DNA from: Shouchella patagoniensis
GTDB lineage: Bacteria; Bacillota; Bacilli; Bacillales; Bacillaceae_D
NCBI RefSeq assembly: GCF_002019705.1
Contig: NZ_KV917377.1
Span: forward strand, 3,160,565 to 3,224,564
Direction: 5' to 3'
DNA length: 64,000 nucleotides
The translations under genes were made by a program, and so were the position numbers. Shown here in pieces: positions 1 to 64,000 of the stretch. Below the pieces are notes generated by a model, which did not search any database, was not told the DNA's origin, and was given only the letters and a program-made list of their open reading frames with translations. Within the stretch, counting starts at the first letter, position 1; each line of letters begins with the position of its first letter.

Positions 1-88
1 GATTCTGTTAGTCATTATTGGTGTCATCACACTGATTTTGTTTGCAACATCAAAATATTGGGTTCACTATGAGGGGGGAAATAAATGA
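1..88 (+). CDS. Sugar ABC transporter permease, C-terminal end (partial)
   Basis: Only the last 28 codons are in the window (frame starting at base 2, stop at 86-88). The tail is hydrophobic and ends in WVHYEGGNK, the usual C-terminus of MalF-type (CUT1) sugar permeases. The stop overlaps the start of the next permease in an ATGA arrangement, so the two are translationally coupled. The matching solute-binding protein is presumably further upstream. The family call rests on the tail motif and the neighbour, so the substrate is unknown; an arabinose oligomer is a guess from context. Confidence 0.75.
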   Translation, partial: ILLVIIGVITLILFATSKYWVHYEGGNK

Positions 89-927
89 AGAAACGGACAA
101 TTCGCGCGGATGCGATCTATTATACGTTTGTCGTATTGTTCGGCTTTGTTATGCTTTACCCTATTTTATGGTTGATAGCTAGCTCACTTAAGTCGCAAAC
201 AGAGATTTTTGGTAATGCAGCATCTTTATGGCCGAGCGAATTTAAATGGGAAAATTATTTAGTTGGTTGGCAAGGATTTGGACGAACTGGTTTTGATGTT
301 TATTTTCTAAATTCTGCTTTTGTCACTACCTTTGTGGTAATAGGAGCAATTCTTTCATCGAGTATCGTTGCGTATGGATTTGCTAGATTGCAATTTCGTT
401 TTAAGAAGCTGCTATTTGCTTGTCTGATTGCTACAGTCATGTTGCCTGTACAAATCACATTAATTCCACAGTATATCATGTTCCATAATATTGGATGGGT
501 AAATACATTTTATCCATTAATTGTACCAGCCTTTTTAGGGGGGACACCGTTTTTTATTTTCTTGCTTATTCAATTTATACGAGGTATTCCTCGTGAATTG
601 GATGAAGCTGCAATCATTGATGGTTGTTCCACGTTTGGCATCTTCTGGCGTATTATTTTGCCGTTAGTCAAACCAGCACTTGTAACGGTAGCAATCTTTG
701 CTTTTATGTGGACATGGGATGATTTTCTTGGACCACTCATTTATTTAAATAGTGCAGATATCCAAACAATTGCTCTTGGCTTGCGTAATTTTATGGATGC
801 AGAGTCAGGAACATCATGGGGACCACTACTTGCCATGTCATCATTATCACTTCTTCCACAATTTATTATCTTTTTATTCTTTCAAAAGTATTTAGTGGAA
901 GGGATTGCAACAACAGGATTAAAGTAA
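85..927 (+). CDS. Carbohydrate ABC transporter permease, MalG/AraQ type
   Basis: This 280-residue inner-membrane protein has about six hydrophobic segments and the cytoplasmic coupling loop near residues 170-190 (ELDEAAIIDG...LP), the EAA motif that contacts the ATPase. This is the typical CUT1 MalG-type subunit. The start is an ATG inside the stop of the preceding permease, preceded by GAGGGGGG. No ATPase gene lies nearby, so it probably uses a shared MsmX-like ATPase, as Bacillus CUT1 importers commonly do (family knowledge). It sits just upstream of an arabinofuranosidase gene, so an arabino-oligosaccharide substrate is likely but not shown. Confidence 0.88.
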   Translation: MKKRTIRADAIYYTFVVLFGFVMLYPILWLIASSLKSQTEIFGNAASLWPSEFKWENYLVGWQGFGRTGFDVYFLNSAFVTTFVVIGAILSSSIVAYGFARLQFRFKKLLFACLIATVMLPVQITLIPQYIMFHNIGWVNTFYPLIVPAFLGGTPFFIFLLIQFIRGIPRELDEAAIIDGCSTFGIFWRIILPLVKPALVTVAIFAFMWTWDDFLGPLIYLNSADIQTIALGLRNFMDAESGTSWGPLLAMSSLSLLPQFIIFLFFQKYLVEGIATTGLK

Positions 928-965
928 GGAGGAAATGTAGCAACTCGTTTATGGTCAGCTTATAA

Positions 966-998
966 AAGGTTTGTGAAACAATGTCAAACCTTGTTTTA
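966..998 (+). terminator. Probable terminator after the first permease pair
   Basis: An 8-bp perfect stem, AAGGTTTG (966-973) with CAAACCTT (985-992), is followed by a short T-rich stretch (GTTTTAT). It lies 40 bases after the permease stop, which fits the end of that operon. The T-run is weak. Confidence 0.5.
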
Positions 999-1116
999 TC
1001 TTATCAAGTCTAGGGTCAGTTTCATTACGAGGTGTTATTGTAGTCAGAGTCGCTACTGCTTCAATAGCAGTTATTCATAGGAGTGTTATATACTTTTTAG
1101 TGAAAATAGTAATCTG

Positions 1117-1141
1117 AGGCATGCTGTTACGCAGCATGCCT
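1117..1141. terminator. Perfect 10-bp hairpin in the abfA upstream region
   Basis: AGGCATGCTG (1117-1126) pairs perfectly with CAGCATGCCT (1132-1141) around a 5-base loop. No clear T-run follows on either strand (ATGAACATTTTAT on the plus strand). It may be a second, factor-assisted terminator insulating abfA from the transporter operon, or a protein-binding site. Confidence 0.4.
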
Positions 1142-1188
1142 ATGAACATTTTATACGATCGATAGTTCGAAAAATTAAAAATCATTAG

Positions 1189-1217
1189 TTGACTCTTTGG
1201 TAGACCCAACGTATAAT
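1189..1217 (+). promoter_or_regulatory. Sigma-A promoter of abfA
   Basis: TTGACT (1189-1194), exactly 17 bases, then TATAAT (1212-1217): a near-consensus vegetative promoter. Transcription would start near 1224. The leader would be about 70 bases long and would contain the 30-bp palindrome at 1245-1274. This makes abfA the head of its own unit, separate from the upstream permeases. Confidence 0.75.
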
Positions 1218-1226
1218 CCACTATAA

Positions 1227-2804
<1,578 letters not shown>

Positions 2805-2849
2805 TGATCTAGGTTGTTGTTTAATGCATAGCAGTTCTTATCGTTTTGT

Positions 2850-2863
2850 TGTAAGCGCTATCT
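2850..2863 (+). promoter_or_regulatory. cre-like site (CcpA) before the sugar-binding protein gene
   Basis: TGTAAGCGCTATCT matches the catabolite-responsive element consensus TGWAANCGNTNWCA at 13 of 14 positions; only the last base differs. It lies 33 bases upstream of the chosen start of the solute-binding protein. Glucose repression of this transporter/GH51 operon through CcpA is the expected role. Confidence 0.6.
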
Positions 2864-2895
2864 CTTCTAAACGGATCAGGAAAGGGGTTGTTGCA

Positions 2896-4158
2896 GTGAA
2901 GCATTCTAGGCGATGGATCGTTGCGGTGAGTGTTATTGTTTTGCTTAGTGGATGTGCTCGTTCTGTTGATACAACTGCAGATGGGCGAATGAAGCTTGAT
3001 TACTGGGTATTTCTTTCGGGTGGAGATTTGTCTTATATGGAAGCGATTGTTGACGAGTATAATAGTAGCCAAGATGACGTCTATGTGGATCTCATTTTGC
3101 AAGATTGGGATGATTATTATACAAAGGTTGTGACAAGTGTTGCTGCTGATCGAGGACCAGATATTGGGATATCTCATGCAGCTTCATTGCCGCAATTGAT
3201 GAATCAGGGGCTTTTGCAGCCAGTAGAAGATATGATGTTAGAGGCGGGGCTTGATTTTCAATTGTTCCCAGATAATATTCGCAATGCCGTTGAAGTAGAA
3301 GGAGAGCTATACGCAGTACCGATAGATACGCATCCGTTTATTCTATACATTAATAATGATCTAGCTGAAGAAGCAGGATTATTAGACGATGAAGGACGTC
3401 CGACGATTGAAGCGACACCAACTGGATTAATGGACTATTTTGCTGCGGCAAAAGAGACGTTACCAGAGAAAACACCACTTGCTATTTCTACAGGTGGGAT
3501 TGATACGTATCGTTGGTGGTGGACGGTTTATTTTCAAATGGGAGGCACACCGATATTTTCTGATGATTTAAGAGAACCAGAAATTACATTAGATCGTGAA
3601 ATTGCGATCGAAGCAGCAGAATATATTCACGATTTCTTTGGTGATGTGATTCCGATGCATATTGGAGACTTCTACGAAACTTTTCAAGCAGGAAATGCAG
3701 TAGGCATGATGACAGGTGTGTGGGCAACGGGGATTTGGGAATCGAATGATTTAAATTTTACAGCAATGCCGCTTCCACAGTCATTTGATGTTAATGCAGC
3801 TCAAGGAGATTCCCATACATTGATTGTTCCTATTCAAGAGGAGCAATCAACTGAACGCAAAGAGGCCATTGCAGAATTTATTGCATTTGTAAGCGATGAA
3901 GGGGCTGAATGGGCAAAAGCAGGACATATTCCAGCAAGAAGTGATGTAGTGGAATCGCAAGCTTTCCAAGAGCAGCCGTTTCGTTCTGATTATGCAGATG
4001 TCGCTTCAAAAGTAGTTTTTACAGATAATACGATTTATCAAAACCCCGCTGAAACGGATATGGTTCGTGCGTTAGACGAAATAATGAGCAACCGCCTTAC
4101 ACCTGAAGAAGGAATTGACCAAATGATGAAGGCTCTTGCTGTGACGACAAGACAATAA
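2896..4158 (+). CDS. Extracellular sugar-binding lipoprotein of a CUT1 ABC transporter
   Basis: The GTG at 2896 is chosen because AAAGGGG lies just upstream and it gives a compact lipoprotein signal: a basic start (KHSRR), a hydrophobic core, then the lipobox LLSGC with Cys near residue 20. A start at 2824 would add 24 unlikely residues. The remaining ~400 residues have the features of solute-binding family 1 (MalE/AraN type), with YWVFLSGGD near the N-terminus and a YAVPIDTHP segment. It is lipid-anchored outside the membrane and delivers sugar to the two permeases that follow. Substrate is probably an arabino-oligosaccharide, by context. Confidence 0.85.
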   Translation: MKHSRRWIVAVSVIVLLSGCARSVDTTADGRMKLDYWVFLSGGDLSYMEAIVDEYNSSQDDVYVDLILQDWDDYYTKVVTSVAADRGPDIGISHAASLPQLMNQGLLQPVEDMMLEAGLDFQLFPDNIRNAVEVEGELYAVPIDTHPFILYINNDLAEEAGLLDDEGRPTIEATPTGLMDYFAAAKETLPEKTPLAISTGGIDTYRWWWTVYFQMGGTPIFSDDLREPEITLDREIAIEAAEYIHDFFGDVIPMHIGDFYETFQAGNAVGMMTGVWATGIWESNDLNFTAMPLPQSFDVNAAQGDSHTLIVPIQEEQSTERKEAIAEFIAFVSDEGAEWAKAGHIPARSDVVESQAFQEQPFRSDYADVASKVVFTDNTIYQNPAETDMVRALDEIMSNRLTPEEGIDQMMKALAVTTRQ

Positions 4159-4191
4159 GCTGTTGCAAGTATCCGCTAAGGAGGGCATGAA

Positions 4192-5073
4192 ATGAAAAAG
4201 TTAACGTGGAAAGACGACTTACGTCCTATTCCGTTTTTGCTTGCTTTCTTTGTTGCTTATGTACTTTTTACAATTTACCCGATCTTTAAGGGAATGCAGA
4301 TGAGCTTCTTTAATTGGACTCTCATTGAACAGCAAGAGTTTATCGGGTTAACCCATTATATAGATGTGTTGAGTGACCCTAATTTTTGGGAAGCCTTTGG
4401 TAATACAGCTTTATTTGTTTTATTATCAACACCCACAATGGTAGTGTTAGCCTTAATGCTCGCTTTAATGGCTAACTTAAACACAAAGTTACAAACGTTT
4501 TTTAGAGGCTCCTTTTTTATTCCGAGTATTTTAAGTGTTTCCGTCATCTCTTTTGTGGCCATTTTCATGTTGCAACCCTATACGGGTGTTGTGAACAACA
4601 TTCTTCAGGCAGTAGGTTTTAATTCGGAACCTTTTTGGCTTGCAACTCCCTCACTTGCCTGGGTAAGCATCATTGCCGTCACACTCTGGTGGACGGTTGG
4701 ATTTAATATGATTTTATTTTTGACAGCGCTTCAAGGAATTCCAGATGATTTATATGAAGCCGCTGAAGTAGATGGTGCAACAAGGCAGCAAATGTTTTGG
4801 CGCATTACACTACCCCAGCTTATGCCAATAGGTCGGTTAATCTTGCTCTTACAAGTACTTGCTTCGTTTAAAGTATTTGCGCAAATTTTGCTTATCACCG
4901 ACGGTGGTCCAGGAACATCAACCAGACCAATCATTTTATATATTTATGAAATGGGCTTCCAACGTTATGATCTGGGCTACGCAGCTGCAATGTCCTACTT
5001 GCTCTTTATGGTGCTCTTGGTGCTATCGGTTATTCAGCTACGATTGGGTGGCAAAGAGGGGAGAATGTTATGA
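4192..5073 (+). CDS. Carbohydrate ABC transporter permease, MalF/AraP type
   Basis: This 293-residue protein has about six membrane segments and an EAA coupling loop (DLYEAAEVDGA...ITLP) around residues 185-205. AAGGAGGG lies about 6 bases before the ATG. It follows the binding protein by 33 bases, and its stop overlaps the next permease start by 4 bases. It forms the channel with the downstream permease. An ATPase is again missing, so a shared MsmX-like ATPase encoded elsewhere is inferred. Confidence 0.9.
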   Translation: MKKLTWKDDLRPIPFLLAFFVAYVLFTIYPIFKGMQMSFFNWTLIEQQEFIGLTHYIDVLSDPNFWEAFGNTALFVLLSTPTMVVLALMLALMANLNTKLQTFFRGSFFIPSILSVSVISFVAIFMLQPYTGVVNNILQAVGFNSEPFWLATPSLAWVSIIAVTLWWTVGFNMILFLTALQGIPDDLYEAAEVDGATRQQMFWRITLPQLMPIGRLILLLQVLASFKVFAQILLITDGGPGTSTRPIILYIYEMGFQRYDLGYAAAMSYLLFMVLLVLSVIQLRLGGKEGRML

Positions 5074-5912
5074 GTCAGTCTGCGCTTACTACAAAACGAG
5101 ACCCATTACGTTGGTTAAAAATCACCATTGCCTTTCTCTGTGCACTTGCGTTTTTATTCCCTATCGTTTGGATGTTTTTTGTATCAATGAAGCCGGAAGG
5201 AACGGCTGCAACCTCAGCAATTGATTGGTTTTTACCACCTTACACATTTAGCAATTACGTTGATATCGTTATTGGAAGCGATGTGTTTTTATGGATTTGG
5301 AACAGCTTCCTAATTGGAACAATCACTACTCTTCTTACACTTGTCTTAACATCGATGGCAGCCTTCGCTTTTTCAAAAATGCGGTTTCGCTACCGGAAAG
5401 CACTATACTTGTTCTTTTTGGCTGGTTTAATGGTTCCAGGAGAAGCGATGATTATTCCGCTTTATGAAATTATTGGTTCAATGGGCTTGCTCGATACGTA
5501 TGCGGGGTTAATTCTGCCAGGTATCGCTGCACCATTAGGTGTCATTATTTTAAAGAGTTTCTTTGATGGCGTACCAAATGAATTAATTGAGAGTGCTAAG
5601 CTTGATGGTTGTAATGACTTTCGGTTGTACTGGAACATTGTATTGCCACTTGGTAAATCAGCAGTTGCTGCAGTCGGTATTTTAACGTTTATCGCTTCTT
5701 GGAATAACTTCCTTTGGCCGTATCTGGCAATTATATCAGAGGCGCTTTACACATTACCGGTTGGTATACCGATGTTTAATTCGAATTATTCAGAGACGTA
5801 TATTCTGCCGATGACAGTCAATGCAATTGCCTCCCTACCCGTTATTATCGCTTTTTTATTATTTGAAAAACAAATTGTTAAAGGTGTAAGTTTTTCTGGT
5901 ATAAAAGGATGA
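5070..5912 (+). CDS. Carbohydrate ABC transporter permease, MalG/AraQ type
   Basis: This 280-residue partner permease starts in the ATGA overlap with the previous gene. Six hydrophobic segments and the coupling loop (ELIESAKLDGC...VLPL) near residues 175-195 are visible. It completes the second CUT1 importer of the window. The neighbours on both sides (binding protein, YesL-like protein, GH51) place it in the arabinoside uptake and hydrolysis operon. Confidence 0.9.
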   Translation: MSQSALTTKRDPLRWLKITIAFLCALAFLFPIVWMFFVSMKPEGTAATSAIDWFLPPYTFSNYVDIVIGSDVFLWIWNSFLIGTITTLLTLVLTSMAAFAFSKMRFRYRKALYLFFLAGLMVPGEAMIIPLYEIIGSMGLLDTYAGLILPGIAAPLGVIILKSFFDGVPNELIESAKLDGCNDFRLYWNIVLPLGKSAVAAVGILTFIASWNNFLWPYLAIISEALYTLPVGIPMFNSNYSETYILPMTVNAIASLPVIIAFLLFEKQIVKGVSFSGIKG

Positions 5913-5937
5913 TGACCAGCTGAAAGGGTGATTGATT

Positions 5938-6579
5938 GTGGAGATGACTGGTGTGAGAGGGTTCGCCCTACGCGTATGTGAGTGGATTGTGCGTTTAGCT
6001 AGTGTAAACGGACTATGGATCGGCTTTTCGTTGTTAGGTGGTTTAATTGGAGGTTGTTTTCCAGCTTTACAAGCCATGTTTGTCGTGATGAAAAAGTGGT
6101 GTATGAACGAAGAAGAATTTCCGTTGGTTCAAACGTTTTTTGATGAATGGAAGCGGTCGTTTTGGCGAGCAAATAAGATTGGATATACAGTTTTAGGTAT
6201 TGGTGCCATTCTTATTCTCGATTACGTTATTGTTATGAATATGGAGTTCACTGGTTCCCAGGTTATAGCGGCAATTCTCGTATCATGTTTAGTCATATAC
6301 AGCTTATTCCTATTATTTATCGGGCCAGCGATGGTGCATTTTAATAATGAGGCTATGTTTTCGTTTTTAAAAAATGTCGTGCTGTTTTCTGTTGCTTCAT
6401 TGCCTTACGCCTTGATGATGGGAGTCTTTCTATCTCTTGCTGCGATTCTTTTCTTTTTACTTCCACCAGCAGCTGTTTGCTTTGCTGGAAGTCTTTTTGC
6501 TTGGATTACAACTCATTTTAATTTGAAAGCGTTTCAACAAAAGAATGTATTAGGAATGACGAAAGGAGCAAAAGTTTAA
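5938..6579 (+). CDS. YesL-like (DUF624) membrane protein
   Basis: A 213-residue integral membrane protein with about five hydrophobic stretches and the N-terminal pattern typical of DUF624/YesL proteins ([12 protein letters not shown]...[10 protein letters not shown]). These are often found beside CUT1 sugar transporters and intracellular glycosidases, and their function is unknown. Start: GTG at 5938 is spaced properly from GGTGAT; TTG at 5932 (two residues longer) is also possible. The stop overlaps the next gene start by one base (TAATG), so it is translationally coupled to the GH51 gene. Confidence 0.75.
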
Positions 6580-8039
6580 TGACAAAAAAAGGAATAGCGA
6601 CGGTTCATATGGATGAACCTGGCGCGACTATTAATCCCGCCATTTATGGACATTTTGCTGAACATTTAGGCAGGTGCATCTATGAAGGGATCTGGGTTGG
6701 AGAAAACTCACCAATACCAAATAAAAAGGGATTACGTACCGATGTGGTTAACGCTCTTAAAGAATTGCAAGTACCTGTTTTACGTTGGCCAGGAGGTTGT
6801 TTTGCCGATGAGTATCATTGGAAGGATGGGATCGGTCCTAAAGAAGAGAGAAAAAAGATGGTTAACACTCATTGGGGAGGTACGGTTGAAACAAACGAAT
6901 TTGGAACACATGAGTTTATGACTTTATGTGAGGAGATTGGCGCGGCTCCCTATATTAATGGGAATGTGGGGAGTGGCGAAGTGTTAGAAATGCAAGAATG
7001 GGTTGAGTATCTTACCGCAACAAAAGGCAGTCCGATGGCTGAAGAAAGAGCAAAGAATGGTCGTGTTACCCCGTGGGAGTTGCCATACTTTGGTGTAGGG
7101 AATGAAAGCTGGGGATGTGGCGGGAATATGCGCCCAGAATATTACGCTGATTTATACAGACGTTATCAAACCTATGTGCGTAAATACGGTAAAAAGCCTG
7201 TTTACAAAATTGCTTGTGGAGCGAACGTTGATGATTATAATTGGACAGAAGTATTGATGAAACAAGCTTCAGCCTTTATGGATGGATTGAGTATGCACTA
7301 TTATACGGTCCCGGGAAAGTGGGAAAAGAAAGGTGCCGCAACAGGCTTTAGCGAACAAGAATGGGATGAAACGTTAACAAAAGCTATGTATATGGATGAA
7401 TTGATTACAAAACATAGTGCCATTATGGATCAATACGACCCAGGAAGACGTATCGGTTTAATCGTCGATGAATGGGGAACTTGGTACGATGTAGAAAGGG
7501 GAACGAATCCTGGCTTCTTATATCAACAAAACACCATAAGGGATGCTCTGGTTGCAGGGATTACGTTAAATATATTCAACAATCATGCAGAAAGAGTCCA
7601 TATGGCCAATTTAGCTCAAACGATTAATGTTCTTCAGTCCGTTTTGTTAACGGAAGGAGAGAAAATGGTTAAAACGCCTACCTATCACGTGTTTAACCTA
7701 TATAAAGTGCATCAAGGAGCAGCATTATTACCTCTACATGTAACAAATGGAGGGGGACTTCACATGTCTGCATCAATAAACAAACAGGGAAAAGCGCACA
7801 TCAGTGTTTGTAATCTTTCTCAATACGATGAGAACGAACTTCAATTAGATTTAAGAGGAGTTATAGATAAAAAGAAAGTCGCCGCAACGATTTTATCCGC
7901 TGATGTGCGAGATGCTCATAATACATTTGAGCAGCCAAATAGAGTAACACCAAAATCGTTTACAGATTTAGTATTAGAAAACAATCAACTGTCTGCAACT
8001 TTACCGCCAATGTCTGTTACGGTTTTTGCTCTTTCATGA
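6579..8039 (+). CDS. Second intracellular alpha-L-arabinofuranosidase, GH51
   Basis: This 486-residue GH51 enzyme is clearly diverged from the first one in the window, as AbfA and Abf2 (XsaA) are in B. subtilis. The catalytic acid/base is Glu176 in GVGNESWG and the nucleophile is Glu298 in LIVDEWG. It has no signal peptide, so it acts on imported arabinosides or arabinoxylo-oligosaccharides. It is translationally coupled to the YesL-like gene upstream, and its stop overlaps the start of a small Cys-rich gene. Substrate preference relative to the first GH51 cannot be read from the sequence. Confidence 0.93.
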
Positions 8040-8272
8040 GCTGCAAGAAGTGTCCGGAGTTAAGAAATAAAAGAGTTGTCAAGGAGATCATTCAAGAACA
8101 ATTAGTGCTCGAATCGGACCTTGCGAGTGATACTGTATTCGCTAGTAGGCTCGCAATCTGTGCCTCTTGTGAACATTTAATAGATCGTCATACTTGTGCA
8201 ATATGCGGTTGTTATGTTGAGTTTAGAGCAAGGTTAGCGTATAAAAGGTGTCCATTAAAAAAAGGCTGGTGA
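8036..8272 (+). CDS. Small cysteine-rich protein, probable zinc binder (DUF6171-like)
   Basis: 78 residues with eight cysteines arranged as C3-x2-C6, C42-x2-C45, C54-x2-C57-x-C59 and C72, ending in RCPLKKGW. The spacing suggests zinc-ribbon-like metal sites and resembles small DUF6171-type Bacillus proteins. The start codon lies inside the stop of the GH51 gene (ATGA), a translational coupling that argues the gene is real. Function is unknown. Confidence 0.6.
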
Positions 8273-8283
8273 GTCCCTTAAGG

Positions 8284-8312
8284 TTGTTGCCTCTAAATCG
8301 GTTCATTATACT
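8284..8312 (+). promoter_or_regulatory. Possible promoter of the ArsR-like regulator gene
   Basis: TTGTTG (8284-8289), 17 bases, TATACT (8307-8312). It lies 38 bases before the start codon of the regulator. The -35 box is weak, so this is tentative. Confidence 0.35.
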
Positions 8313-8349
8313 GATAATGATGAGCAGACTTTAGAAAATAGGTGGAGTT

Positions 8350-9261
8350 ATGAGACTAGATTTGGATTTAACAGAACAATCATTGCCGATGTATGAAGCG
8401 CTAGCCAGTAGAATACGTTTAAATGTGCTCCGATTATTAGCGGAACAAGCGATGAATATTCGTGAACTTGCTGATTCACAGCAAGTAAGCAGTGCCATTA
8501 TGACAAAACATGTCCAAAAATTAGAAAAAGCTGGATTGATTCAAACTGAACAAGTACGTGGTAAAGCTGGTATTCAAAAATTGTGTAGGTTGAGTGTGAA
8601 AGACGTGCACATTGCATTCCCAGATTCAAAAGCTGCACCTGTTCGTTCTTTTCATGAAAGTCATGTATCAGTTGGTCATTTCACTGACTTTTATGTCGAA
8701 CCAACATGTGGATTAGCTACTGAAGAAGCCATAATAGGAGAGTTTGATGAACCAAGGTACTTTCTTGATCCAATGAGAGTACATGCAAAGATTTTGTGGT
8801 TTTATAAAGGGTTTGTGGAGTATAAGTTGTCTAATTTTATGCACGCAGGTGAACAACCAAAAGAATTGGAAATATCGATGGAATTATCTTCAGAAGCTCC
8901 TTTTACAAATAATAATTGGCCATCGGACATTTCTTTTCAGTTTAATGATGTAGGAGTTGGTCAATGGAGAAGTCCAGGTGATTTCGGTGATCATCCAGGC
9001 AAGTATACACCGTCATGGTGGCCTCGAGTTATTAACCAATATGGTTTATTAAAAATAATCCGAATTACAGAAGCGGGAACCTTCATAGATGGAAAATATC
9101 TTTCAGACGTTACGATTGCGGATGTGGCGATACGTAATAAAGTGTGGACGTTTAAAGTATCTGTTGGGGAAGAAGGAGAACAAGTAGGCGGAGTGACGCT
9201 ATTTGGCTCTTCGTTTGGGAACTATAATCAAGATATGGTATTTCGCTTGTATTATGAATAA
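8350..9261 (+). CDS. ArsR-type winged-helix regulator with a large C-terminal domain
   Basis: The first ~90 residues form an ArsR/SmtB-like winged helix (MYEALASRIRLNVLRLL, then a recognition helix in VSSAIMTKHVQKLEKAGLI). The following ~210 residues are rich in aromatic and polar residues and do not look like a metal-binding ArsR; they may be a beta-sandwich sensing a carbohydrate. At 303 residues it is about three times the usual ArsR length. It lies between the GH51 operon and an AraC-type gene, so control of arabinoside genes is plausible. GGTGG precedes the ATG. Confidence 0.7.
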   Translation: MRLDLDLTEQSLPMYEALASRIRLNVLRLLAEQAMNIRELADSQQVSSAIMTKHVQKLEKAGLIQTEQVRGKAGIQKLCRLSVKDVHIAFPDSKAAPVRSFHESHVSVGHFTDFYVEPTCGLATEEAIIGEFDEPRYFLDPMRVHAKILWFYKGFVEYKLSNFMHAGEQPKELEISMELSSEAPFTNNNWPSDISFQFNDVGVGQWRSPGDFGDHPGKYTPSWWPRVINQYGLLKIIRITEAGTFIDGKYLSDVTIADVAIRNKVWTFKVSVGEEGEQVGGVTLFGSSFGNYNQDMVFRLYYE

Positions 9262-9267
9262 CTGTTT

Positions 9268-9291
9268 AACGGAGGCAACTTTGCCTCCGTT
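9268..9291 (+). terminator. Perfect 11-bp hairpin between the two regulator genes
   Basis: AACGGAGGCAA (9268-9278) pairs with TTGCCTCCGTT (9281-9291). It starts 7 bases after the ArsR-like stop and ends 19 bases before the AraC-type start. No T-run follows, so it may be a weak terminator or attenuator, or an mRNA-stability element. Confidence 0.5.
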
Positions 9292-9310
9292 CATGCGGAA
9301 AGGAGATACG

Positions 9311-10204
9311 ATGAGTATTTACAATAATAAGCTGAAATGCGAACCATATTATCCAGTGGTAAAGTTTTATTATTATAAAGAATGGAAGCAATTTGAAATG
9401 AAATCCCACTCACATGAGGCAATTGAGTTTATGCATGTTCTTTCAGGGAGTTGTAAAGTTGAAACAAACACGGGCTGTTATCCATTAAAAAAGGGACAAA
9501 TTATATTCTTAGATGCAAACATAATTCACCGTCTTATTGTTAGTGAAAAATGCAGAATGTTCAATATTGAAATCTCTTTTCAACGAGGAGAAACAGCTTT
9601 TCCACCCTTATGTGAACTGTATAAGGAAAATGAAGCATTAAGGAAAATGATGAGAAATGAAAAACCTCATATGCTCTTACATGATTCGGATGATACGTAT
9701 CAATGTTTGCGTAGGCTGATCATGGAAGTTGATAAAAAAAGCAATCAAACGGATTTTATGGTGCAATTATTATTAAGTGAATACATTATTCGTGTTGCTG
9801 GGTTAGCAGAAGTGGATTACGGAGAACCTGATCAACAATATGCACAACGAGTAATCACTTATATTCACCAAAATTACGATAGAGAAGTGAGCGTTGCTGA
9901 GATTGCGGATGCGGTTCATTTACATCCAGGTTATTTGCAACGGGTATTTAAACTCTCCACTGGTAAATCAATTCATGAATTCCTCGTCTCATATCGAATG
10001 AAGAAAGCAAAAGCAATGTTAAAACAAACGGACATTAGCATCACAGATATTCCCCATTATATTGGTATGAATTCACAACAATATTTCAGCACGACTTTTA
10101 AAAAACATATGCATTGCACGCCCAGTGCATATCGAAAAGCACATCAATATAATGAATCACTTAGAAGAAAAAGTGAGGATATTAAACAATCAACTGAAGC
10201 ATAA
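9311..10204 (+). CDS. AraC-family transcriptional regulator
   Basis: 297 residues: an N-terminal cupin-like sensor (FEMKSHSHEAIEFMHVLSG, then PLKKGQIIFLDANIIH) over about residues 20-90, and two helix-turn-helix motifs of the AraC type over about residues 190-290, ending in CTPSAYRK. The ATG at 9311 is chosen because AAAGGAGA precedes it; the open frame extends 36 codons upstream into the ArsR-like gene and those residues look non-native. It lies next to the ara operon and probably activates arabinose or arabinan genes. Confidence 0.85.
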   Translation: MSIYNNKLKCEPYYPVVKFYYYKEWKQFEMKSHSHEAIEFMHVLSGSCKVETNTGCYPLKKGQIIFLDANIIHRLIVSEKCRMFNIEISFQRGETAFPPLCELYKENEALRKMMRNEKPHMLLHDSDDTYQCLRRLIMEVDKKSNQTDFMVQLLLSEYIIRVAGLAEVDYGEPDQQYAQRVITYIHQNYDREVSVAEIADAVHLHPGYLQRVFKLSTGKSIHEFLVSYRMKKAKAMLKQTDISITDIPHYIGMNSQQYFSTTFKKHMHCTPSAYRKAHQYNESLRRKSEDIKQSTEA

Positions 10205-10214
10205 GTGACATTAT

Positions 10215-10228
10215 TGAAAGCGCTTTTA
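10215..10228 (+). promoter_or_regulatory. cre-like site (CcpA) before araL
   Basis: TGAAAGCGCTTTTA matches the cre consensus TGWAANCGNTNWCA at 13 of 14 positions. It lies about 100 bases before araL, at the head of the araL-M-D-B-A operon, and suggests glucose repression. No convincing AraR operator (ATTTGTACGTACAAAT type) was seen nearby. Confidence 0.65.
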
Positions 10229-10329
10229 TGTAGGTGGAGTTATGATAAAACCAATGAAACCATAATCTATAAAAAAGATTGATGTGATAAAAATAGATAT
10301 GCAGGAGAGAGAAGAGGTGAGGATTCCGA

Positions 10330-11118
10330 ATGCTAAATGGAATCGATGCTGTGCTGTTTGATTTAGATGGAACCGTCTTTCAAGGTGATCGTCTGATTCC
10401 TGACGCCAAGGAAACGATCGATGCTTTGCAGGCTGCAAATAAGCGAGTTGCTTATTTAAGCAACCGTGGCAATGTTTCAAGAGAGGCTGGTTATGAAAAA
10501 CTTCAACGTCACGGTATTAAAGCAACACGCGACTCCATTATTTTTTCTTCAACCGTAACTGCTTTATTTATGAAAAAACACTATCCACAAGCCTCTGTAT
10601 GGCTTCTCGGTAATAAAGGGTTAGGAGAAGAGATGAATCAACACGGCGTCCAACTTGCACAGGCTCCTGAAGAAGCGGATTTTGTGATTGTTACGTTGCA
10701 TGATGAAATAACTTATGGAGAGCTTAATGATGCCTTTAAAGCTACATCTATGGGAGCAAGAATGATTGCAACGAATTCAGATAAAACGTATCCGGATGAG
10801 CTTGGACCAGCGATTGATGTAGCCGGGTTTATTGGAGCAATTGAAGCGGCAACGGGTAGAAAAACGGAACTAGTCATTGGCAAACCTTCGTGTTTTATGG
10901 CAGAAGCGGCTCTGGACTATTTGCAAACACCCGCAACAAGGAGCCTAATTGTGGGGGATAGTTTAGAGTCAGATATTGGTCTTGGACGGATGCAAGGGAT
11001 GAGAACTGCACTTGTGCTGACAGGAAACGCCAGCTTAGCTGAAGCGAATACGCTGCCTTCAAAAAGAAAACCAGATTATATTATTGATAGTTTGGCAGAT
11101 ATTAGGAGGTATTTATGA
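10330..11118 (+). CDS. araL: HAD-superfamily sugar phosphatase AraL
   Basis: This 262-residue phosphatase of the NagD/AraL branch (HAD type IIA) has the nucleophile and acid pair Asp11 and Asp13 in FDLDGT and a late acidic motif in [13 protein letters not shown]. subtilis AraL, in the same operon position, removes phosphate from sugar phosphates and is thought to relieve sugar-phosphate stress. GAGGTGAGGA lies upstream of the ATG. Its stop overlaps the araM start (ATGA), which marks a tight operon. Confidence 0.9.
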
Positions 11119-12287
11119 ATATGAACTCATTGCAACAGCGAATTGAAGAATCTGGAGAAACGCTTTACCCACTACCAGTAGAGTTACTCGTAGTCGAAGA
11201 GAATGCGTTATCTAAGGCGGCTGAGTTTATTGCAAGGCGAGTAGATAACGGAGTATTGCTAGTTGCAGATCAAAATACGCATAAAGCAGCTGGTGAAAGA
11301 TTACAAAAGCTATTAGAAACTCATGGACATTATGTAGACCTCCACATGTTGGAACCAAATATAAACGGTGATGTCATTGCTGATGAGGCATCTTTAGTTG
11401 ATGTTCTTTTAAAAATTGAAGCGGATACACAACTGATTGTTGCTGTAGGTTCAGGTACGATCCATGATATTGTCCGCTTTGTAAGTGGAAAAACAAGCAA
11501 ACCGTTTGTATCTATTCCTACTGCTCCGTCTGTTGATGGTTTTACATCCTTGGGTGCACCTATCGTTTTAAGAGGAGAGAAGAAAACCTATCAACTTGTT
11601 GCACCAATTGCTTTGTTTGCTGACACATCGGTATTAAAACGAGCTCCTTCCGCTTTAATTGCAGCTGGATTTGGCGATATGGTTGGAAAATATACGTCTC
11701 TTTTAGATTGGCGAATCGGCTCGATCGTAAAAGGAGAGCCCTATTCACCACTCGTAGCTAAGTTAACAGAAGAAGCACTTTTTTCCTGCGTTCATGCAGT
11801 TGATAAAATCGGATCAAAAACCGAAGAAGGTGTTTCGGTTCTAATGGAAGGATTATTGTTATCTGGGTTGGCAATGGCACTGTTCGGCTATTCCCACTCT
11901 GCTTCTGGAGCGGAACACCATCTCTCTCATTATTGGGAAATGAAGGCTCTTGAAAAGGGTGAGAAGCAATTATTACATGGTGCAAAGGTCGGTTTGTCTA
12001 CTTTACTAATCAACCGCTTATATAAAGAGGAAATTCTGCCAGTAATTGACGAGTTAATGAGCGAGGAACAAGTGGAGCGAGTCCGTCCCCTTATTGAAAC
12101 ATTGCCTGAAGCTGCTTGGGTAAAAGAGCTGCTCGAAACAGCTGGATGGAGCGAACGGTTTGTTCCAATCACTCCGGAGCTAATTAATCAGAGCTTACTG
12201 CATGCCCACTTACTTAGGGAACGATACACGCTTTTGCGTCTATATAACGATAAAAAGGGAGGAAAAGTTGATGCTTACCGATCTTAA
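11115..12287 (+). CDS. araM: Glycerol-1-phosphate dehydrogenase AraM
   Basis: 390 residues, close to B. subtilis AraM (394). That enzyme is a metal-dependent NAD(P)-linked sn-glycerol-1-phosphate dehydrogenase that reduces dihydroxyacetone phosphate. The nucleotide-binding glycine motif GSGTIHD is near residue 115, and the metal-ligand region is visible in [11 protein letters not shown] and in the His-rich [14 protein letters not shown]. Its first codon overlaps the araL stop, and its end overlaps araD by 17 bases. Why it sits in the ara operon is not explained by the arabinose pathway. Confidence 0.92.
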
Positions 12288-12975
12288 ACATCAAGTATAT
12301 GAAGCCAATTTGGCTTTACCTAAACACGGCTTAGTGACATTTACTTGGGGGAATGCAAGTGGAATTGATCGAGAACAGAACATCGTTGCAATTAAGCCTA
12401 GCGGGTTGGATTATGCCGAGATGAGTCCTGAAGATATGGTGCTTGTTTCGCTTGATGGCGAGGTTGTGGAAGGGCCACTTCGACCTTCTTCTGATCTTGA
12501 TACCCATTTGCTTCTGTATCGAGCCTTTCCAGATATTAATGGAATCGTTCACACTCACTCTGAATGGGCAACTGGCTGGGCGCAAGCGGGGAAGTCGATA
12601 CCAGTATTAGGAACAACCCATGCCGATTATTTTTATGGCGACATTCCTTGTACAAGAGAAATGACGAGCGCAGAAATTCGAGGTGAATACGAAAAAGAAA
12701 CTGGTAATGTTATTGTAGAAACGTTTGAGTTAGGAAATCCATTACAAATTCCAGCGGTGCTTGTTCATGGCCACGCTCCTTTCACATGGGGGAAATCTCC
12801 AAAAGAAGCGGTTTATCATGCGGTCGTTCTAGAAGAAGTAGCTAAGATGGCATCTAATACAATTGGGTTAAAACCTGATGTGATGGGTATATCTCAAGAA
12901 TTGCTTGATCGTCACTACCTAAGAAAGCATGGAGAACATGCGTATTATGGCCAGAAGGAGAGTGAGTCGGATTGA
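12271..12975 (+). CDS. araD: L-ribulose-5-phosphate 4-epimerase
   Basis: Class II aldolase/epimerase that converts L-ribulose-5-phosphate to D-xylulose-5-phosphate, the last step of arabinose entry into the pentose phosphate pathway. The zinc ligands are His94 and His96 in VHTHSEW and His168 in [10 protein letters not shown]. The ATG at 12271 is chosen because AGGGAGG is 8 bases upstream, giving 234 residues against 229 in B. subtilis. The open frame extends 23 codons further upstream inside araM, which is unlikely to be used. Confidence 0.95.
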
Positions 12976-14660
12976 AAAAGCGTTATACGATTGGAATTGA
13001 TTATGGAACGGAATCGGGTAGAGCGGTGTTGGTCGACTTAGAAAATGGTGCAGAGGTGGCTGAGCATGTCACACCTTATGCTCATGGTGTAATGGATGAA
13101 TGTCTGCCAGGGAGTGGAGTGAAGCTCGAACCAGAGTGGGCCCTTCAACATCCGAGAGATTATTTAGATGTGCTTGAACAATCCATTCCAGCTGTACTTG
13201 ATGAATCGGGTATAAACGCAAGTCAAGTTATTGGGGTTGGTATTGACTTTACTGCCTGTACAATGCTTCCCATAGATGAAGATGGAGAGCCCCTTTGTTT
13301 TCAAGATCGTTTGGTTAATCGACCGCATGCATGGGTGAAATTATGGAAACATCATGCAGCTCAGGATGAAGCGGATGAAATTAATCGGATTGGTGAGGAG
13401 CGGGGTGAATCGTTCCTTGCGCGTTATGGAGGTAAGTACTCTTCAGAGTGGATGATGTCAAAAATATGGCAAGTCTTTAATGAAGATCGGGAAATGTTTG
13501 ATGAAGCTGATGCTTTTTTAGAAGGAACAGACTGGGTCATTGCGCAACTTTCTGGCACAATTGTCCGCAACAGTTGTACGGCGGGCTATAAAGCAATGTG
13601 GCATAAGCAAGATGGGTATCCAGAAGAAGAATTCTTTGCCGCTTTACACCCTGATCTAAAGCGTTTAACGTCCACAAAACTTCGCGGTGAAATACGAGCG
13701 CCTGGGGAAGCAGCTGGTGGTTTAACAAAAGAAATGGCAAAACGTATTGGACTCTTACCGGGTACGGCTGTTGCTGTTGGAAATGTGGATGCACATGTTT
13801 CCGTTCCAGCAACAGGCGTTGTTGCACCGGGAAAGTTGGTTATGGCGATGGGCACATCAATCTGTCATCTCGTACTATCTGAAGAAGAAAAAGAAGTTGA
13901 GGGTATGTGCGGAGTGGTCGAAGATGGGATTATCCCAGGTTATTTCGGTTATGAAGCTGGACAATCAGCTGTTGGCGATATTTTCGCATGGTTTATCGAG
14001 CATGGGGTATCGTCAGAGCTTAAAGCTGAGGCAAAGCAAAAAGGATTGCCACTTCATTCTTTGCTAGAAGAAAAAGCGGCTACTTATCAACCGGGTGAAA
14101 CGGGCTTGCTCGCACTTGATTGGTGGAATGGAAACCGGTCGACATTGGTTGATACAAATTTAACCGGACTCATTCTTGGTTATACATTACAAACAAAACC
14201 TGAAGAGTTATACCGTGCCTTATTAGAAGCGACTGCCTTTGGCACTAAAAAAATTGTAGACGCTTTTAATGACAGTGGTGTTGAAGTAAATGAATTATAT
14301 GCGTGTGGTGGCTTACCCCAAAAAAATAAGTTACTGATGCAGATTTATGCAGACGTAACAAATTTAGAAATTAAAGTAGCCGCATCTAAACAAACACCAG
14401 CCCTAGGGGCAGCAATGTATGCAAGTGTTGCGGCAGGAGAAGCATCGGGTGGTTATGCAACGATCTTTGCTGCGGCAGAAAAGATGGCTCGAATCAATGA
14501 TTATTCGTACAAACCAAATCCTGAAAATGTTGAAATTTATAAAAACATTTATAGAGAGTATAGTAAGCTTCACGATTATTTTGGCAGAGGTGAAAATCAT
14601 GTCATGAAAACACTTCGGAGCTTGCGCGATAAAACAAAAGGAGGAGCGGTCCATGCTTAA
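12972..14660 (+). CDS. araB: L-ribulokinase
   Basis: 562 residues, the usual AraB length. FGGY-family kinase that phosphorylates L-ribulose to L-ribulose-5-phosphate with ATP. The N-terminal phosphate-binding motif [12 protein letters not shown] and the kinase core ([20 protein letters not shown]) are visible. It starts with TTG inside the araD stop (TTGA), with AAGGAGAG upstream. The end overlaps the araA start by 8 bases, so D, B and A are translationally linked. Confidence 0.95.
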
Positions 14661-16116
14661 GAATAAAGCGTATGAATATTGGTTTATTACAGGTAGTCAA
14701 CCATTGTACGGACAAGAGACGATTGATCAGGTGGCAGCGCATTCTAATGAGATTGTGAAAGGTCTCGCTCATTTGTTGCCAGAAAAACTTATTTTAAAAC
14801 CTGTAGCCACATCCCCAGACCGTATTTTGCACCTTTTACGAGAAGCGAGTCAAAACGTTAATTGTGCGGGCATTATTACATGGATGCATACATTTTCCCC
14901 AGCAAAAATGTGGATTGCGGGTCTTAATGAGTTAAATAAGCCAATGCTCCATTTACACACACAATACAATCGTGATATTCCTTGGGGCGAAATTGATATG
15001 GATTTTATGAACTTGAATCAGTCCGCACATGGAGACCGGGAATTTGGGTTTATGGTCTCACGAATGGGGATCGAACGAAAAGTAGTGGCAGGACATTGGC
15101 AGAATCCAGCGGTTGCACAGCGGATTGGTGACTGGATGAAGACCGTAAGTGCGTATCAAGAAAGCAAGCAATTAAAAGTCGCAAGGTTTGGCGACAACAT
15201 GAGGGAAGTCGCTGTGACTGAAGGAGATAAAGTCGAAGCTCAGATTCAACTAGGTTGGTCCGTTTCTGGTTATGGCATTGGAGACTTAGTTGAAACGATT
15301 CAAGGAGTAACGGATCAGAGTGTTGCTGCCTTAATGGATGAATACCGAAGTTTATATACATTTCATCCTGATGCGAGTGTTTCTGCAATTGAAGAGCAAG
15401 CGCGAATAGAAATTGGTTTAGAACGTTTTCTTGAGCAAGGAGATTATCGCGCTTTTTCAACGACATTTGAAGACTTACATGGAATGAAACAGTTACCCGG
15501 TCTTGCAGTTCAACGTTTAATGGCAAAAGGCTACGGCTTTGCAGGGGAAGGTGATTGGAAAACTGCTGCACTGTTGCGGGTTCTTAAAGTTATGGCAAAT
15601 CAGCAGGGTACGTCATTTATGGAAGATTACACAAACCATCTTGAACATGGAAATGAAATGATTTTAGGATCACATATGTTAGAAGTGTGTCCAACAATTA
15701 CTCATGAGAAACCAATGATTGTTGTTGAGCCACTCTCGATGGGGAACAAAGAAGACCCGGCACGGCTTGTTTTCAAAGGTAAGGCGGGTCAAGCTCTGAA
15801 TGCAGCTATTATTGATGTTGGTTCACGCTTCCGTATTGTCGCAAATGAGGTAGAGGCGGTGGAGAACGAAAACGAAATGCCAAAACTTCCGGTCGCAAGT
15901 GTGTTATGGAAGCCACTTCCTTCCTTTTCCGAAGCTACTGAAGCATGGATTTATGCAGGCGGGGCCCATCATACTGTTTTTTCCTACCATATTTCTAAAG
16001 AACAATTAGTCGATTGGTCCAACCTAATGGGGATAGAATGTATTGTGATTGATGAAACGTCAAGCGTAGAACAAATAAGAAAGGAATTGTTTTGGAATGA
16101 GAAGTCCTTTCGCTAA
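14653..16116 (+). CDS. araA: L-arabinose isomerase
   Basis: 487 residues. Interconverts L-arabinose and L-ribulose using Mn2+. The metal and active-site residues of E. coli AraA are conserved: Glu299 in AGEGDWK, Glu324 in SFMEDYT, His341 in [10 protein letters not shown], and a late His in GGAHHTVFS (439/440). AGGAGG is about 10 bases before the ATG. It is the last gene of the araL-M-D-B-A operon. The gene order differs from the araABDLMNPQ order of B. subtilis. Confidence 0.96.
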
Positions 16117-16227
16117 AGGGGAAGGAGTCAACGACGTGCAGTTCTTATTAAAAAATAAACGTCTTAAAGGGTGGTATAAAGGGGGAATGCCGCCAATATC
16201 ATAAATAGAATGCTCGTTCAACTTCAT

Positions 16228-16241
16228 TGAAAACGCTTACT
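16228..16241 (+). promoter_or_regulatory. cre-like site (CcpA) before the CUT2 sugar transporter
   Basis: TGAAAACGCTTACT matches the cre consensus at 13 of 14 positions; only the last base differs. It is 25 bases before the ATG of the binding protein, so the transporter operon is probably under catabolite repression. Confidence 0.65.
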
Positions 16242-16266
16242 AAAATGTAACATAGGGGGAAGTTAA

Positions 16267-17349
16267 ATGAAGAAGCTTATGGGATGTATGGCTTTTGTTG
16301 GTTGTCTTGCTTTTGTAGGCGGTTGTTCAGAGGAAGGATCAGGGGAAGGATCAGAGGATGAAAAGGACAAGATTGGTATTGCCATGCCGACACAATCCTC
16401 GGAGCGTTGGATAGCTGATGGCAATCATATGGTGTCGTATTTTGAAGATTTAGGTTTTGAAACGGATCTTCAGTATGCAGAAGATGTTGTTGAGAATCAG
16501 GTATCTCAAATCGAGAACATGATTACACGGGGTGTTGATGCGCTGGTCATTGCTTCTGTTGATGGAGAAGCTTTAACAACGGTGCTCGAGTCTGCAAATG
16601 CTGAAGGAATTCCTGTGATTTCGTATGACCGTTTAATTATGAATTCCGAGTTTGTTGATTACTATGCGACATTTGATAATTTTGAAGTAGGTGTACTTCA
16701 AGGACAATATATTATTGACGAACTGGATCTAGAAAGCGAAGAAGGACCATTTAACATTGAGTTGTTTGCAGGCTCACCAGATGACAATAATGCTCATTTC
16801 TTCTTTAATGGTGCAATGTCTGTGCTCCAACCGTACATTGATGAAGGGAAACTAAATGTGTTAAGTGGGCAAACCGATTTTAATCAAATTGCTATTCTTC
16901 GCTGGGATGGAGCCACTGCTCAAAGTAGAATGGATAATTTATTAAGCTCTAATTATGGCGGTGGTGAAGAACTTGATGCCGTATTGGCTCCGGCTGATTT
17001 ATTAAGTATTGGCATTCTTGCTTCTCTAAAAAATTCTGGTTTTACAGCTGATGATATACCAATTGTAACTGGGCAAGATGCAGATATTCCATCGGTTAAT
17101 GCGCTTATAGCAGGCGAACAAGCAATGACTGTTTTTAAAGATACACGAGTTCTTGCTGAAAAAGCAGTTGAAATGACAGAAGCTGTTTTACAAGGAGAAG
17201 AGCCAGAAGTAAATGATACAACAACGTATGACAATAACATGAAAGTCGTTCCTTCGTTCCTTGAAACACCAGTTGTTGTTACGGTTGACAATTACGAAGA
17301 ACTTTTAATTGATAGTGGTTATTACGAGGCTGATCAGCTTAATCAATAA
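16267..17349 (+). CDS. Monosaccharide-binding lipoprotein (ChvE-like)
   Basis: 360 residues: signal peptide with lipobox VGGC (Cys near residue 21), a Gly/Ser/Glu-rich linker, then a periplasmic-binding-protein type 1 fold ([37 protein letters not shown]). These motifs are typical of the ChvE/xylose-type binding proteins that serve CUT2 importers. It heads a three-gene transporter directly after araA, so L-arabinose is the most likely ligand, perhaps with galactose or fucose as alternatives. Confidence 0.9.
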
Positions 17350-17406
17350 AGAGCTTTGTGCGGTTTTCTCAGTAGAGGAAACCGCCTTTGTATAGGAGGT
17401 GACCAA

Positions 17407-18945
17407 ATGCCGGAGGCTCTTCTGGAAATGAGACAAATTACAAAGGAATTCCCAGGTGTCAAAGCATTGGATAATGTGAATTTGAAAGTAAGACAAGGTG
17501 AAATTCATGCGTTATGTGGAGAAAATGGGGCTGGGAAATCGACGTTAATGAAAGTGTTAAGTGGTGTACATGAATATGGAACGTATACAGGGGATATTTT
17601 ACTCGAGGGAGAAGCGTGCAAATTCAAAAACCTTAAGCTAAGCGAAGCTGAAGGAATTGTTATTATTCATCAAGAGCTCGCACTCATTCCAGAACTAAGT
17701 ATTGCTGAAAATATCTTTTTAGGAAACGAGCGGAAGCGTTTCGGTGTCATTGACTGGGATGCTACAGCAAAGCAAACAAAAACGTTATTGAAAAAGGTTA
17801 ATTTAGATGAGCCCCATAATTCATTAATCAAGCATATTGGTGTAGGGAAGCAACAACTAGTAGAAATTGCCAAAGCTTTAGCCAAAGAAGTGAAGCTTTT
17901 AATTTTGGACGAACCAACCGCTTCGTTAAATGAAACGGATAGCGATAATTTGCTTGATCTGCTTGTTGAATTAAAAGGTCAAGGCATTACATCCATTATT
18001 ATTTCCCATAAGTTAAATGAAATTAAAAAAGTAGCAGACGCTGTAACGATTTTACGTGATGGGAAGACAATTGAAACGTTTGATTTAGATGAAGAGGATA
18101 TTAGCGAAGATGAAATTATTAAAGGTATGGTTGGTAGAAGCTTAACAAACCGTTATCCCGGAAGTGAATCCGAGATTGGGAGCGAAATTTTTTCGATTGA
18201 GAATTGGAATGTATATCACCCAGTGCAGCGAGAAAGGCAGATCATTTTTGATGCTCAGTTTCATGTGAAACGTGGGGAGATCGTCGGTATCGCTGGATTA
18301 ATGGGAGCAGGACGAACGGAACTAGCAATGAGCATATTCGGTAGATCCTATGGCACACAAATAACAGGAACAATTAAAAAAGATGGAACGAAAATAGAGA
18401 TTCATTCTGTGAGTGATGCGATCAAGCACGGACTGGCGTATGCGACGGAAGACCGGAAATCATATGGGCTTGTTCTAATGAATGATATAAAAGAAAACAT
18501 TTCTTTAGCAAGTTTAAATAAAATCTCCTCGCGTGCCGTCATTGATGAACAAAGTGAAATAAAGACGGCAGAAGAATTTAAGCGGAAATTGCATATAAAA
18601 GCGCCAACCATTTTACAAGAGACCGGCAAATTAAGTGGGGGTAATCAACAAAAAGTGGTTTTAAGCAAATGGATTTTTTCTGACCCAGATATCCTTATAT
18701 TGGATGAGCCTACAAGGGGAATTGATGTTGGTGCAAAATATGAAATCTATACGATTATTCGTGAGCTAGCTGCAGCAGGCAAGGCAATTGTACTTATTTC
18801 TTCCGAACTTCCAGAACTTATGGGGATGTGTGATCGAGTATACGCAATGAATAAGGGTCATATTACAGGTGAACTTGGGAAACATGAGCTTTCACAAGAA
18901 CGACTTATGAAATTAATGACGAAAACAAGGGAGGATTCCCGTTGA
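17407..18945 (+). CDS. CUT2 monosaccharide ABC transporter ATP-binding protein
   Basis: 512 residues with two ABC cassettes in tandem, as in AraG, XylG and GguA. The first has Walker [10 protein letters not shown] and Walker [13 protein letters not shown]. The second lacks a full Walker A but keeps the [12 protein letters not shown] loop, LSGGNQQKV signature and [12 protein letters not shown]. The ATG at 17407 follows TAGGAGGTGACC, a near-perfect ribosome site; the open frame extends 17 codons upstream, which is not needed. It energises the permease that follows. Confidence 0.94.
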
Positions 18946-20102
18946 AACCGTTAATGAACGTTATTCAAAATAATGTACGTCAATATAGCATGACATTTGC
19001 CTTGCTGTTAATCATGATTTTATTTCAAGTATTAACGGATGGCATATTATTACAGCCATTAAATATAACAAATTTGATCTTACAAAACAGTTATATTCTC
19101 ATCCTTGCAATAGGTATGGTGCTCATCATTATTACGGGGCATATTGATTTATCAGTCGGCTCCATTGCAGCGTTTATTGGTGCTTTGTCAGCTATTCTAA
19201 TGATTAAGATGAATCTAGATCCGATTCTAACGATTTTACTTTGCTTGCTTGTTGGGGCATTGGTGGGGGCCTGGCAAGGATTTTGGGTCGCATATGTAAA
19301 GATTCCTGCATTTATCGTTACACTTGCGGGGATGCTCATTTTTAGAGGAATTACATTAATTATGTTGCAAGGACAATCGATTGCTCCCTATCCGCAGTCA
19401 TTCCAACGATTAAGTTCTGGTTTTTTACCAGATGTGTTTAATGGAGCTTCAGTGCATTTGCTCTCATTGGTTATTGGTGTGCTGCTCTGTGCGGTATTAA
19501 TTGCACTTGAATGGTTAGCACGAAAGAGAAAACTGAAGAATGGAGTAGTCGTGCTCAACCCGACGTTGTTCGCATTAAAAATTGCTGGTATCGCGGCGGT
19601 TATCTTAGGTTTCACTTACATTCTAGCAAGCTATCGTGGGATACCATATATTCTCATTTTGCTAATAGCGTTAATTGCATTTTATGCATTTTTAACAAAA
19701 AAGACTGTTTTTGGTCGCCATATTTACGCGGTTGGTGGAAACGAGAAAGCAGCTGCACTTTCTGGGATAAAAACCAAGCGTGTAACCTTTATGGTATTTG
19801 TGAACATGGGTATGCTTGCTGCGTTATCTGGCCTCATTTTTGCAGCTCGACTAAATGCGGCTACGCCACGCGCAGGTAATCTATTTGAACTTGATGCTAT
19901 CGCAGCCGCTTTCATTGGTGGGGCATCTGCTTATGGTGGAGTTGGAACGGTAATAGGTGCAGTTGTTGGGGGCCTTGTTATGGGTGTAATGAATAATGGG
20001 ATGTCAATCTTAGGGCTAGGTATTGACTGGCAACAAGCGATTAAAGGGCTTGTTTTATTAGCAGCTGTTGCTTTTGATATTATGAATAAGAAACGAGGGT
20101 AA
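18942..20102 (+). CDS. CUT2 monosaccharide ABC transporter permease
   Basis: 386-residue membrane protein with about ten hydrophobic segments, AraH/GguB type. Conserved pieces include [14 protein letters not shown] and the cytoplasmic loop [14 protein letters not shown]. It starts with TTG in the stop of the ATPase gene (TTGA) and ends 3 bases before the GH4 gene. With the ChvE-like protein and the double ATPase it makes a complete arabinose-type importer. Confidence 0.93.
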
Positions 20103-20105
20103 AAA

Positions 20106-21605
20106 GTGTCTTTTAAAATCGCCTTTATCGGAGCTGGAAGCATTGGATTTACAAGAACGCTGTTAAGAGATCTATTGTCAGTGTCTGAATTTGCACAAGT
20201 CGAAATTGCTTTTACCGATATAAGTGAACAGAATTTAAGAATGGTGACAGAGCTATGTCAGCGAGATGTGGAGGAAAATGGTTTAGCGATTCAGTTAACA
20301 GCAACGCTCGATAGAAGACAAGCGCTTAAGGATGCTCGTTATATTTTCTCTGTTGTTCGAATCGGTGGATTAGAAGCGTTTGAACAAGATATTTCAATTC
20401 CGTTAATGTATGGAATTGACCAATGTGTGGGCGATACGCTAGGTCCAGGGGGAATTATGTATGGCCAAAGGGGCATTCAGGAAATGCTTGCGATTTGCAA
20501 AGACATACGTGAAGTGGCTGAACCGAACTGTCTGTTATTAAATTACGCCAATCCTATGGCAATGCTAACATGGGCGTGCAATACGTATGGTGGTGTAAAT
20601 ACGGTAGGTCTATGTCATGGAGTGCAAGGTGGGCACAGGCAAATAGCTAATGTGTTTGATCTAGACAAGAAAGAAATTGATATTGTTTGTGCTGGAATTA
20701 ATCACCAAACGTGGTATATCCAGATTAAACATAGAGGACAAGATTTAACAAGATCGTTGCTTGAGGCATTTGAACAGCATCCAGAATATCGACAAACAGA
20801 GAAGGTCCGAATTGATATGCTAAAGCGTTTTGGTTATTATAGCACCGAATCAAATGGTCATTTAAGCGAGTATGTTCCTTGGTATCGCAAACGAGCGGAT
20901 GAAATCATTGATTGGATTGATTTAGGCACGTGGATTAATGGGGAAACCGGGGGATACTTACGTGTTTGTACAGAGGGGAGAAATTGGTTTAAAGAAGATT
21001 TCCCGAACTGGATGAAGGAGCCTGCCTTCGTGTATGGAGACAATGAGCGTGGAGAGGAGCATGGCTCTTACATTATAGAGGCACTTGAAACGGGTCGAGT
21101 GTACCGTGGCCATTTTAACCGGATTAACAATGGTGCTATTGCCAATCTTCCAGATGATTGCGTCATTGAGGCACCAGGATATGTGGATCGCAATGGAATC
21201 CATATGGCATTAGTTGGGGAGTTGCCACTTGGTTGTGCAGCTGTTTGCAACACGAGCATTCAGGTTCAGCGTCTAGCTGTAAAGGCAGCGATTACAGGGG
21301 ATGACCAGCTTCTGCGCCAAGCGTTTATGATGGATCCATTAACAGGAGCGGTATGTACACCACCAGAAATTTGGCAACTCGTTGATGATCTATTAATTGC
21401 CCAAGAAAAATGGCTGCCTCAATACGAAAAGAGCATTAAAGAAGCAAAGGAAAGGCGGAAAAAAGAGCCAAGGTTGGAGACAAAAATGTCGAACGGGGCA
21501 GCTAGAGTAAAAACAAAAACGATAGAGGAGCTAAAGGAAAATAGGTTGGAAGCAATAAAAAACGCACAAGCAGCGGATAAAGCAGTAGATCGACCTGCGT
21601 ATTGA
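20106..21605 (+). CDS. NAD-dependent glycosidase, GH4 (alpha-galactosidase/glucosidase type)
   Basis: 499 residues. GH4 enzymes use NAD+ and a divalent metal. Present are the Rossmann start IAFIGAGSIGF and the metal/catalytic pair Cys170 in GLCHG and His200 in GINHQTW, the spacing seen in family members. Start GTG at 20106, 3 bases after the transporter stop. About 50 C-terminal residues rich in Lys, Arg and Glu go beyond the usual ~440-residue family length. Alpha-galactosidase is one option; the neighbours would also suit a sugar-acid or arabinopyranoside substrate, which cannot be settled here. Confidence 0.82.
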   Translation: MSFKIAFIGAGSIGFTRTLLRDLLSVSEFAQVEIAFTDISEQNLRMVTELCQRDVEENGLAIQLTATLDRRQALKDARYIFSVVRIGGLEAFEQDISIPLMYGIDQCVGDTLGPGGIMYGQRGIQEMLAICKDIREVAEPNCLLLNYANPMAMLTWACNTYGGVNTVGLCHGVQGGHRQIANVFDLDKKEIDIVCAGINHQTWYIQIKHRGQDLTRSLLEAFEQHPEYRQTEKVRIDMLKRFGYYSTESNGHLSEYVPWYRKRADEIIDWIDLGTWINGETGGYLRVCTEGRNWFKEDFPNWMKEPAFVYGDNERGEEHGSYIIEALETGRVYRGHFNRINNGAIANLPDDCVIEAPGYVDRNGIHMALVGELPLGCAAVCNTSIQVQRLAVKAAITGDDQLLRQAFMMDPLTGAVCTPPEIWQLVDDLLIAQEKWLPQYEKSIKEAKERRKKEPRLETKMSNGAARVKTKTIEELKENRLEAIKNAQAADKAVDRPAY

Positions 21606-21626
21606 CGACTAACGTAAGTAATTAGA

Positions 21627-21660
21627 AAGCAGTCCAGCACGCTGGACTGCTTGTTTTGTT
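21627..21660. terminator. Bidirectional terminator after the arabinose region
   Basis: Perfect 12-bp stem AAGCAGTCCAGC (21627-21638) with GCTGGACTGCTT (21641-21652) around AC, followed by TGTTTTGTT on the plus strand. It separates the GH4 gene from the convergent MFS gene and can serve both. Confidence 0.85.
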
Positions 21661-22855
21661 AATAACTGATTTCGTTTTGTTTGGAAAGTCTTCCAAAAAG
21701 GTAAGTAATAAAAGAACTAGTCGCAAGTATGCCCCAGTAAACAAAGCTGCTTCCGTGTTGATTAAAATAGTCATAGAGTCCACCACCAGCTATGTTACCA
21801 AACGCACCGCCTACCGCCATTGCGAGATTTGAGAAACCAAGATAGATTCCGAGTGTTGTAGCTGTGGCTTGAGTTACTATGTATGAATGAAAAGTCGGTT
21901 GCATAAGCATGATTGCACCAGCCATTCCCACGAGTGATAAAATAAAGCTCACACTATTTTCAAAAAAAATCAACGGCAAAAATGTAATGGTGAGAAGAAG
22001 GTAACCTATTGTAAGTGCACGTCGTGGTGCTAGATGTTTTGTATGTTTTGTCACTGTCATTTGTCCAGCTACAACAAGTAGTGTAATGAGTGTAAACACC
22101 CAGCCAGAACGACCAGTTAGTTCAACAGCAATGATCGGATAGGTTAAAAAAAGCTGTTGATGAATAAAATGAAACGGAATCATTAATACGATCATTGTTA
22201 AAAGGAAGCGGTTATTAGTGATACGCTTCACCCCTGAAAAAAATGAAAGTTGTTCAGTGGTTGCTTCTTGTTTAATCGGTAAGAAGAGCAACACAACACC
22301 AATGAAAGCAAATAGAATCCCGGAGAGTAAACTTAAAAAAGGAAACTGCTGAACAGAGAACAATAGACCAAAAAGAGGTCCGAGTATCGTTCCAGCATTA
22401 CCCGTAATATTTACAAGTGAAAAAAGGTCACGGTGATATTTTTTAGGTTGGTTGTAAACAAGCAATGATTTTAAAGCCGGACTAAATAAAGCTCCACCTA
22501 GGCCTCCAATGATTGCCATTAATAACAACAGAGTAGGCGCCTCAACAAAACCGATACCTGCAAAGCCAACTCCCCTACATAGGAAACCTAAAAACATCAT
22601 TTGTTTATAGCCAAACTTGTCGCCAAAGTAGCCTCCAAACATCATAAAACCTTGTTGACCAATTAAACGTAAAGCGAGCAGAGACCCCGCAAAGGCAAGA
22701 GAGTAACCTAACTCACCAGTGACATACAAAGAGATAAATGGAACAAACATAAAAAAGCTAAAGGTTAAAAAGAACTCCGTTAAGATTAATAGAAAGGCAC
22801 GCCATCCGTATCTATTCCATATTTTCCATGAAGGTTGAGAATCCACATCGATCAC
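21659..22855 (-). CDS. MFS transporter, drug-efflux type
   Basis: 398 residues with about twelve membrane segments, including an early GGYFGDKFGYKQ loop, the motif A of major facilitator proteins. The overall pattern suggests a proton-driven multidrug or sugar exporter; the substrate is unknown. It starts with GTG, preceded by AAAGGAAG on the minus strand. It is the last gene of a minus-strand run that includes the acetyltransferase upstream. Confidence 0.85.
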   Translation of the reverse strand: MIDVDSQPSWKIWNRYGWRAFLLILTEFFLTFSFFMFVPFISLYVTGELGYSLAFAGSLLALRLIGQQGFMMFGGYFGDKFGYKQMMFLGFLCRGVGFAGIGFVEAPTLLLLMAIIGGLGGALFSPALKSLLVYNQPKKYHRDLFSLVNITGNAGTILGPLFGLLFSVQQFPFLSLLSGILFAFIGVVLLFLPIKQEATTEQLSFFSGVKRITNNRFLLTMIVLMIPFHFIHQQLFLTYPIIAVELTGRSGWVFTLITLLVVAGQMTVTKHTKHLAPRRALTIGYLLLTITFLPLIFFENSVSFILSLVGMAGAIMLMQPTFHSYIVTQATATTLGIYLGFSNLAMAVGGAFGNIAGGGLYDYFNQHGSSFVYWGILATSSFITYLFGRLSKQNEISY

Positions 22856-23060
22856 TACTTCCTTTGCTTAACGATATCATGAAGAAGCATATCAATTAAT
22901 AGGATGTACGACAATAGGAATAAAGGTGTGAGAGGGATGAAGGGTAAGGAATGTCTTGCCTTTAAGCGGCAAAACGTCTCTTTGCAAAGATGATGATCTC
23001 CTTTTCCAAACTCCTTTGTAGGAGGCAAAGCACTCTGTTTCACTCGTTTCAAGATCTGTT

Positions 23061-23870
23061 TTAGTTTAAAATCTCTAATACGCGCCAATCACAGATTTCT
23101 TGCAGTCCCAATGATACATAAACGCTCCGGGCTTTTGGGTTATTATAGAAGAAATAAGGTGTTTTCCCTTCCTGCAAAAGCTTTTTGCATACTAGTGTTA
23201 ACAAGTGTGTACCATAGCCATTACCTCGAAAGTTTTTGTTTGTAAAAACTCCAGTGATAATCGTACTGCGCTCATATTCGGCAGTAGTAGCAACTGTTGC
23301 GATGAGTTGTCCAGCAATTCTACCAAAAAATGTCCGTGTACCCCCTTGTATATAACGTTTCTGCTCTGCTTCTATGAATGCTGACTTGCTTAGCGTCATT
23401 GCATTCGCAAACTCAGTTGTTGACGTAAACAAATTATAAAGTTCTGATAGTGTTTGTCGCGTTATGTGTTCGGTCATTTCTATTTGACTGTTCGGGCCTA
23501 GTTGATTTTGTTTTATGTTTCGGACAAAACCGAGCCATGAAGCTGTATCTTTTTTAATAGAGAGATGTGGCTTCCATACATCAGCGAAACGACTTTCACA
23601 CGTCATCTTCCGAAAAGAGAGTTTTTGAGTGATCGGCAAATAAGGAGTAACATCTCGAACGTTTTTGGCAAAATAACTAAGATTATCACCTTGATTGAGT
23701 ATGAAAGATACAAGGTGACTATTCTCTCTTTCGCCATATACACTTAAATCGTTTTCTTCATAATTGTTAGCGTCTAACTGATCAAGCACAAACAAATAGT
23801 CATTCTTTTGATTGCCGAATAAAGCAACTATGTCAGTTGCATCTTTTTGATTGAGTTTTTCCACAGACAT
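23061..23870 (-). CDS. GNAT-family N-acetyltransferase
   Basis: 269 residues with the GNAT fold in the C-terminal half: FGRIAGQLIATVATT (strands 2-3), then ITGVFTNKNFRGNGYGTHL, whose RGNGYG is the acetyl-CoA pyrophosphate loop. The N-terminal ~130 residues are a separate domain seen in two-domain GNATs. The ATG at 23870 follows TAGGAGA with 8-base spacing; an upstream frame extension of 13 basic residues is unlikely. Acceptor unknown. Confidence 0.85.
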   Translation of the reverse strand: MSVEKLNQKDATDIVALFGNQKNDYLFVLDQLDANNYEENDLSVYGERENSHLVSFILNQGDNLSYFAKNVRDVTPYLPITQKLSFRKMTCESRFADVWKPHLSIKKDTASWLGFVRNIKQNQLGPNSQIEMTEHITRQTLSELYNLFTSTTEFANAMTLSKSAFIEAEQKRYIQGGTRTFFGRIAGQLIATVATTAEYERSTIITGVFTNKNFRGNGYGTHLLTLVCKKLLQEGKTPYFFYNNPKARSVYVSLGLQEICDWRVLEILN

Positions 23871-23925
23871 AAGTCTTCTCCTAATTAATCTTTTTTTATT
23901 TGTTTTCATTTGCGTTCTATTTTAA

Positions 23926-24123
23926 CTAATCTTCTTCAATTATGGTTAATTTCTCATGCACTAGTTCGTAAATTAGATATAAACCAATGATGAAAATACT
24001 TAGAATGAACGTAATTGGAAAAGCAAAGAGTAATGCACTTAAAATTGAATGCGCGATAAAAGAATAAGCAAAGAACGTTGTAGCGATAAAAGTTGCTATG
24101 CATGCAAGAAAGACAATTTTCAT
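23926..24123 (-). CDS. Small two-helix membrane protein
   Basis: 65 residues with two strongly hydrophobic stretches (about 3-23 and 28-52) and an acidic tail (EKLTIIEED). It lies 26 bases after the DUF402 gene and 55 bases before the acetyltransferase on the same strand. The ribosome site is weak. No family recognised. Confidence 0.5.
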   Translation of the reverse strand: MKIVFLACIATFIATTFFAYSFIAHSILSALLFAFPITFILSIFIIGLYLIYELVHEKLTIIEED

Positions 24124-24149
24124 ATAAGTGCCCCATGACCTGCATTCTT

Positions 24150-24674
24150 TTAATCTTTTAATAGAAATGCTAACGTTTTGTGAGGAAATTCAGTATGAAC
24201 CCTGTTTAAAAGTTGATCAATCCAATTAAGGGATTGGATAGAGCGGTTAAGAAGATGATGAACAACACCGTTTTTAAACTGTTCAAGAGGCTCTGGTAGT
24301 TCATCCAAATCAAGAATATGATATGAACCGTCAGGCCAGATAAGTACATCAACAATAAGGTCGTCAAATACAACAGCCGTGCCCGTTATTTCTGTGTGTT
24401 CAACGATATTCACATAACAACCGATATACTCGCCACTCGCATTTCGCCAAATATACACATTGTAGGGGAGAGCTTCCCAATAAAACGCCGTTGTGTAGCA
24501 ATCATCCGTAATCTCCATTGTTCCTATGGGTGTTTGCATCTTAAATGGATGGTCAATTTTATGGAATAAGACAACTTCTTCATCAGTGTGACTTAGTAAC
24601 AAACAAGTATGCTCGATGCTTTCACCAAAATAAGTTTGTTTTCGTTCGATAACTGGTTTCAAGTCGTAGTCCAT
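24150..24674 (-). CDS. DUF402-domain protein (YgaC/Ntdp-like)
   Basis: 174 residues with the DUF402 core: YNVYIWRNASGEYIGCYVNI, then an acidic pocket VVFDDLIVDVLIWPDG and LDLDELPE. Characterised relatives are nucleoside tri/diphosphatases that use these acidic residues to hold Mg2+. The length matches Bacillus homologs. AGGAAA lies upstream, overlapping the end of a possible 34-residue gene. Cytoplasmic; the precise substrate is not known. Confidence 0.8.
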   Translation of the reverse strand: MDYDLKPVIERKQTYFGESIEHTCLLLSHTDEEVVLFHKIDHPFKMQTPIGTMEITDDCYTTAFYWEALPYNVYIWRNASGEYIGCYVNIVEHTEITGTAVVFDDLIVDVLIWPDGSYHILDLDELPEPLEQFKNGVVHHLLNRSIQSLNWIDQLLNRVHTEFPHKTLAFLLKD

Positions 24675-24678
24675 AACG

Positions 24679-24783
24679 TTAGTTATTTCCTGATGCTGTT
24701 ACGGTTCTAGTCTCAACGAATTCCGTTAAGATGATAAGGGAACTATCTTTTTGCGCTGCCGTTTGCATTTCTAAAAAGTTCAT
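24679..24783 (-). CDS. Possible 34-residue protein between two genes
   Basis: A short frame with ATG at 24783, stop at 24679, and AAGGAGA placed 8 bases before the ATG, a full-strength ribosome site that serves no other visible start. It encodes MNFLEMQTAAQKD... ending in TASGNN, mixed-charge, with no signal peptide. It fits exactly between the frameshifted acetyltransferase and the DUF402 gene on the same strand. It could be a genuine small protein or a translational coupling leader; no family recognised. Confidence 0.4.
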   Translation of the reverse strand: MNFLEMQTAAQKDSSLIILTEFVETRTVTASGNN

Positions 24784-24785
24784 TA

Positions 24786-25225
24786 TTAAATCTCCTTTTT
24801 ATTCTTAAATCGAACATAGGAAAAACGTTCTGTTACTGGATACACTTCTCCTAAACTTCTAACGATAAAGCCATTTTTGTAATAAAAACCAACGGCTTCA
24901 CGATCCGTTTCGGCTGTTAAGGTCGCTCCGGGTTCAAGAAAACGAATAAAATTAATCATTGCCGAGCCGATCCCTCTTGATTGGAAATGTGTAAGGACAG
25001 CAAGATGAAGAATGAAAACTTCATCATTTGACACTCGTTTAATTCCAATACAGACAACGATTTCTTCGCTCTCATTCCTCCGAATAATGTCCGGTCTGGT
25101 TCAGTCAAATAAAGAGTATATATACGTTTTGTATTGTTTGGAGAGGTAGCGAGCGAGAGAAGGGAGAGCAACTTGGCACATGGGTTGTAAGCGGTTTGCT
25201 CAATTATGTGTGAAAATTTGGACAT
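24786..25225 (-). pseudogene. Frameshifted GNAT acetyltransferase
   Basis: Two overlapping frames together make one ~145-residue GNAT protein. The first half starts at an ATG after AAAAGGAGGG and runs to about IYTLYLTEPD. The second frame continues with DIIRRNESEEIVVCIGIKR and holds the acetyl-CoA loop SRGIGS. The break is at about 25091-25101, where AACC-AGACC looks like a 5-base duplication; removing AGACC restores a continuous reading frame. Either a true pseudogene or a sequencing error. Confidence 0.75.
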
Positions 25226-25490
25226 GGTGCCCTCCTTTTCCTGTGATTCTCTTTTTTTATTATAATTCCTGCTTAATCATTAAGTGTTTAAGCGAAACCA
25301 GTGTCTAAAACGTGAATTTGATTATATGCTCTAATAGCAAAAATTGTGGTTGTTTACCCAGTGAAGATGGTTCTTTATTTTAATTAAACAAACGTTTAAT
25401 TAAAAACATTGCTTGCACAATAGATGGAAGAACGAGTTTGAGTAATGCAGGGGAGGATTGTGTGGAAATAATTAGACTGGGGAGCAAAAT
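25226..25490. other. Gene-poor spacer with an AT-rich inverted repeat
   Basis: No credible gene is seen. It holds a perfect 10-bp inverted repeat, TTAATTAAAC (25380-25389) and GTTTAATTAA (25394-25403), around AAAC. No T-run follows, so it may be a regulator site rather than a terminator. Promoter elements for the minus-strand acetyltransferase presumably lie at 25230-25320 but none is convincing. Confidence 0.4.
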
Positions 25491-25520
25491 ACAGGGGTAT
25501 TTTTTATAGAGCACCCCTGT
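25491..25520 (-). terminator. Terminator of the beta-glucanase gene
   Basis: ACAGGGGT (25491-25498) pairs with ACCCCTGT (25513-25520), followed on the minus strand by ATTTTG. It lies 33 bases after the glucanase stop. The loop is long and the T-run short, so it is moderate. Confidence 0.5.
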
Positions 25521-25552
25521 TCTTTGGCAAACGTTAATGAAATACTCGCTTT

Positions 25553-26392
25553 TTACCGTTGATACACACGAACATAGTCAACAGCCATTGTAGATGGAAA
25601 TGGAGTTGATCCATCTGGGTTGCCACCATACCATCCTCCAACAGCAAGGTTCAGGATTAAATAGAAATCTTGATCAAAAGGAGCTGGATAGCCTCCACCA
25701 ACGGAATACCAATCATTAATGGTCTGATAGAGGTTTCCATCGACGTACCAACGAATTTCACCTGGTTCCCACTCTACGGCATATTCATGATAGTCGGTCG
25801 CGTTTGTCCAATCTGAGAAGAAGTAATCGCCAGCTGTAAATTGGTTTTCAGGCCAAGGTCCACCATAGTGGATTGCACCACCAACTTTATATGGCGTGGC
25901 GCCAGCGTTTTCCATAATGTCAATTTCGCCAGAAGCGGCCCATCCGCCGTAACGGTCATCTTGGGGCATCATCCAAAATGCTGGCCAAAACCCTTGTCCA
26001 GCAGGTAAACGCATCCTTGCTTCAAATCGTCCATACGTTTGGCTGAACTTACCTTCAGTCAAGATTTTACCTGATGTATATGGGTACGTGCCGTATTGAT
26101 CAGATACGGTTTCTTGATGTGCTTCAATAATCAATTCTCCGTTCTCAACCCTGACATTCTTAGGGTCGACCGAGTAATATTGCAATTCTTCGTTGCCCCA
26201 ACCTGGCAAATTCGGTTGCCCGTTTCCAATGTCGTAGCGCCATTTACTTAAGTCAAGAGAATTTCCGTCAAACTCGTCGCTCCAAACGAGGTTCCAATCG
26301 TTTTGTACTTCGGGTGCAGTCGCAGCTCCGGCCCCAGTAGGAGTAGTTGCTAGTAACGCGAATACACATAACATACCAAACGTCTTTTTCAT
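25553..26392 (-). CDS. Secreted endo-beta-glucanase, GH16 (laminarinase/lichenase type)
   Basis: 279 residues: a Sec signal peptide over about residues 1-24 (MKKTFGML...GAGAA), then a GH16 jelly roll. The catalytic signature GEIDIMENAG gives nucleophile Glu156, Asp158 and acid/base Glu161. The extra residue in EIDIME is the form found in laminarinase-like (1,3-beta or 1,3(4)-beta) enzymes rather than Bacillus lichenases (EIDIEF). It hydrolyses extracellular beta-glucan. ATG at 26392 lies 7 bases after GGAGGA; a TTG one codon earlier is possible. It appears to be a single-gene unit. Confidence 0.92.
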   Translation of the reverse strand: MKKTFGMLCVFALLATTPTGAGAATAPEVQNDWNLVWSDEFDGNSLDLSKWRYDIGNGQPNLPGWGNEELQYYSVDPKNVRVENGELIIEAHQETVSDQYGTYPYTSGKILTEGKFSQTYGRFEARMRLPAGQGFWPAFWMMPQDDRYGGWAASGEIDIMENAGATPYKVGGAIHYGGPWPENQFTAGDYFFSDWTNATDYHEYAVEWEPGEIRWYVDGNLYQTINDWYSVGGGYPAPFDQDFYLILNLAVGGWYGGNPDGSTPFPSTMAVDYVRVYQR

Positions 26393-26523
26393 CAAGTCTC
26401 CTCCTAAAAAAGAAAATGATGTCGGACAATGCTGAATAAGCTTCTACTCTTATTATAAGGAATAAAATAAGTGGGAGTGGTTGGGAAAATAGGAAATAGG
26501 TTGGGGAATGTACCATATGGATT

Positions 26524-27411
26524 CTAGAAGAACATTTGCTTGCAATGAGAAATGAATTGTACCAATTCGCTTTGCTGGTCATTTTTTCTTGTGCAAATGG
26601 CAATCTTATTCATCGCTGTTACATCGTGCACATAAACACGTGCAAGCAAGCCACGTTTGATGTAATCATTAGCGATTAAAGAAGAGACAAAGTTGACGCC
26701 AAATCCAGCTGTTACAGCTGAGAGCGCTTCGTTTAAGCCTGTAAATTGTAAAGCAATCTTTGGTGGTTTCACTTGGTTTGCCTGACAAAGCGCATATAAA
26801 CGTGCACGAGTAGAACTTCCTTTTTCGCGCATCACAAAAGGTTCGGCGGCGAGCTTTTCTAAAGTTATGTTTTTGCCTGCGAAACGATGGGATGGAGACA
26901 CAACAAACCAGAGTTCATCTTCAAACAGCTCGTCCCATTCAAATTCTTCAGGTCTTTCTTCAGGGCTGCCTGCGTACATCGCGACGTCTGCTTTATATTG
27001 GGCAAGTTGTTGAAAAGCTTGTTTCGAATTGGTCGTTTGAATCGTGATGTTTATGTCAGGATGGCTGACTTTAAATGCGCCAGCCCATTTAGGAAGCAAA
27101 AAATTGGCAGGTAAATACGTAGCTGCAATTTGAATACTGCCCACCCGTGCGTGGATACAATCTTCTAAAAAGATTTCAATAGTACGTTCAACTGCAAATA
27201 AAGTGTCGGCTTTATGAGCAAGATCTTTACCGAGTTGTGTGGGGGTTAGTGTTCGTCCCTTTTTTTCAAATAGGGGTATGCCTATTTCAATTTCAAATGC
27301 TTTCAACTGGCTAGAAACAGCAGGTTGGCTTATATGCAGGGCGTTTGCTGCTTTTGTAATACTTCCTTTTTGAATGACTGTATGAAAAATCCGGAGCCCA
27401 TGCAAATTCAT
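26524..27411 (-). CDS. LysR-family transcriptional regulator
   Basis: 295 residues. The N-terminal winged helix-turn-helix (MNLHGLRIFHTVIQKGSITKA..., ISQPAVSSQLKAFE) covers residues 1-60 and the rest is a two-lobed effector-binding domain. It is transcribed divergently from the O-methyltransferase gene, with 97 bases between starts, a common arrangement for LysR control of the neighbour. Effector unknown. Confidence 0.9.
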   Translation of the reverse strand: MNLHGLRIFHTVIQKGSITKAANALHISQPAVSSQLKAFEIEIGIPLFEKKGRTLTPTQLGKDLAHKADTLFAVERTIEIFLEDCIHARVGSIQIAATYLPANFLLPKWAGAFKVSHPDINITIQTTNSKQAFQQLAQYKADVAMYAGSPEERPEEFEWDELFEDELWFVVSPSHRFAGKNITLEKLAAEPFVMREKGSSTRARLYALCQANQVKPPKIALQFTGLNEALSAVTAGFGVNFVSSLIANDYIKRGLLARVYVHDVTAMNKIAICTRKNDQQSELVQFISHCKQMFF

Positions 27412-27508
27412 CTTCTCACTCCTTATATAAAGAAATGTTATGTAGGAATAAAAAAGATCTATTATTCTTATTATTCATCTTATCATACACTAGTCTTGTA
27501 AGGAGAAA

Positions 27509-28195
27509 ATGAGTGAGGAGATGATGCATATGAGCAATGAAAGATGGAAGTCGGTTGACGAATACTTAGGAGAGCGGTTGCATGAGAAAGATATGATACT
27601 AGAATCGGTGCTTGCAAATAATCGTAAAAATGATTTGCCAACGATTGATGTGTCCCGTACGCAAGGAGAATTCTTGCGCTTGCTTGTGACCATGACAGGT
27701 GCAAAAAGAATACTAGAAATTGGAACACTAGGAGGCTATAGCACGATTTGCATGGCTAAAGCTTTACCGGAAGATGGTAAAATCATCACATTAGAAGCAA
27801 ATTCAAACCACGCCGCCTGCGCGAGTGAAAACATTAGAAATGCTCGTTTTGAAGATCGGATTAACATTCGAGTAGGAGACGCACTTATGACGCTACCTGA
27901 ACTAGAGAACGAGCAGGAATCTTTTGATTTCATCTTTATTGACGCTGACAAGCCAAACAACCCTCATTACTTAGAATGGGCGTTAAAGCTTGCGCAGCCG
28001 GGTGCAACGATTTTAGCTGATAATGTCGTTAGAGCTGGTGAAGTCATTAATGATCATAGTACCGACCCAAGGGTGCATGGAATCCGAACATTTCTTGACC
28101 AACTTGCCAATGAGGAACGAATCGATTCAACGGCAATTCAAACAGTTGGAGAAAAAGGCTATGATGGGTTTGTTATTGGAGTGGTTAAAAGATAG
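27509..28195 (+). CDS. SAM-dependent O-methyltransferase (class I, catechol-OMT-like)
   Basis: 228 residues with the S-adenosylmethionine motif LEIGTLGGYST at 69-79 and the metal/substrate region FIFIDADKPNN near 145-155, typical of bacterial divalent-metal O-methyltransferases (COG4122). Several ATGs compete: 27509, 27521 and 27530. AAGGAG sits 3 bases before the first, and GAGGAG fits the third, which would start MSNERWKSVDEYL. It is followed by a strong terminator and is likely regulated by the divergent LysR protein. Confidence 0.88.
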   Translation: MSEEMMHMSNERWKSVDEYLGERLHEKDMILESVLANNRKNDLPTIDVSRTQGEFLRLLVTMTGAKRILEIGTLGGYSTICMAKALPEDGKIITLEANSNHAACASENIRNARFEDRINIRVGDALMTLPELENEQESFDFIFIDADKPNNPHYLEWALKLAQPGATILADNVVRAGEVINDHSTDPRVHGIRTFLDQLANEERIDSTAIQTVGEKGYDGFVIGVVKR

Positions 28196-28197
28196 AA

Positions 28198-28225
28198 AAA
28201 ACGCATCCCTTCAAGGATGCGTTTT
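28198..28225. terminator. Bidirectional terminator between the methyltransferase and the AimR/AimP locus
   Basis: AAAACGCATCC (28198-28208) pairs perfectly with GGATGCGTTTT (28215-28225) around CTTCAA. The plus strand continues TTTT-AATC and the minus strand reads GCGTTTTTTC, so it can stop transcripts from both sides. On the minus strand it would end any transcript reading out of the peptide gene. Confidence 0.85.
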
Positions 28226-28273
28226 AATCTTAGAAAAGACAGAGTCTCTTTTGCTAAGTGATTGGTGTATTTA

Positions 28274-28306
28274 ATTATACATTAATTGAACTGGTGTTTT
28301 AGTCAA
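28274..28306 (-). promoter_or_regulatory. Promoter-like elements and inverted repeat downstream of the peptide gene
   Basis: On the minus strand, TTGACT (complement of 28301-28306) is followed after 21 bases by TATAAT (complement of 28274-28279). The spacing is longer than the ideal 17, as in some activator-dependent promoters. The plus-strand sequence TTGAACT (28286-28292), 8 bases, AGTCAA (28301-28306) forms an imperfect inverted repeat over the -35 box. In phage arbitrium loci the receptor acts just downstream of the peptide gene, so the position is suggestive; the function here is inference. Confidence 0.35.
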
Positions 28307-28318
28307 CCTTTGATGTTA

Positions 28319-28441
28319 TTAAGTACCAACATGAACAGGCGGGCCAGATAAATGTGAAACTCCAGAGTCCGTTTGGGAGACCATTGTTACGGGACTAAGA
28401 ATCAAAGCTAATACAATACATGTTTTCATAATGTTTTTCAT
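28319..28441 (-). CDS. AimP-like secreted signalling pro-peptide
   Basis: A 40-codon frame. MKNIMK, then a hydrophobic stretch (TCIVLALILSPVTM) forms a secretion signal, and a polar segment ends in SGPPVHVGT followed by two stops. AAGGGG lies 8 bases before the ATG. It begins 60 bases after the AimR-like receptor gene on the same strand. This is the layout of arbitrium aimR-aimP pairs, where the C-terminal hexapeptide is released outside the cell, re-imported and bound by AimR (known from phi3T/SPbeta). By analogy the mature signal could be PVHVGT. The gene is far below usual length cut-offs and would be missed in most annotations. Confidence 0.72.
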   Translation of the reverse strand: MKNIMKTCIVLALILSPVTMVSQTDSGVSHLSGPPVHVGT

Positions 28442-28501
28442 ATTGAACACCCCTTCTTATAGAATAAATTAATATCTCTTTGAAATAGCGGGTAATTATA
28501 T

Positions 28502-29611
28502 TTAAATTGATGCACCTGTTTTTTGTAAGGAGATAATATCTTGTTGAACAACTGGTATCATATCCGCTCTGCCGTATATAGAAAAATTACTAATTGCTTG
28601 TGTAAGCAATTCCAAATCTTTTGTAGCTTTTCCTTTGTAATATAGCAAGAAAAGACTATCGTTTTCTTCTTTTTCTAGTTGAGTTATTAATTTTAATGCT
28701 TGTGCTATATCATTTCGTACAATATATTGATGGATTTGCTCTTTTACAGGTATGTCAATTGAAAGTTCAAAAGTCTCACCATATAGATTTTTAATAAAAG
28801 GTACTTGCTCTTGTTCTAATGTCTTCTTGTAGTCAGATAACGCTGCTTGATTTGCATACTTAATTGCTTCTTTAGTATATTCTAAACACGTTTTTTTGTC
28901 TCCGATTAATTTCGTATTGCTCAAAGCATGGTAACAGGAGGCGCGAACTGTGTCTGGAGTGGCTTCATTGACATTTACAGCAAAAAAGTAATCTTCCGCT
29001 GAGTTTACATCCCCCTCTCCGTATAATTTCCCCAATCCAATTAATAGTGATATACGAGAAGCTAAAGCACTTTTCATATAACCAGGTTTAATATTGGCAA
29101 AACTATTACGCATTTTTTCTGCTAAGAAAAGTACATTTCGTACACTACCCATTTTAAAATAAGTTGTTAATTCGATAATTTCCAACCTCATACGAGCAAG
29201 TGGATTTTGAACCTCGCTATATAAGTTTTTTGCCTTATCCAATGTTTCTTGTAATGTATACGTGTGTGAAATTGTTTCAAAAATCAATTGATAAACCAAG
29301 ATCCATTCTCTCAATAAGTCATCTGTTCCATGTTTATCTAAGAGACCTTGTAAAATTTCTTTCTGTTCATGAATTGAAGCGTATTCAAACGCATCACGCA
29401 CATCGTGAAGTTTATTGACATGCAACGCATATGTGTTCATAACAGGCACAGTTTTTTCAGGGGCGATGTTTTTCACAAGTAACATGAATTGTTCAAAATC
29501 ATACAAGGATTCACGTGCAATTTCTTTTAGATGATCAGGTTTAAATAGCTCCGATTTGTTCCAAGATTTCTGGACAAGTAATTTATTAAGTTCTTTTTCA
29601 GGATTAAACAT
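28502..29611 (-). CDS. AimR-family (arbitrium-type) peptide-responsive regulator
   Basis: 369 residues, almost all helical. The pattern resembles phage SPbeta AimR: an N-terminal FEQFMLLVKNIAP segment, then a DAFEYASIHEQ helix, TPR-like repeats, and a C-terminal capping region (KEQIHQYIVRNDIAQAL, LFLLYYKGKATKDLELL). The N-terminal DNA-binding part before residue ~35 is short and no clear helix-turn-helix is evident. It does not fit Rap proteins. ATG at 29611 follows GGAGAGG; a TTG six codons earlier lies in that ribosome site. The secreted peptide gene follows it. There are no phage genes nearby, so it may control host genes. Homology is judged by eye. Confidence 0.75.
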   Translation of the reverse strand: MFNPEKELNKLLVQKSWNKSELFKPDHLKEIARESLYDFEQFMLLVKNIAPEKTVPVMNTYALHVNKLHDVRDAFEYASIHEQKEILQGLLDKHGTDDLLREWILVYQLIFETISHTYTLQETLDKAKNLYSEVQNPLARMRLEIIELTTYFKMGSVRNVLFLAEKMRNSFANIKPGYMKSALASRISLLIGLGKLYGEGDVNSAEDYFFAVNVNEATPDTVRASCYHALSNTKLIGDKKTCLEYTKEAIKYANQAALSDYKKTLEQEQVPFIKNLYGETFELSIDIPVKEQIHQYIVRNDIAQALKLITQLEKEENDSLFLLYYKGKATKDLELLTQAISNFSIYGRADMIPVVQQDIISLQKTGASI

Positions 29612-29631
29612 CGATCCAACCCTCTCCAAAT

Positions 29632-29648
29632 TTATCTATTATAGATAA
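29632..29648. promoter_or_regulatory. Inverted repeat over the receptor promoter
   Basis: TTATCTA (29632-29638), 3 bases, TAGATAA (29642-29648) is a perfect inverted repeat 21 bases before the receptor ATG. On the minus strand it covers a TATAAT box whose -35 region (TTTATT, 17 bases upstream) is weak. It could be an autoregulatory site. No other gene lies between here and 30005. Confidence 0.4.
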
Positions 29649-29828
29649 GTATATAACGTAAATAAAGAAAATTGAGTGAATATCCATATTTCCCAACATG
29701 ACAGCCAACTTTTTTGAATTTAGATTAGCGCTCATCATTCACCATGGATTCATTCTCTCCTATTTTTATTAAAAAATAAAGTTCTAATAAATTTAGTGAT
29801 TTCAATGAAAGATTAGGAATTAGTGGAC

Positions 29829-29925
29829 GGCATACATGTAGACTCCTGCGGGAGAAAAGACGAAGATGAGAATAACAGCATAGCTGTGAGGCTCATCCGT
29901 CGCCCGCGGAAAGCGGAGTGTATGC
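29829..29925. repeat. ~97-base imperfect hairpin, probable dispersed intergenic repeat
   Basis: Nested complementary blocks run the full length: CGGCATACA...ACTCC at the left against GGAGTGTATGCCG at the right; CTGCGGG against CCCGCGG; GACG..GATGAG against CTCATCCGTC; and ACAGC-ATA-GCTGT at the tip. It is GC-rich compared with its AT-rich flanks. Similar CTCCTGCGGG...GCCCGCGGAAAGCGGAG elements are common between genes of alkaliphilic Bacillus species (recollection). Small frames on both strands are artefacts of its symmetry. Confidence 0.65.
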
Positions 29926-30005
29926 CGGGAGCGAGGACAAGCGCAAAAGCCATCGTCTATGCGCTCATAAGTAAAAGGTTTTTCGAAGGTCTCAGGAATG
30001 ATCAT

Positions 30006-31346
30006 TTAAAATAATAAGAAGGCGATTGGTGTAACTAAAATGAATGTAAGGACAACTCTTATAAACCAAATAATGACCATTTTACCGATGCTAAGCTTAA
30101 TTTCAGTGGCAAGAATACAAGGAATAACAGCAGAGAAAAACAGGACAGAGGAAACGGACATCACGGCAATAATAAAACGGGTGATGATGTCTGCTTCGAC
30201 AACGAGTAAAGCTGGTAAGAAGATTTCAGAAATTGAAATGGCAGCAGCTTTTGCGGCGAGCATTGGGTCAGGCAATTGTAAGAGTGCAGTGATTGGATAA
30301 AATACATACCCGGCATAGTCAAATACTGGTGTGAATGTAGCAAGAACAAGACCAAGCAAGCCAATCGACATGATTGTCGGTAGGATACTCATCGTCATTA
30401 ACAACCCATCTTTTAAACTTTTAGTGGCTTCTTTAACGAAAGAACTGCTTGTAGCAGCTGTTTCAATTCCTTCGCTCCAGCCCTTTTTTATTCTTGTTGA
30501 AAACCCTAGTTTTTTAAGTTCTTCTGTTTGATGCGTTGCACCTGGATAATAGTCATCCTTCATTGAACAAAGAGGCCACATTCGGGCAGTAATAGCTGTT
30601 ACAGCAAAGGTAACGGAGAATGAAACAATAAAGTAAATTGTCCAGACTGACATCAAGTCAAGTGTATTTGCAATTACGACCATAAAAGTAACTGATACGG
30701 TTGAAAAGCCTGTGGCAATAATAGCCGCGTCTCGGAAAGAATAAATGCCTTGTTTATACAAGGAATTGGTTACAAGTAAACCAACGGAATAGCTTCCTGC
30801 AAAAGATGCTATAGCGTCAAGGGAAGAGCGTCCTGGTGTTCTGAAAATGGGTCTCATAATTGGTTCCATTATATTGCCGAGAAATTCAAGCAACCCATAG
30901 CCAATTAAAACAGTAAGAAAGATTGCACCAATTGGAACGAGGAGACTAACTGGTGTAATTAAGGAATTAATTAAAAAAGGACCCATATCAGGAGCGAAGA
31001 GCCAGGTTGGTCCGATACCGAATAGAATAAGGGCGCCAATTATAAAACCAAGTATTTTAAAAATAGATAAGACAAAATTGGTAGCTGATTTATTCCATTT
31101 CTTTGTATAAAACGGATGAATGGCTCCAAGTAAAAGGATGATAAAAATGTATACGGTAACAGCCGTACTTGCTTGGCGTAAAAATGTGACTAAATGGTCG
31201 AGGGGAATAGAGCTCTTTTCAGCAATTGTAATAGGGACAAAAAACATAAAAATGCCAAGTAAACTAAAAAAGATAAACTTAGCAATTGCCCATGGCGAGC
31301 GAGTTTTGTCTTGTTCATTCTGTGAGTGTACGTCTGGTTGGTTCAT
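30006..31346 (-). CDS. YjiH-family transporter-like membrane protein (nucleoside-recognition GATE domain)
   Basis: 446 residues with about ten membrane segments. Two Gate-like regions are visible: GYGLLEFLGNIMEPIMRPIF with SSLDAIASFAGSYSVG, and a second near the C-terminus (AAKAAAISISEIFLPALLVV). The pattern matches YjiH/YuiF-type proteins, whose substrates are poorly known. It is divergent from hutI, so it may import histidine, urocanate or a related imidazole. That assignment is by context only. Confidence 0.75.
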   Translation of the reverse strand: MNQPDVHSQNEQDKTRSPWAIAKFIFFSLLGIFMFFVPITIAEKSSIPLDHLVTFLRQASTAVTVYIFIILLLGAIHPFYTKKWNKSATNFVLSIFKILGFIIGALILFGIGPTWLFAPDMGPFLINSLITPVSLLVPIGAIFLTVLIGYGLLEFLGNIMEPIMRPIFRTPGRSSLDAIASFAGSYSVGLLVTNSLYKQGIYSFRDAAIIATGFSTVSVTFMVVIANTLDLMSVWTIYFIVSFSVTFAVTAITARMWPLCSMKDDYYPGATHQTEELKKLGFSTRIKKGWSEGIETAATSSSFVKEATKSLKDGLLMTMSILPTIMSIGLLGLVLATFTPVFDYAGYVFYPITALLQLPDPMLAAKAAAISISEIFLPALLVVEADIITRFIIAVMSVSSVLFFSAVIPCILATEIKLSIGKMVIIWFIRVVLTFILVTPIAFLLF

Positions 31347-31566
31347 AAAAGATTCCCCCTCTTCGTAAAATGGTATACAACAAATCTTTCTAGTAGTATA
31401 CGAAAAATTTTAAAGACAAAATAGATTTCTTTTATGGTTGGAATCGACGGTCCGGGGTAGAAAGAATCGTAGATCTGTGAAGGAAAACAAAGAAATGTGC
31501 TGTAACGATGGTGGAAGTTTTACGGTATCGTAGAATTTAGACTTAGAAGGAATGGGAGCTGATCGA

Positions 31567-32865
31567 ATGACGAGGAACGCAATGGTAATCCGTCATGCAA
31601 AGCAGGTACTAACGAGTCAGACAGAAATGCCGCTTACAGGAAAAGAAATGGAAGAAGGGCTCATTGTTATTGAAGATGGAGCGGTGTGGATTGAGGATGG
31701 TCAGATTTCAATGGTTGGAACGGATGCAACGGTGTGGGAGGCATATCAAGATAGTGGCGGAGAAGGGGCTGTTATACTCGACGCATCAAATCAAATTGTC
31801 ACACCAGGTCTTGTTGATCCACATACCCATTTGGTTTTTGCAGGGAGTCGCGAGGAAGAATTCGAAATGCGCTTACAAGGCTCTGCATACATGGATATCA
31901 TGAATGCAGGTGGAGGGATTCATAGCACGACACGCTCAACTGCGGCGGCAACTGAACAAGAATTGGAAGATCAGTCAAGAGAGCGGTTAAACGAATTCCT
32001 TCGGCACGGTGTGACGACAATTGAGGCTAAAAGTGGTTATGGCTTAACGTTGGAGAATGAAATGAAGCAACTACGAGTTGCAAAAAAATTAGATGAAAGC
32101 CATCCAATCGATATTGTTTCTACATTCATGGGGGCTCATGCAGTTCCTCTTGAATACAAGAACAACACAGATGATTTTGTCCAAATTGTTATAGAAGAGA
32201 TGATTCCGATTGTTGCAAAAGAAGGGTTAGCTGTTTTTAATGATGTTTTTTGTGAAAAGGGTGTTTTTACACCTGAACAATCAAAACAAATTTTAGAAGC
32301 GGGAAAGCAATATGGATTAATACCTAAAATTCATGCCGATGAAATTGTTTCATATGGTGGAGCAGAATTAGCAGCAGAAGTTGGGGCAATATCTGCGGAT
32401 CATTTGTTACAAGTATCAGATGAAGGAATAGAAAAAATGGCCAAGGCTGGTGTCATTGGAGTATTACTTCCAGCAACAGCATTTTTCTTATTAGAGTCAG
32501 CGGCTAATGCGCGGAAGATGATTAAGAAAGGTGTACCAGTGGCGTTGTCTACAGATCGTAATCCAGGTTCAAGCCCGACAGAGTCAATGCCTTTTGTAAT
32601 GAATTTAGCTTGTTTGACGATGGGAATGACACCAAAAGAAGTGATTAGTGCTGCAACGATCAATGCCGCATATGCAATTGGAAAGGCACAAGAAGTTGGT
32701 AGCTTGGAAGTGGGTAAAAAAGCGGACGTTGTTTTATGGAACGCTCCTAACTACACGTTTTTGCAATACCATGTTGGTGTAAACATGGTGGACACTGTGA
32801 TTAAGAATGGGGAAATCGTTGTTGAGAATCGAGTCGTTGTTCAGAGCGATGCCATCGCAAAATAG
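31567..32865 (+). CDS. hutI: Imidazolonepropionase
   Basis: 432 residues. It opens the ring of 4-imidazolone-5-propionate to give N-formimino-L-glutamate, the third step of histidine breakdown. Amidohydrolase motifs are clear: His86 and His88 in DPHTHLVFAG, HADEI near 260, and the catalytic Asp in STDRNPGSS near 325. The ATG at 31567 is 8 bases after GGGAG; the ATG at 31552 abuts AAGGA and is less likely. It lies before two urocanase genes but is separated from them by 376 bases. Confidence 0.94.
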   Translation: MTRNAMVIRHAKQVLTSQTEMPLTGKEMEEGLIVIEDGAVWIEDGQISMVGTDATVWEAYQDSGGEGAVILDASNQIVTPGLVDPHTHLVFAGSREEEFEMRLQGSAYMDIMNAGGGIHSTTRSTAAATEQELEDQSRERLNEFLRHGVTTIEAKSGYGLTLENEMKQLRVAKKLDESHPIDIVSTFMGAHAVPLEYKNNTDDFVQIVIEEMIPIVAKEGLAVFNDVFCEKGVFTPEQSKQILEAGKQYGLIPKIHADEIVSYGGAELAAEVGAISADHLLQVSDEGIEKMAKAGVIGVLLPATAFFLLESAANARKMIKKGVPVALSTDRNPGSSPTESMPFVMNLACLTMGMTPKEVISAATINAAYAIGKAQEVGSLEVGKKADVVLWNAPNYTFLQYHVGVNMVDTVIKNGEIVVENRVVVQSDAIAK

Positions 32866-33241
32866 AATAGTAGAATATCTACCTTTATTAAAGAACGATC
32901 CAGCAAATCATTAAATCTATTCCTATATGAATTTCAAGGAATTCAATTCATGCTCGCCGAAATGATTATAGATGTCAAACTAGTGAGAACAAATACGGAA
33001 TTTACCATATGTCTAAAAGATATAAAAGCTAGCGCTTGCTACTAGAAGCTTTTACGGAATATGCTATTTGATTTTTAGGTGTTAAATTGAGTTTTTCAAA
33101 AAGCGATCTGGTGCATATCTGATTGAACGAATCGATTGGAATCAGTGTTTTCTTAAAATTTATGAAGACCAAACGCGCAAAAGATTGTCATTGTTTAAGC
33201 AATGCTAAGATCGATAAAACATGTCCAGGAGGGATAAGGTT
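32866..33241 (+). other. Non-coding spacer between hutI and hutU
   Basis: No gene is seen. It contains an imperfect hairpin, AAAAGCT (33024-33030) with AGCTTTT (33047-33053), and inside it TAGC-GCTT-GCTA. This could end the hutI transcript or act as an attenuator. AGGAGGG at about 33228 is the ribosome site of hutU. No recognisable HutP-type site or cre was found. Confidence 0.4.
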
Positions 33242-34909
33242 ATGACGAATCAATTAAATCAGCGTGTTATTCGAGCGGAACGTGGTAAAGATCTTACATG
33301 TAAAGGATGGGAACAGGAAGCTGCCTTACGTATGTTAATGAATAATCTTGACCCGGAAGTGGCGGAGAATCCTGATGAGCTTGTTGTTTATGGTGGAATT
33401 GGAAAAGCCGTACGGAATTGGGAGTGCTTTGATGCGATTGTGGCATCGCTGAAAGATTTAGAGAATGATGAAACGTTACTTGTGCAATCTGGCAAGCCTG
33501 TGGGTATTTTTCGTACTCAAGAAGCAGCGCCTCGCGTTCTAATTGCTAATTCAAATCTTGTACCTGCTTGGGCGAATTGGAAACACTTTTATGAGCTTGA
33601 AGACAAAGGCTTAATGATGTACGGACAGATGACAGCGGGGAGCTGGATTTATATTGGTGCTCAAGGAATTTTACAAGGAACTTACTTAAGCTTCATTGAA
33701 GCTGCAAAAAAGGCGTTCGGACGACCAGATTTAACGGGTAAATTTATTCTGACTGGCGGCATGGGTGGAATGAGCGGTGCCCAACCATTAGCAGGTAAAA
33801 TGGCAAAAGGCGTTATTCTTGTTGTTGAAGTTGAAAAAAGCAGGATCGAACGAAAGATTAAAGAAGGATATTGCGATTATTTAGCCGAGGATCTAGACGA
33901 AGCGCTCAAGATGGTTGAAGAGTTCACAAAGCAAGGCACTCCAGCATCGATTGGTCTTGTTGGCAATTGTGCCGATGTACTGCCGGAACTTGTACAGCGC
34001 GGAATCACGCCAGATATCGTAACCGATCAAACAAGTGCCCATGATCCAGTGAATGGGTATGTGCCGAATGGAATGAGCTTAGATGAGGCATACGCCCTTA
34101 GAAAATCAGATGTAAAGTCTTACGAACAAAAAGCCATTGCGGCAATGGGTGCCCATGTTCAAGCGATGCTGGATCTTCAGAAAGCAGGGGCGGAAACGTT
34201 TGATTATGGCAATAATATTCGCGCTTATGCCAAACAAGCTGGTGTACAAAACGCATTTGATTTTCCTGGATTTGTTCCGGCGTACATCCGTCCACTTTTT
34301 TGCGAAGGAAAAGGGCCTTTTCGCTGGGCAGCTTTATCTGGTAACCCAGAAGATATTTATAAAACAGATCAAGTGGCGATGGAAATGTTTAAAGAAGATG
34401 AAGCGCTTGTTAATTGGATTGAAATGGCACAGAAGATGGTTAAATGGCAAGGTCTTCCGGCGAGAATTTGTTGGCTTGGATATGGTGATCGGGACCGATT
34501 TGCTTTGAAAATTAATGAAATGGTTGCAACTGGTGAACTGGAAGCACCGATTGTTTTTGGACGTGATCACCTTGATTGTGGCTCGGTCGCATCACCAAAC
34601 CGTGAAACTGAATCTATGAAAGACGGTAGTGATGCAGTTGCCGATTGGCCAATTCTTAATGCCCTTGTTAATACAGCAGGTGGTGCAAGTTGGGTTAGTG
34701 TTCATCAAGGAGGTGGCGTTGGCATGGGGTACTCATTGCATGCAGGACAAGTCATTGTTGCGGATGGCAGTGAAGCAGCGAAAGAACGAATTGAACGTGT
34801 GCTCGTGTCAGATCCAGGGATGGGCATTGTGCGCCATGCAGATGCTGGTTACAGCAAAGCGATAAAAGTGGCTCAAGAAAAAAATGTCCATATTCCGATG
34901 CAGGAATAA
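33242..34909 (+). CDS. hutU: Urocanate hydratase
   Basis: 555 residues. It hydrates urocanate to 4-imidazolone-5-propionate using tightly bound NAD+ as an electrophile. The active-site cysteine is Cys410 in the signature QGLPARICW, the same number as in P. putida urocanase. The NAD region ([12 protein letters not shown] near 178-190) and the invariant [16 protein letters not shown] segment are intact. The ATG at 33242 lies 8 bases after AGGAGG; an upstream ATG at 33221 would place the ribosome site inside the gene. This is the canonical copy of two. Confidence 0.95.
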
Positions 34910-34980
34910 TGAAAAGAGAGGGACCACTTGGCTCCTCTCTTTCATCGATTTTTATTAGGTGTTGCAAGGAGTTGGATAAG

Positions 34981-36627
34981 ATGGATGTGCAAGCATTGCG
35001 TTCTCCTATAGGAACGGAGAAAACGTGTAAGACTTGGGAAATTGAAGCGTTAAAGCGACTGTTATTAAACTGCTTAGACCCCCATTTAGCACAGGATAGT
35101 GAACAGATGATTGTGTATGGAGGAACGGGAAAAGCAGTGAGGAATAAATCTGCGTTTCAAGCAATCATAAAGGAATTGGAAACATTAGCTGGTGATGAGA
35201 CACTACTTATTCAATCAGGTAAGCCAGTTGGTAAGTTTCGTACCTTTGCTAGTTTCCCACGTATTGTTGCATCTAGTTCTATGCTCGTCCCAACAGCCGC
35301 CAACTGGGAGACGTTTAATGAATTGGAATTAAAGGGGTTGACAAGTTATGGTCAATCAACAGCTGCTGCTTGGGCTTATATTGGTGTGCAAGGTATTTTG
35401 CAAACGACGTTTGAGACGATGGGAGAAATCGCAGAGCGGCATTTTTGTGGAAAGTTAAATGGGCGGATTGTCTTAACGTCCGGGCTGGGCGCAATGGGAG
35501 CAGCCCAGCCATTATCTGTCACAATGCATGGCGGTGTAGCAGTTGTTGTCGAAGCGGACAAACAAAAAATAACAAAATCAATTTTAAATAATTACTGCGA
35601 TGTTGTCGCGGAGTCTCTTTGTGAAGCAATTGATTTAGCGGAGGAAGCGGCGAAGAAAGAACAGCCTTTGTCAATCGCTTTGCATGGTCATGCAGGTGAT
35701 GTTTACATGGAGTGCGTGAAGAGAGTGTGGATTCCTGATATCGTTACGGATCAGACCGCCGCTCATGACTTATTAAATGGCTACATCCCATCAGGGTTAA
35801 GTATCAAACAAGCGAATCATATTCGAACTAAAAAACCAAAGGACTATTTATCTCTTGCTGGTGTTTCTGTGGTGGCACAAGTGCGGGCAATGAGGTTATT
35901 GCAGCAAGCTGGCGGTGTTGTCTTTGAATATGGAAATAACTTACGCTGGCAAGCCGAACAATATGGAAGCAAAGATGCTAGACTCTTACCTGGCTTTACT
36001 GCGGAATACATTCGACCGCTTTATAGTGAAGGGAGAGGACCTTGTCGTTGGATTGCTTTATCAGGCAATCCGGAAGATATTTATAAAATTGATGAATACA
36101 TTCTTAGCTACTTTCAAGCAGATAAACGTGTATGTCGCTGGATCGAGTGTGTTCAAGAAAGCATCCACTTTAATGGATTACCGGCAAGAGCATGTTGGTT
36201 AAATTATGAGGAACGTGCTTTGCTTGCTGAAGCTGTTAATCAAATGGTCGCAGTAGGTGTTTTGGAAGCACCAATCGCTTTCACAAGAGATCATTCTGAA
36301 GGTAGTTCGATGGCTGCACCAACACGAGAAACAGAAGCAATGAAAGATGGTAGTGGCGCTGTTGCCGATTGGCCGATTTTAAATGCGCTACTGAATGCAA
36401 GTAGTGGGGCTTCAATGGTTAGTGTTCAACATGGTGGGGGTGTTGGCATTGGTCATTCCATTCATTCGGGGATGACTGCTGTGGCAGATGGAACATTCTC
36501 TGCTTCAAAACGACTGGAACATGTCATGAACGCAGACGCGGGTTTAAATGTTATTCGTCACGCCGATGCAGGGTATGAGAGTGCGAAGCGGTCAGTTAGG
36601 GCGTTTGGTCTAAAAAAGCCACTTTAA
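34981..36627 (+). CDS. Diverged urocanate hydratase paralog (possible thiourocanate hydratase)
   Basis: 548 residues, clearly homologous over its whole length to the preceding hutU. It retains the active-site cysteine (Cys405 in NGLPARACW) and an NAD region (SGLGAMGAAQP). However, the segment that is [16 protein letters not shown] in hutU is RDHSEGSSMAAPTRET here, a change next to the substrate-binding part of the fold. This suggests a different substrate. Urocanase homologs that hydrate thiourocanate are known in ergothioneine breakdown. ATG at 34981 follows AAGGAG by 9 bases. Gene begins 71 bases after hutU. Confidence 0.85.
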   Translation: MDVQALRSPIGTEKTCKTWEIEALKRLLLNCLDPHLAQDSEQMIVYGGTGKAVRNKSAFQAIIKELETLAGDETLLIQSGKPVGKFRTFASFPRIVASSSMLVPTAANWETFNELELKGLTSYGQSTAAAWAYIGVQGILQTTFETMGEIAERHFCGKLNGRIVLTSGLGAMGAAQPLSVTMHGGVAVVVEADKQKITKSILNNYCDVVAESLCEAIDLAEEAAKKEQPLSIALHGHAGDVYMECVKRVWIPDIVTDQTAAHDLLNGYIPSGLSIKQANHIRTKKPKDYLSLAGVSVVAQVRAMRLLQQAGGVVFEYGNNLRWQAEQYGSKDARLLPGFTAEYIRPLYSEGRGPCRWIALSGNPEDIYKIDEYILSYFQADKRVCRWIECVQESIHFNGLPARACWLNYEERALLAEAVNQMVAVGVLEAPIAFTRDHSEGSSMAAPTRETEAMKDGSGAVADWPILNALLNASSGASMVSVQHGGGVGIGHSIHSGMTAVADGTFSASKRLEHVMNADAGLNVIRHADAGYESAKRSVRAFGLKKPL

Positions 36628-36677
36628 GAGAAAGAGTAAGGGGTTGCGTCGTCACACTATATGAGGAGGAGACATTT

Positions 36678-38267
36678 ATGAAGCTACTTTTCCTTTCAGA
36701 CGATTCGAATAATGAAGAACTTGTACAACCGTTGTGTTTAGTTGCTAACCAACTTCAAGCAACGCTTGATTGTTTACCTATTGCAAAGGATAAGCAATCT
36801 TGCGGGGGAATTGAGTGTTATGATGCAGTATTTGTTGATATTGATATGGATTCAGTTCATGTGAGTTCAAGTCGCAACTTCATTACGCGTATAAATAAAG
36901 ACTATCCAGCCATTTGTTTAATTGTTATGCAAAATGAGTTTCGGGCAAGTGAGGTAAGGGCATGGTTTAAAGCAGGTGTCTTTGACGTCCTTGAAAAACC
37001 ACTTGATGAAACTATTCTTTATGAATTAATGAATGAAATCAGTAGTCAGCAAAGAGATAAAGCGATTGTTAGACAACCAGGGAAAGCAAAAGCAGAGTGG
37101 ATGAAGCGTGGCTTCGTTTATGACCTCATTTTTGGTGCAACGAAGCACGCCAAAGAAATCTGGGATCGCAGTAAACAATGTGGATTATCGAATACACCAA
37201 CGACTGTTTTGATTGCGTCGATTGATCGATATAAAACATTGATTAAACAAAAGAGTCCAAAGTGGGCTCAATCATTACAGAGCGAATGTACAAAGGCAAT
37301 CCAAGTTGGTTTAAATGAACAAGGTTTGACGGGAATTCAAGCTATTGTTGATAAAGATAAATTGGCTATCCTTTTGCCATGTCAGTACGAAGATGATATA
37401 AAACATATCGCTCGTTTGCTTCAATATGGAATACAGCAACGAACAGGATATACGGTCACAGTGGGGATCGGTAATCACTATGAAGACCCACGTAATTTAT
37501 ATGCATCGTATAAGGAAGCATGGCAAGCTCAAGCCAATAAGTTTTATGTTGGCAAAAACAAAGTTATTCATTACACGGACATAGACAATTTATACGAAAA
37601 ACCAACGCTAGTGCCGTATGAGAAGCTAGATGTGGTTTCACAGTTGCTAAGGCGTGGTGAACTTGATCAAGGAAAGTCTGAACTGCAACAAATACGTGCA
37701 TTCTTATTTACTAATTGCAGGATCGAACAAGATGTACTTCATTTGCAAGTAACCGATATTTTAAATTCCTTGCTACGAGCTGCATTAAATAATGGGTGTC
37801 ATCCTGATATGATGCAAACGGTATACAGCAAGTTTATGGATCAACTAAAAGAAACAGCTGATATCTATGATATTGAGAAGTGGTTTGTAGAAATGATCGA
37901 GAACATCTTATTTAATATTCACCGCTTTAATAATGAGAAAATGCTGCGCCCAATTCAACAAGCCGTTCAGTATATTGAAGATACGTATAATCAACCAATT
38001 AGTTTAGAAGAAGTAGCAGATCATGTGAGATTGAGCGCGAATTATTTTAGCAATACATTTAAGAAAACAATGGGGCTCCCGTTTGTGAAGTACCTTGCAA
38101 AAATTCGTGTAGAAAGAGCAAAGCCATTATTACATGATTTAGATTACACGGTTTATCAAGTTGCTAGTGAAGTTGGGTATACTGATTCTCGTTATTTTAG
38201 TCGTGTTTTTAAGTCATTTGAAGGTAAAACGCCGAGTGAGTACCGCAATGCTCGGTTAGTAAAGTAA
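36678..38267 (+). CDS. YesN-like response regulator with AraC-type DNA-binding domain
   Basis: 529 residues: an N-terminal receiver-like domain (LFLSDDSNNEE, Asp in VFVDIDMD near 54-56, Lys in LEKPLDE near 115), a long middle region, and two AraC-type helix-turn-helix motifs at about 430-525 (ISLEEVADHVRLSANYFSNTF...GKTPSEYR). The receiver lacks a clear Ser/Thr switch, so phosphorylation is uncertain. No histidine kinase lies nearby. AGGAGG precedes the ATG. It probably regulates the surrounding imidazole-degradation genes. Confidence 0.83.
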   Translation: MKLLFLSDDSNNEELVQPLCLVANQLQATLDCLPIAKDKQSCGGIECYDAVFVDIDMDSVHVSSSRNFITRINKDYPAICLIVMQNEFRASEVRAWFKAGVFDVLEKPLDETILYELMNEISSQQRDKAIVRQPGKAKAEWMKRGFVYDLIFGATKHAKEIWDRSKQCGLSNTPTTVLIASIDRYKTLIKQKSPKWAQSLQSECTKAIQVGLNEQGLTGIQAIVDKDKLAILLPCQYEDDIKHIARLLQYGIQQRTGYTVTVGIGNHYEDPRNLYASYKEAWQAQANKFYVGKNKVIHYTDIDNLYEKPTLVPYEKLDVVSQLLRRGELDQGKSELQQIRAFLFTNCRIEQDVLHLQVTDILNSLLRAALNNGCHPDMMQTVYSKFMDQLKETADIYDIEKWFVEMIENILFNIHRFNNEKMLRPIQQAVQYIEDTYNQPISLEEVADHVRLSANYFSNTFKKTMGLPFVKYLAKIRVERAKPLLHDLDYTVYQVASEVGYTDSRYFSRVFKSFEGKTPSEYRNARLVK

Positions 38268-38279
38268 GGAGGCAAAACA

Positions 38280-39536
38280 ATGGAAAAGGTAAAGCTACAT
38301 ATTAATAGGGAGCGGTTGAAACAATCAATTGCAACACTTGGAGCGATTGGTATGAATGCCCAAGGCGGACTTGATCGAACCACGTTTACAGAGGTTGAGC
38401 TAAAGGCCAGAGAATGGTTAAAAGCAGAGCTTGAAAATCTAGGTCTGAATGTACATGTAGACGAGGCTGCTAATATTTGGGGCAAGCGGCCAGGAGAAAA
38501 AGCGTTACAAAGCATTGTGTTTGGCTCTCATATTGACACTGTGCCAAATGGAGGAAAATATGATGGTGCTCTAGGCGTATTAATTGCAGTCGAAATTATG
38601 AAAGTTCTTCAAGAAAAAGGCGTAAAAACACAGCATCCATTCGAATTGATTTCATTTAGTGCTGAAGAGCCTAATCCGTTTGGATTATCGACTTTTGGAA
38701 GTAGGGCGATCTCTGGTAAGTTAACAGGTAGTGACTTACTTGGTGTACAAGATCATGAGGGAACACTTATTACAGATGCGTTAACTGCAGCAGGTGGTAA
38801 TCCAGACCAGTTCCAGTTATGTGTGAGAGGGAAGGATGAGTTTGCTGCTTATGTGGAAGTCCATATTGAACAAGGGAAACGTTTATTAAATGCAAACATT
38901 CCTGTAGGTATCGTGACCGCAATTACTGGTATTTACCGTGAAGAAGTGCAGATAAAAGGAGTTGCAAACCATGCTGGGACAACATTAATGGAAGATCGGA
39001 TGGATGCTCTTGTAGCAGCGGCGAGCTTAATTGGCGCTCTCGAAGACATTTGTGCCTCGTATCCAGCAAAAGAACTTGTGGGCACAATCGGGAAAATTGA
39101 TGCTTATCCTAATTCGGCAAATATCATCCCTGGTGAAGTTATACTTGCTGTTGAAATTAGAGGTGAAACACAGGAACAAATTGCAGCTGCAAGGCAACTA
39201 TGGGACAAACAAAAAGCCACCGTCGTTCAGAAACGAGGCGTAACGCTCGAGGCGACGACTAAACTTAACCAAGCACCAGCGCAAATGAGTGAAACAGTAA
39301 TGGAAGCTTGCGAACAAGGAACGAGGCAACTTGGTCTTACCTCCATGAGACTAGGTAGCATGGCGGGGCATGATGCTGCTCATATGGCTTCATTAACAAA
39401 ATCAGGGATGATCTTTGTACCTAGCCTTGAGGGGAAAAGCCATTGTCCGGAAGAAGAAAGTCGGATAAGTGATATCGAAAAAGTCGCAAATGTTTTATTA
39501 CAAACGCTATTAACATTGGATGAACAAGAAGGATAA
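38280..39536 (+). CDS. M20-family Zn hydrolase, N-carbamoyl-L-amino-acid/allantoate amidohydrolase type
   Basis: 418 residues. Metal ligands and catalytic groups of the AllC/HyuC branch are visible: His84 and Asp86 in GSHIDTVPNGGKYDGALG with Asp95 bridging, Glu129/Glu130 in SAEEPNPFG, and His in AGHDAAHMA. It also has the dimerisation-domain signature EVHIEQGKRL. It would hydrolyse an N-carbamoyl amino acid or ureido acid. Beside a urocanase paralog, N-carbamoyl-L-glutamate is an attractive substrate (inference). AAGGAGG precedes the ATG 13 bases after the regulator stop. Confidence 0.88.
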   Translation: MEKVKLHINRERLKQSIATLGAIGMNAQGGLDRTTFTEVELKAREWLKAELENLGLNVHVDEAANIWGKRPGEKALQSIVFGSHIDTVPNGGKYDGALGVLIAVEIMKVLQEKGVKTQHPFELISFSAEEPNPFGLSTFGSRAISGKLTGSDLLGVQDHEGTLITDALTAAGGNPDQFQLCVRGKDEFAAYVEVHIEQGKRLLNANIPVGIVTAITGIYREEVQIKGVANHAGTTLMEDRMDALVAAASLIGALEDICASYPAKELVGTIGKIDAYPNSANIIPGEVILAVEIRGETQEQIAAARQLWDKQKATVVQKRGVTLEATTKLNQAPAQMSETVMEACEQGTRQLGLTSMRLGSMAGHDAAHMASLTKSGMIFVPSLEGKSHCPEEESRISDIEKVANVLLQTLLTLDEQEG

Positions 39537-39551
39537 AGAGAGGGGTACGAA

Positions 39552-40877
39552 ATGACGCGTTTATATAAAGCTGGTCAGGTTTATACAAATGGACAATTTG
39601 TTAAGGAACAAGGGATTGTTGTGGAAAATGGACAGATAAAAGAAGTGGGTCCAACAAAAGCGCTCCAAGAAAAGTATAGTGGTGTAGAAGAGATTGATTG
39701 GCAAAATAAAGCGATTGTGCCAGGCACAATTAACGCCCATAATCACTCGTTTCAAAGCTTACTTCGAGGAATCGCAGTTGATAGACCTTTTTTGGAATGG
39801 CGTGATAAAGCTTTATACAAATACACACCATTACTCGATGAAGAAGCGATTTATACTGGTGCGTTATTTGCTTTTGGTGAGATGCTAAAGTATGGAGCAA
39901 CGACGGTCAGCGACTTTTTCTATGTGCATAATAACGGGACGAAAACGGATGAAGCAGTTATTCAAGCCGCAAATGACCTTGGTATTCGCCTCGTTATGGC
40001 TCGAACGATGTACGATTGGGATGGTGCGCCAAATAGCTACCGAGAATCGGTTGAAGAGGCAACAAAAAGGACAAGAGATTTAGCTATTAAGTATCAAGGA
40101 AATAAGATGGTCGATATTCATCCAGCACCCCATAGCCCTCATGCAGCATCACCTGAAATGATCCAAGCGGGTCATCGTCTTGCAAAAGAACTTGGCACGC
40201 CGTTCCATATTCATGTGTCAGAGGAAATGTTTGAGGTTGATGAAATTCTTGCTAAATATGGAAAACGCCCAGTTCATTATCTTGATTCATTAGGTGTGGT
40301 TGATGAAAGTATGATTGCCATTCATCTTGTGTGGCTCGACCAATCGGAAATTAAGCTTCTTGGAGAAAAAAGGGCGGCGCTCGCATATTGTCCATCAAGC
40401 AATATGTTTTTATCAGACGGTATATCAAATATTCCAGACCTTGTAAACGCAGGGGTCCGCGTAACTCTAGGAAGTGATGGAGCTTGCAGCAACAACCGTA
40501 TTAGTGTTTTTGAAGAGATGCGAATGTGTTCATTGCTTCAAAAAGTTTCAAAGCTAGACGGGACTTGCATTACCGCCAATCAAGTGTTTGATATGGGCAC
40601 GAAGGTGGGAGCGGAGTTGTTGCAGTTAAATACTGGTGATTTAAGTGCAGGGAAGGAAGCTGACTTTGTCTCCCTTGATCTTGATGACTTGTCACTATCG
40701 CCTAAGCAGGAACTGTTTGCAAACGTCGTTTACTCGATGCAACCTAATGCAATAAAAGATGTTGTAGTAAATGGAAAAATGGCTGTTGCGTCAGGATCAT
40801 TGAAGACCGTGTCAGAGAAATCGATTGTGAGCAAAGTTGATGCTTTGATTGAGAAATGGCATGCAACAAAGGTATAG
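39552..40877 (+). CDS. HutF-like amidohydrolase (COG0402)
   Basis: 441 residues. The metal ligands are in NAHNHSFQ (His63, His65), HIHVSEE near 220 and Asp in GSDGACSNN near 315. The run FQSLLRG...FLEWRDKALY...FFYVHNN resembles formiminoglutamate deiminase (HutF: SHAFQ, FHYVHH). The residues after that differ: IHLVW replaces the usual VHATH of HutF. It could deiminate, desulfurate or open the ring of a urocanase product; the exact reaction is open. AGAGGGG precedes the ATG 15 bases after the M20 gene, so it is the last gene of this operon. Confidence 0.82.
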   Translation: MTRLYKAGQVYTNGQFVKEQGIVVENGQIKEVGPTKALQEKYSGVEEIDWQNKAIVPGTINAHNHSFQSLLRGIAVDRPFLEWRDKALYKYTPLLDEEAIYTGALFAFGEMLKYGATTVSDFFYVHNNGTKTDEAVIQAANDLGIRLVMARTMYDWDGAPNSYRESVEEATKRTRDLAIKYQGNKMVDIHPAPHSPHAASPEMIQAGHRLAKELGTPFHIHVSEEMFEVDEILAKYGKRPVHYLDSLGVVDESMIAIHLVWLDQSEIKLLGEKRAALAYCPSSNMFLSDGISNIPDLVNAGVRVTLGSDGACSNNRISVFEEMRMCSLLQKVSKLDGTCITANQVFDMGTKVGAELLQLNTGDLSAGKEADFVSLDLDDLSLSPKQELFANVVYSMQPNAIKDVVVNGKMAVASGSLKTVSEKSIVSKVDALIEKWHATKV

Positions 40878-40933
40878 TTCAAGGCAAGGGCCAGCGACCG
40901 TGAGTCGTTTTTATGGAAGTGAGGAAGTGAATG

Positions 40934-40963
40934 AAAAAGAGTCCCACTGGTAGCCAGTAGGAC
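40934..40963 (-). terminator. Terminator of the decayed aldo/keto reductase gene
   Basis: GTCCCACTGG (40941-40950) pairs with CCAGTAGGAC (40954-40963) with one G-U, and the minus strand continues TCTTTTTCATT. It sits just after the AKR fragment's stop and points to a once-functional minus-strand gene. Confidence 0.65.
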
Positions 40964-40971
40964 CCTTCTAA

Positions 40972-41366
40972 TCAAAACTCATCGTTTTCTGCTAGGTCTT
41001 GATCGTTAATACGACCATCAGCTTGAGTTAACTGTTTGTTTACTCCCGTTTCATCATCGTAAGAGAGAAATCAAATAGTGATATGGTCTCTACTTGCCGT
41101 TTAGGAGAGGCTGATTTAGGTAAGGGGAGCGCTCCAAGTTGGATATGCCAGCGCAAAATAATTTGAGCAATAGTCTTATTTTGGCGTTTAGCAATCGTTG
41201 CAACGGTTTTGTCATTAAGCAGGGGGTTCGCTCTGCCAATTGAACTCCATGATTGCGTTACAATTCTATGCTCGTGATCCCATGCACGGTGAAATTTTTG
41301 CGAAAAGTAAGGGTGTAGTTCTACTTGGTTTACACTAGGTGTAACGCTAGATTCAGTTATTAACGT
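40972..41366 (-). pseudogene. 3' fragment of an aldo/keto reductase gene
   Basis: The minus strand translates to VTPSVNQVELHPYFSQ..., continues through IILRWHIQLGALPLPKS and, after a frameshift near 41065, ends in QLTQADGRINDQDLAENDEF. It is homologous to the last ~125 residues of the intact AKR at 44609-45457. The N-terminal half with the catalytic tetrad is missing. The break point at about 41366 directly abuts an AraC fragment on the other strand. Confidence 0.8.
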
Positions 41367-41370
41367 TCCA

Positions 41371-41638
41371 TAGTTGCAAAGGTTAGCTGATCAATTTAAT
41401 TTATCCTATTCGAATTTTAGTCATTTTGCCAATAAGAAAACGGGCGAAAATTTCGTTGCGTATTTAGAGAGATTACGGATTGATCATGCGAAGAAACTTC
41501 TCATTTGAAACGAACCGTCCAATCAAAGAGATTGCAACAAAAGTTAATTATGGAAACGCAAATAGTTTCACGAGGTCATTAAAAAAGAGTATGAGCGAAA
41601 CGCCTGGAGAGTATTGGAAGAATAAAAAGAAACGTTAA
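41371..41638 (+). pseudogene. 3' fragment of an AraC-type regulator, frameshifted
   Basis: The plus strand reads LQRLADQFNLSYSNFSHFA, continues to RLRIDHAKKLLI and a stop, then continues in another frame as FETNRPIKEIATKVNYGNAN and ends in SETPGEYWKNKKKR. Together this is the double helix-turn-helix domain of an AraC-family protein. It has lost its sensor domain and carries a one- or two-base deletion near 41501-41507. Confidence 0.75.
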
Positions 41639-41677
41639 AAAATAATGAATGCCGTACAAATAAAATTGGAACTAAAC

Positions 41678-41703
41678 AAAGAGAGGGAAACCCCTCTCTT
41701 TTT
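41678..41703. terminator. Terminator between the AraC fragment and the UPF0316 gene
   Basis: AAAGAGAGGG pairs with CCCTCTCTTT around AAAC; a T-run follows on the plus strand (CTTTTTTAAGG) and TTTGTTTAG on the minus strand. It can end both the AraC remnant and the convergent gene. Confidence 0.75.
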
Positions 41704-42266
41704 TAAGGTTTCTTTTCCTTTGCTTTCCGTTTTAAGAATTTCTCCCGTTGCTTCCTCATGCCTTTTACAACATAGCCACCTTTAAAACTCCGTGGCTCAA
41801 AGGAAACAACAAAGGCGTTTGGTTCATATTTACCGATTATTTCCATAAACTCATTTTCACGATCTCTGCGGGCGGTGCAGTCGAGTCGGTAGCGGAGGGA
41901 GTCAATGCCTTCTACCGCAACTACGGAAACACTGAATCCTACTTCCCGTAAGCGATTAATTAGCGTCTTGTTGTTTTCCAATGTGTTGACTTGTAAGGAT
42001 ACGTAACCAATGGCCAAACGTTCTTCAATGAGTGCACCAAGGTACATTCCAGCGCCAAAACCGATTGCGTAAGCGGCCATGCTCCAGTAGTTGCTTAAGT
42101 CACTAAATACGATTCCAAGAGCGACTACATGAACGCCGCCTTCTAACGTTGCAAATAGTGCCGACTTTTCTTTCTCACCTTTTACCATCATAAGTGTGCG
42201 TAACACAACTAAGGGGACATATAAAAGCTGTGCGCCTAGTATAATTAATGGTTGTATAAGCATCAA
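41703..42266 (-). CDS. UPF0316 (DUF2179-type) membrane protein, copy 1
   Basis: 187 residues: about three membrane segments in the first 90 residues, then a soluble DUF2179-like alpha/beta domain ([20 protein letters not shown]..., ending in [15 protein letters not shown]) and a very basic C-terminal tail. Function of the family is unknown. It is closely similar to the gene at 43747-44307; the N-terminal ~80 residues are nearly identical. Confidence 0.85.
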
Positions 42267-42398
42267 ATTTCACCCTCTCCACTTAAAGATTAAATGCAAA
42301 GTTTAACAGGTTTTTATAAGATTGGAAGAGGAAAAGGGAAATTCAACAAACTTGATAACCAAAATGAATAATAAGTACATTATGAAGGTAAATAAAAA

Positions 42399-42420
42399 AC
42401 CCAATGCATGTGCATTGGGT
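42399..42420 (-). terminator. Terminator of the frameshifted membrane protein gene
   Basis: ACCCAATGCA (42399-42408) and TGCATTGGGT (42411-42420) form a perfect 10-bp stem, followed on the minus strand by TTTTTTATT. It lies 29 bases after the stop at 42449. Confidence 0.85.
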
Positions 42421-42448
42421 AATAAAACGAGGCAGTCAAATAGACTGT

Positions 42449-42893
42449 TCAAAAAGTGCGAAAAACGTTAAAGTTAGCACCTAAAGCAAAAGCAATAGTC
42501 AAAGCAATTGCCCAAAGCGTTATCGCTATAATTTGCCATAAAGTTACGTACTGTCTACTAGCACCAGCAGCAAGAGCAATTGCTGCACCAATATGATAGC
42601 CGATAAGCGGACCAGCTAGTGATACGCCTGGAACACCATACTTTCTAAAGAAATTCTGTGCTCGACGCCAGCGTCCACCTTCTTTCCGCTCCTTATTTCC
42701 TCCTCTTACTTTATCAATAATCCATATAAATCCAAGTACAGAGATAAGGTTCCCAACAATCGCAATTATGCCAACTGGAATAAGTGGAAAGCCTAGCATA
42801 TGATTCGAAAAAAGGAACCATGGAAACAATAAAAACACCAAGATATTGATAAATAGTATCTGCTTCAGCAATACTCTGAAAAAAACTTTGCAT
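42449..42893 (-). pseudogene. Frameshifted small multidrug export-like membrane protein
   Basis: An ATG at 42893, after AAAGGAG, opens MQSFFQSIAEADTIYQYLG and VFIVSMVPFFESYA. The frame is then lost, and the protein continues in another frame with GFPLIPVGIIAIVGN through RKYGVPGVSLAGPLIGYHIG to the end. The extra base is at about 42794-42795; dropping it gives a continuous ~147-residue protein of the small multidrug-export (COG2426) type. The shorter intact frame (140 residues, start 42871) lacks the true N-terminus. The substrate is unknown. Confidence 0.7.
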
Positions 42894-43059
42894 TGTTTAT
42901 TCTCCTTTATACATGTTTACAATGGATAGTATATTTCTACCTTCATTGTAGAAGGAATGTAAGGGTTTGGCATTACATATCCAATGAAAAGAGGGAGGCA
43001 GGAGGTGAATGGAGCAATGCAATTTGTGAATGAAGAAAGCCTTGCCGAAATTGGCAAGG

Positions 43060-43647
43060 TTAAAAGTCGGTTGGCCGCTTCTTCATCGTAAATAAAGCAA
43101 GGGAAATAAACAAAAATGACCAAACAATAATATAATGAAAGGGGGAGAGAAAGGCATCTACGGGTCGCGTGGGAATTAAGGATAATCCTTCATAAAGAAG
43201 GTAGTTAAGGAGTATTTGGATGAAAAAAGTCTCTCCTTGGTTCGACAAAACTTGATTGATTATTTCCAGGGCAATAAAAACAATGACAACTGGTGTCGCC
43301 CATAAGTTCACTTCAATTGTATTTCTTGAATACATACTCACAATTGTGCCAATTGAAAGCATAATCAAAAGCGCAGGAATAATAAAAACGCATACTAAGA
43401 AGGATGTGAAAAGACCAAACCCACTGGCAATGCCTGTTATAAAAGATATGCCTAACGTTACGATTGTCGTTAAGCTGGCTTTCGCGATTACGAGATGAGA
43501 AAGAGAAACACCTTGTTGTTTTAAAATACTCCAAGTATTTTGCTCCTTTTCTTCTACAAGCAAATTTCCTTGCATATGAAGAGGCATTAATAACCATGTA
43601 AAGGTAATAATCAGAACCCATGGACATTCGTGGTGACTCCCTCTCAT
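43060..43647 (-). pseudogene. Truncated ABC-2 type permease
   Basis: 195 residues covering only the membrane-anchored C-terminal part of an ABC-2 permease: EEKEQNTWSILKQQGVS and five hydrophobic segments. Normal members are about 350-400 residues with an N-terminal helix and extracellular domain, which are absent. No ATPase gene or ribosome site is nearby. It is probably a remnant, although the frame is intact. Confidence 0.6.
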
Positions 43648-43713
43648 TTTAAATCATCTATTAGCATACCTTTTTTAGAATAAATGTGTAAATATTCTCT
43701 TTATATTATACCT

Positions 43714-43748
43714 AAAAAAGATGCACACAAGAAGAATGCATCTTTTTT
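43714..43748. terminator. Bidirectional terminator after UPF0316 copy 2
   Basis: AAAAAAGATGCA (43714-43725) pairs perfectly with TGCATCTTTTTT (43737-43748). The stop codon of the UPF0316 gene lies within its right arm. Confidence 0.85.
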
Positions 43749-44307
43749 AAGTATAGGTTTCGTTCCGTTCCTTTTTTAATAACCATTTGCCTCTTTGTTT
43801 TTTGCGTTTAACAATATAGCCTCCTTTGAAATTTCGCGGCTCAAAGGAAACTACAAATGCTTCTGAATCATAGGCATTAACAATGCGAATAAACTCGTGT
43901 TCCCTATCCCTCCTTGCGGTACAAGCTAGTTGATAACGTAAAGAGTGAATACCCTCAACCGGTGTAGCACATACGCTGAAGCCAGATTTCCGCAGTTCTT
44001 CTAGAAGTGGCTTATGTTGAATTGACGTATTCACTTGAATGGAGACGTAGCCAATTGCCAATTTTTCTTCCACAATCGCACCAATGTACATGCCTAATCC
44101 AAAGCCAATCGCATAAGCTGCCATATTCCAATAATTAGATAAATCACTGAAGACGATTCCAAGTGCTACAACATGAACGCCCCCTTCAAACGTAGCGAAT
44201 AGAGCTGATTTTTCTTTTTCGCCTTTTACCATCATAAGAGTGCGCAAGACAACTAATGGGACGTAGAGAAGTTGGGCTCCTAAAATAAGTAGTGGTTGCA
44301 TAAGCAT
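43747..44307 (-). CDS. UPF0316 (DUF2179-type) membrane protein, copy 2
   Basis: 186 residues, the same layout as copy 1 at 41703-42266: membrane segments in the first ~90 residues, then a DUF2179-like domain ending [14 protein letters not shown] and a basic tail. The hydrophobic half is almost the same in both copies, while the C-terminal half has diverged (for example the NTLENNKT and NTSIQHKP segments). It is transcribed in the same direction as copy 1. Function unknown. Confidence 0.85.
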
Positions 44308-44608
44308 TGAGTCACTCCATTTACATAAAATTAAGCTTCCTTATAGTTCCCAATCAATGGGATTTTATGTGGGTAATGGAATGTTAAGAAAAACGAGAAC
44401 CACAAAAGGTTCTCGTTTCTCTTACTAGCGCTAGTAAGTCATCATAAATTAATAAGAGGGGGAAGTGGTTTGTTATGCGTTGTAGCTATTTAAATACGGT
44501 AACCCCCCCTCCCCAACTAATATTGTTATTACCCCAATACCTTTCTGTTTCCGATTACAACTAAAAGTAAAAAAACCTTGCTTGTTAAGAAGCAAGGGGA
44601 AGATGACG
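44308..44608. other. Spacer with two hairpins
   Basis: Holds a perfect 11-bp stem, AAACGAGAACC (44391-44401) with GGTTCTCGTTT (44408-44418), followed by CTCTT, and a separate AKR terminator at 44567-44597. A C-run (AACCCCCCCTCCCC near 44502) is unusual. No gene is credible: the 60-codon minus-strand frame here overlaps the AKR end. Confidence 0.5.
44567..44597 (-). terminator. Terminator of the aldo/keto reductase gene
   Basis: CCTTGCTT (44576-44583) pairs with AAGCAAGG (44590-44597); on the minus strand a run of seven T follows. It lies 12 bases after the AKR stop. Confidence 0.8.
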
Positions 44609-45457
44609 TTAGAATTCTTCATATTCTGCTGGATTCTGATTATCAATACGTCCATCTGGTTTAGTGAGCTGATTGATTTTTGTCATATCATCATCACTTA
44701 AGGAAAAATCATAGACGGATAAATTTTCAAGTTGTCTTTCAGAGTTTGATGATCTGACGAGGGGGAGAGTACCTAGTTGCAACTGCCAGCGCATAATGAT
44801 TTGTGGAACTGATTTACCGTATGTTTCAGCAATCGAAGCGAGGCTGTGATCAGAAAAGACGCTATCAGAACGGGCGCGGCCAAACGGACTCCATGCTTCG
44901 GTAACAATACCGAGTTTAGTATTATAAGCTAGTTGGTCTTCTTGGGAGAAATAGGGGTGTAGTTCAATCTGGTTTATGCTTGGTGTGACCCCTGTTTCAT
45001 TAATAATACGGTCTAGGTGTTCCGGCAAAAAGTTGCTGACGCCGATGGAACGGACGAGACCCCATTTTTGTGCTTCAATTAGCGCTTGCCATGCTTCAAC
45101 AAATAGGTCTTGCTTAGGGTTTGGCCAATGAATGAGATAAACGTCATAATAGTCAAGTCTGGCACGCATCAATGATTCTTGAATCGTCTCGATTGCTTTC
45201 CCATATGCATGGTGGCGACCTGGTAGCTTCGAAGTAATTCGCAGCTGCTCTCGCGGAACCGAGCTACGACGGACAGCAGTACCAACGGCTCCTTCATTTT
45301 CATAATTAAAAGCGGAGTCAATCAATCGATAACCAACGTCAATGGCGCTTGAAATTGTATTTGAGCCTTTGTTTCCTTTGAGTTGCGCTGTACCAAAACC
45401 AATCTCAGGAATTGTTGTCCCATCATTTAATATTCTACTTGGAACATGATGTGTCAA
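44609..45457 (-). CDS. Aldo/keto reductase
   Basis: 282 residues, NAD(P)H-dependent carbonyl reductase. The catalytic tetrad is complete: Asp47, Tyr52, Lys77 and His110 (RLIDSAFNY; TSKLPGR; VYLIHWPNP). The nucleotide-binding loop LPLVRSSNSERQLEN lies near 230-245. Its C-terminal third is the functional counterpart of the fragment at 40972-41366. It is a monocistronic gene with its own terminator. Natural substrate unknown. Confidence 0.92.
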   Translation of the reverse strand: MTHHVPSRILNDGTTIPEIGFGTAQLKGNKGSNTISSAIDVGYRLIDSAFNYENEGAVGTAVRRSSVPREQLRITSKLPGRHHAYGKAIETIQESLMRARLDYYDVYLIHWPNPKQDLFVEAWQALIEAQKWGLVRSIGVSNFLPEHLDRIINETGVTPSINQIELHPYFSQEDQLAYNTKLGIVTEAWSPFGRARSDSVFSDHSLASIAETYGKSVPQIIMRWQLQLGTLPLVRSSNSERQLENLSVYDFSLSDDDMTKINQLTKPDGRIDNQNPAEYEEF

Positions 45458-45620
45458 ATTGAATCACTCCTCTCAACTTGTTTTATAGTCTAGCATTTCC
45501 TTAGGTGGCAGTCTATTTAAATGCATAGAAAATTCGGTTAAATGAATAAGTTTAGTTACCTTGCTTAATTCAGATAATCCATTTTATATTTAAGGGTTTT
45601 TGAAATACATTAATTTTTTA

Positions 45621-45650
45621 TTGATAAACGATATATAGTTATCGTATAAT
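45621..45650 (+). promoter_or_regulatory. Promoter with an operator in its spacer, before the DUF2975 operon
   Basis: TTGATA (45621-45626), 18 bases, TATAAT (45645-45650). Within the spacer ACGATA (45628-45633), 6 bases, TATCGT (45640-45645) is a perfect inverted repeat. A protein bound there would block RNA polymerase; the XRE-type regulator in the operon is the obvious candidate for autoregulation. Confidence 0.65.
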
Positions 45651-45683
45651 TACTTTAGAGAATAAAAGTGGTGAGGTGTTAGT

Positions 45684-46160
45684 ATGAAAGATGGGACGGT
45701 TCTTTTTTTAAAAGGGGTTACGGTATTTATAGGTATTGTTGTTGCAATATGTTGCATTTGGTCTTTGCCGAATCTTGCGAGAGAAGCTGCGGAATTAAAT
45801 CCAGAATTCGCGCATTTGCGCATTCCCGTTTTGGCAGGTATTTATATGACAGCTGTGCCTTTTTACTTTGCGCTTTATCAAGCATTTCACTTATTGATGC
45901 TTATTGAGAAAGAATATGCTTTTTCAGAATGGGCGGTCAAAACGCTTGGAAATATTAAAGTGTGTGCGGGGGCAATTATTGGACTCTATGCACTAGGCAT
46001 GGCAGGGTTGTTTACTTTAAATGCACTTCATCCAGGTATTGCTCTAATCGGTGGAGGGATTATGTTTACGACGTTAGTCATTTTCTTCTTTGCAGCAGTT
46101 CTACAAGGGTTATTATCGAGTGCTTTGAAAATAAAATCAGAGAATGATTTAACGGTTTGA
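45684..46160 (+). CDS. DUF2975 membrane protein (YoaS-like)
   Basis: 158 residues with four membrane segments, matching the DUF2975 family. In B. subtilis the comparable YoaS is paired with the small HTH protein YozG, as here. The ATG follows GAGGTG. The role is unknown; such pairs may sense envelope or membrane conditions (inference). Confidence 0.8.
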   Translation: MKDGTVLFLKGVTVFIGIVVAICCIWSLPNLAREAAELNPEFAHLRIPVLAGIYMTAVPFYFALYQAFHLLMLIEKEYAFSEWAVKTLGNIKVCAGAIIGLYALGMAGLFTLNALHPGIALIGGGIMFTTLVIFFFAAVLQGLLSSALKIKSENDLTV

Positions 46161-46170
46161 GGTGGAGAAG

Positions 46171-46386
46171 ATGGCAATAATTATTCGACTAGATGTCATG
46201 CTAGCAAAACGGAAAATGAGTATGACAGAGCTCTCAGAAAAGGTCGGAGTGACGATGGCAAACTTATCAATCTTAAAAAACGGAAAAGCGAAAGCCGTTC
46301 GATTCTCGACGCTTGAGGCGATTTGTAATGTACTAGACTGTCAGCCTGGTGATTTGCTGGAATATGACCGGAAAGATGTAAAGTAA
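46171..46386 (+). CDS. Small XRE-family DNA-binding protein (YozG-like)
   Basis: 71 residues that are nearly all helix-turn-helix: MLAKRKMSMTELSEKVGVTM, then NLSILKNGKAKAVRFSTLEAI. The ATG at 46171 follows GAGGTGG; a GTG three codons earlier overlaps that site. It begins 10 bases after the DUF2975 gene and ends in TAATG with the next gene. It probably binds the palindrome in the operon promoter. Confidence 0.88.
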   Translation: MAIIIRLDVMLAKRKMSMTELSEKVGVTMANLSILKNGKAKAVRFSTLEAICNVLDCQPGDLLEYDRKDVK

Positions 46387-46919
46387 TGCGCTTTTCCATT
46401 ACAGGTATCGTCTTTGTTGGCCTCATTTGTTTACTCATTTTGTTATTGTTTGCCTCCCCGCTTATGAATCGTTTGGAAGGCAATAAGATCATTAAACACT
46501 TACAAGAAGCACGATGGTTTCAGAACCCATGGTTTGCAGGAATTTTCCTTTTTAGCATGAATCTACTTCTGTTTGCCTTCACAAGTCTCCTTTTGTACTT
46601 ACCTGCTTATTTTGCAGTGCCAACAAGTCCTTTGTTTATTATGGCGGCCGCAGTGATTGCAAGTTTGCTTTTATGGGCGTTTGCCAATCAGGGGTTTCAA
46701 GGCACGAAAAGTGAACGATTAAAAATGAGTTTAATGGGAAGCAGTTTTTATTTCCTTTTAACGATAGGGTTCGTTATATGGCTCCATAAAACGCCACTTG
46801 CCATTCAGGAAGATGATTTATTTATGCGTGATATTGGTTTAATGTTTGGCATATTGGTGTCTTTCGTTGCATTTCTAACAAGTTTATTTGTAACGACATT
46901 ACAGAGAAAGAAGGGATGA
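46386..46919 (+). CDS. Integral membrane protein of the DUF2975/XRE operon
   Basis: 177 residues with five hydrophobic stretches (1-27, 50-75, 80-105, 115-135, 148-170). Its start codon shares a base with the stop of the XRE gene. No family recognised, but the position makes it a third member of the operon. DUF2975 pairs in other Bacillus species are not always followed by such a gene. Confidence 0.7.
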   Translation: MRFSITGIVFVGLICLLILLLFASPLMNRLEGNKIIKHLQEARWFQNPWFAGIFLFSMNLLLFAFTSLLLYLPAYFAVPTSPLFIMAAAVIASLLLWAFANQGFQGTKSERLKMSLMGSSFYFLLTIGFVIWLHKTPLAIQEDDLFMRDIGLMFGILVSFVAFLTSLFVTTLQRKKG

Positions 46920-46926
46920 GCTGATC

Positions 46927-47394
46927 ATGTATGTGCAAGAGGATGTGCCTATAAGGTGTACTGGAATAGCAGTTGTGCTGATTAAACAAGTGGCTAGTCA
47001 ATACAAAGTATTGCTGTTGAAGAGAGCGTCCTCAACGTTAAAAGGACTGTGGTGTTATATTGGCGGTGGGATAGAAAGCGGTGAGACGGCGGTAGAAGCG
47101 ACATGGCGTGAAGTGAGAGAAGAGACGGGTATTACGGATTTGACCCTATACACGACCAATACATTTGATCAGTTTTATAACCCTAAAAGCAACTTGATCT
47201 ACGTTGCTCCTGTCTTTGTCGGCTATGTAAGCGAACAGACAGAGGTACAACTAAACGATGAACATAGTGATTTTGAATGGCTTTTAATAGACGAAGCAGT
47301 GGTGAAAGTAACCTTACCCGGAAACGAAGAGGTTCTTCGTTATATAGAAAGGCATTTTATTAAGAAAGTACCACTTGAATGGTTAAAGGTATGA
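46927..47394 (+). CDS. Nudix hydrolase
   Basis: 155 residues with a complete Nudix box from Gly47 to Ile69: G-x5-E (Glu53)-x7-REVREETGI. The Glu residues coordinate Mg2+ and the enzyme cleaves a nucleoside diphosphate linked to another group. It begins 7 bases after the previous gene, so it may be co-transcribed. Substrate unknown. Confidence 0.92.
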   Translation: MYVQEDVPIRCTGIAVVLIKQVASQYKVLLLKRASSTLKGLWCYIGGGIESGETAVEATWREVREETGITDLTLYTTNTFDQFYNPKSNLIYVAPVFVGYVSEQTEVQLNDEHSDFEWLLIDEAVVKVTLPGNEEVLRYIERHFIKKVPLEWLKV

Positions 47395-47436
47395 GTAGAA
47401 CTGATGCAGCAAATAAAGAAGAGGGATTGTTAACGG

Positions 47437-47991
47437 ATGTTACTAGTAGTGGTCTTGTTGTTTATCTGCATTTTGCTCTATATACTCTTCATAATAAATT
47501 ACTTCCTTGGTGACCATTCTAAGAAGTCTAAAGTGGTCATTCTTACCATTCCATTGGCTATTGTGCTCGGCTTTTTAGTCTGGCAATTTTCTGTATCCAA
47601 TCATTATTTTATTCGTTCTTCGGACTTATCAAAGGAAACCGTTGTAGGTATGCAGTTAGACGAACTGACAACTGTTAAACAATTAAACCAAGTGGGTGAG
47701 TACGAAAGGAATATTCAACCAGATGGATTCATGTATGATTATGGTGATTTAATGATAAAAACAGATACAAGTCACCGAATCACGTCGTTTTCTACGAATT
47801 GGGGATTAAATGAGTTAGAAGAAGGAGATTCGCTTAATAAGGTAAAAGCGATTTATGGAGACCATTACTATACATATAAGGAAATGGGTTTAGGAAAGGC
47901 TTATGTATTTGTGGATCGTGAGCTTGATTGGGTACTGACGGTGTGGACGCAAGAAGCAAAGGTGCGCTATGTATGGATATCAACAATGTAA
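47437..47991 (+). CDS. Membrane-anchored protein of unknown function
   Basis: 184 residues: two membrane segments (about 1-22 and 33-52), then an extracytoplasmic domain with VVGMQLDELTTVKQLNQVG near 70 and two repeated DSLNKVKAIYGD-like and KETVVGMQLDEL-like stretches. These resemble the short repeats of some secreted Bacillus proteins, but no family is recognised. Weak ribosome site (AGAGGGA). Confidence 0.65.
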   Translation: MLLVVVLLFICILLYILFIINYFLGDHSKKSKVVILTIPLAIVLGFLVWQFSVSNHYFIRSSDLSKETVVGMQLDELTTVKQLNQVGEYERNIQPDGFMYDYGDLMIKTDTSHRITSFSTNWGLNELEEGDSLNKVKAIYGDHYYTYKEMGLGKAYVFVDRELDWVLTVWTQEAKVRYVWISTM

Positions 47992-48063
47992 ACACCCAAG
48001 AGACTGTATTCGTTTTGAAAACAGGTTTTTCAAAAATGGGTTGATTGAAAAAGGAGGACCCAC

Positions 48064-49062
48064 ATGGTTAAACTTTGGTCAGATGAAAAGGGTAATTTCA
48101 TCCTTAGATCACAAACGAAGATGTAAAAGCAGCAGAGAATCGTTTGAAAGTAAAGTTTCCACCTACTTACGCTCATATGGTTCTCGAACAAAATGGTGGA
48201 ATGATTGTCCGCAATGCGTTTCCTGCTCCCAACCATCCTAACTTTACAGAACCATTTGTTGAAGTAGATTACATTTATGGTATTGGGTCAAACACGGGTC
48301 TTTTTGATAGTGCTTATTTTCAACAGGAATGGGTTTTACCAGAGGGATTGTTGTTGTTCAATGGTGATGGTCATACATGGCTTGCGTTTGATTATCGAAA
48401 GGTGTCCGTTAACCCACCGATCGTGTATGTCGATAATTATGAGGACGTAAAAATAAAAAACTAGCAAATGATTTTGATTTGTTTATTGATCAGTTGTATA
48501 CAGAAGAAACTGTTGACGAAGAAGTCGATTTTTATGATAAAGAGTGGACGAAGGATGAGTTTGAAGCGTTAATGTCTCAACAGAATACGGAAGAACTAAT
48601 GCAGGCAATCCTCTTTTTTGCCCAGTCCGATGTTGATGTAAAATGGTTTGGTGAGAAGCTTTTACAATTAAGTTACGATTCACAGGCAATCGTTAGGAGA
48701 GAGGTTGCTGAATGTATATGGAGCAACATGACCCATCAGTTTACGGAGGAACAAAATCAAGCATTTATCGAGACATTTAAAAAGGATCAAGATCCTGATG
48801 TGCGAATGTATGTAGAGCTATTCGAAGAGAAATTAACGTACTCCTATGAAATGTTACAGGAAGAAATTAAGCAAAATATAGGTGGAGTCTATCTTACTTT
48901 TTATTTAGATGGATATATTATCATCTTTATCATGAAGAGAAATGGTGTCTTGAATTAGATGAAGATATTCAAACGTTTGATACGTCTACTGATTTGTTAG
49001 AGAAAGCGACGATTAAAGAGCTCTCCTTAAAAGAAGTGTGGCCTCAAGTGAAAATCGTATAA
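48064..49062 (+). pseudogene. SMI1/KNR4 (SUKH)-type gene broken by at least three frameshifts
   Basis: An ATG after AAAAAGGAGG opens MVKLWSDEKGNFIL. Frame is lost near 48101-48110, resuming as TNEDVKAAENRLKVKFPPTY and a SUKH core (VLPEGLLLFNGDGHTWLAFD). The second shift is in a run of six A at 48455-48460, leading into LANDFDLFIDQLYTEE and a HEAT-like helical region. The third, near 48911-48921, resumes as YHLYHEEKW and ends KVIV-like at 49062. SUKH proteins are often immunity proteins of toxin systems. No toxin gene is seen here. Confidence 0.7.
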
Positions 49063-49165
49063 CCATCGTTGCACTATGAAGAGTAGTGATGAGAGCGACT
49101 TAGCGCAAAAAGTACATAGTCACATCTAAAGTTTTCTTTTTTATGATTAATCAGGAAGAAATGTA

Positions 49166-49200
49166 AACGAGACTAAGGGTCTTCCTATAGTCTCGTTGTT
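49166..49200. terminator. Terminator between the SUKH remnant and the SMR genes
   Basis: AACGAGACTA (49166-49175) pairs perfectly with TAGTCTCGTT (49188-49197), followed by GTTTG on the plus strand. It lies between convergent genes and could serve the minus-strand SMR operon ending at 49211. Confidence 0.65.
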
Positions 49201-49210
49201 TGAACATCAT

Positions 49211-49525
49211 TTAAGAAACGGCTTTTAAACCTGTCACGCCAACCACAATAATGACCAGACTAATGACACGACCTGCGTTTTTAGATTCCCCGAAAAAGAC
49301 CATGTTCACAAGTACAGCAGCGGCTGTTCCAATGCCAATCCAGACGGCATAAGCAATACTAATTTGCAAGTAGTTAAAAGATGCATAAAGAAATACGAAT
49401 GAAAAGCCAAACCCACCAAAAAAGAGCAAGGCGTGTAGGAACGTTTTATGTTGGCTAAACTTCTTTAGACCGATGACTCCTACTAATTCAAATAAAGCTG
49501 CAATAAGAACAAAAAACCAACCCAT
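49211..49525 (-). CDS. Small multidrug resistance (SMR) subunit
   Basis: 104 residues with four membrane helices and the essential membrane-embedded Glu in LIAALFELVGVIG near residue 14. SMR proteins work as pairs and export cationic drugs or guanidinium-type compounds in exchange for protons. ATG at 49525 is chosen; the GTG at 49537 overlaps the upstream gene's end. It follows its partner closely, as in YvdR/YvdS and YkkC/YkkD. Confidence 0.87.
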   Translation of the reverse strand: MGWFFVLIAALFELVGVIGLKKFSQHKTFLHALLFFGGFGFSFVFLYASFNYLQISIAYAVWIGIGTAAAVLVNMVFFGESKNAGRVISLVIIVVGVTGLKAVS

Positions 49526-49526
49526 T

Positions 49527-49877
49527 TTAAGCAGCACCTTTCACAGTATTTGTTTGTTCGCTTTTATTGTCAGCGAGTTTTAAGGTAATGACCCCAAGCA
49601 CGAGAATCCCCATAAAGACTCCCTTGGCGAGGCTAAACGAACCGCCGAAGATGAAGATATCCATAAGCGCTGTCCCTACTGTACCTGCTGCTGCGAAAAT
49701 GGCATAAACCGTTCCTGTTGGTAAGAACTCACAGGCTTTAGCAAGAAAGTAAAAGTCAACGAGGATGACTGAAATGATGATTGCCCAATGCCACCAAGAG
49801 GTAGCGACGTTAAAACCAAATACCCAAACCAATTCAAAAAGACAAGTTAATACAACATAATACCAACCGTTATTCAT
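49527..49877 (-). CDS. Small multidrug resistance (SMR) subunit, partner
   Basis: 116 residues, four helices, with the conserved Glu in VVLTCLFELVWVFG near residue 14. ATG at 49877 follows AAAGGAGATC; the longer frame to 49913 would start before that site. Together with the next gene it should form a hetero-dimeric exporter. It is controlled most likely by the TetR gene upstream. No guanidine riboswitch was recognised in front of it. Confidence 0.87.
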   Translation of the reverse strand: MNNGWYYVVLTCLFELVWVFGFNVATSWWHWAIIISVILVDFYFLAKACEFLPTGTVYAIFAAAGTVGTALMDIFIFGGSFSLAKGVFMGILVLGVITLKLADNKSEQTNTVKGAA

Positions 49878-49900
49878 GTAAATCGATCTCCTTTTCAAGT

Positions 49901-49923
49901 AAATGAATGACAATCATTCATTT
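49901..49923. promoter_or_regulatory. TetR operator candidate before the SMR genes
   Basis: AAATGAATGA (49901-49910), 3 bases, TCATTCATTT (49914-49923) is a perfect inverted repeat between the TetR stop and the SMR start. A related site with the half TGAATG..CATTCA lies before the TetR gene itself at 50567-50579. Confidence 0.65.
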
Positions 49924-49957
49924 TAGGTTCATAAGAAGAGCAAGCGACCTAATTTGA

Positions 49958-50542
49958 TTAGGAATCGCTTGCCCCTAATGCGTGGCGAATAAAAGTAAGC
50001 AGCTCTTGCTTATGCGCCGAGTCAGTTGCTTCTTCATGATTGTTGTATAAATAGATTTGTTCTGCTGTTGATTCGATCGCACCAACCATAATGCGTGCAG
50101 TATACGTTGTTTGAATGGAAGACCGAATCGTACCCGCTTTTATTGCTTGCTCTAGAAGCTGTTCAAGCCATTTGTACAATGGAGAGTATATTGATTCCCA
50201 TTCCTTTATATGCTCAGTTTGGGTGAGTCCAGAATAAATAAGAATGGCTAATTCTCGATGTTCATCGGTTGTTCCGAAAAGAGACTCGACAACTTCATCT
50301 AGCTGCTTGTCGATCGAATCGCTCGTCACTTGTTCACGTAATTGATCCATGATCTTTGTGACAAATACTTCTGCAATACCAGGCATCACTGATAGCTTTG
50401 ATGGAAAGTACAAGTAATAGGTTCCTTGAGCGATACCAGCCCGTTTGACAATGTCCGTGATCGTTGTCTTCTCAACGCCTTTTTCTTGAAAGGCAGAAAT
50501 GGCTGCGTCAATAATTTTTTCTCGTTTATCCAATCTAAACAC
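49958..50542 (-). CDS. TetR-family repressor
   Basis: 194 residues. An N-terminal helix-turn-helix (REKIIDAAISAFQEKGVEKTTITDIVKRAG) at about 6-50, then a ligand-binding helical domain. Start GTG at 50542; a TTG three codons later is better spaced from AAAGGA. It precedes the SMR pair on the same strand, separated by 44 bases that hold an operator-like palindrome. It probably represses both transcription units until a drug or its natural ligand binds. Confidence 0.88.
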   Translation of the reverse strand: MFRLDKREKIIDAAISAFQEKGVEKTTITDIVKRAGIAQGTYYLYFPSKLSVMPGIAEVFVTKIMDQLREQVTSDSIDKQLDEVVESLFGTTDEHRELAILIYSGLTQTEHIKEWESIYSPLYKWLEQLLEQAIKAGTIRSSIQTTYTARIMVGAIESTAEQIYLYNNHEEATDSAHKQELLTFIRHALGASDS

Positions 50543-50566
50543 ATCCTTTATAATAAAAAAAGTGAC

Positions 50567-50579
50567 TGAATGTCATTCA
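50567..50579. promoter_or_regulatory. Second TetR operator candidate, before tetR
   Basis: TGAATGTCATTCA is a near-perfect 13-bp palindrome 25 bases before the TetR start. It shares its halves with the palindrome in front of the SMR genes, which supports autoregulation. Confidence 0.55.
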
Positions 50580-50647
50580 TTAATTAGTTTATAATGAAAA
50601 TGACGATTTGTCAATGTTGATAAAGACATATAATTTTACACTATTTA

Positions 50648-50676
50648 TTTACGTAAGTTAGCTCGTGTACTATAAT
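50648..50676 (+). promoter_or_regulatory. Promoter of the antiterminator gene
   Basis: TTTACG (50648-50653), 17 bases, TATAAT (50671-50676). Consensus -10 with a weak -35. Transcription would start near 50683, just ahead of the RAT-like site. Confidence 0.5.
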
Positions 50677-50687
50677 AACCTTAAATT

Positions 50688-50722
50688 GGAGGGTGTTACT
50701 GATTCGATCAGGCATAACTTCA
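50688..50722 (+). promoter_or_regulatory. RAT-like RNA antiterminator site 1
   Basis: GGAGGGTGTTACTG...CAGGCATAACTTC follows the RAT pattern of BglG/LicT-type targets (GGnTTGTTACTG ... CAGGCAnAACC). It lies in the leader of the antiterminator gene itself, so the protein could control its own synthesis. A following terminator stem is not obvious. Confidence 0.6.
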
Positions 50723-50746
50723 GGGTTTTGTTTTAGGAGGTACAAG

Positions 50747-51586
50747 ATGAACCTCATTAAGTCTTTTAATAATAATGTTGCTTTAGTTGAAGACTCTTCT
50801 GGCACAGAGTGGGTAATTCTTGGGAACGGCGTTGGATTTGGCAAGGAAAAAGGTGCTGCAATTGACGAGGCCACTATTAAAAAGAAGTTTATTGCCGAAT
50901 CGACTTCGAATTCTCGTCAACCGTTTTTAGAAATGATCGAACAAATACCCATTTCTATTTTTGAAGCGACTGCAGAGATGATTCGAACTGCTGAATCTGT
51001 TATGGGAACAGAACTAAACCAGCATATCTTTTTAGCACTTGCTGATCATTTGAACTATGCAGTAAAGCGAACAAGAGATAATGTCGATTATCCCCATACG
51101 AATCGGTGGGAATTACAGAAGCTCTATCCGAAAGAACATAAAGCAGCAATTGAAGCGATACGCGTTGTTTACGATTTATTGGATGTAATTCTTCCAAAAA
51201 GCGAAGAAACATTTTTAACCTATCATTTTGTAAATGCCCAAGGTCCCAGTGCTCGTTTATCGGAAACGATGAAAATGACCGAAGCGATTAGCCGTATTAT
51301 TGAAATGATAGAATACCATTATGACATGCAATTGAATGAAGAATCGTTAAATTATTTACGGTTGCTTACCCATCTTCGTTATTTTCTCCTTCGGCAATTA
51401 CATGGAGAAAAGCTTGAACAGAATGAGATGGATGATGACCTCATTGACTTGATAAAAGGAAAGTATTCTCACGCTTATGAATGTGTAGAAAAAATCTCTC
51501 GCATCCTGAAAAAGCATTATGAGTGGGAGCTTACTTTAAATGAGAAGGTATACTTAACGCTTCATATATGGAGACTAATCACATAA
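50747..51586 (+). CDS. BglG-family transcriptional antiterminator
   Basis: 279 residues: an N-terminal RNA-binding CAT domain of about 55 residues (SFNNNVALVEDSSGTEWVILGNG), then two PTS-regulation domains. PRD1 has the His in ALADHLNYAVKR near 105, and PRD2 has HLRYFLLRQLHG. They are phosphorylated by the PTS to switch activity. ATG at 50747 follows AGGAGG. The frame extends upstream to 50693, but those residues overlap the RAT site. It controls the PTS gene that follows. Confidence 0.9.
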   Translation: MNLIKSFNNNVALVEDSSGTEWVILGNGVGFGKEKGAAIDEATIKKKFIAESTSNSRQPFLEMIEQIPISIFEATAEMIRTAESVMGTELNQHIFLALADHLNYAVKRTRDNVDYPHTNRWELQKLYPKEHKAAIEAIRVVYDLLDVILPKSEETFLTYHFVNAQGPSARLSETMKMTEAISRIIEMIEYHYDMQLNEESLNYLRLLTHLRYFLLRQLHGEKLEQNEMDDDLIDLIKGKYSHAYECVEKISRILKKHYEWELTLNEKVYLTLHIWRLIT

Positions 51587-51594
51587 TGAATTTT

Positions 51595-51627
51595 GGAGTG
51601 TCACTGTTAACAACTCAGGCATAACCC
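51595..51627 (+). promoter_or_regulatory. RAT-like RNA antiterminator site 2
   Basis: GGAGTGTCACTGTTAAC... with CAGGCATAACCC matches the RAT pattern as in site 1. Its 3' end overlaps the 5' arm of the terminator at 51623-51681, the classical mutually exclusive arrangement: bound protein keeps the terminator from folding. Confidence 0.75.
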
Positions 51628-51681
51628 AAATGGCAATTAGAAGTCCGAAGATGGATAATCTATGCGCTATTTGGGTTTTTT
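51623..51681 (+). terminator. Regulated terminator in front of the PTS gene
   Basis: AACCCAAAT (51623-51631) pairs with ATTTGGGTT (51669-51677), followed by a T-run. It is located between the antiterminator gene and the PTS gene and overlaps RAT site 2. Confidence 0.75.
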
Positions 51682-51720
51682 GGTCTTTTATATAAATATG
51701 AAAAAAGGAGAGTGTACAAG

Positions 51721-53184
51721 ATGATGGATTATATGCAAAGGTTAGGTCGGTCATTGATGCTGCCAGTCGCAGTCCTTCCTGCTGCCGCCATTTTGCTTGG
51801 TGTTGGAGCTTGGATTGGGGAGTTTTCATGGGGAGAAGATACTGTCGTTTCAGCATTTATGAGCGCTGCTGGGGAATCAATTATTGATAATATGGGTGTG
51901 CTTTTTGCACTTGGTGTCGCCCTCGGATTATCAAAAGATAAAGATGGTTCGGCTGCATTAAGTGGGTTAGTTGCGTTTCTAGTAATCACCACGGTTTTAT
52001 CATCAGAAACGGTTGCTGAACTTACACATACAAATATTGATGCAGTAAACCCTGCTTTTGAAGTCATTCAAAATCAATTTATTGGGATTTTATCCGGTGT
52101 GATTGCTTCAATTATGTACAACCGGTTTAGTCATGTTCAATTACCTGCTGCTCTAGCGTTCTTTAGTGGAAAGAGACTCGTGCCAATTGTAACTGCGGCG
52201 ACGATGCTTTTTCTATCAGCGGTATTGTTCTTTATTTGGCCATTCATCTACAATGCTCTTGTGACATTTGGAACGTGGATTAGCCAACTTGACTTTATTG
52301 GGGCAGGACTGTATGGCTTTTTTAATCGATTGCTCATTCCTACTGGTCTCCATCATGCTTTAAATTCTGTATTCTGGTTTGATGTTGCAGGTATTAATGA
52401 TATTGGAAACTATTGGGATGGGAAAGGCGAGCTGGGCATAACAGGTCGTTACCAAGCCGGATTCTTTCCTATTATGATGTTTGGTGTACCTGCCGCGGCC
52501 CTAGCGATGTATCATACGGCTCACGCAAGTAAAAAGAAACAAATTGGCTCGCTTATGCTTGCCGCTGGTTTTGCAGCATTTTTAACTGGAGTTACTGAGC
52601 CGCTAGAATTTGCATTTATGTTTGTTGCTCCATTTCTTTTTGTTGTTCATGCTGCCTTAACGGGTTTATCGTTAGCGATTGCTGCCTTTTTCCAATGGAC
52701 GGCAGGTTTCTCTTTTAGTGCAGGGTTATTGGATTTCTTTTTAAGCTTTCCTCTTGAAATGGCAAACCAACCTTATATGCTGCTTATTCAAGGTCTTGTT
52801 TTTGGAGCAATATACTATTTCTTATTCCGTTTCTTAATTGTGAAGTTTAACCTCACTACACCTGGCCGTGAACCAGAGGGTGAAAGTCTAGATATGTCTG
52901 ACTCCTCTGATGGTAATTTAATTGGAGATGAGAACAAGTTAGCTGTAATGGCTGCAACGATTTATAAAGGTTTAGGTGGCGATGACAATGTCCTTTCTGT
53001 TGATAATTGTATTACACGTCTTCGAATTGAAGTAAAGGATATGGAACAAGTCAATCAAGCGGAAATCAAAAGTACAGGTATTCCCGGAATAAATATCGTT
53101 TCAGACCATAACATTCAAGTTGTTGTTGGAACTCAAGTTCAGTTTGTTGCTGATGAGATTGAAAAGATTCGTAGAAGCAAGTAA
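51721..53184 (+). CDS. PTS EIICB, N-acetylglucosamine/glucose type
   Basis: 487 residues. EIIC membrane domain over residues ~1-380, with LMLPVAVLPAAAILLGVG at the start and LHHALNSVFWFDVAG and GFFPIMMFGVPAAALAMY in the GlcNAc-type signature region. EIIB follows (phosphorylated Cys in NCITRLRIEV near 440). No EIIA domain is present, so a separate EIIA such as that of glucose PTS would be needed. AAAGGAG lies upstream; ATG at 51721 is chosen over a too-close GTG at 51712. Expression depends on the regulated terminator. Substrate by motif only. Confidence 0.85.
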   Translation: MMDYMQRLGRSLMLPVAVLPAAAILLGVGAWIGEFSWGEDTVVSAFMSAAGESIIDNMGVLFALGVALGLSKDKDGSAALSGLVAFLVITTVLSSETVAELTHTNIDAVNPAFEVIQNQFIGILSGVIASIMYNRFSHVQLPAALAFFSGKRLVPIVTAATMLFLSAVLFFIWPFIYNALVTFGTWISQLDFIGAGLYGFFNRLLIPTGLHHALNSVFWFDVAGINDIGNYWDGKGELGITGRYQAGFFPIMMFGVPAAALAMYHTAHASKKKQIGSLMLAAGFAAFLTGVTEPLEFAFMFVAPFLFVVHAALTGLSLAIAAFFQWTAGFSFSAGLLDFFLSFPLEMANQPYMLLIQGLVFGAIYYFLFRFLIVKFNLTTPGREPEGESLDMSDSSDGNLIGDENKLAVMAATIYKGLGGDDNVLSVDNCITRLRIEVKDMEQVNQAEIKSTGIPGINIVSDHNIQVVVGTQVQFVADEIEKIRRSK

Positions 53185-53202
53185 GACGAAGTTGTTATAG
53201 AG

Positions 53203-53230
53203 AAGGCTGTCGCTAAGACAGCCTTTTTTT
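53203..53230 (+). terminator. Terminator of the PTS gene
   Basis: AAGGCTGTC (53203-53211) with GACAGCCTT (53217-53225) around GCTAA, followed by a T-run (TTTTTTT). Confidence 0.9.
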
Positions 53231-53386
53231 GTTTTTCTACGTTGATTATCGACTTTTTTGTTGGTATTTGTTTGCATATTTGTTAGTGAACGTATTTTAT
53301 TTATTACTTAGTTTATCCTTCTTTGAGTGAAATGTTCTTAGAAATAAGAGTGGGAGTGCCTTCAGCGCACCCCAAGTATCTTCGAT

Positions 53387-53776
53387 TTAAATATCTACAA
53401 GATCGGCATATGTTTCACCATGTTTTTGGACCCATTCCAGTGCAACAATGCTTTCGTATACGTACGCTAGTGTTTGCATGAGTGGTTTTGCTTCTACTTG
53501 TTGAATTAGCACGTCTGCGTTTGCGTATTCATGTAATTGGTGAGCGACAAATGTTAGTTGTTCACGAACAATTGAAACGGCTTCTCCTGATTTCAATGAC
53601 GCTAATCTAGACTCCATTGCCTCAATAAATAGTTCATGTGCCGAGAATTTGTTTACAAGTCTGATCAATTCTTGACCGAGTACATTCGCAGTCCTCTCCC
53701 AAACGGTGAGGACTTGAGCATCTCTTAAGAGTCTTGGCGTCACAAATTTCATAGGAATCATGCCATTCGTAAACAA
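53387..53776 (-). CDS. Hypothetical helical protein
   Basis: 129 residues, predicted mostly helical (ELIRLVNKFSAHELFIEAME, then SIVREQLTFVAHQLHEY). No family recognised. The region before the start has no clear Shine-Dalgarno; the start could be TTG at 53776 or one of the later methionine codons. A weak hairpin (GGGGTGC-GCACTCCC, near 53352-53374) follows the stop. It is convergent to the PTS gene. Confidence 0.45.
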   Translation of the reverse strand: MFTNGMIPMKFVTPRLLRDAQVLTVWERTANVLGQELIRLVNKFSAHELFIEAMESRLASLKSGEAVSIVREQLTFVAHQLHEYANADVLIQQVEAKPLMQTLAYVYESIVALEWVQKHGETYADLVDI

Positions 53777-54149
53777 TGATTATTTTCTTGTCTACAGGGG
53801 CAGTTCAAAGTGGTCTCTTTTAAACGTAATTAAGCCCCCCACTATGAGATTTTAATTCGTCAGCCACTTGCAACTGTATTTCAATTTTTTCAAGGCTATA
53901 GTCTAAATATAAATGTTTTAAAGCTTTTCTATGACAAATATAGTCAGCATAGCTAACATCACCTCCTATTATCTTTTTAAGTATACAATTTACGTTAACG
54001 TTAACTTTAATTATTAATTGAGTGTGATTCTATTTTTTATTGGATCAATATCCGTCAGTTGTTGTTTTGTTATAAACCGTTTCGATCAGGTTAAGTCAAA
54101 TGGGTATGATATAGTAAATACAAATAGAGAGAATACTGGAGTGGTTGAG
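53777..54149. other. Spacer upstream of the HAD phosphatase
   Basis: No convincing gene. The HAD reading frame stays open upstream to 54018, but that part (about 44 residues, Cys- and Phe-rich) has no usable ribosome site. GTTAACGTTAAC at about 53993-54004 is a tandem palindromic run. TATGATATAGTAAAT near 54108 may contain the -10 region for the HAD gene. Confidence 0.35.
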
Positions 54150-55007
54150 ATGAATTCGTTAATTGCAATTGATTTGGATGGCACGCTTTTAGCTGATGAC
54201 GGGACGATTAGTGCAAGGAATGCTCAGGCGATTCGTAAAGCACAGGAAGCGGGCTGCGTTGTTTCAATTTGTTCTGGACGTTCTTTACATGATACAAAAG
54301 CGATTCTTGAAGAAGCAAAACTAGAATGTCCCCTGATAACAGGGAATGGGGCTATCACATTTAATGATGGACAACAGATTCAAACATTATCAATGGAACC
54401 TGCCTTATTAGAAGAACTATTGCCACAGCTGGAGTCAGAGAACTATTACTATGAATTGTACACAAATGAGGGTGTGTACTTATTTGAACGAGGCAAAGGG
54501 ATGCTTGAACGAGAAATCAAAGAGAAGGCAGGTAGCGATAAAAGCTTCTCCACTGAATGGGCTACTCGTGAAATGAACCTTCAGTTTGAGCAGAAAGGAA
54601 CGCGTCAGATTACTGATTATCACGATTTTGATCTCGCTAGCCTTGGTATTTATAAGATTTTTGTATTCTCATTTCACCGGGAAAAACTAGATGCGTTAGA
54701 AGAAGAACTATCGAGTCGTGAGGACCTCTCGCTAACAACTTCAGGTAAAACAAAGCTAGAGATTGCCCATAAAGATACGAGTAAAGGGAATGCACTGGCA
54801 GCGTTTGCGGAAGTAGTTGGTGTTCCAATGAAAAACACCGTTGCAATTGGAGACAATTTAAATGATTTATCGATGTTTGCTGTGGCAGGTATGGGCATTG
54901 CGATGGGGAATGCCGAAGAGGAAGTTAAAGAAGCGAGCACCCATATCACGAAACGGTACAATGAAGATGGTGTGGCTTATGCGATTGAGGAGTTTGTATT
55001 AAATTAA
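54150..55007 (+). CDS. Cof-type HAD phosphatase
   Basis: 285 residues. HAD type IIB: nucleophile and acid in IAIDLDGTLL (Asp near 8 and 10), Lys/Asp switch in KGNALAAFAEVVG and metal site IGDNLNDLSMF. Such enzymes dephosphorylate sugar phosphates or flavin/pyridoxal phosphates; the specific substrate is unknown. The ATG at 54150 is chosen (GGAG upstream). Confidence 0.87.
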   Translation: MNSLIAIDLDGTLLADDGTISARNAQAIRKAQEAGCVVSICSGRSLHDTKAILEEAKLECPLITGNGAITFNDGQQIQTLSMEPALLEELLPQLESENYYYELYTNEGVYLFERGKGMLEREIKEKAGSDKSFSTEWATREMNLQFEQKGTRQITDYHDFDLASLGIYKIFVFSFHREKLDALEEELSSREDLSLTTSGKTKLEIAHKDTSKGNALAAFAEVVGVPMKNTVAIGDNLNDLSMFAVAGMGIAMGNAEEEVKEASTHITKRYNEDGVAYAIEEFVLN

Positions 55008-55023
55008 TGCCGTGATGAAAATG

Positions 55024-55050
55024 GGGACGCTGAAATACGAGCGTCCCTTT
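55024..55050 (+). terminator. Terminator of the HAD gene
   Basis: GGGACGCT (55024-55031) with AGCGTCCC (55040-55047), then TTTCT. Confidence 0.8.
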
Positions 55051-55121
55051 CTGATGTATAAGGTTTGTTATCTATTCGTTTGATCATGTTTTTTACGATA
55101 AGAGATATGTGGGTGAATCAT

Positions 55122-55199
55122 ATGGATTTTTATTTTTGGGAATTAGCGGAAGCCATTGGTTTGGTTCTATTTGTTGGTGTGATCTCACTTACGGGTTAG
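55122..55199 (+). CDS. Possible 25-residue membrane peptide
   Basis: A short frame, MDFYFWELAEAIGLVLFVGV then ISLTG and a stop, shows a negative-polar start and a hydrophobic helix long enough to span the membrane. The ribosome site is weak (GTGGGTGA, 8 bases before). It lies in the 348-base gap ahead of the PucR-type gene. It could be a real small membrane peptide or chance. Confidence 0.3.
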   Translation: MDFYFWELAEAIGLVLFVGVISLTG

Positions 55200-55355
55200 G
55201 TAATGTTAACAGGAATGATTGGTGAGGCATAAGTATGGAGGTTTGTTTTTAGTGCAATGCTTCATGTTTTTTTGATTGATTATTCTGTCTATTGTTGTGT
55301 TTTAGCAACCTCTTCATATATGCTGATAAAAAGGTTTTTTGAAAGGGGAAGCGCT

Positions 55356-56909
55356 ATGAAAGAAGCCGAATTACATGATCTCTGGTCAATTAACGAGTCG
55401 TTTGCTCGTGCCCGTGATTTTCCCGCCGTGTTAGATGCTCTGGCAACAGCTGTGCCAAGGCTCATTCCTCGCGCAGATATGGTTATTCTCTATTTGTATG
55501 ACGAAGAAAGAAAAGTGCTTCGCCTTGGGACTGGTTTTGGAGTAGTCATTTCAAGCTTAAAACGAATCGCGTTTAAGCCAGGAGAGTCGATGACTGGTCA
55601 GGTTTTTGTCAGCAAACAGCCGGTTCTTTGTCTGGGAGAAAAAGATGTAAAAGAAAGAATGGCAAATATCTCAAGCGATAACTTGCGTTGGTATCGACAA
55701 GGAATAGCGGACAAGTCCATTAACAGTTCTTTCAGCGTGCCGCTGCTTAATGGAAGCCGATGTATCGGAACGTTAGCAGTTAATCAGCATAAAGATGACG
55801 GTATTCCCTTCTCCAAAAAAGAAGTTAGGCTTGTGGCACAACTTGCTGTTCAAGGAGCGCATGCGATTGATCATGTACGTCTTTTTGAACAGATGGCAGC
55901 GGAAACCCGTGAATTAAATGAAAGTTTGTTCATCCAAGATCGGTTTGCCCGAGTTTTAGCGGAAAGTGGTGGCTTGGAAAAAGTAATGACGGTTTTGCGT
56001 AGGTTACTTCCGAAAGAAAAAAAGGTTGAATTCTCGGAAGTGAAATCGCATAACAATTATACTCATCCAGTACTACAAGGAAATGAACCCATCGGCTGGC
56101 TTGTGTTTAATAAGAAAGCAACGATAAAAGAACGTTACGTAATAGAAAAGGCGGCTGAAACCATTGCAATCATGTATCGCTATGAAATGAATATCTGTGA
56201 AAGAAATTTGCGTATGAAAGAATCGTTATTTGAACGAGTATTAAATGGATCGACAATCGAGGAAGTGGCACAGCTGTTTTCTGCACATCGGAACGAGTAT
56301 GTGCGATGTCTTGTTTTTAAACGAAGCAGAAGCGAACTTGGTGCTTTGTGCCAGAAAATTGAACAAATTGCTTTGAAAACTACTTCAGAAGTAACAGTGA
56401 TGGTGTATCGTTCTCATTGGGTTGTTGTGATGAATGCATCAGAAGAACAACAAATCGTTTCTTTTTCTAAAAGCTTGTACGAGTTACCATCGTTTTCTTC
56501 TTCAGTGACGATCGGGGTAAGCCGTTTTGTTCAGCTACATGATGTGGCTGATGCGTATCATGAGGCAGTTGGAGCATGGGAAGAGGGGGCGGTTGCCGGT
56601 GATTCAATCGCATACTATGTGAAGCTCGGGTATAAGCGTCTTCTGAACCGTATTGATGCAAAAGATAAACAAGCCTTCATCCAAGATCATCTTGGACCGC
56701 TGTTCTCAATGGAACCCGTCTATATAGAAACGTTAAAGGCGTTAATCGCATCAAATCGCAATCGTCAACAAACAGCGAATTCCTTATATATTCATGCGAA
56801 CACACTTTACCAGCGTGTCAAAAGAATTGAGCAGGAATTAGGTGTCTCATTTACTGAAGAAGCGGCTTGGATGAACATCGTCATCGCGATTAATCTGAAC
56901 GATAATTAA
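55356..56909 (+). CDS. GAF-domain regulator with PucR-type C-terminal HTH
   Basis: 517 residues: a GAF sensor at about 10-175 (GESMTGQVFVSKQPV; SFSVPLLNGSRCIGTLAVNQ), a middle PucR-like region, and the PucR HTH_30 at the C-terminus (LIASNRNRQQTANSLYIHANTLYQRVKRIE within 455-515). PucR/CdaR proteins activate purine, allantoin or sugar-acid catabolism. ATG at 55356 follows GAAAGGGG; an upstream frame is open to 55257 but implausible. It is followed by a terminator and then the catabolic genes, its probable targets. Confidence 0.85.
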   Translation: MKEAELHDLWSINESFARARDFPAVLDALATAVPRLIPRADMVILYLYDEERKVLRLGTGFGVVISSLKRIAFKPGESMTGQVFVSKQPVLCLGEKDVKERMANISSDNLRWYRQGIADKSINSSFSVPLLNGSRCIGTLAVNQHKDDGIPFSKKEVRLVAQLAVQGAHAIDHVRLFEQMAAETRELNESLFIQDRFARVLAESGGLEKVMTVLRRLLPKEKKVEFSEVKSHNNYTHPVLQGNEPIGWLVFNKKATIKERYVIEKAAETIAIMYRYEMNICERNLRMKESLFERVLNGSTIEEVAQLFSAHRNEYVRCLVFKRSRSELGALCQKIEQIALKTTSEVTVMVYRSHWVVVMNASEEQQIVSFSKSLYELPSFSSSVTIGVSRFVQLHDVADAYHEAVGAWEEGAVAGDSIAYYVKLGYKRLLNRIDAKDKQAFIQDHLGPLFSMEPVYIETLKALIASNRNRQQTANSLYIHANTLYQRVKRIEQELGVSFTEEAAWMNIVIAINLNDN

Positions 56910-56927
56910 ATAACGCTTTTCTTTTCC

Positions 56928-56980
56928 ATAGGGACATCCACATGATTAAACAACAAATTATGTGGGTGTCCCTATTTCCT
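56928..56980 (+). terminator. Terminator after the PucR-type gene
   Basis: ATAGGGACATCCACAT (56928-56943) pairs over 16 bases with ATGTGGGTGTCCCTAT (56960-56975), with one G-U pair, and is followed by TTCCTTTC. It separates the regulator from the aldehyde dehydrogenase. Confidence 0.75.
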
Positions 56981-57039
56981 TTCATTCGTCAGAAAATTAT
57001 AATGACGACAATGTACGACAAAGAAAGGTGGGAACATTA

Positions 57040-58488
57040 ATGGAAACGTATGGGAACTTTATCAATGGAAGTTGGGTGCATTCAGAATCAGGAGAAACAT
57101 TTGAAAGCACCAATCCAGCAAGTATAGATGAGGTGCTCGGAATATTCCAAAGCTCATCTGTTACTGATACACGGTTGGCAGTACAAAGTGCAGTTGAAGC
57201 ATTTCCAAACTGGAGTCGGCAATCGGCTATTCACCGAGGGGACATATTATATCGGCTCATTCCGATGTTAGAAGAAGAGAAGGAACGATTGGCGACGCTC
57301 ATTGTAAAAGAAGTAGGAAAAACGATTGTGGCGGCGAGAAAAGAAGTCGATGCAACAGTACAAGCATTAAAACATTTTAGTGGCGCTGCGAGCCGGATTG
57401 CTGGTGAGACTGTTCCAGCGAATGATCCTGATACATTCACGTACTCAATTAAAGAACCATTAGGCGCAGTGGGCGTCATTACTCCGTTTAATTTTCCGTT
57501 AGGGATTGGTGTATATAAAATTGCTCCCGCCATCATTGCTGGAAATACCGTTGTGTATAAGCCACCGAATGATACAGCTCGTATCGCCACTGAACTAGTA
57601 AAGTTTTTTGTTCAGGCAGGTATACCAAAAGGCGTCTTAAACATGGTGACTGGAGCTGGCGAAATTGTCGGGCGTGAAATGGGTGAAAACAAGCAGTTGA
57701 AAGCGATTTCGTTCACTGGATCATCCCACGTCGGTCTCCAGCTTGGACGATCGGTAACAGCGAGAGGGGGAAAGATGCAAGCGGAAATGGGTGGGAAAAA
57801 CGCAACGCTTATTCTCGAAGATGCGGATTTAGAAGCGGCAATAACAGGTGTTGTGATTAGTGGCATGTATAACAATGGTCAAAGCTGTACAGGGACAAGC
57901 CGGTTAATTGTCCCAAGGTCAATTGCGAGAGAGGTCATTGATCGACTTGTGGAAAAAGCAAATGCCATTACGGTCGCGGACGGATTTTCGGCAGGCGCTG
58001 AAAACGGGGCCATTGCAAATGAAAAACAATTGAAGACGTATTTGCATTATATCGAGAGTGCAAAACAAGCTGGTGCTACGATTGAGTGTGGAGGGGAGCG
58101 GTTGTTAGACAGTGGCAAAGACAAAGGTTATTTCGTTGCCCCAACTGTCATTAGCGGGGTAACAACGAAAATGGCTGTTGCGCAAGAAGAAATCTTTGGT
58201 CCAGTTGTTGCTGTAATTGAAGTTGATTCTTATGAAGAAGCAATAGCGATTGCAAATGATACAGACTTTGGTTTGTCTTCGGCTATCTTTACAAAGGACT
58301 TGCATAAAGCACATGACTTTACCCGTCGAATTCAAACGGGTGTTACTCATGTTAATGTTCCTTCAAATCATTATGAAAACCAATTGCCTTTTGGGGGTAA
58401 GAAGAATTCGAGTATTGGACCGCGGGAACAAGGAAGCGCAGCGCTCGACTTCTGGCTTGAGACAAAGGCAGTTTATTTAAAATCATAG
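57040..58488 (+). CDS. NAD(P)-dependent aldehyde dehydrogenase
   Basis: 482 residues. Catalytic Cys283 in NNGQSCTGTSR and general base Glu249 in AEMGGKNA; the nucleotide loop SFTGSSHVGL lies near 225. The proportions fit semialdehyde dehydrogenases of the succinate/malonate/2,5-dioxovalerate type. ATG at 57040 follows AAAGGTGGG; an upstream ATG at 56962 lies in the previous terminator. It heads a catabolic operon with a hydroxyacid dehydrogenase directly behind it. Confidence 0.92.
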   Translation: METYGNFINGSWVHSESGETFESTNPASIDEVLGIFQSSSVTDTRLAVQSAVEAFPNWSRQSAIHRGDILYRLIPMLEEEKERLATLIVKEVGKTIVAARKEVDATVQALKHFSGAASRIAGETVPANDPDTFTYSIKEPLGAVGVITPFNFPLGIGVYKIAPAIIAGNTVVYKPPNDTARIATELVKFFVQAGIPKGVLNMVTGAGEIVGREMGENKQLKAISFTGSSHVGLQLGRSVTARGGKMQAEMGGKNATLILEDADLEAAITGVVISGMYNNGQSCTGTSRLIVPRSIAREVIDRLVEKANAITVADGFSAGAENGAIANEKQLKTYLHYIESAKQAGATIECGGERLLDSGKDKGYFVAPTVISGVTTKMAVAQEEIFGPVVAVIEVDSYEEAIAIANDTDFGLSSAIFTKDLHKAHDFTRRIQTGVTHVNVPSNHYENQLPFGGKKNSSIGPREQGSAALDFWLETKAVYLKS

Positions 58489-58500
58489 GAGGTTTAAAGG

Positions 58501-59376
58501 ATGAGGAATGTCGGTGTAATTGGCTGTGGGGCTATGGGTAAAGGGATGGTGCGCAATCTTTTAAAAGCAGGATATTTTGTCTATGTGTGTGATGAACACT
58601 CTCTCTATCGGCAAGAGCTCGAGCTTGCAGGTGCGGTGTTTATGCAAAATGCCGCATTGTTTGCAGAAAAAGTGGACCATCTTCTTTTTTCCTTGCCATC
58701 ACCAACGATACTGCAAGAGGCTTTGTTTGGTGATAGTGGTGTGCTAAAACAGATTCGTTCAGGTAGCGCCATTTTTGATATGGGAACGACTGACGTAAAA
58801 ACGACCAGGCGTATCCACGCTCTCTGTGCTGCCAAAGGCATTCGCTATCTCGATTGTCCTGTAAGTGGTGGCCCTGCTGGAGCTGATGCAGGTACGCTGA
58901 CCATTATGGTTGGTGGAAACGAAGTCGATTTCCTCACTGAGAAGCCATTTTTACATGTGGTTGGCGAGAATGTGATATACGTTGGTTCATCTGGAGCAGG
59001 GCAAACAGTTAAGTTATGCAACAACATGATTGTTGCGGGCATTACATCCCTTTTAAGTGAAACGATGATTGCTGCAGAGCAAGAAGGTGTCGCTCCACAA
59101 GTATTGTTCGATATTATCCAACAAAGCTCAGGGCACAACCGAGTTGTTGATGTATTCGGCAGCAACCTGCTGGAAAAATCATTTGATCAAGTCTTGTTTT
59201 ATTTAGGTCACATGGCAAAAGATCTTGAGCTTTATATGGATATGTCACGAGAGCAACACACACCACAACCAACCGCATCGGTCGTAAATCAGCTTTACAG
59301 AGCGGCATTGCAACAAAAGAAAGGCAAGCTTGATTCAACCGCTGTTTATTCCGTGATTTCCAATAAAGGAGAGTGA
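58501..59376 (+). CDS. Beta-hydroxyacid dehydrogenase (3-hydroxyisobutyrate / tartronate-semialdehyde reductase family)
   Basis: 291 residues. N-terminal NAD(P) fold GVIGCGAMGKGM, substrate loop CPVSGGPAGA near 120, and catalytic Lys171 in GQTVKLCNNM. Family members interconvert 3-hydroxyacids and semialdehydes, such as malonate or tartronate semialdehyde. AGGAGG precedes the ATG 13 bases after the aldehyde dehydrogenase. The pair suggests a semialdehyde intermediate. A decayed second copy lies at 61120-61262. Confidence 0.9.
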   Translation: MRNVGVIGCGAMGKGMVRNLLKAGYFVYVCDEHSLYRQELELAGAVFMQNAALFAEKVDHLLFSLPSPTILQEALFGDSGVLKQIRSGSAIFDMGTTDVKTTRRIHALCAAKGIRYLDCPVSGGPAGADAGTLTIMVGGNEVDFLTEKPFLHVVGENVIYVGSSGAGQTVKLCNNMIVAGITSLLSETMIAAEQEGVAPQVLFDIIQQSSGHNRVVDVFGSNLLEKSFDQVLFYLGHMAKDLELYMDMSREQHTPQPTASVVNQLYRAALQQKKGKLDSTAVYSVISNKGE

Positions 59377-59381
59377 GGGAA

Positions 59382-60179
59382 ATGGGTGAGACGATGAAGC
59401 TTGTAAAAGACTGGAGGTTGCATCTCCTTGTTCTCGGTCTAGTTATCGTGACAGAACGAATTGGAGTCATTCAAATACCGGTCGGACCTGGGGTCATTAT
59501 GTTGCTGCCGATGCTTTTTGCAATCTTGTTTGGTTTGGTGCTTTATTTCACACCGCTCGTCAAAGAAAAGCAATCGAAACATGCAGAGCCCATTATTACA
59601 ATTAGTGTCGCCTTGCTTATCGCTAAAATTGGTGTCACGATCGGTCCTGGCCTTCAGGATGTCATTGCTGCCGGTCCGGCGTTATTGCTGCAAGAGATAG
59701 GCAACTTTGGCACGATTATTTTCGCACTACCTGTAGCGGTTCTATTGCTTGGTATGAAGCGTGAGGCAATAGGGATGACCCACTCCATTGGAAGAGAACC
59801 GAACCTGGGACTGATTTATGACAAATTCGGTTTTGATTCACCAGAAGGAAAAGGGGTTACGACAGTATATGTATTCGGTACAGTTTTTGGCGCGTTGTTT
59901 TACGGGCTGATCGCGGGCTTCCTTGCAACGTTCACACCGCTCCATCCTCTTTCGCTTGCGATGGCAGCTGGGATAGGGAGTGGTAGCATGATGGCGGCCG
60001 CTACTGGCTCGCTTATTGCATCTTATCCTGAGCTTGAGACACAAATAATTGCTTTTGCAGGGGCGAGCAACTTGCTCACCTACTCAACTGGTCTGTTTGT
60101 CAGCATCTTTATTGCACTTCCAATTACAGAAAAATTATATCGTGTTTTTGCTAAGTGGAGAGGGGGAGAAGATCGATGA
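59382..60179 (+). CDS. DUF3100-type membrane protein, subunit 1
   Basis: 265 residues with about eight membrane segments. TERIGVIQIPVGPGVIMLLP and the IGSGSMMAAATGSLI region match DUF3100 proteins, which lie next to catabolic genes but have no proven function. ATG at 59382 is about 9 bases after AAAGGAGA; a GTG three codons upstream overlaps the previous stop. A transport role is inferred from its membrane nature and position. Confidence 0.75.
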   Translation: MGETMKLVKDWRLHLLVLGLVIVTERIGVIQIPVGPGVIMLLPMLFAILFGLVLYFTPLVKEKQSKHAEPIITISVALLIAKIGVTIGPGLQDVIAAGPALLLQEIGNFGTIIFALPVAVLLLGMKREAIGMTHSIGREPNLGLIYDKFGFDSPEGKGVTTVYVFGTVFGALFYGLIAGFLATFTPLHPLSLAMAAGIGSGSMMAAATGSLIASYPELETQIIAFAGASNLLTYSTGLFVSIFIALPITEKLYRVFAKWRGGEDR

Positions 60180-60625
60180 AAAACATCCAAGAATACTTTC
60201 TATTAATGGTGATTATTGGTACTGTCGCCTATATCGGAAACTGGACTGGCTACGGTGTCCTCTCACTTGAAGCTGCATATGGAATGGCAATCTTAGTTTT
60301 TGTCGCTGTCGTTGGCCAAGCAATCAGTAAGCTTCTTCCTATAAATATACCAAGTGTCGTTTATGTGATTGCTATTGGAATCGTCGCGTCTCTCCCTCAA
60401 ACACCTTGGGGCAGCTACGTCATTGCGTATACAAATGAAATTCAATTGCTCGCTATCGCTACTCCAATCCTCGCATACGCGGGTATTGCCATAGGCCGTT
60501 CCTGGACTGATTTTGTGAGTATGGGTTGGCGCGCGATGATCGTTTCTGTCTGTGTTTTGTTTAGTACACTCATTGGGTCGGCCATTATTGCAGAGTTTGT
60601 TTTAAGGTTTCAAGGAATTATTTGA
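60176..60625 (+). CDS. Membrane protein paired with DUF3100
   Basis: 149 residues with about five membrane segments. Its ATG overlaps the stop of the DUF3100 gene (ATGA). The two together look like split halves of one transporter, but no family is recognised for this one alone. AGGGGGAG lies upstream. Confidence 0.7.
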   Translation: MKNIQEYFLLMVIIGTVAYIGNWTGYGVLSLEAAYGMAILVFVAVVGQAISKLLPINIPSVVYVIAIGIVASLPQTPWGSYVIAYTNEIQLLAIATPILAYAGIAIGRSWTDFVSMGWRAMIVSVCVLFSTLIGSAIIAEFVLRFQGII

Positions 60626-61051
60626 ACAAAGTTAACCAAAGCAATTTGTCTAGTTTGTAACCGCTTATACGAGTTTAGGGTGATCATTACGTTATAAGAG
60701 ACTCATAGATAACGGCGCTCTGCAATCAGTAGACGCTATTCTTCACTTGTTTTTACTGTTCCTGTTTTAGTTAAGCAAAACGGGTTGGAATTTGGCGATT
60801 CTATTGTAGTAGATGGGAATGGAGAGGAAGGTTGTGTGTTTGTTTTTACTTTTTTGTTGGCGGTGACTGAAAAAGCGGAGGAATGGTATAGTAGCATATA
60901 AGATTAAGAAGGTACTCTCAAAGGACACTAATATCTCAGTACAAATGGTGATGTTCGGTTATTTCAGAATGAGAAAATAAGAAAGACTTTCCCTTCTGTT
61001 TTTGTAACATTGTGTCGATATGGTTTTGTAAGTGTAGTAGCCGTATTGGCA
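60626..61051. other. Long spacer after the DUF3100 pair
   Basis: No gene is supported in this stretch. It contains AT-rich and T-rich runs (TTTGTTTTTACTTTTTTG near 60841) but no clear promoter or repeat. The terminator at 61052-61087 closes it, more than 400 bases downstream of the last stop. Confidence 0.45.
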
Positions 61052-61087
61052 AAAAAAGCGGTGATCCAGTTGGATCACCGCTTTTTT
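61052..61087. terminator. Strong bidirectional terminator
   Basis: AAAAAAGCGGTGATCCA (61052-61068) pairs perfectly with TGGATCACCGCTTTTTT (61071-61087): a 17-bp stem with A and T tracts, able to stop transcription in both directions. Its distance from the DUF3100 gene suggests that a gene once lay in the gap. Confidence 0.85.
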
Positions 61088-61119
61088 CCGTTGTTAAATA
61101 ATATGAAGCCCAATGCCTT

Positions 61120-61262
61120 CGTTGTTGCAAAACGCCACATTGTTTGTAGAGAAAGTGGACATCTTCTGCTTTTCTTCCATAACCAACATACTACAAGAGG
61201 TTTTACTTGGTGAAAGTGATGTACTGAACCAAGTTCCATTAGAGAGCGCTATTTTTGCATAG
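61120..61262 (+). pseudogene. Decayed fragment of a beta-hydroxyacid dehydrogenase gene
   Basis: Bases 61120-61262 align by eye to 58630-58775 of the intact dehydrogenase: TTGCAAAACGCCACATTG and TTTGTAGAGAAAGTGGAC against the equivalent stretch of the intact gene, and ACTACAAGAGG against ACTGCAAGAGG. Many substitutions and frame changes are present. It covers only ~48 codons. It points to an old duplication of the cluster. Confidence 0.7.
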
Positions 61263-61488
61263 GCTAATGAGTTTTAAGATCTGCGTCAAGGTCGTCAGCA
61301 AAGAATCAAGACGGTAGGTTTTGTAACGATGTTGTCGTGAAGATATGACATGGGGCGTTAAAATTAGGAGAACTTACTAAAAAGTTAGGTGGATTTATGT
61401 CGTTGTTTACCAATTACACGTAGAATTGGCGCTGCTAGAATAAAGGGAACAGTCAACAGTTGCTAAAAAACAAACGAGGTGAGAAAGA

Positions 61489-62538
61489 ATGGATTACCAA
61501 TTGATTCGATGTGATATGGAGCATCCAGGAGACGTATCGGCATTAGCTGCAATGCTGGAAAACGATGAAGTAAAAGCGCAAGACATTCAGGCAATTATTG
61601 CGCAAACAGAAGGAGATGGCTATGCAAGGGGCTATGCGACGCTTGCGTTCCAACAATTATTGTCAGAACGTTTAGATATTAGTCAACAAGATGTGTTTGA
61701 TCAGATTCCAATGATGATGATTGGCAAGACAGGCGGTCTCATGACACCCCATTTCACATTGTTCATTAAACAGCAAAGCGAAAAGGTAAGAACGGGAGAA
61801 AAGCGGTTTAGTTTTGGTGTTGCTTCAACACGTGTACTGAAAAAAGAAGAGATTGGGACGCTTGCTCAGGTCAACCTTGTGAGTGAGGCTGTCAAAGAAG
61901 CGATGAACGAAGCGGGCATCAAATCGATCGAGGACGTTAAGTGTGTGGAAGTGAAGTGTCCTTGGGGCGTTGCTGGAAGCCTTTCAAAAGCAGCGTCTGC
62001 ACTTGGTTCAGCAGTTGCTCTTGAAGAAGTGAATCGTGCTTTGTTAACGGAAGCTAGTTTAAACAAAGATCATTCCTTGTTTTCGTCCAAAACGAGCGTA
62101 TCTGCTGGGCAGGAACAAGTCGCAGCTCGCATTATTGTTATGGGGAACTCAACAGAATCCGTTAGCGATTTGAAGATAGGTGCAGGTGTAATGGCGGATG
62201 CTCTCGATTTGATTGGTCTCCAAGGCGCATTTAATGATATTGGGATACAGGTAGATGGGTTTTTGACGCCAAACCAGAAGGAACAAATTGTACAAGTTTT
62301 TGTTAATGCAGGAGCAGATGCATTGCCTGATGTGCGCGGAAAGCGCCATACAATGCATACTGATGCATTGAGCATGCATGCGGGGATTTTGGCAAAGGCT
62401 GTTGCAAATGCGGTTGTTGGAAGCTATGTCGGCGAAACGAGGATTTTATGTTCTGCTGGTTCGGAGCACCAGGGACCTCAAGGTGCAAATCTCGTTGCGC
62501 CGATTTTACGTGTGGAAGGAAGGGTGCTTAATGATTAA
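61489..62538 (+). CDS. Ring-opening amidohydrolase (cyanuric acid hydrolase/barbiturase family)
   Basis: 349 residues. Matches the AtzD/barbiturase family, which has a three-part toblerone fold and Ser/Lys dyads; the three repeats can be seen around SFGVASTRVL, FSSKTSVSAGQEQ and ILCSAGSEHQGPQGANLVAP. It hydrolyses a cyclic imide/ureide ring. Cyanurate and barbiturate are the characterised substrates; the actual one here is unknown. GAGGTGAGA precedes the ATG. Its end overlaps the next gene by 8 bases. Confidence 0.88.
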   Translation: MDYQLIRCDMEHPGDVSALAAMLENDEVKAQDIQAIIAQTEGDGYARGYATLAFQQLLSERLDISQQDVFDQIPMMMIGKTGGLMTPHFTLFIKQQSEKVRTGEKRFSFGVASTRVLKKEEIGTLAQVNLVSEAVKEAMNEAGIKSIEDVKCVEVKCPWGVAGSLSKAASALGSAVALEEVNRALLTEASLNKDHSLFSSKTSVSAGQEQVAARIIVMGNSTESVSDLKIGAGVMADALDLIGLQGAFNDIGIQVDGFLTPNQKEQIVQVFVNAGADALPDVRGKRHTMHTDALSMHAGILAKAVANAVVGSYVGETRILCSAGSEHQGPQGANLVAPILRVEGRVLND

Positions 62539-63523
62539 AAATGGTTGGAAAAATTACCACGCCCATATTGACAAAGGCTTCCTAATCCCACCATATAGCT
62601 ACAAAGACGCTCCAGCACCCAAGCGGGCTGAGTGGACAAGGGAAGCAAAAGTGGTAATGTCCAAAAATGAAATTAAGCTTGCCGCAAACCTGGCTCTTGA
62701 AAAAATGGTTGGTTACGGAACGACTTATGTCCGAACCCACGTTGACGTTGATCCCCTATTTGAATTACGAGCAGTTGAAGCACTGCTTGAGGTGCAAGAA
62801 GAGTGGTCCGGACGGTTGGTGCTTGATCTCATCGTCTTTAACCAGGAAGGCTTTGACCGATTCCCGGAAACAGAAGTTCTGCTAGCAGAGGCGCTGAGTA
62901 TGGGAGTGAACGGAATCGGCGGCCATACGAGTATGGATCAAAGCGGTCAAGCACATATCGATAAAATCTTTGCCCTTGCTGAGAAAGCAGATGTTGATTG
63001 GATTGAGTTTCATACCGATGAAACCGGGCGAACTGATGATTTTCATTTGCCGTATTTGGCTAAGGTGGCGATAGAAAAAGGCTGGAAGCAAAAAGTAACC
63101 GCGATTCATTGCTGTTCACTTGCAACGGTGGATGACGACGTAGCAAAGAAAACAATTGAAGCTGTCGTAGAATCGGGAATGACGGTAACGGCTTGCCCAA
63201 CGGCGATCGCAACACGCTCGTTAACGCGGGTGAAAGAACTAGCCAAGGCAGGGGTGCCGTTGCAAGTAGGATCAGACAATATGCGTGATTATTTTAATCC
63301 TCTCGGAAGTGGAAATATGCTCCAATATGGCCAGCTGCTTGCGTATGTACAACGGTTCTATGAACGTCCAGAAATGGAACAAGTGCTTTCTTGGCTTGCA
63401 GCAGAGCCGCCAAATAAGCGAGTGCAAGCCGCAATTGAAAACCTAGAAGTGGAGCTGTCTTATCAAGTAGAATCAGCGATCGAATTGCTTGCGGAAACCC
63501 CAACTATAAACAAACGGCAATGA
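62531..63523 (+). CDS. Cytosine deaminase-like amidohydrolase
   Basis: 330 residues. Metal ligands His10 and His12 in NYHAHIDKGF, then THVDVDP near 72, FHTDETG near 165, His in AIHCCSLA and Asp in VGSDNMRDYFNP near 258. The pattern fits cytosine deaminase/isoguanine deaminase type enzymes but at a shorter length. ATG at 62531 is translationally coupled to the ring-opening hydrolase; the longer upstream frame is a shadow of that gene. It may deaminate the ring before opening. Confidence 0.85.
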   Translation: MIKNGWKNYHAHIDKGFLIPPYSYKDAPAPKRAEWTREAKVVMSKNEIKLAANLALEKMVGYGTTYVRTHVDVDPLFELRAVEALLEVQEEWSGRLVLDLIVFNQEGFDRFPETEVLLAEALSMGVNGIGGHTSMDQSGQAHIDKIFALAEKADVDWIEFHTDETGRTDDFHLPYLAKVAIEKGWKQKVTAIHCCSLATVDDDVAKKTIEAVVESGMTVTACPTAIATRSLTRVKELAKAGVPLQVGSDNMRDYFNPLGSGNMLQYGQLLAYVQRFYERPEMEQVLSWLAAEPPNKRVQAAIENLEVELSYQVESAIELLAETPTINKRQ

Positions 63524-63551
63524 ACCTATTTTCATGAGAGGCGGGATCAAG

Positions 63552-64000
63552 ATGCAATCAAAGAGCGAGACGACCACGCTTAATCAAACAGGCCAAAAAC
63601 CAATGAAAAAAAAGCACCTTCCCCAGTCATTATGGGCTGTCCTAACATTGATCAGCTTTTTCCTTCTCTGGCATGCGGCGACTGTTTTGTTTGGGATACC
63701 ACGGTATCTGTTGCCATCTCCAGCGGAAATCTTTTTAAGGATGGTGACAGACTTCAATGTTCTCCTGTCTCATTCCCTGACAACCATCACAGAAGTGGCA
63801 CTTGGATTTGCCCTTAGCTTGTTTATTGGCATTCCTCTTGCAATATCGATTATCTATTCAAGGTACTTAGCAAATTCACTTTATCCAATCCTTATTGGTA
63901 TCCAATGCATTCCGATGGTATCGATTGCACCAATTCTAGTCATCTGGTTTGGATATGGATTAACCACAAAAGTGTTGCTTGCTTGTCTTATTTCGTTTTT
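63552..64000 (+). CDS. ABC transporter permease, SsuC/ThiX type (partial)
   Basis: The frame is open from ATG 63552 to the window end: 149 residues. It begins with a polar ~25-residue head, then a first membrane helix (WAVLTLISFFLLWHAATVLF) and the family pattern LLPSPAEIFLRM. A later stretch with VSIAPILVIWFGYGL belongs to the TauC/SsuC/ThiX membrane permeases. It probably takes up the compound degraded by the preceding hydrolases. Its binding protein and ATPase are presumably beyond the window. Confidence 0.85.
   Translation, partial: MQSKSETTTLNQTGQKPMKKKHLPQSLWAVLTLISFFLLWHAATVLFGIPRYLLPSPAEIFLRMVTDFNVLLSHSLTTITEVALGFALSLFIGIPLAISIIYSRYLANSLYPILIGIQCIPMVSIAPILVIWFGYGLTTKVLLACLISF

Follow-up and report, generated by a model that had tools for sequence, protein, structure and literature searches.

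A chromosomal receptor–propeptide pair of the AimR lineage in Shouchella patagoniensis, with a probable quorum-sensing function and a likely eroded DNA-binding domain

The locus studied here is best read as a quorum-sensing pair of the RRNPPA type, encoded on the chromosome and belonging to the AimR lineage, whose receptor would act by contact with a partner protein in the manner of Rap, and to this reading as a whole we assign a probability of about 0.6. It was examined in a 64,000-nucleotide stretch of Shouchella patagoniensis DNA (the window), which lies within a 4.63-Mb contig of a 4.65-Mb genome. That receptor and propeptide form a functional quorum-sensing pair is highly probable. Partner contact, the most likely output because the N-terminal domain is without a canonical HTH, is our best guess and is somewhat favoured. 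Although the pair is of the AimR lineage and works in the manner of RRNPPA pairs, it is not arbitrium in the strict sense.

Curated family models and the predicted fold both place the receptor in the AimR family. It scores 126.4 bits with the NCBIfam AimR model NF038310 (curated cut-off 70) and 102.4 bits with Pfam PF22871 (curated cut-off 26.7); the NF038310 match covers model positions 37-350, and that of the host's third copy (L033/L090) covers 1-365. An alternative in-frame TTG start at 29629 would give a receptor of 375 aa. In the AlphaFold2 model, which was built from an alignment of 23 sequences and has a pLDDT of 92.7, the receptor matches 16 PDB chains at E <= 0.001, every one of them AimR, with the first Rap at 7.3e-3, and in VIA-align its Z lies at 28.8-32.0 with AimR entries and at 20.6 with the best Rap. 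Profile searches, unlike phmmer with the single receptor sequence, which gave no match in PDB, also reached the AimR entries. Identity as a Rap or a generic TPR protein is ruled out by the AimR model scores and the structure matches. The first-pass annotation had described a helical receptor resembling SPbeta AimR, and had proposed HMM comparison with Rap and unrelated TPR proteins as well as structure prediction; its description is borne out by NF038310, PF22871 and the predicted fold, since the curated AimR models are passed with Rap scoring no better and the fold lies nearer to AimR crystals than to Rap. In the nearest relative, Bacillus sp. JCM 19041, which groups with the host genus, the receptor orthologue (locus L034) is 72% identical and has the same neighbours.

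Table 1. Features of the receptor–propeptide locus, in window coordinates, and of the fused receptors of S. lonarensis, in coordinates of their own loci
Feature	Position	Strand	Remarks
AimR-lineage peptide receptor	28502..29611	minus	369 aa from ATG; NF038310, PF22871, model matching AimR crystals
Sensing (TPR) part	28502..29410	minus	Cassette-like divergence from the JCM 19041 orthologue
N-terminal domain, residues 1-49, HTH likely eroded	29465..29611	minus	Helix 2 a turn; 6-residue deletion relative to SPbeta AimR
Propeptide gene, 40 codons	28319..28441	minus	Signal-peptide-like first half, ribosome site
Ribosome-binding site AAGGGG of propeptide gene	about 28450..28455	minus	Read from sequence
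Last eight codons GPPVHVGT, presumed signal	28322..28345	minus	3 synonymous, 0 replacement changes against second propeptide of L034
Terminator-like hairpin	28198..28225	minus	Symmetric; may serve the convergent methyltransferase gene too
Fused receptors, S. lonarensis (G007)	L057:6760-8175, L063:7567-9018, L056:6911-8290		

The HTH has likely been lost from the N-terminus of the receptor. Pfam HTH families matched none of 31 N-termini of its clade (31 of 39 tree rows, three of them, L041, L045 and L058, shortened by start-codon choice), and among the HTH-type paralogues grouping with it (10 of 13 rows), HTH_3 was found in 5/10 N-termini and HTH_26 in 5/10. HTH_3 was found in just 6/20 other full-length receptors, so that the Pfam models have low sensitivity for HTHs of the AimR type, and a warning to the same effect is given in PMC10075063; in the group of receptors of about 340 aa, HTH_3 was found in 0/17. 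By hhalign, the N-terminal regions of the clade align with those of the HTH-type rows (probability 97, E 8e-11) in an alignment that extends into the first TPR helices and has a 5-residue gap at helix 2. Aligned with SPbeta AimR, in which N30 and N32 are reported to contact bases (PMC6458997, PMC6536502), the receptor is shorter at helix 2 and sets K24/D26 opposite N30/N32, and in its model helices 4-15 and 25-33 have just a single helical turn, at 19-21, between them. An AlphaFold2 control on SPbeta AimR was poor (pLDDT 42.5) and is no proof, with a helix at 17-25 in its secondary structure; because of this, the loss of helix 2 rests on the alignments and one model. The poor control, together with true HTHs being missed by Pfam profiles, is why the HTH loss is graded as likely, short of proven.

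The alternative that survives best, although we consider it improbable, is that the receptor is still an arbitrium-type DNA-binding factor, whose shortened N-terminal domain would bind an operator that escapes recognition, for instance within the 120 conserved bp past the propeptide, and drive a short AimX-like RNA. It is favoured by the match to NF038310, which is an equivalog model, by the alignment of the N-terminal region with HTH-type relatives, and by the interval between propeptide and terminator, which is conserved, carries TATAAT in both the window and L034, and has two hairpins. Against it stand the clade's N-termini, with no HTH match and a deletion at helix 2, and the operator searches: exact SPbeta or phi3T boxes were absent from the 64-kb window, and perfect 6-bp inverted pairs with a 22-28 bp spacer were absent on either side in the window and in L034 (chance expectation 0.27 and 0.78). 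Arbitrium operators consist of inverted 6-bp boxes close to aimP with a spacer of about 25 bp. Across loci, a perfect inverted pair was found at 11/13 HTH-type loci of the Shouchella group (6.0 expected), 11/12 other HTH-type loci (6.1) and 18/33 loci of the receptor's clade (12.9), counts that are suggestive only as an operator sign and do not discriminate. Promoter-like sites are not above chance (7, with 8.4 in shuffles), and Rfam gave no match at its gathering score; on these grounds an AimX-like short RNA past the propeptide was rejected as a candidate. Terminator-like sites number 2 in the region, with 1.1 in shuffles.

The stretch 28198-28318 that follows the propeptide, conserved with L034, holding TATAAT and folding into two hairpins, is possibly a short RNA, or merely a 3′ end with its terminator. 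With the HTH, the mark of AimR as a DNA-binding regulator, undetectable and no AimR-type operator found, the receptor is without support as part of a working SPbeta-type arbitrium, the known kind of system with which the first-pass annotation had compared it.

The locus looks chromosomal and non-phage. Downstream and convergent are a methyltransferase-like gene (27509-28195), a LysR-type regulator and a glucanase-like protein; upstream, a membrane protein (30006-31346), named YjiH in the first-pass annotation, adjoins hutI and hutU. The metabolic flanks are thus as first described. PHROG matches at 1e-5 were obtained for 4/10 nearby proteins, three of unknown function and one ‘methyltransferase’, and the structural, packaging, lysis and integration categories had none among these ten. 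The earlier statement that the 64 kb hold no phage genes thus stands for phage-type functions among the ten neighbours compared with PHROG, and for the remainder of the window it is a judgement from reading the ORF list alone. The receptor had no match at 1e-5 to phages and plasmids, and a scan of viral contigs for its exact peptide patterns, which detects close relatives only, gave none. Upstream of the receptor gene, an interspersed repeat of about 137 bp (29824-29960) has eight genomic matches at 1e-3, counting itself, and a 91% identical copy upstream of the L034 receptor. The adjacent genes 33221-34909 and 34909-36627 each score as urocanate hydratase hutU, and are 98% and 50% identical, respectively, to the hutU-like protein of JCM 19041.

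AimR relatives are numerous in the genus. The host genome has three AimR-family genes, and relatives at 1e-5 were found in 18/60 searched genomes (host included) and in all 12 other genomes of the host genus, with 1 to 16 matches each. AimR-model matches were present in 20/41 genomes of the family and 80/397 sampled genomes of the order (host included), and a pattern scan of the species-genome collection with the clade alignment gave 24 loci, all from Shouchella or Bacillus sp. JCM 19041. A quick tree was made of 125 receptors from 115 fetched stretches, which cover part of the AimR-model matches in the order; the set includes some near-identical copies, and receptors below 50 bits or without a start were left out of it. 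In the tree, our receptor falls into a 39-row single-genus clade (SH-aLRT 100) that groups with copies still carrying the HTH, and the host's third copy falls into a separate clade of 11 rows from the same genus. The receptor thus is one of a chromosomal family present in many copies within the genus, and not the relic of a single captured prophage. For this reason ‘domesticated’, as the first-pass annotation put it, is too narrow, and its stand-alone chromosomal module stands.

A prophage or conjugative element that once bore an arbitrium module and is now in decay is a very unlikely source of the locus. In the same genome, another AimR copy has replication-relaxation, FtsK/SpoIIIE and XRE genes as neighbours, which does indicate that elements with AimR enter the genus; however, our receptor is in a different, single-genus clade, its neighbours are kept in JCM 19041, both frames are open with selection on the peptide tail, and mobile-type genes are absent among the ten neighbours. 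That third copy of the host (L033, G000:C1:1414000-1430000) has a propeptide with two GPxNPVD units. An FtsK-type neighbour is common to five loci of the 11-row clade (L033, L050, L051, L068 and L069), and L069 adjoins a T4SS-pilin-like gene that scores just below its cut-off; these copies therefore probably sit in conjugative elements, and the L033 element is probably controlled by an arbitrium-type switch. Elsewhere in the order, a separate clade of 33 rows is made up of AimR relatives of about 340 aa without HTH (L155-L198), several of which have propeptides of the DPGxPGxG type, and hence HTH loss has probably occurred more than once in the AimR lineage.

The small ORF is a genuine propeptide, not a chance frame. 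Its description in the first-pass annotation is confirmed: the ATG lies exactly 60 nt past the receptor stop on the same strand, a first half of K plus hydrophobic residues follows the ribosome site, and the tail is SGPPVHVGT. A propeptide rule (28-75 codons, ribosome site, hydrophobic stretch, positive start, within 260 nt downstream of the receptor) found such an ORF at 67/125 AimR-family receptors, and at 0/125 on the opposite strand and 1/125 upstream as controls; the rule misses candidates visible by eye at L036, L037, L038 and L040. In the 2.6-Mb genome of S. lonarensis (G007), which has 16 AimR-family matches, the rule gave a propeptide for 12/16, with L062 doubtful. Repeat units occur in related propeptides, GPNQPII or GPTQPII three times in all at L050 and GHNVPG twice at L055. 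The frame and its C-terminus, whose conservation the first-pass annotation had proposed to check, are kept in JCM 19041, where L034 has two tandem propeptides with tails FGNPPVNVGS and FGGPPVHVGT. Relative to the second L034 propeptide, every one of codons 27-32 is replaced, whereas codons 33-40 have no replacement; this codon pattern is the informative part, dN/dS over the whole propeptide (0.17/0.34) being weak evidence. As judged from codon conservation, the mature signal is more likely the C-terminal octapeptide than the hexapeptide first expected. Finally, a chance origin of the small ORF, with the receptor eavesdropping on peptides of other systems as proposed in PMC9765709 for most non-prophage AimRs, can be dismissed as very improbable: almost 90% of chromosomal non-prophage AimR systems lack a recognised propeptide in that paper, 58/125 receptors lack one by our rule, and so does L035, a more distant relative (49%, one neighbour gene in common), but the propeptide counts against controls, the conserved octapeptide codons and the tandem second propeptide in the closest relative contradict it.

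In our model of a pair that signals by partner contact, the 40-aa propeptide would leave the cell via Sec and be processed into a C-terminal peptide of about 8 residues, GPPVHVGT, which would accumulate and come back through an oligopeptide permease. The peptide would then bind the TPR superhelix of the receptor and alter the state of the N-terminal output domain, and this HTH-derived domain would contact a partner protein instead of an operator. Sensing domain and propeptide may recombine as one unit while the N-terminal domain stays, which would give different signal types at one locus.

Comparisons of close loci are consistent with such exchange. Third-position mismatches between our receptor and L034 come to 7/67 through codon 67 and 177/302 beyond, those between L036 and L038 are 1/76 then 180/284, and those between L047 and L049 are 0/54 then 198/315, so that at three loci they jump after codon 54-76 of the receptor. 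With 200 permutations per pair, the observed statistic was never reached for these three pairs (LLR 28.5-57.6). The pairs L036/L037, L041/L043 and L072/L075 have no break, and weak breaks were seen for L032/L045 (LLR 5.2, reached in 9/200 permutations) and L038/L040 (LLR 9.3, reached in 0/200, mismatches 0/155 and 16/205). Per 100 nt, L047 and L049 are 95-100% identical on both sides and 46-63% identical over nt 200-1300, which hold sensing domain and propeptide; L036 and L038 are 99-100% identical just before and after and 16-61% identical over nt 300-1500, with upstream similarity extending about 146 nt only. Within both pairs the propeptide tails are different save for a short G-rich motif. 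At the L047/L049 site, S. tritolerans (L083) and S. clausii (L084) have only a receptor remnant with a frame of about 103 codons.

At our locus the exchange appears milder: L034 has an extra propeptide, yet one of the two keeps the GPPVHVGT tail. Seven flanking orthologues differ from those of L034 by 0.21-0.48 synonymous differences per site, a comparison that left out the second hutU-like gene as a paralogue (0.76), and past receptor codon 90 the 30-codon windows reach about 0.6-1.3, which is saturated; in the first 24 propeptide codons a single difference at 16 sites gives 0.06. From these sequence comparisons, we read signal-type cassettes as replaced by recombination with the N-terminal domain kept, and our locus as a mosaic, in which the low divergence of codons 1-67 may only mark a recombination end. 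The same peptide tail here and in L034, despite differing sensing domains, counts against this reading. A similar split between a conserved N-terminus and a variable sensing part is described for SPbeta-group AimRs (PMC9232636). For Rap, PMC5199041 reports propeptide duplication and found no recombination between Rap homologues; by analogy, the two L034 propeptides resemble the duplication step of its model.

Three S. lonarensis members of the receptor's clade (471, 483 and 459 aa) run into a C-terminal LuxR-type HTH. PF00196, with a cut-off of 23.5 bits, scored 44.2 and 53.8 in the two fusions scanned, the third aligns with them, and a fourth AimR-family frame of 250 aa appears to bear a LuxR-type domain; none of the three fusion loci has a propeptide by the rule. 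These fusions suggest that AimRs without HTH have on occasion acquired a new DNA-binding domain at the opposite, C-terminal end. A search for the source of the fused GerE domain pointed to no particular partner: beyond copies in AimR-family frames, its matches were response-regulator-like proteins of 209-210 aa. Action of the remaining HTH-less receptors through LuxR-type regulators fits the fusions, which are consistent with it and no proof. More tentatively, and against the odds in our estimate, the Shouchella AimR lineage may have converged independently on a Rap-like mode, with loss of the HTH, cassettes of TPR and pheromone, and output via LuxR/NarL-type regulators.

Compared with arbitrium AimR–AimP of SPbeta and phi3T, our pair shares the receptor family (NF038310/PF22871), the all-helical TPR fold, the receptor–propeptide order, a Sec-like propeptide with a C-terminal signal (secretion being predicted here), and the conserved N-terminus with a variable sensing part (PMC9232636). 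It differs in being chromosomal without phage-type neighbours, in its likely eroded HTH, in the AimR-type operator not found and AimX not recognisable at its locus, and in the tail GPPVHVGT, whereas arbitrium has xxxRGA-type hexapeptides. Rap–Phr likewise combines a TPR receptor without HTH and a secreted C-terminal peptide, and has propeptide duplication as in L034 (PMC5199041); however, our receptor model is nearer to AimR (Z 32.0) than to the best Rap (20.6), and the intragenic exchange seen here contrasts with PMC5199041, which reports no recombination between Rap homologues. AloR–AloP of Paenibacillaceae is similar in having many chromosomal receptor–propeptide pairs per genome (PMC7425212) and in belonging together with AimR to the nine-TPR clan C (PMC12700828), and differs in the N-terminal HTH of Alo receptors (PMC7425212) and in host family.

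AimR genes outside prophages are reported in PMC9765709, and in the sequence tree of PMC12700828 the chromosomal RRNPP systems of ‘Alkalihalobacilli’ (subfamily 21 of this FoldTree paper) branch within AimR. Because such chromosomal AimR-like systems are already in print, the kind of system is known. Subfamily 21 is, by description, likewise chromosomal, AimR-like and from related hosts, and on this comparison is likely the same as the receptor's clade; HTH erosion and cassette exchange are not described for it in the accessible sections of PMC12700828. In the open-licence literature, with supplements outside the search, we found no paper on these Shouchella loci. The accessible sections of that literature describe neither HTH erosion nor cassette exchange for chromosomal AimRs, and a search of open-licence papers for AimR with LuxR or GerE had no AimR among the matches listed.

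Our results link the signalling by which phages choose between lysis and lysogeny to a bacterial system. Within a single genus, receptors of the AimR lineage make up an expanded family of chromosomal signalling proteins, with up to 16 matches in a 2.6-Mb genome, and the cassette exchanges are natural swap experiments, in which sensing is set apart from output. If the HTH loss is real, signalling by an arbitrium receptor without HTH would be directly testable. How a DNA-binding receptor turns into one that targets proteins, a shift that PMC12700828 places at the founding of Rap, could then be studied in intermediates.
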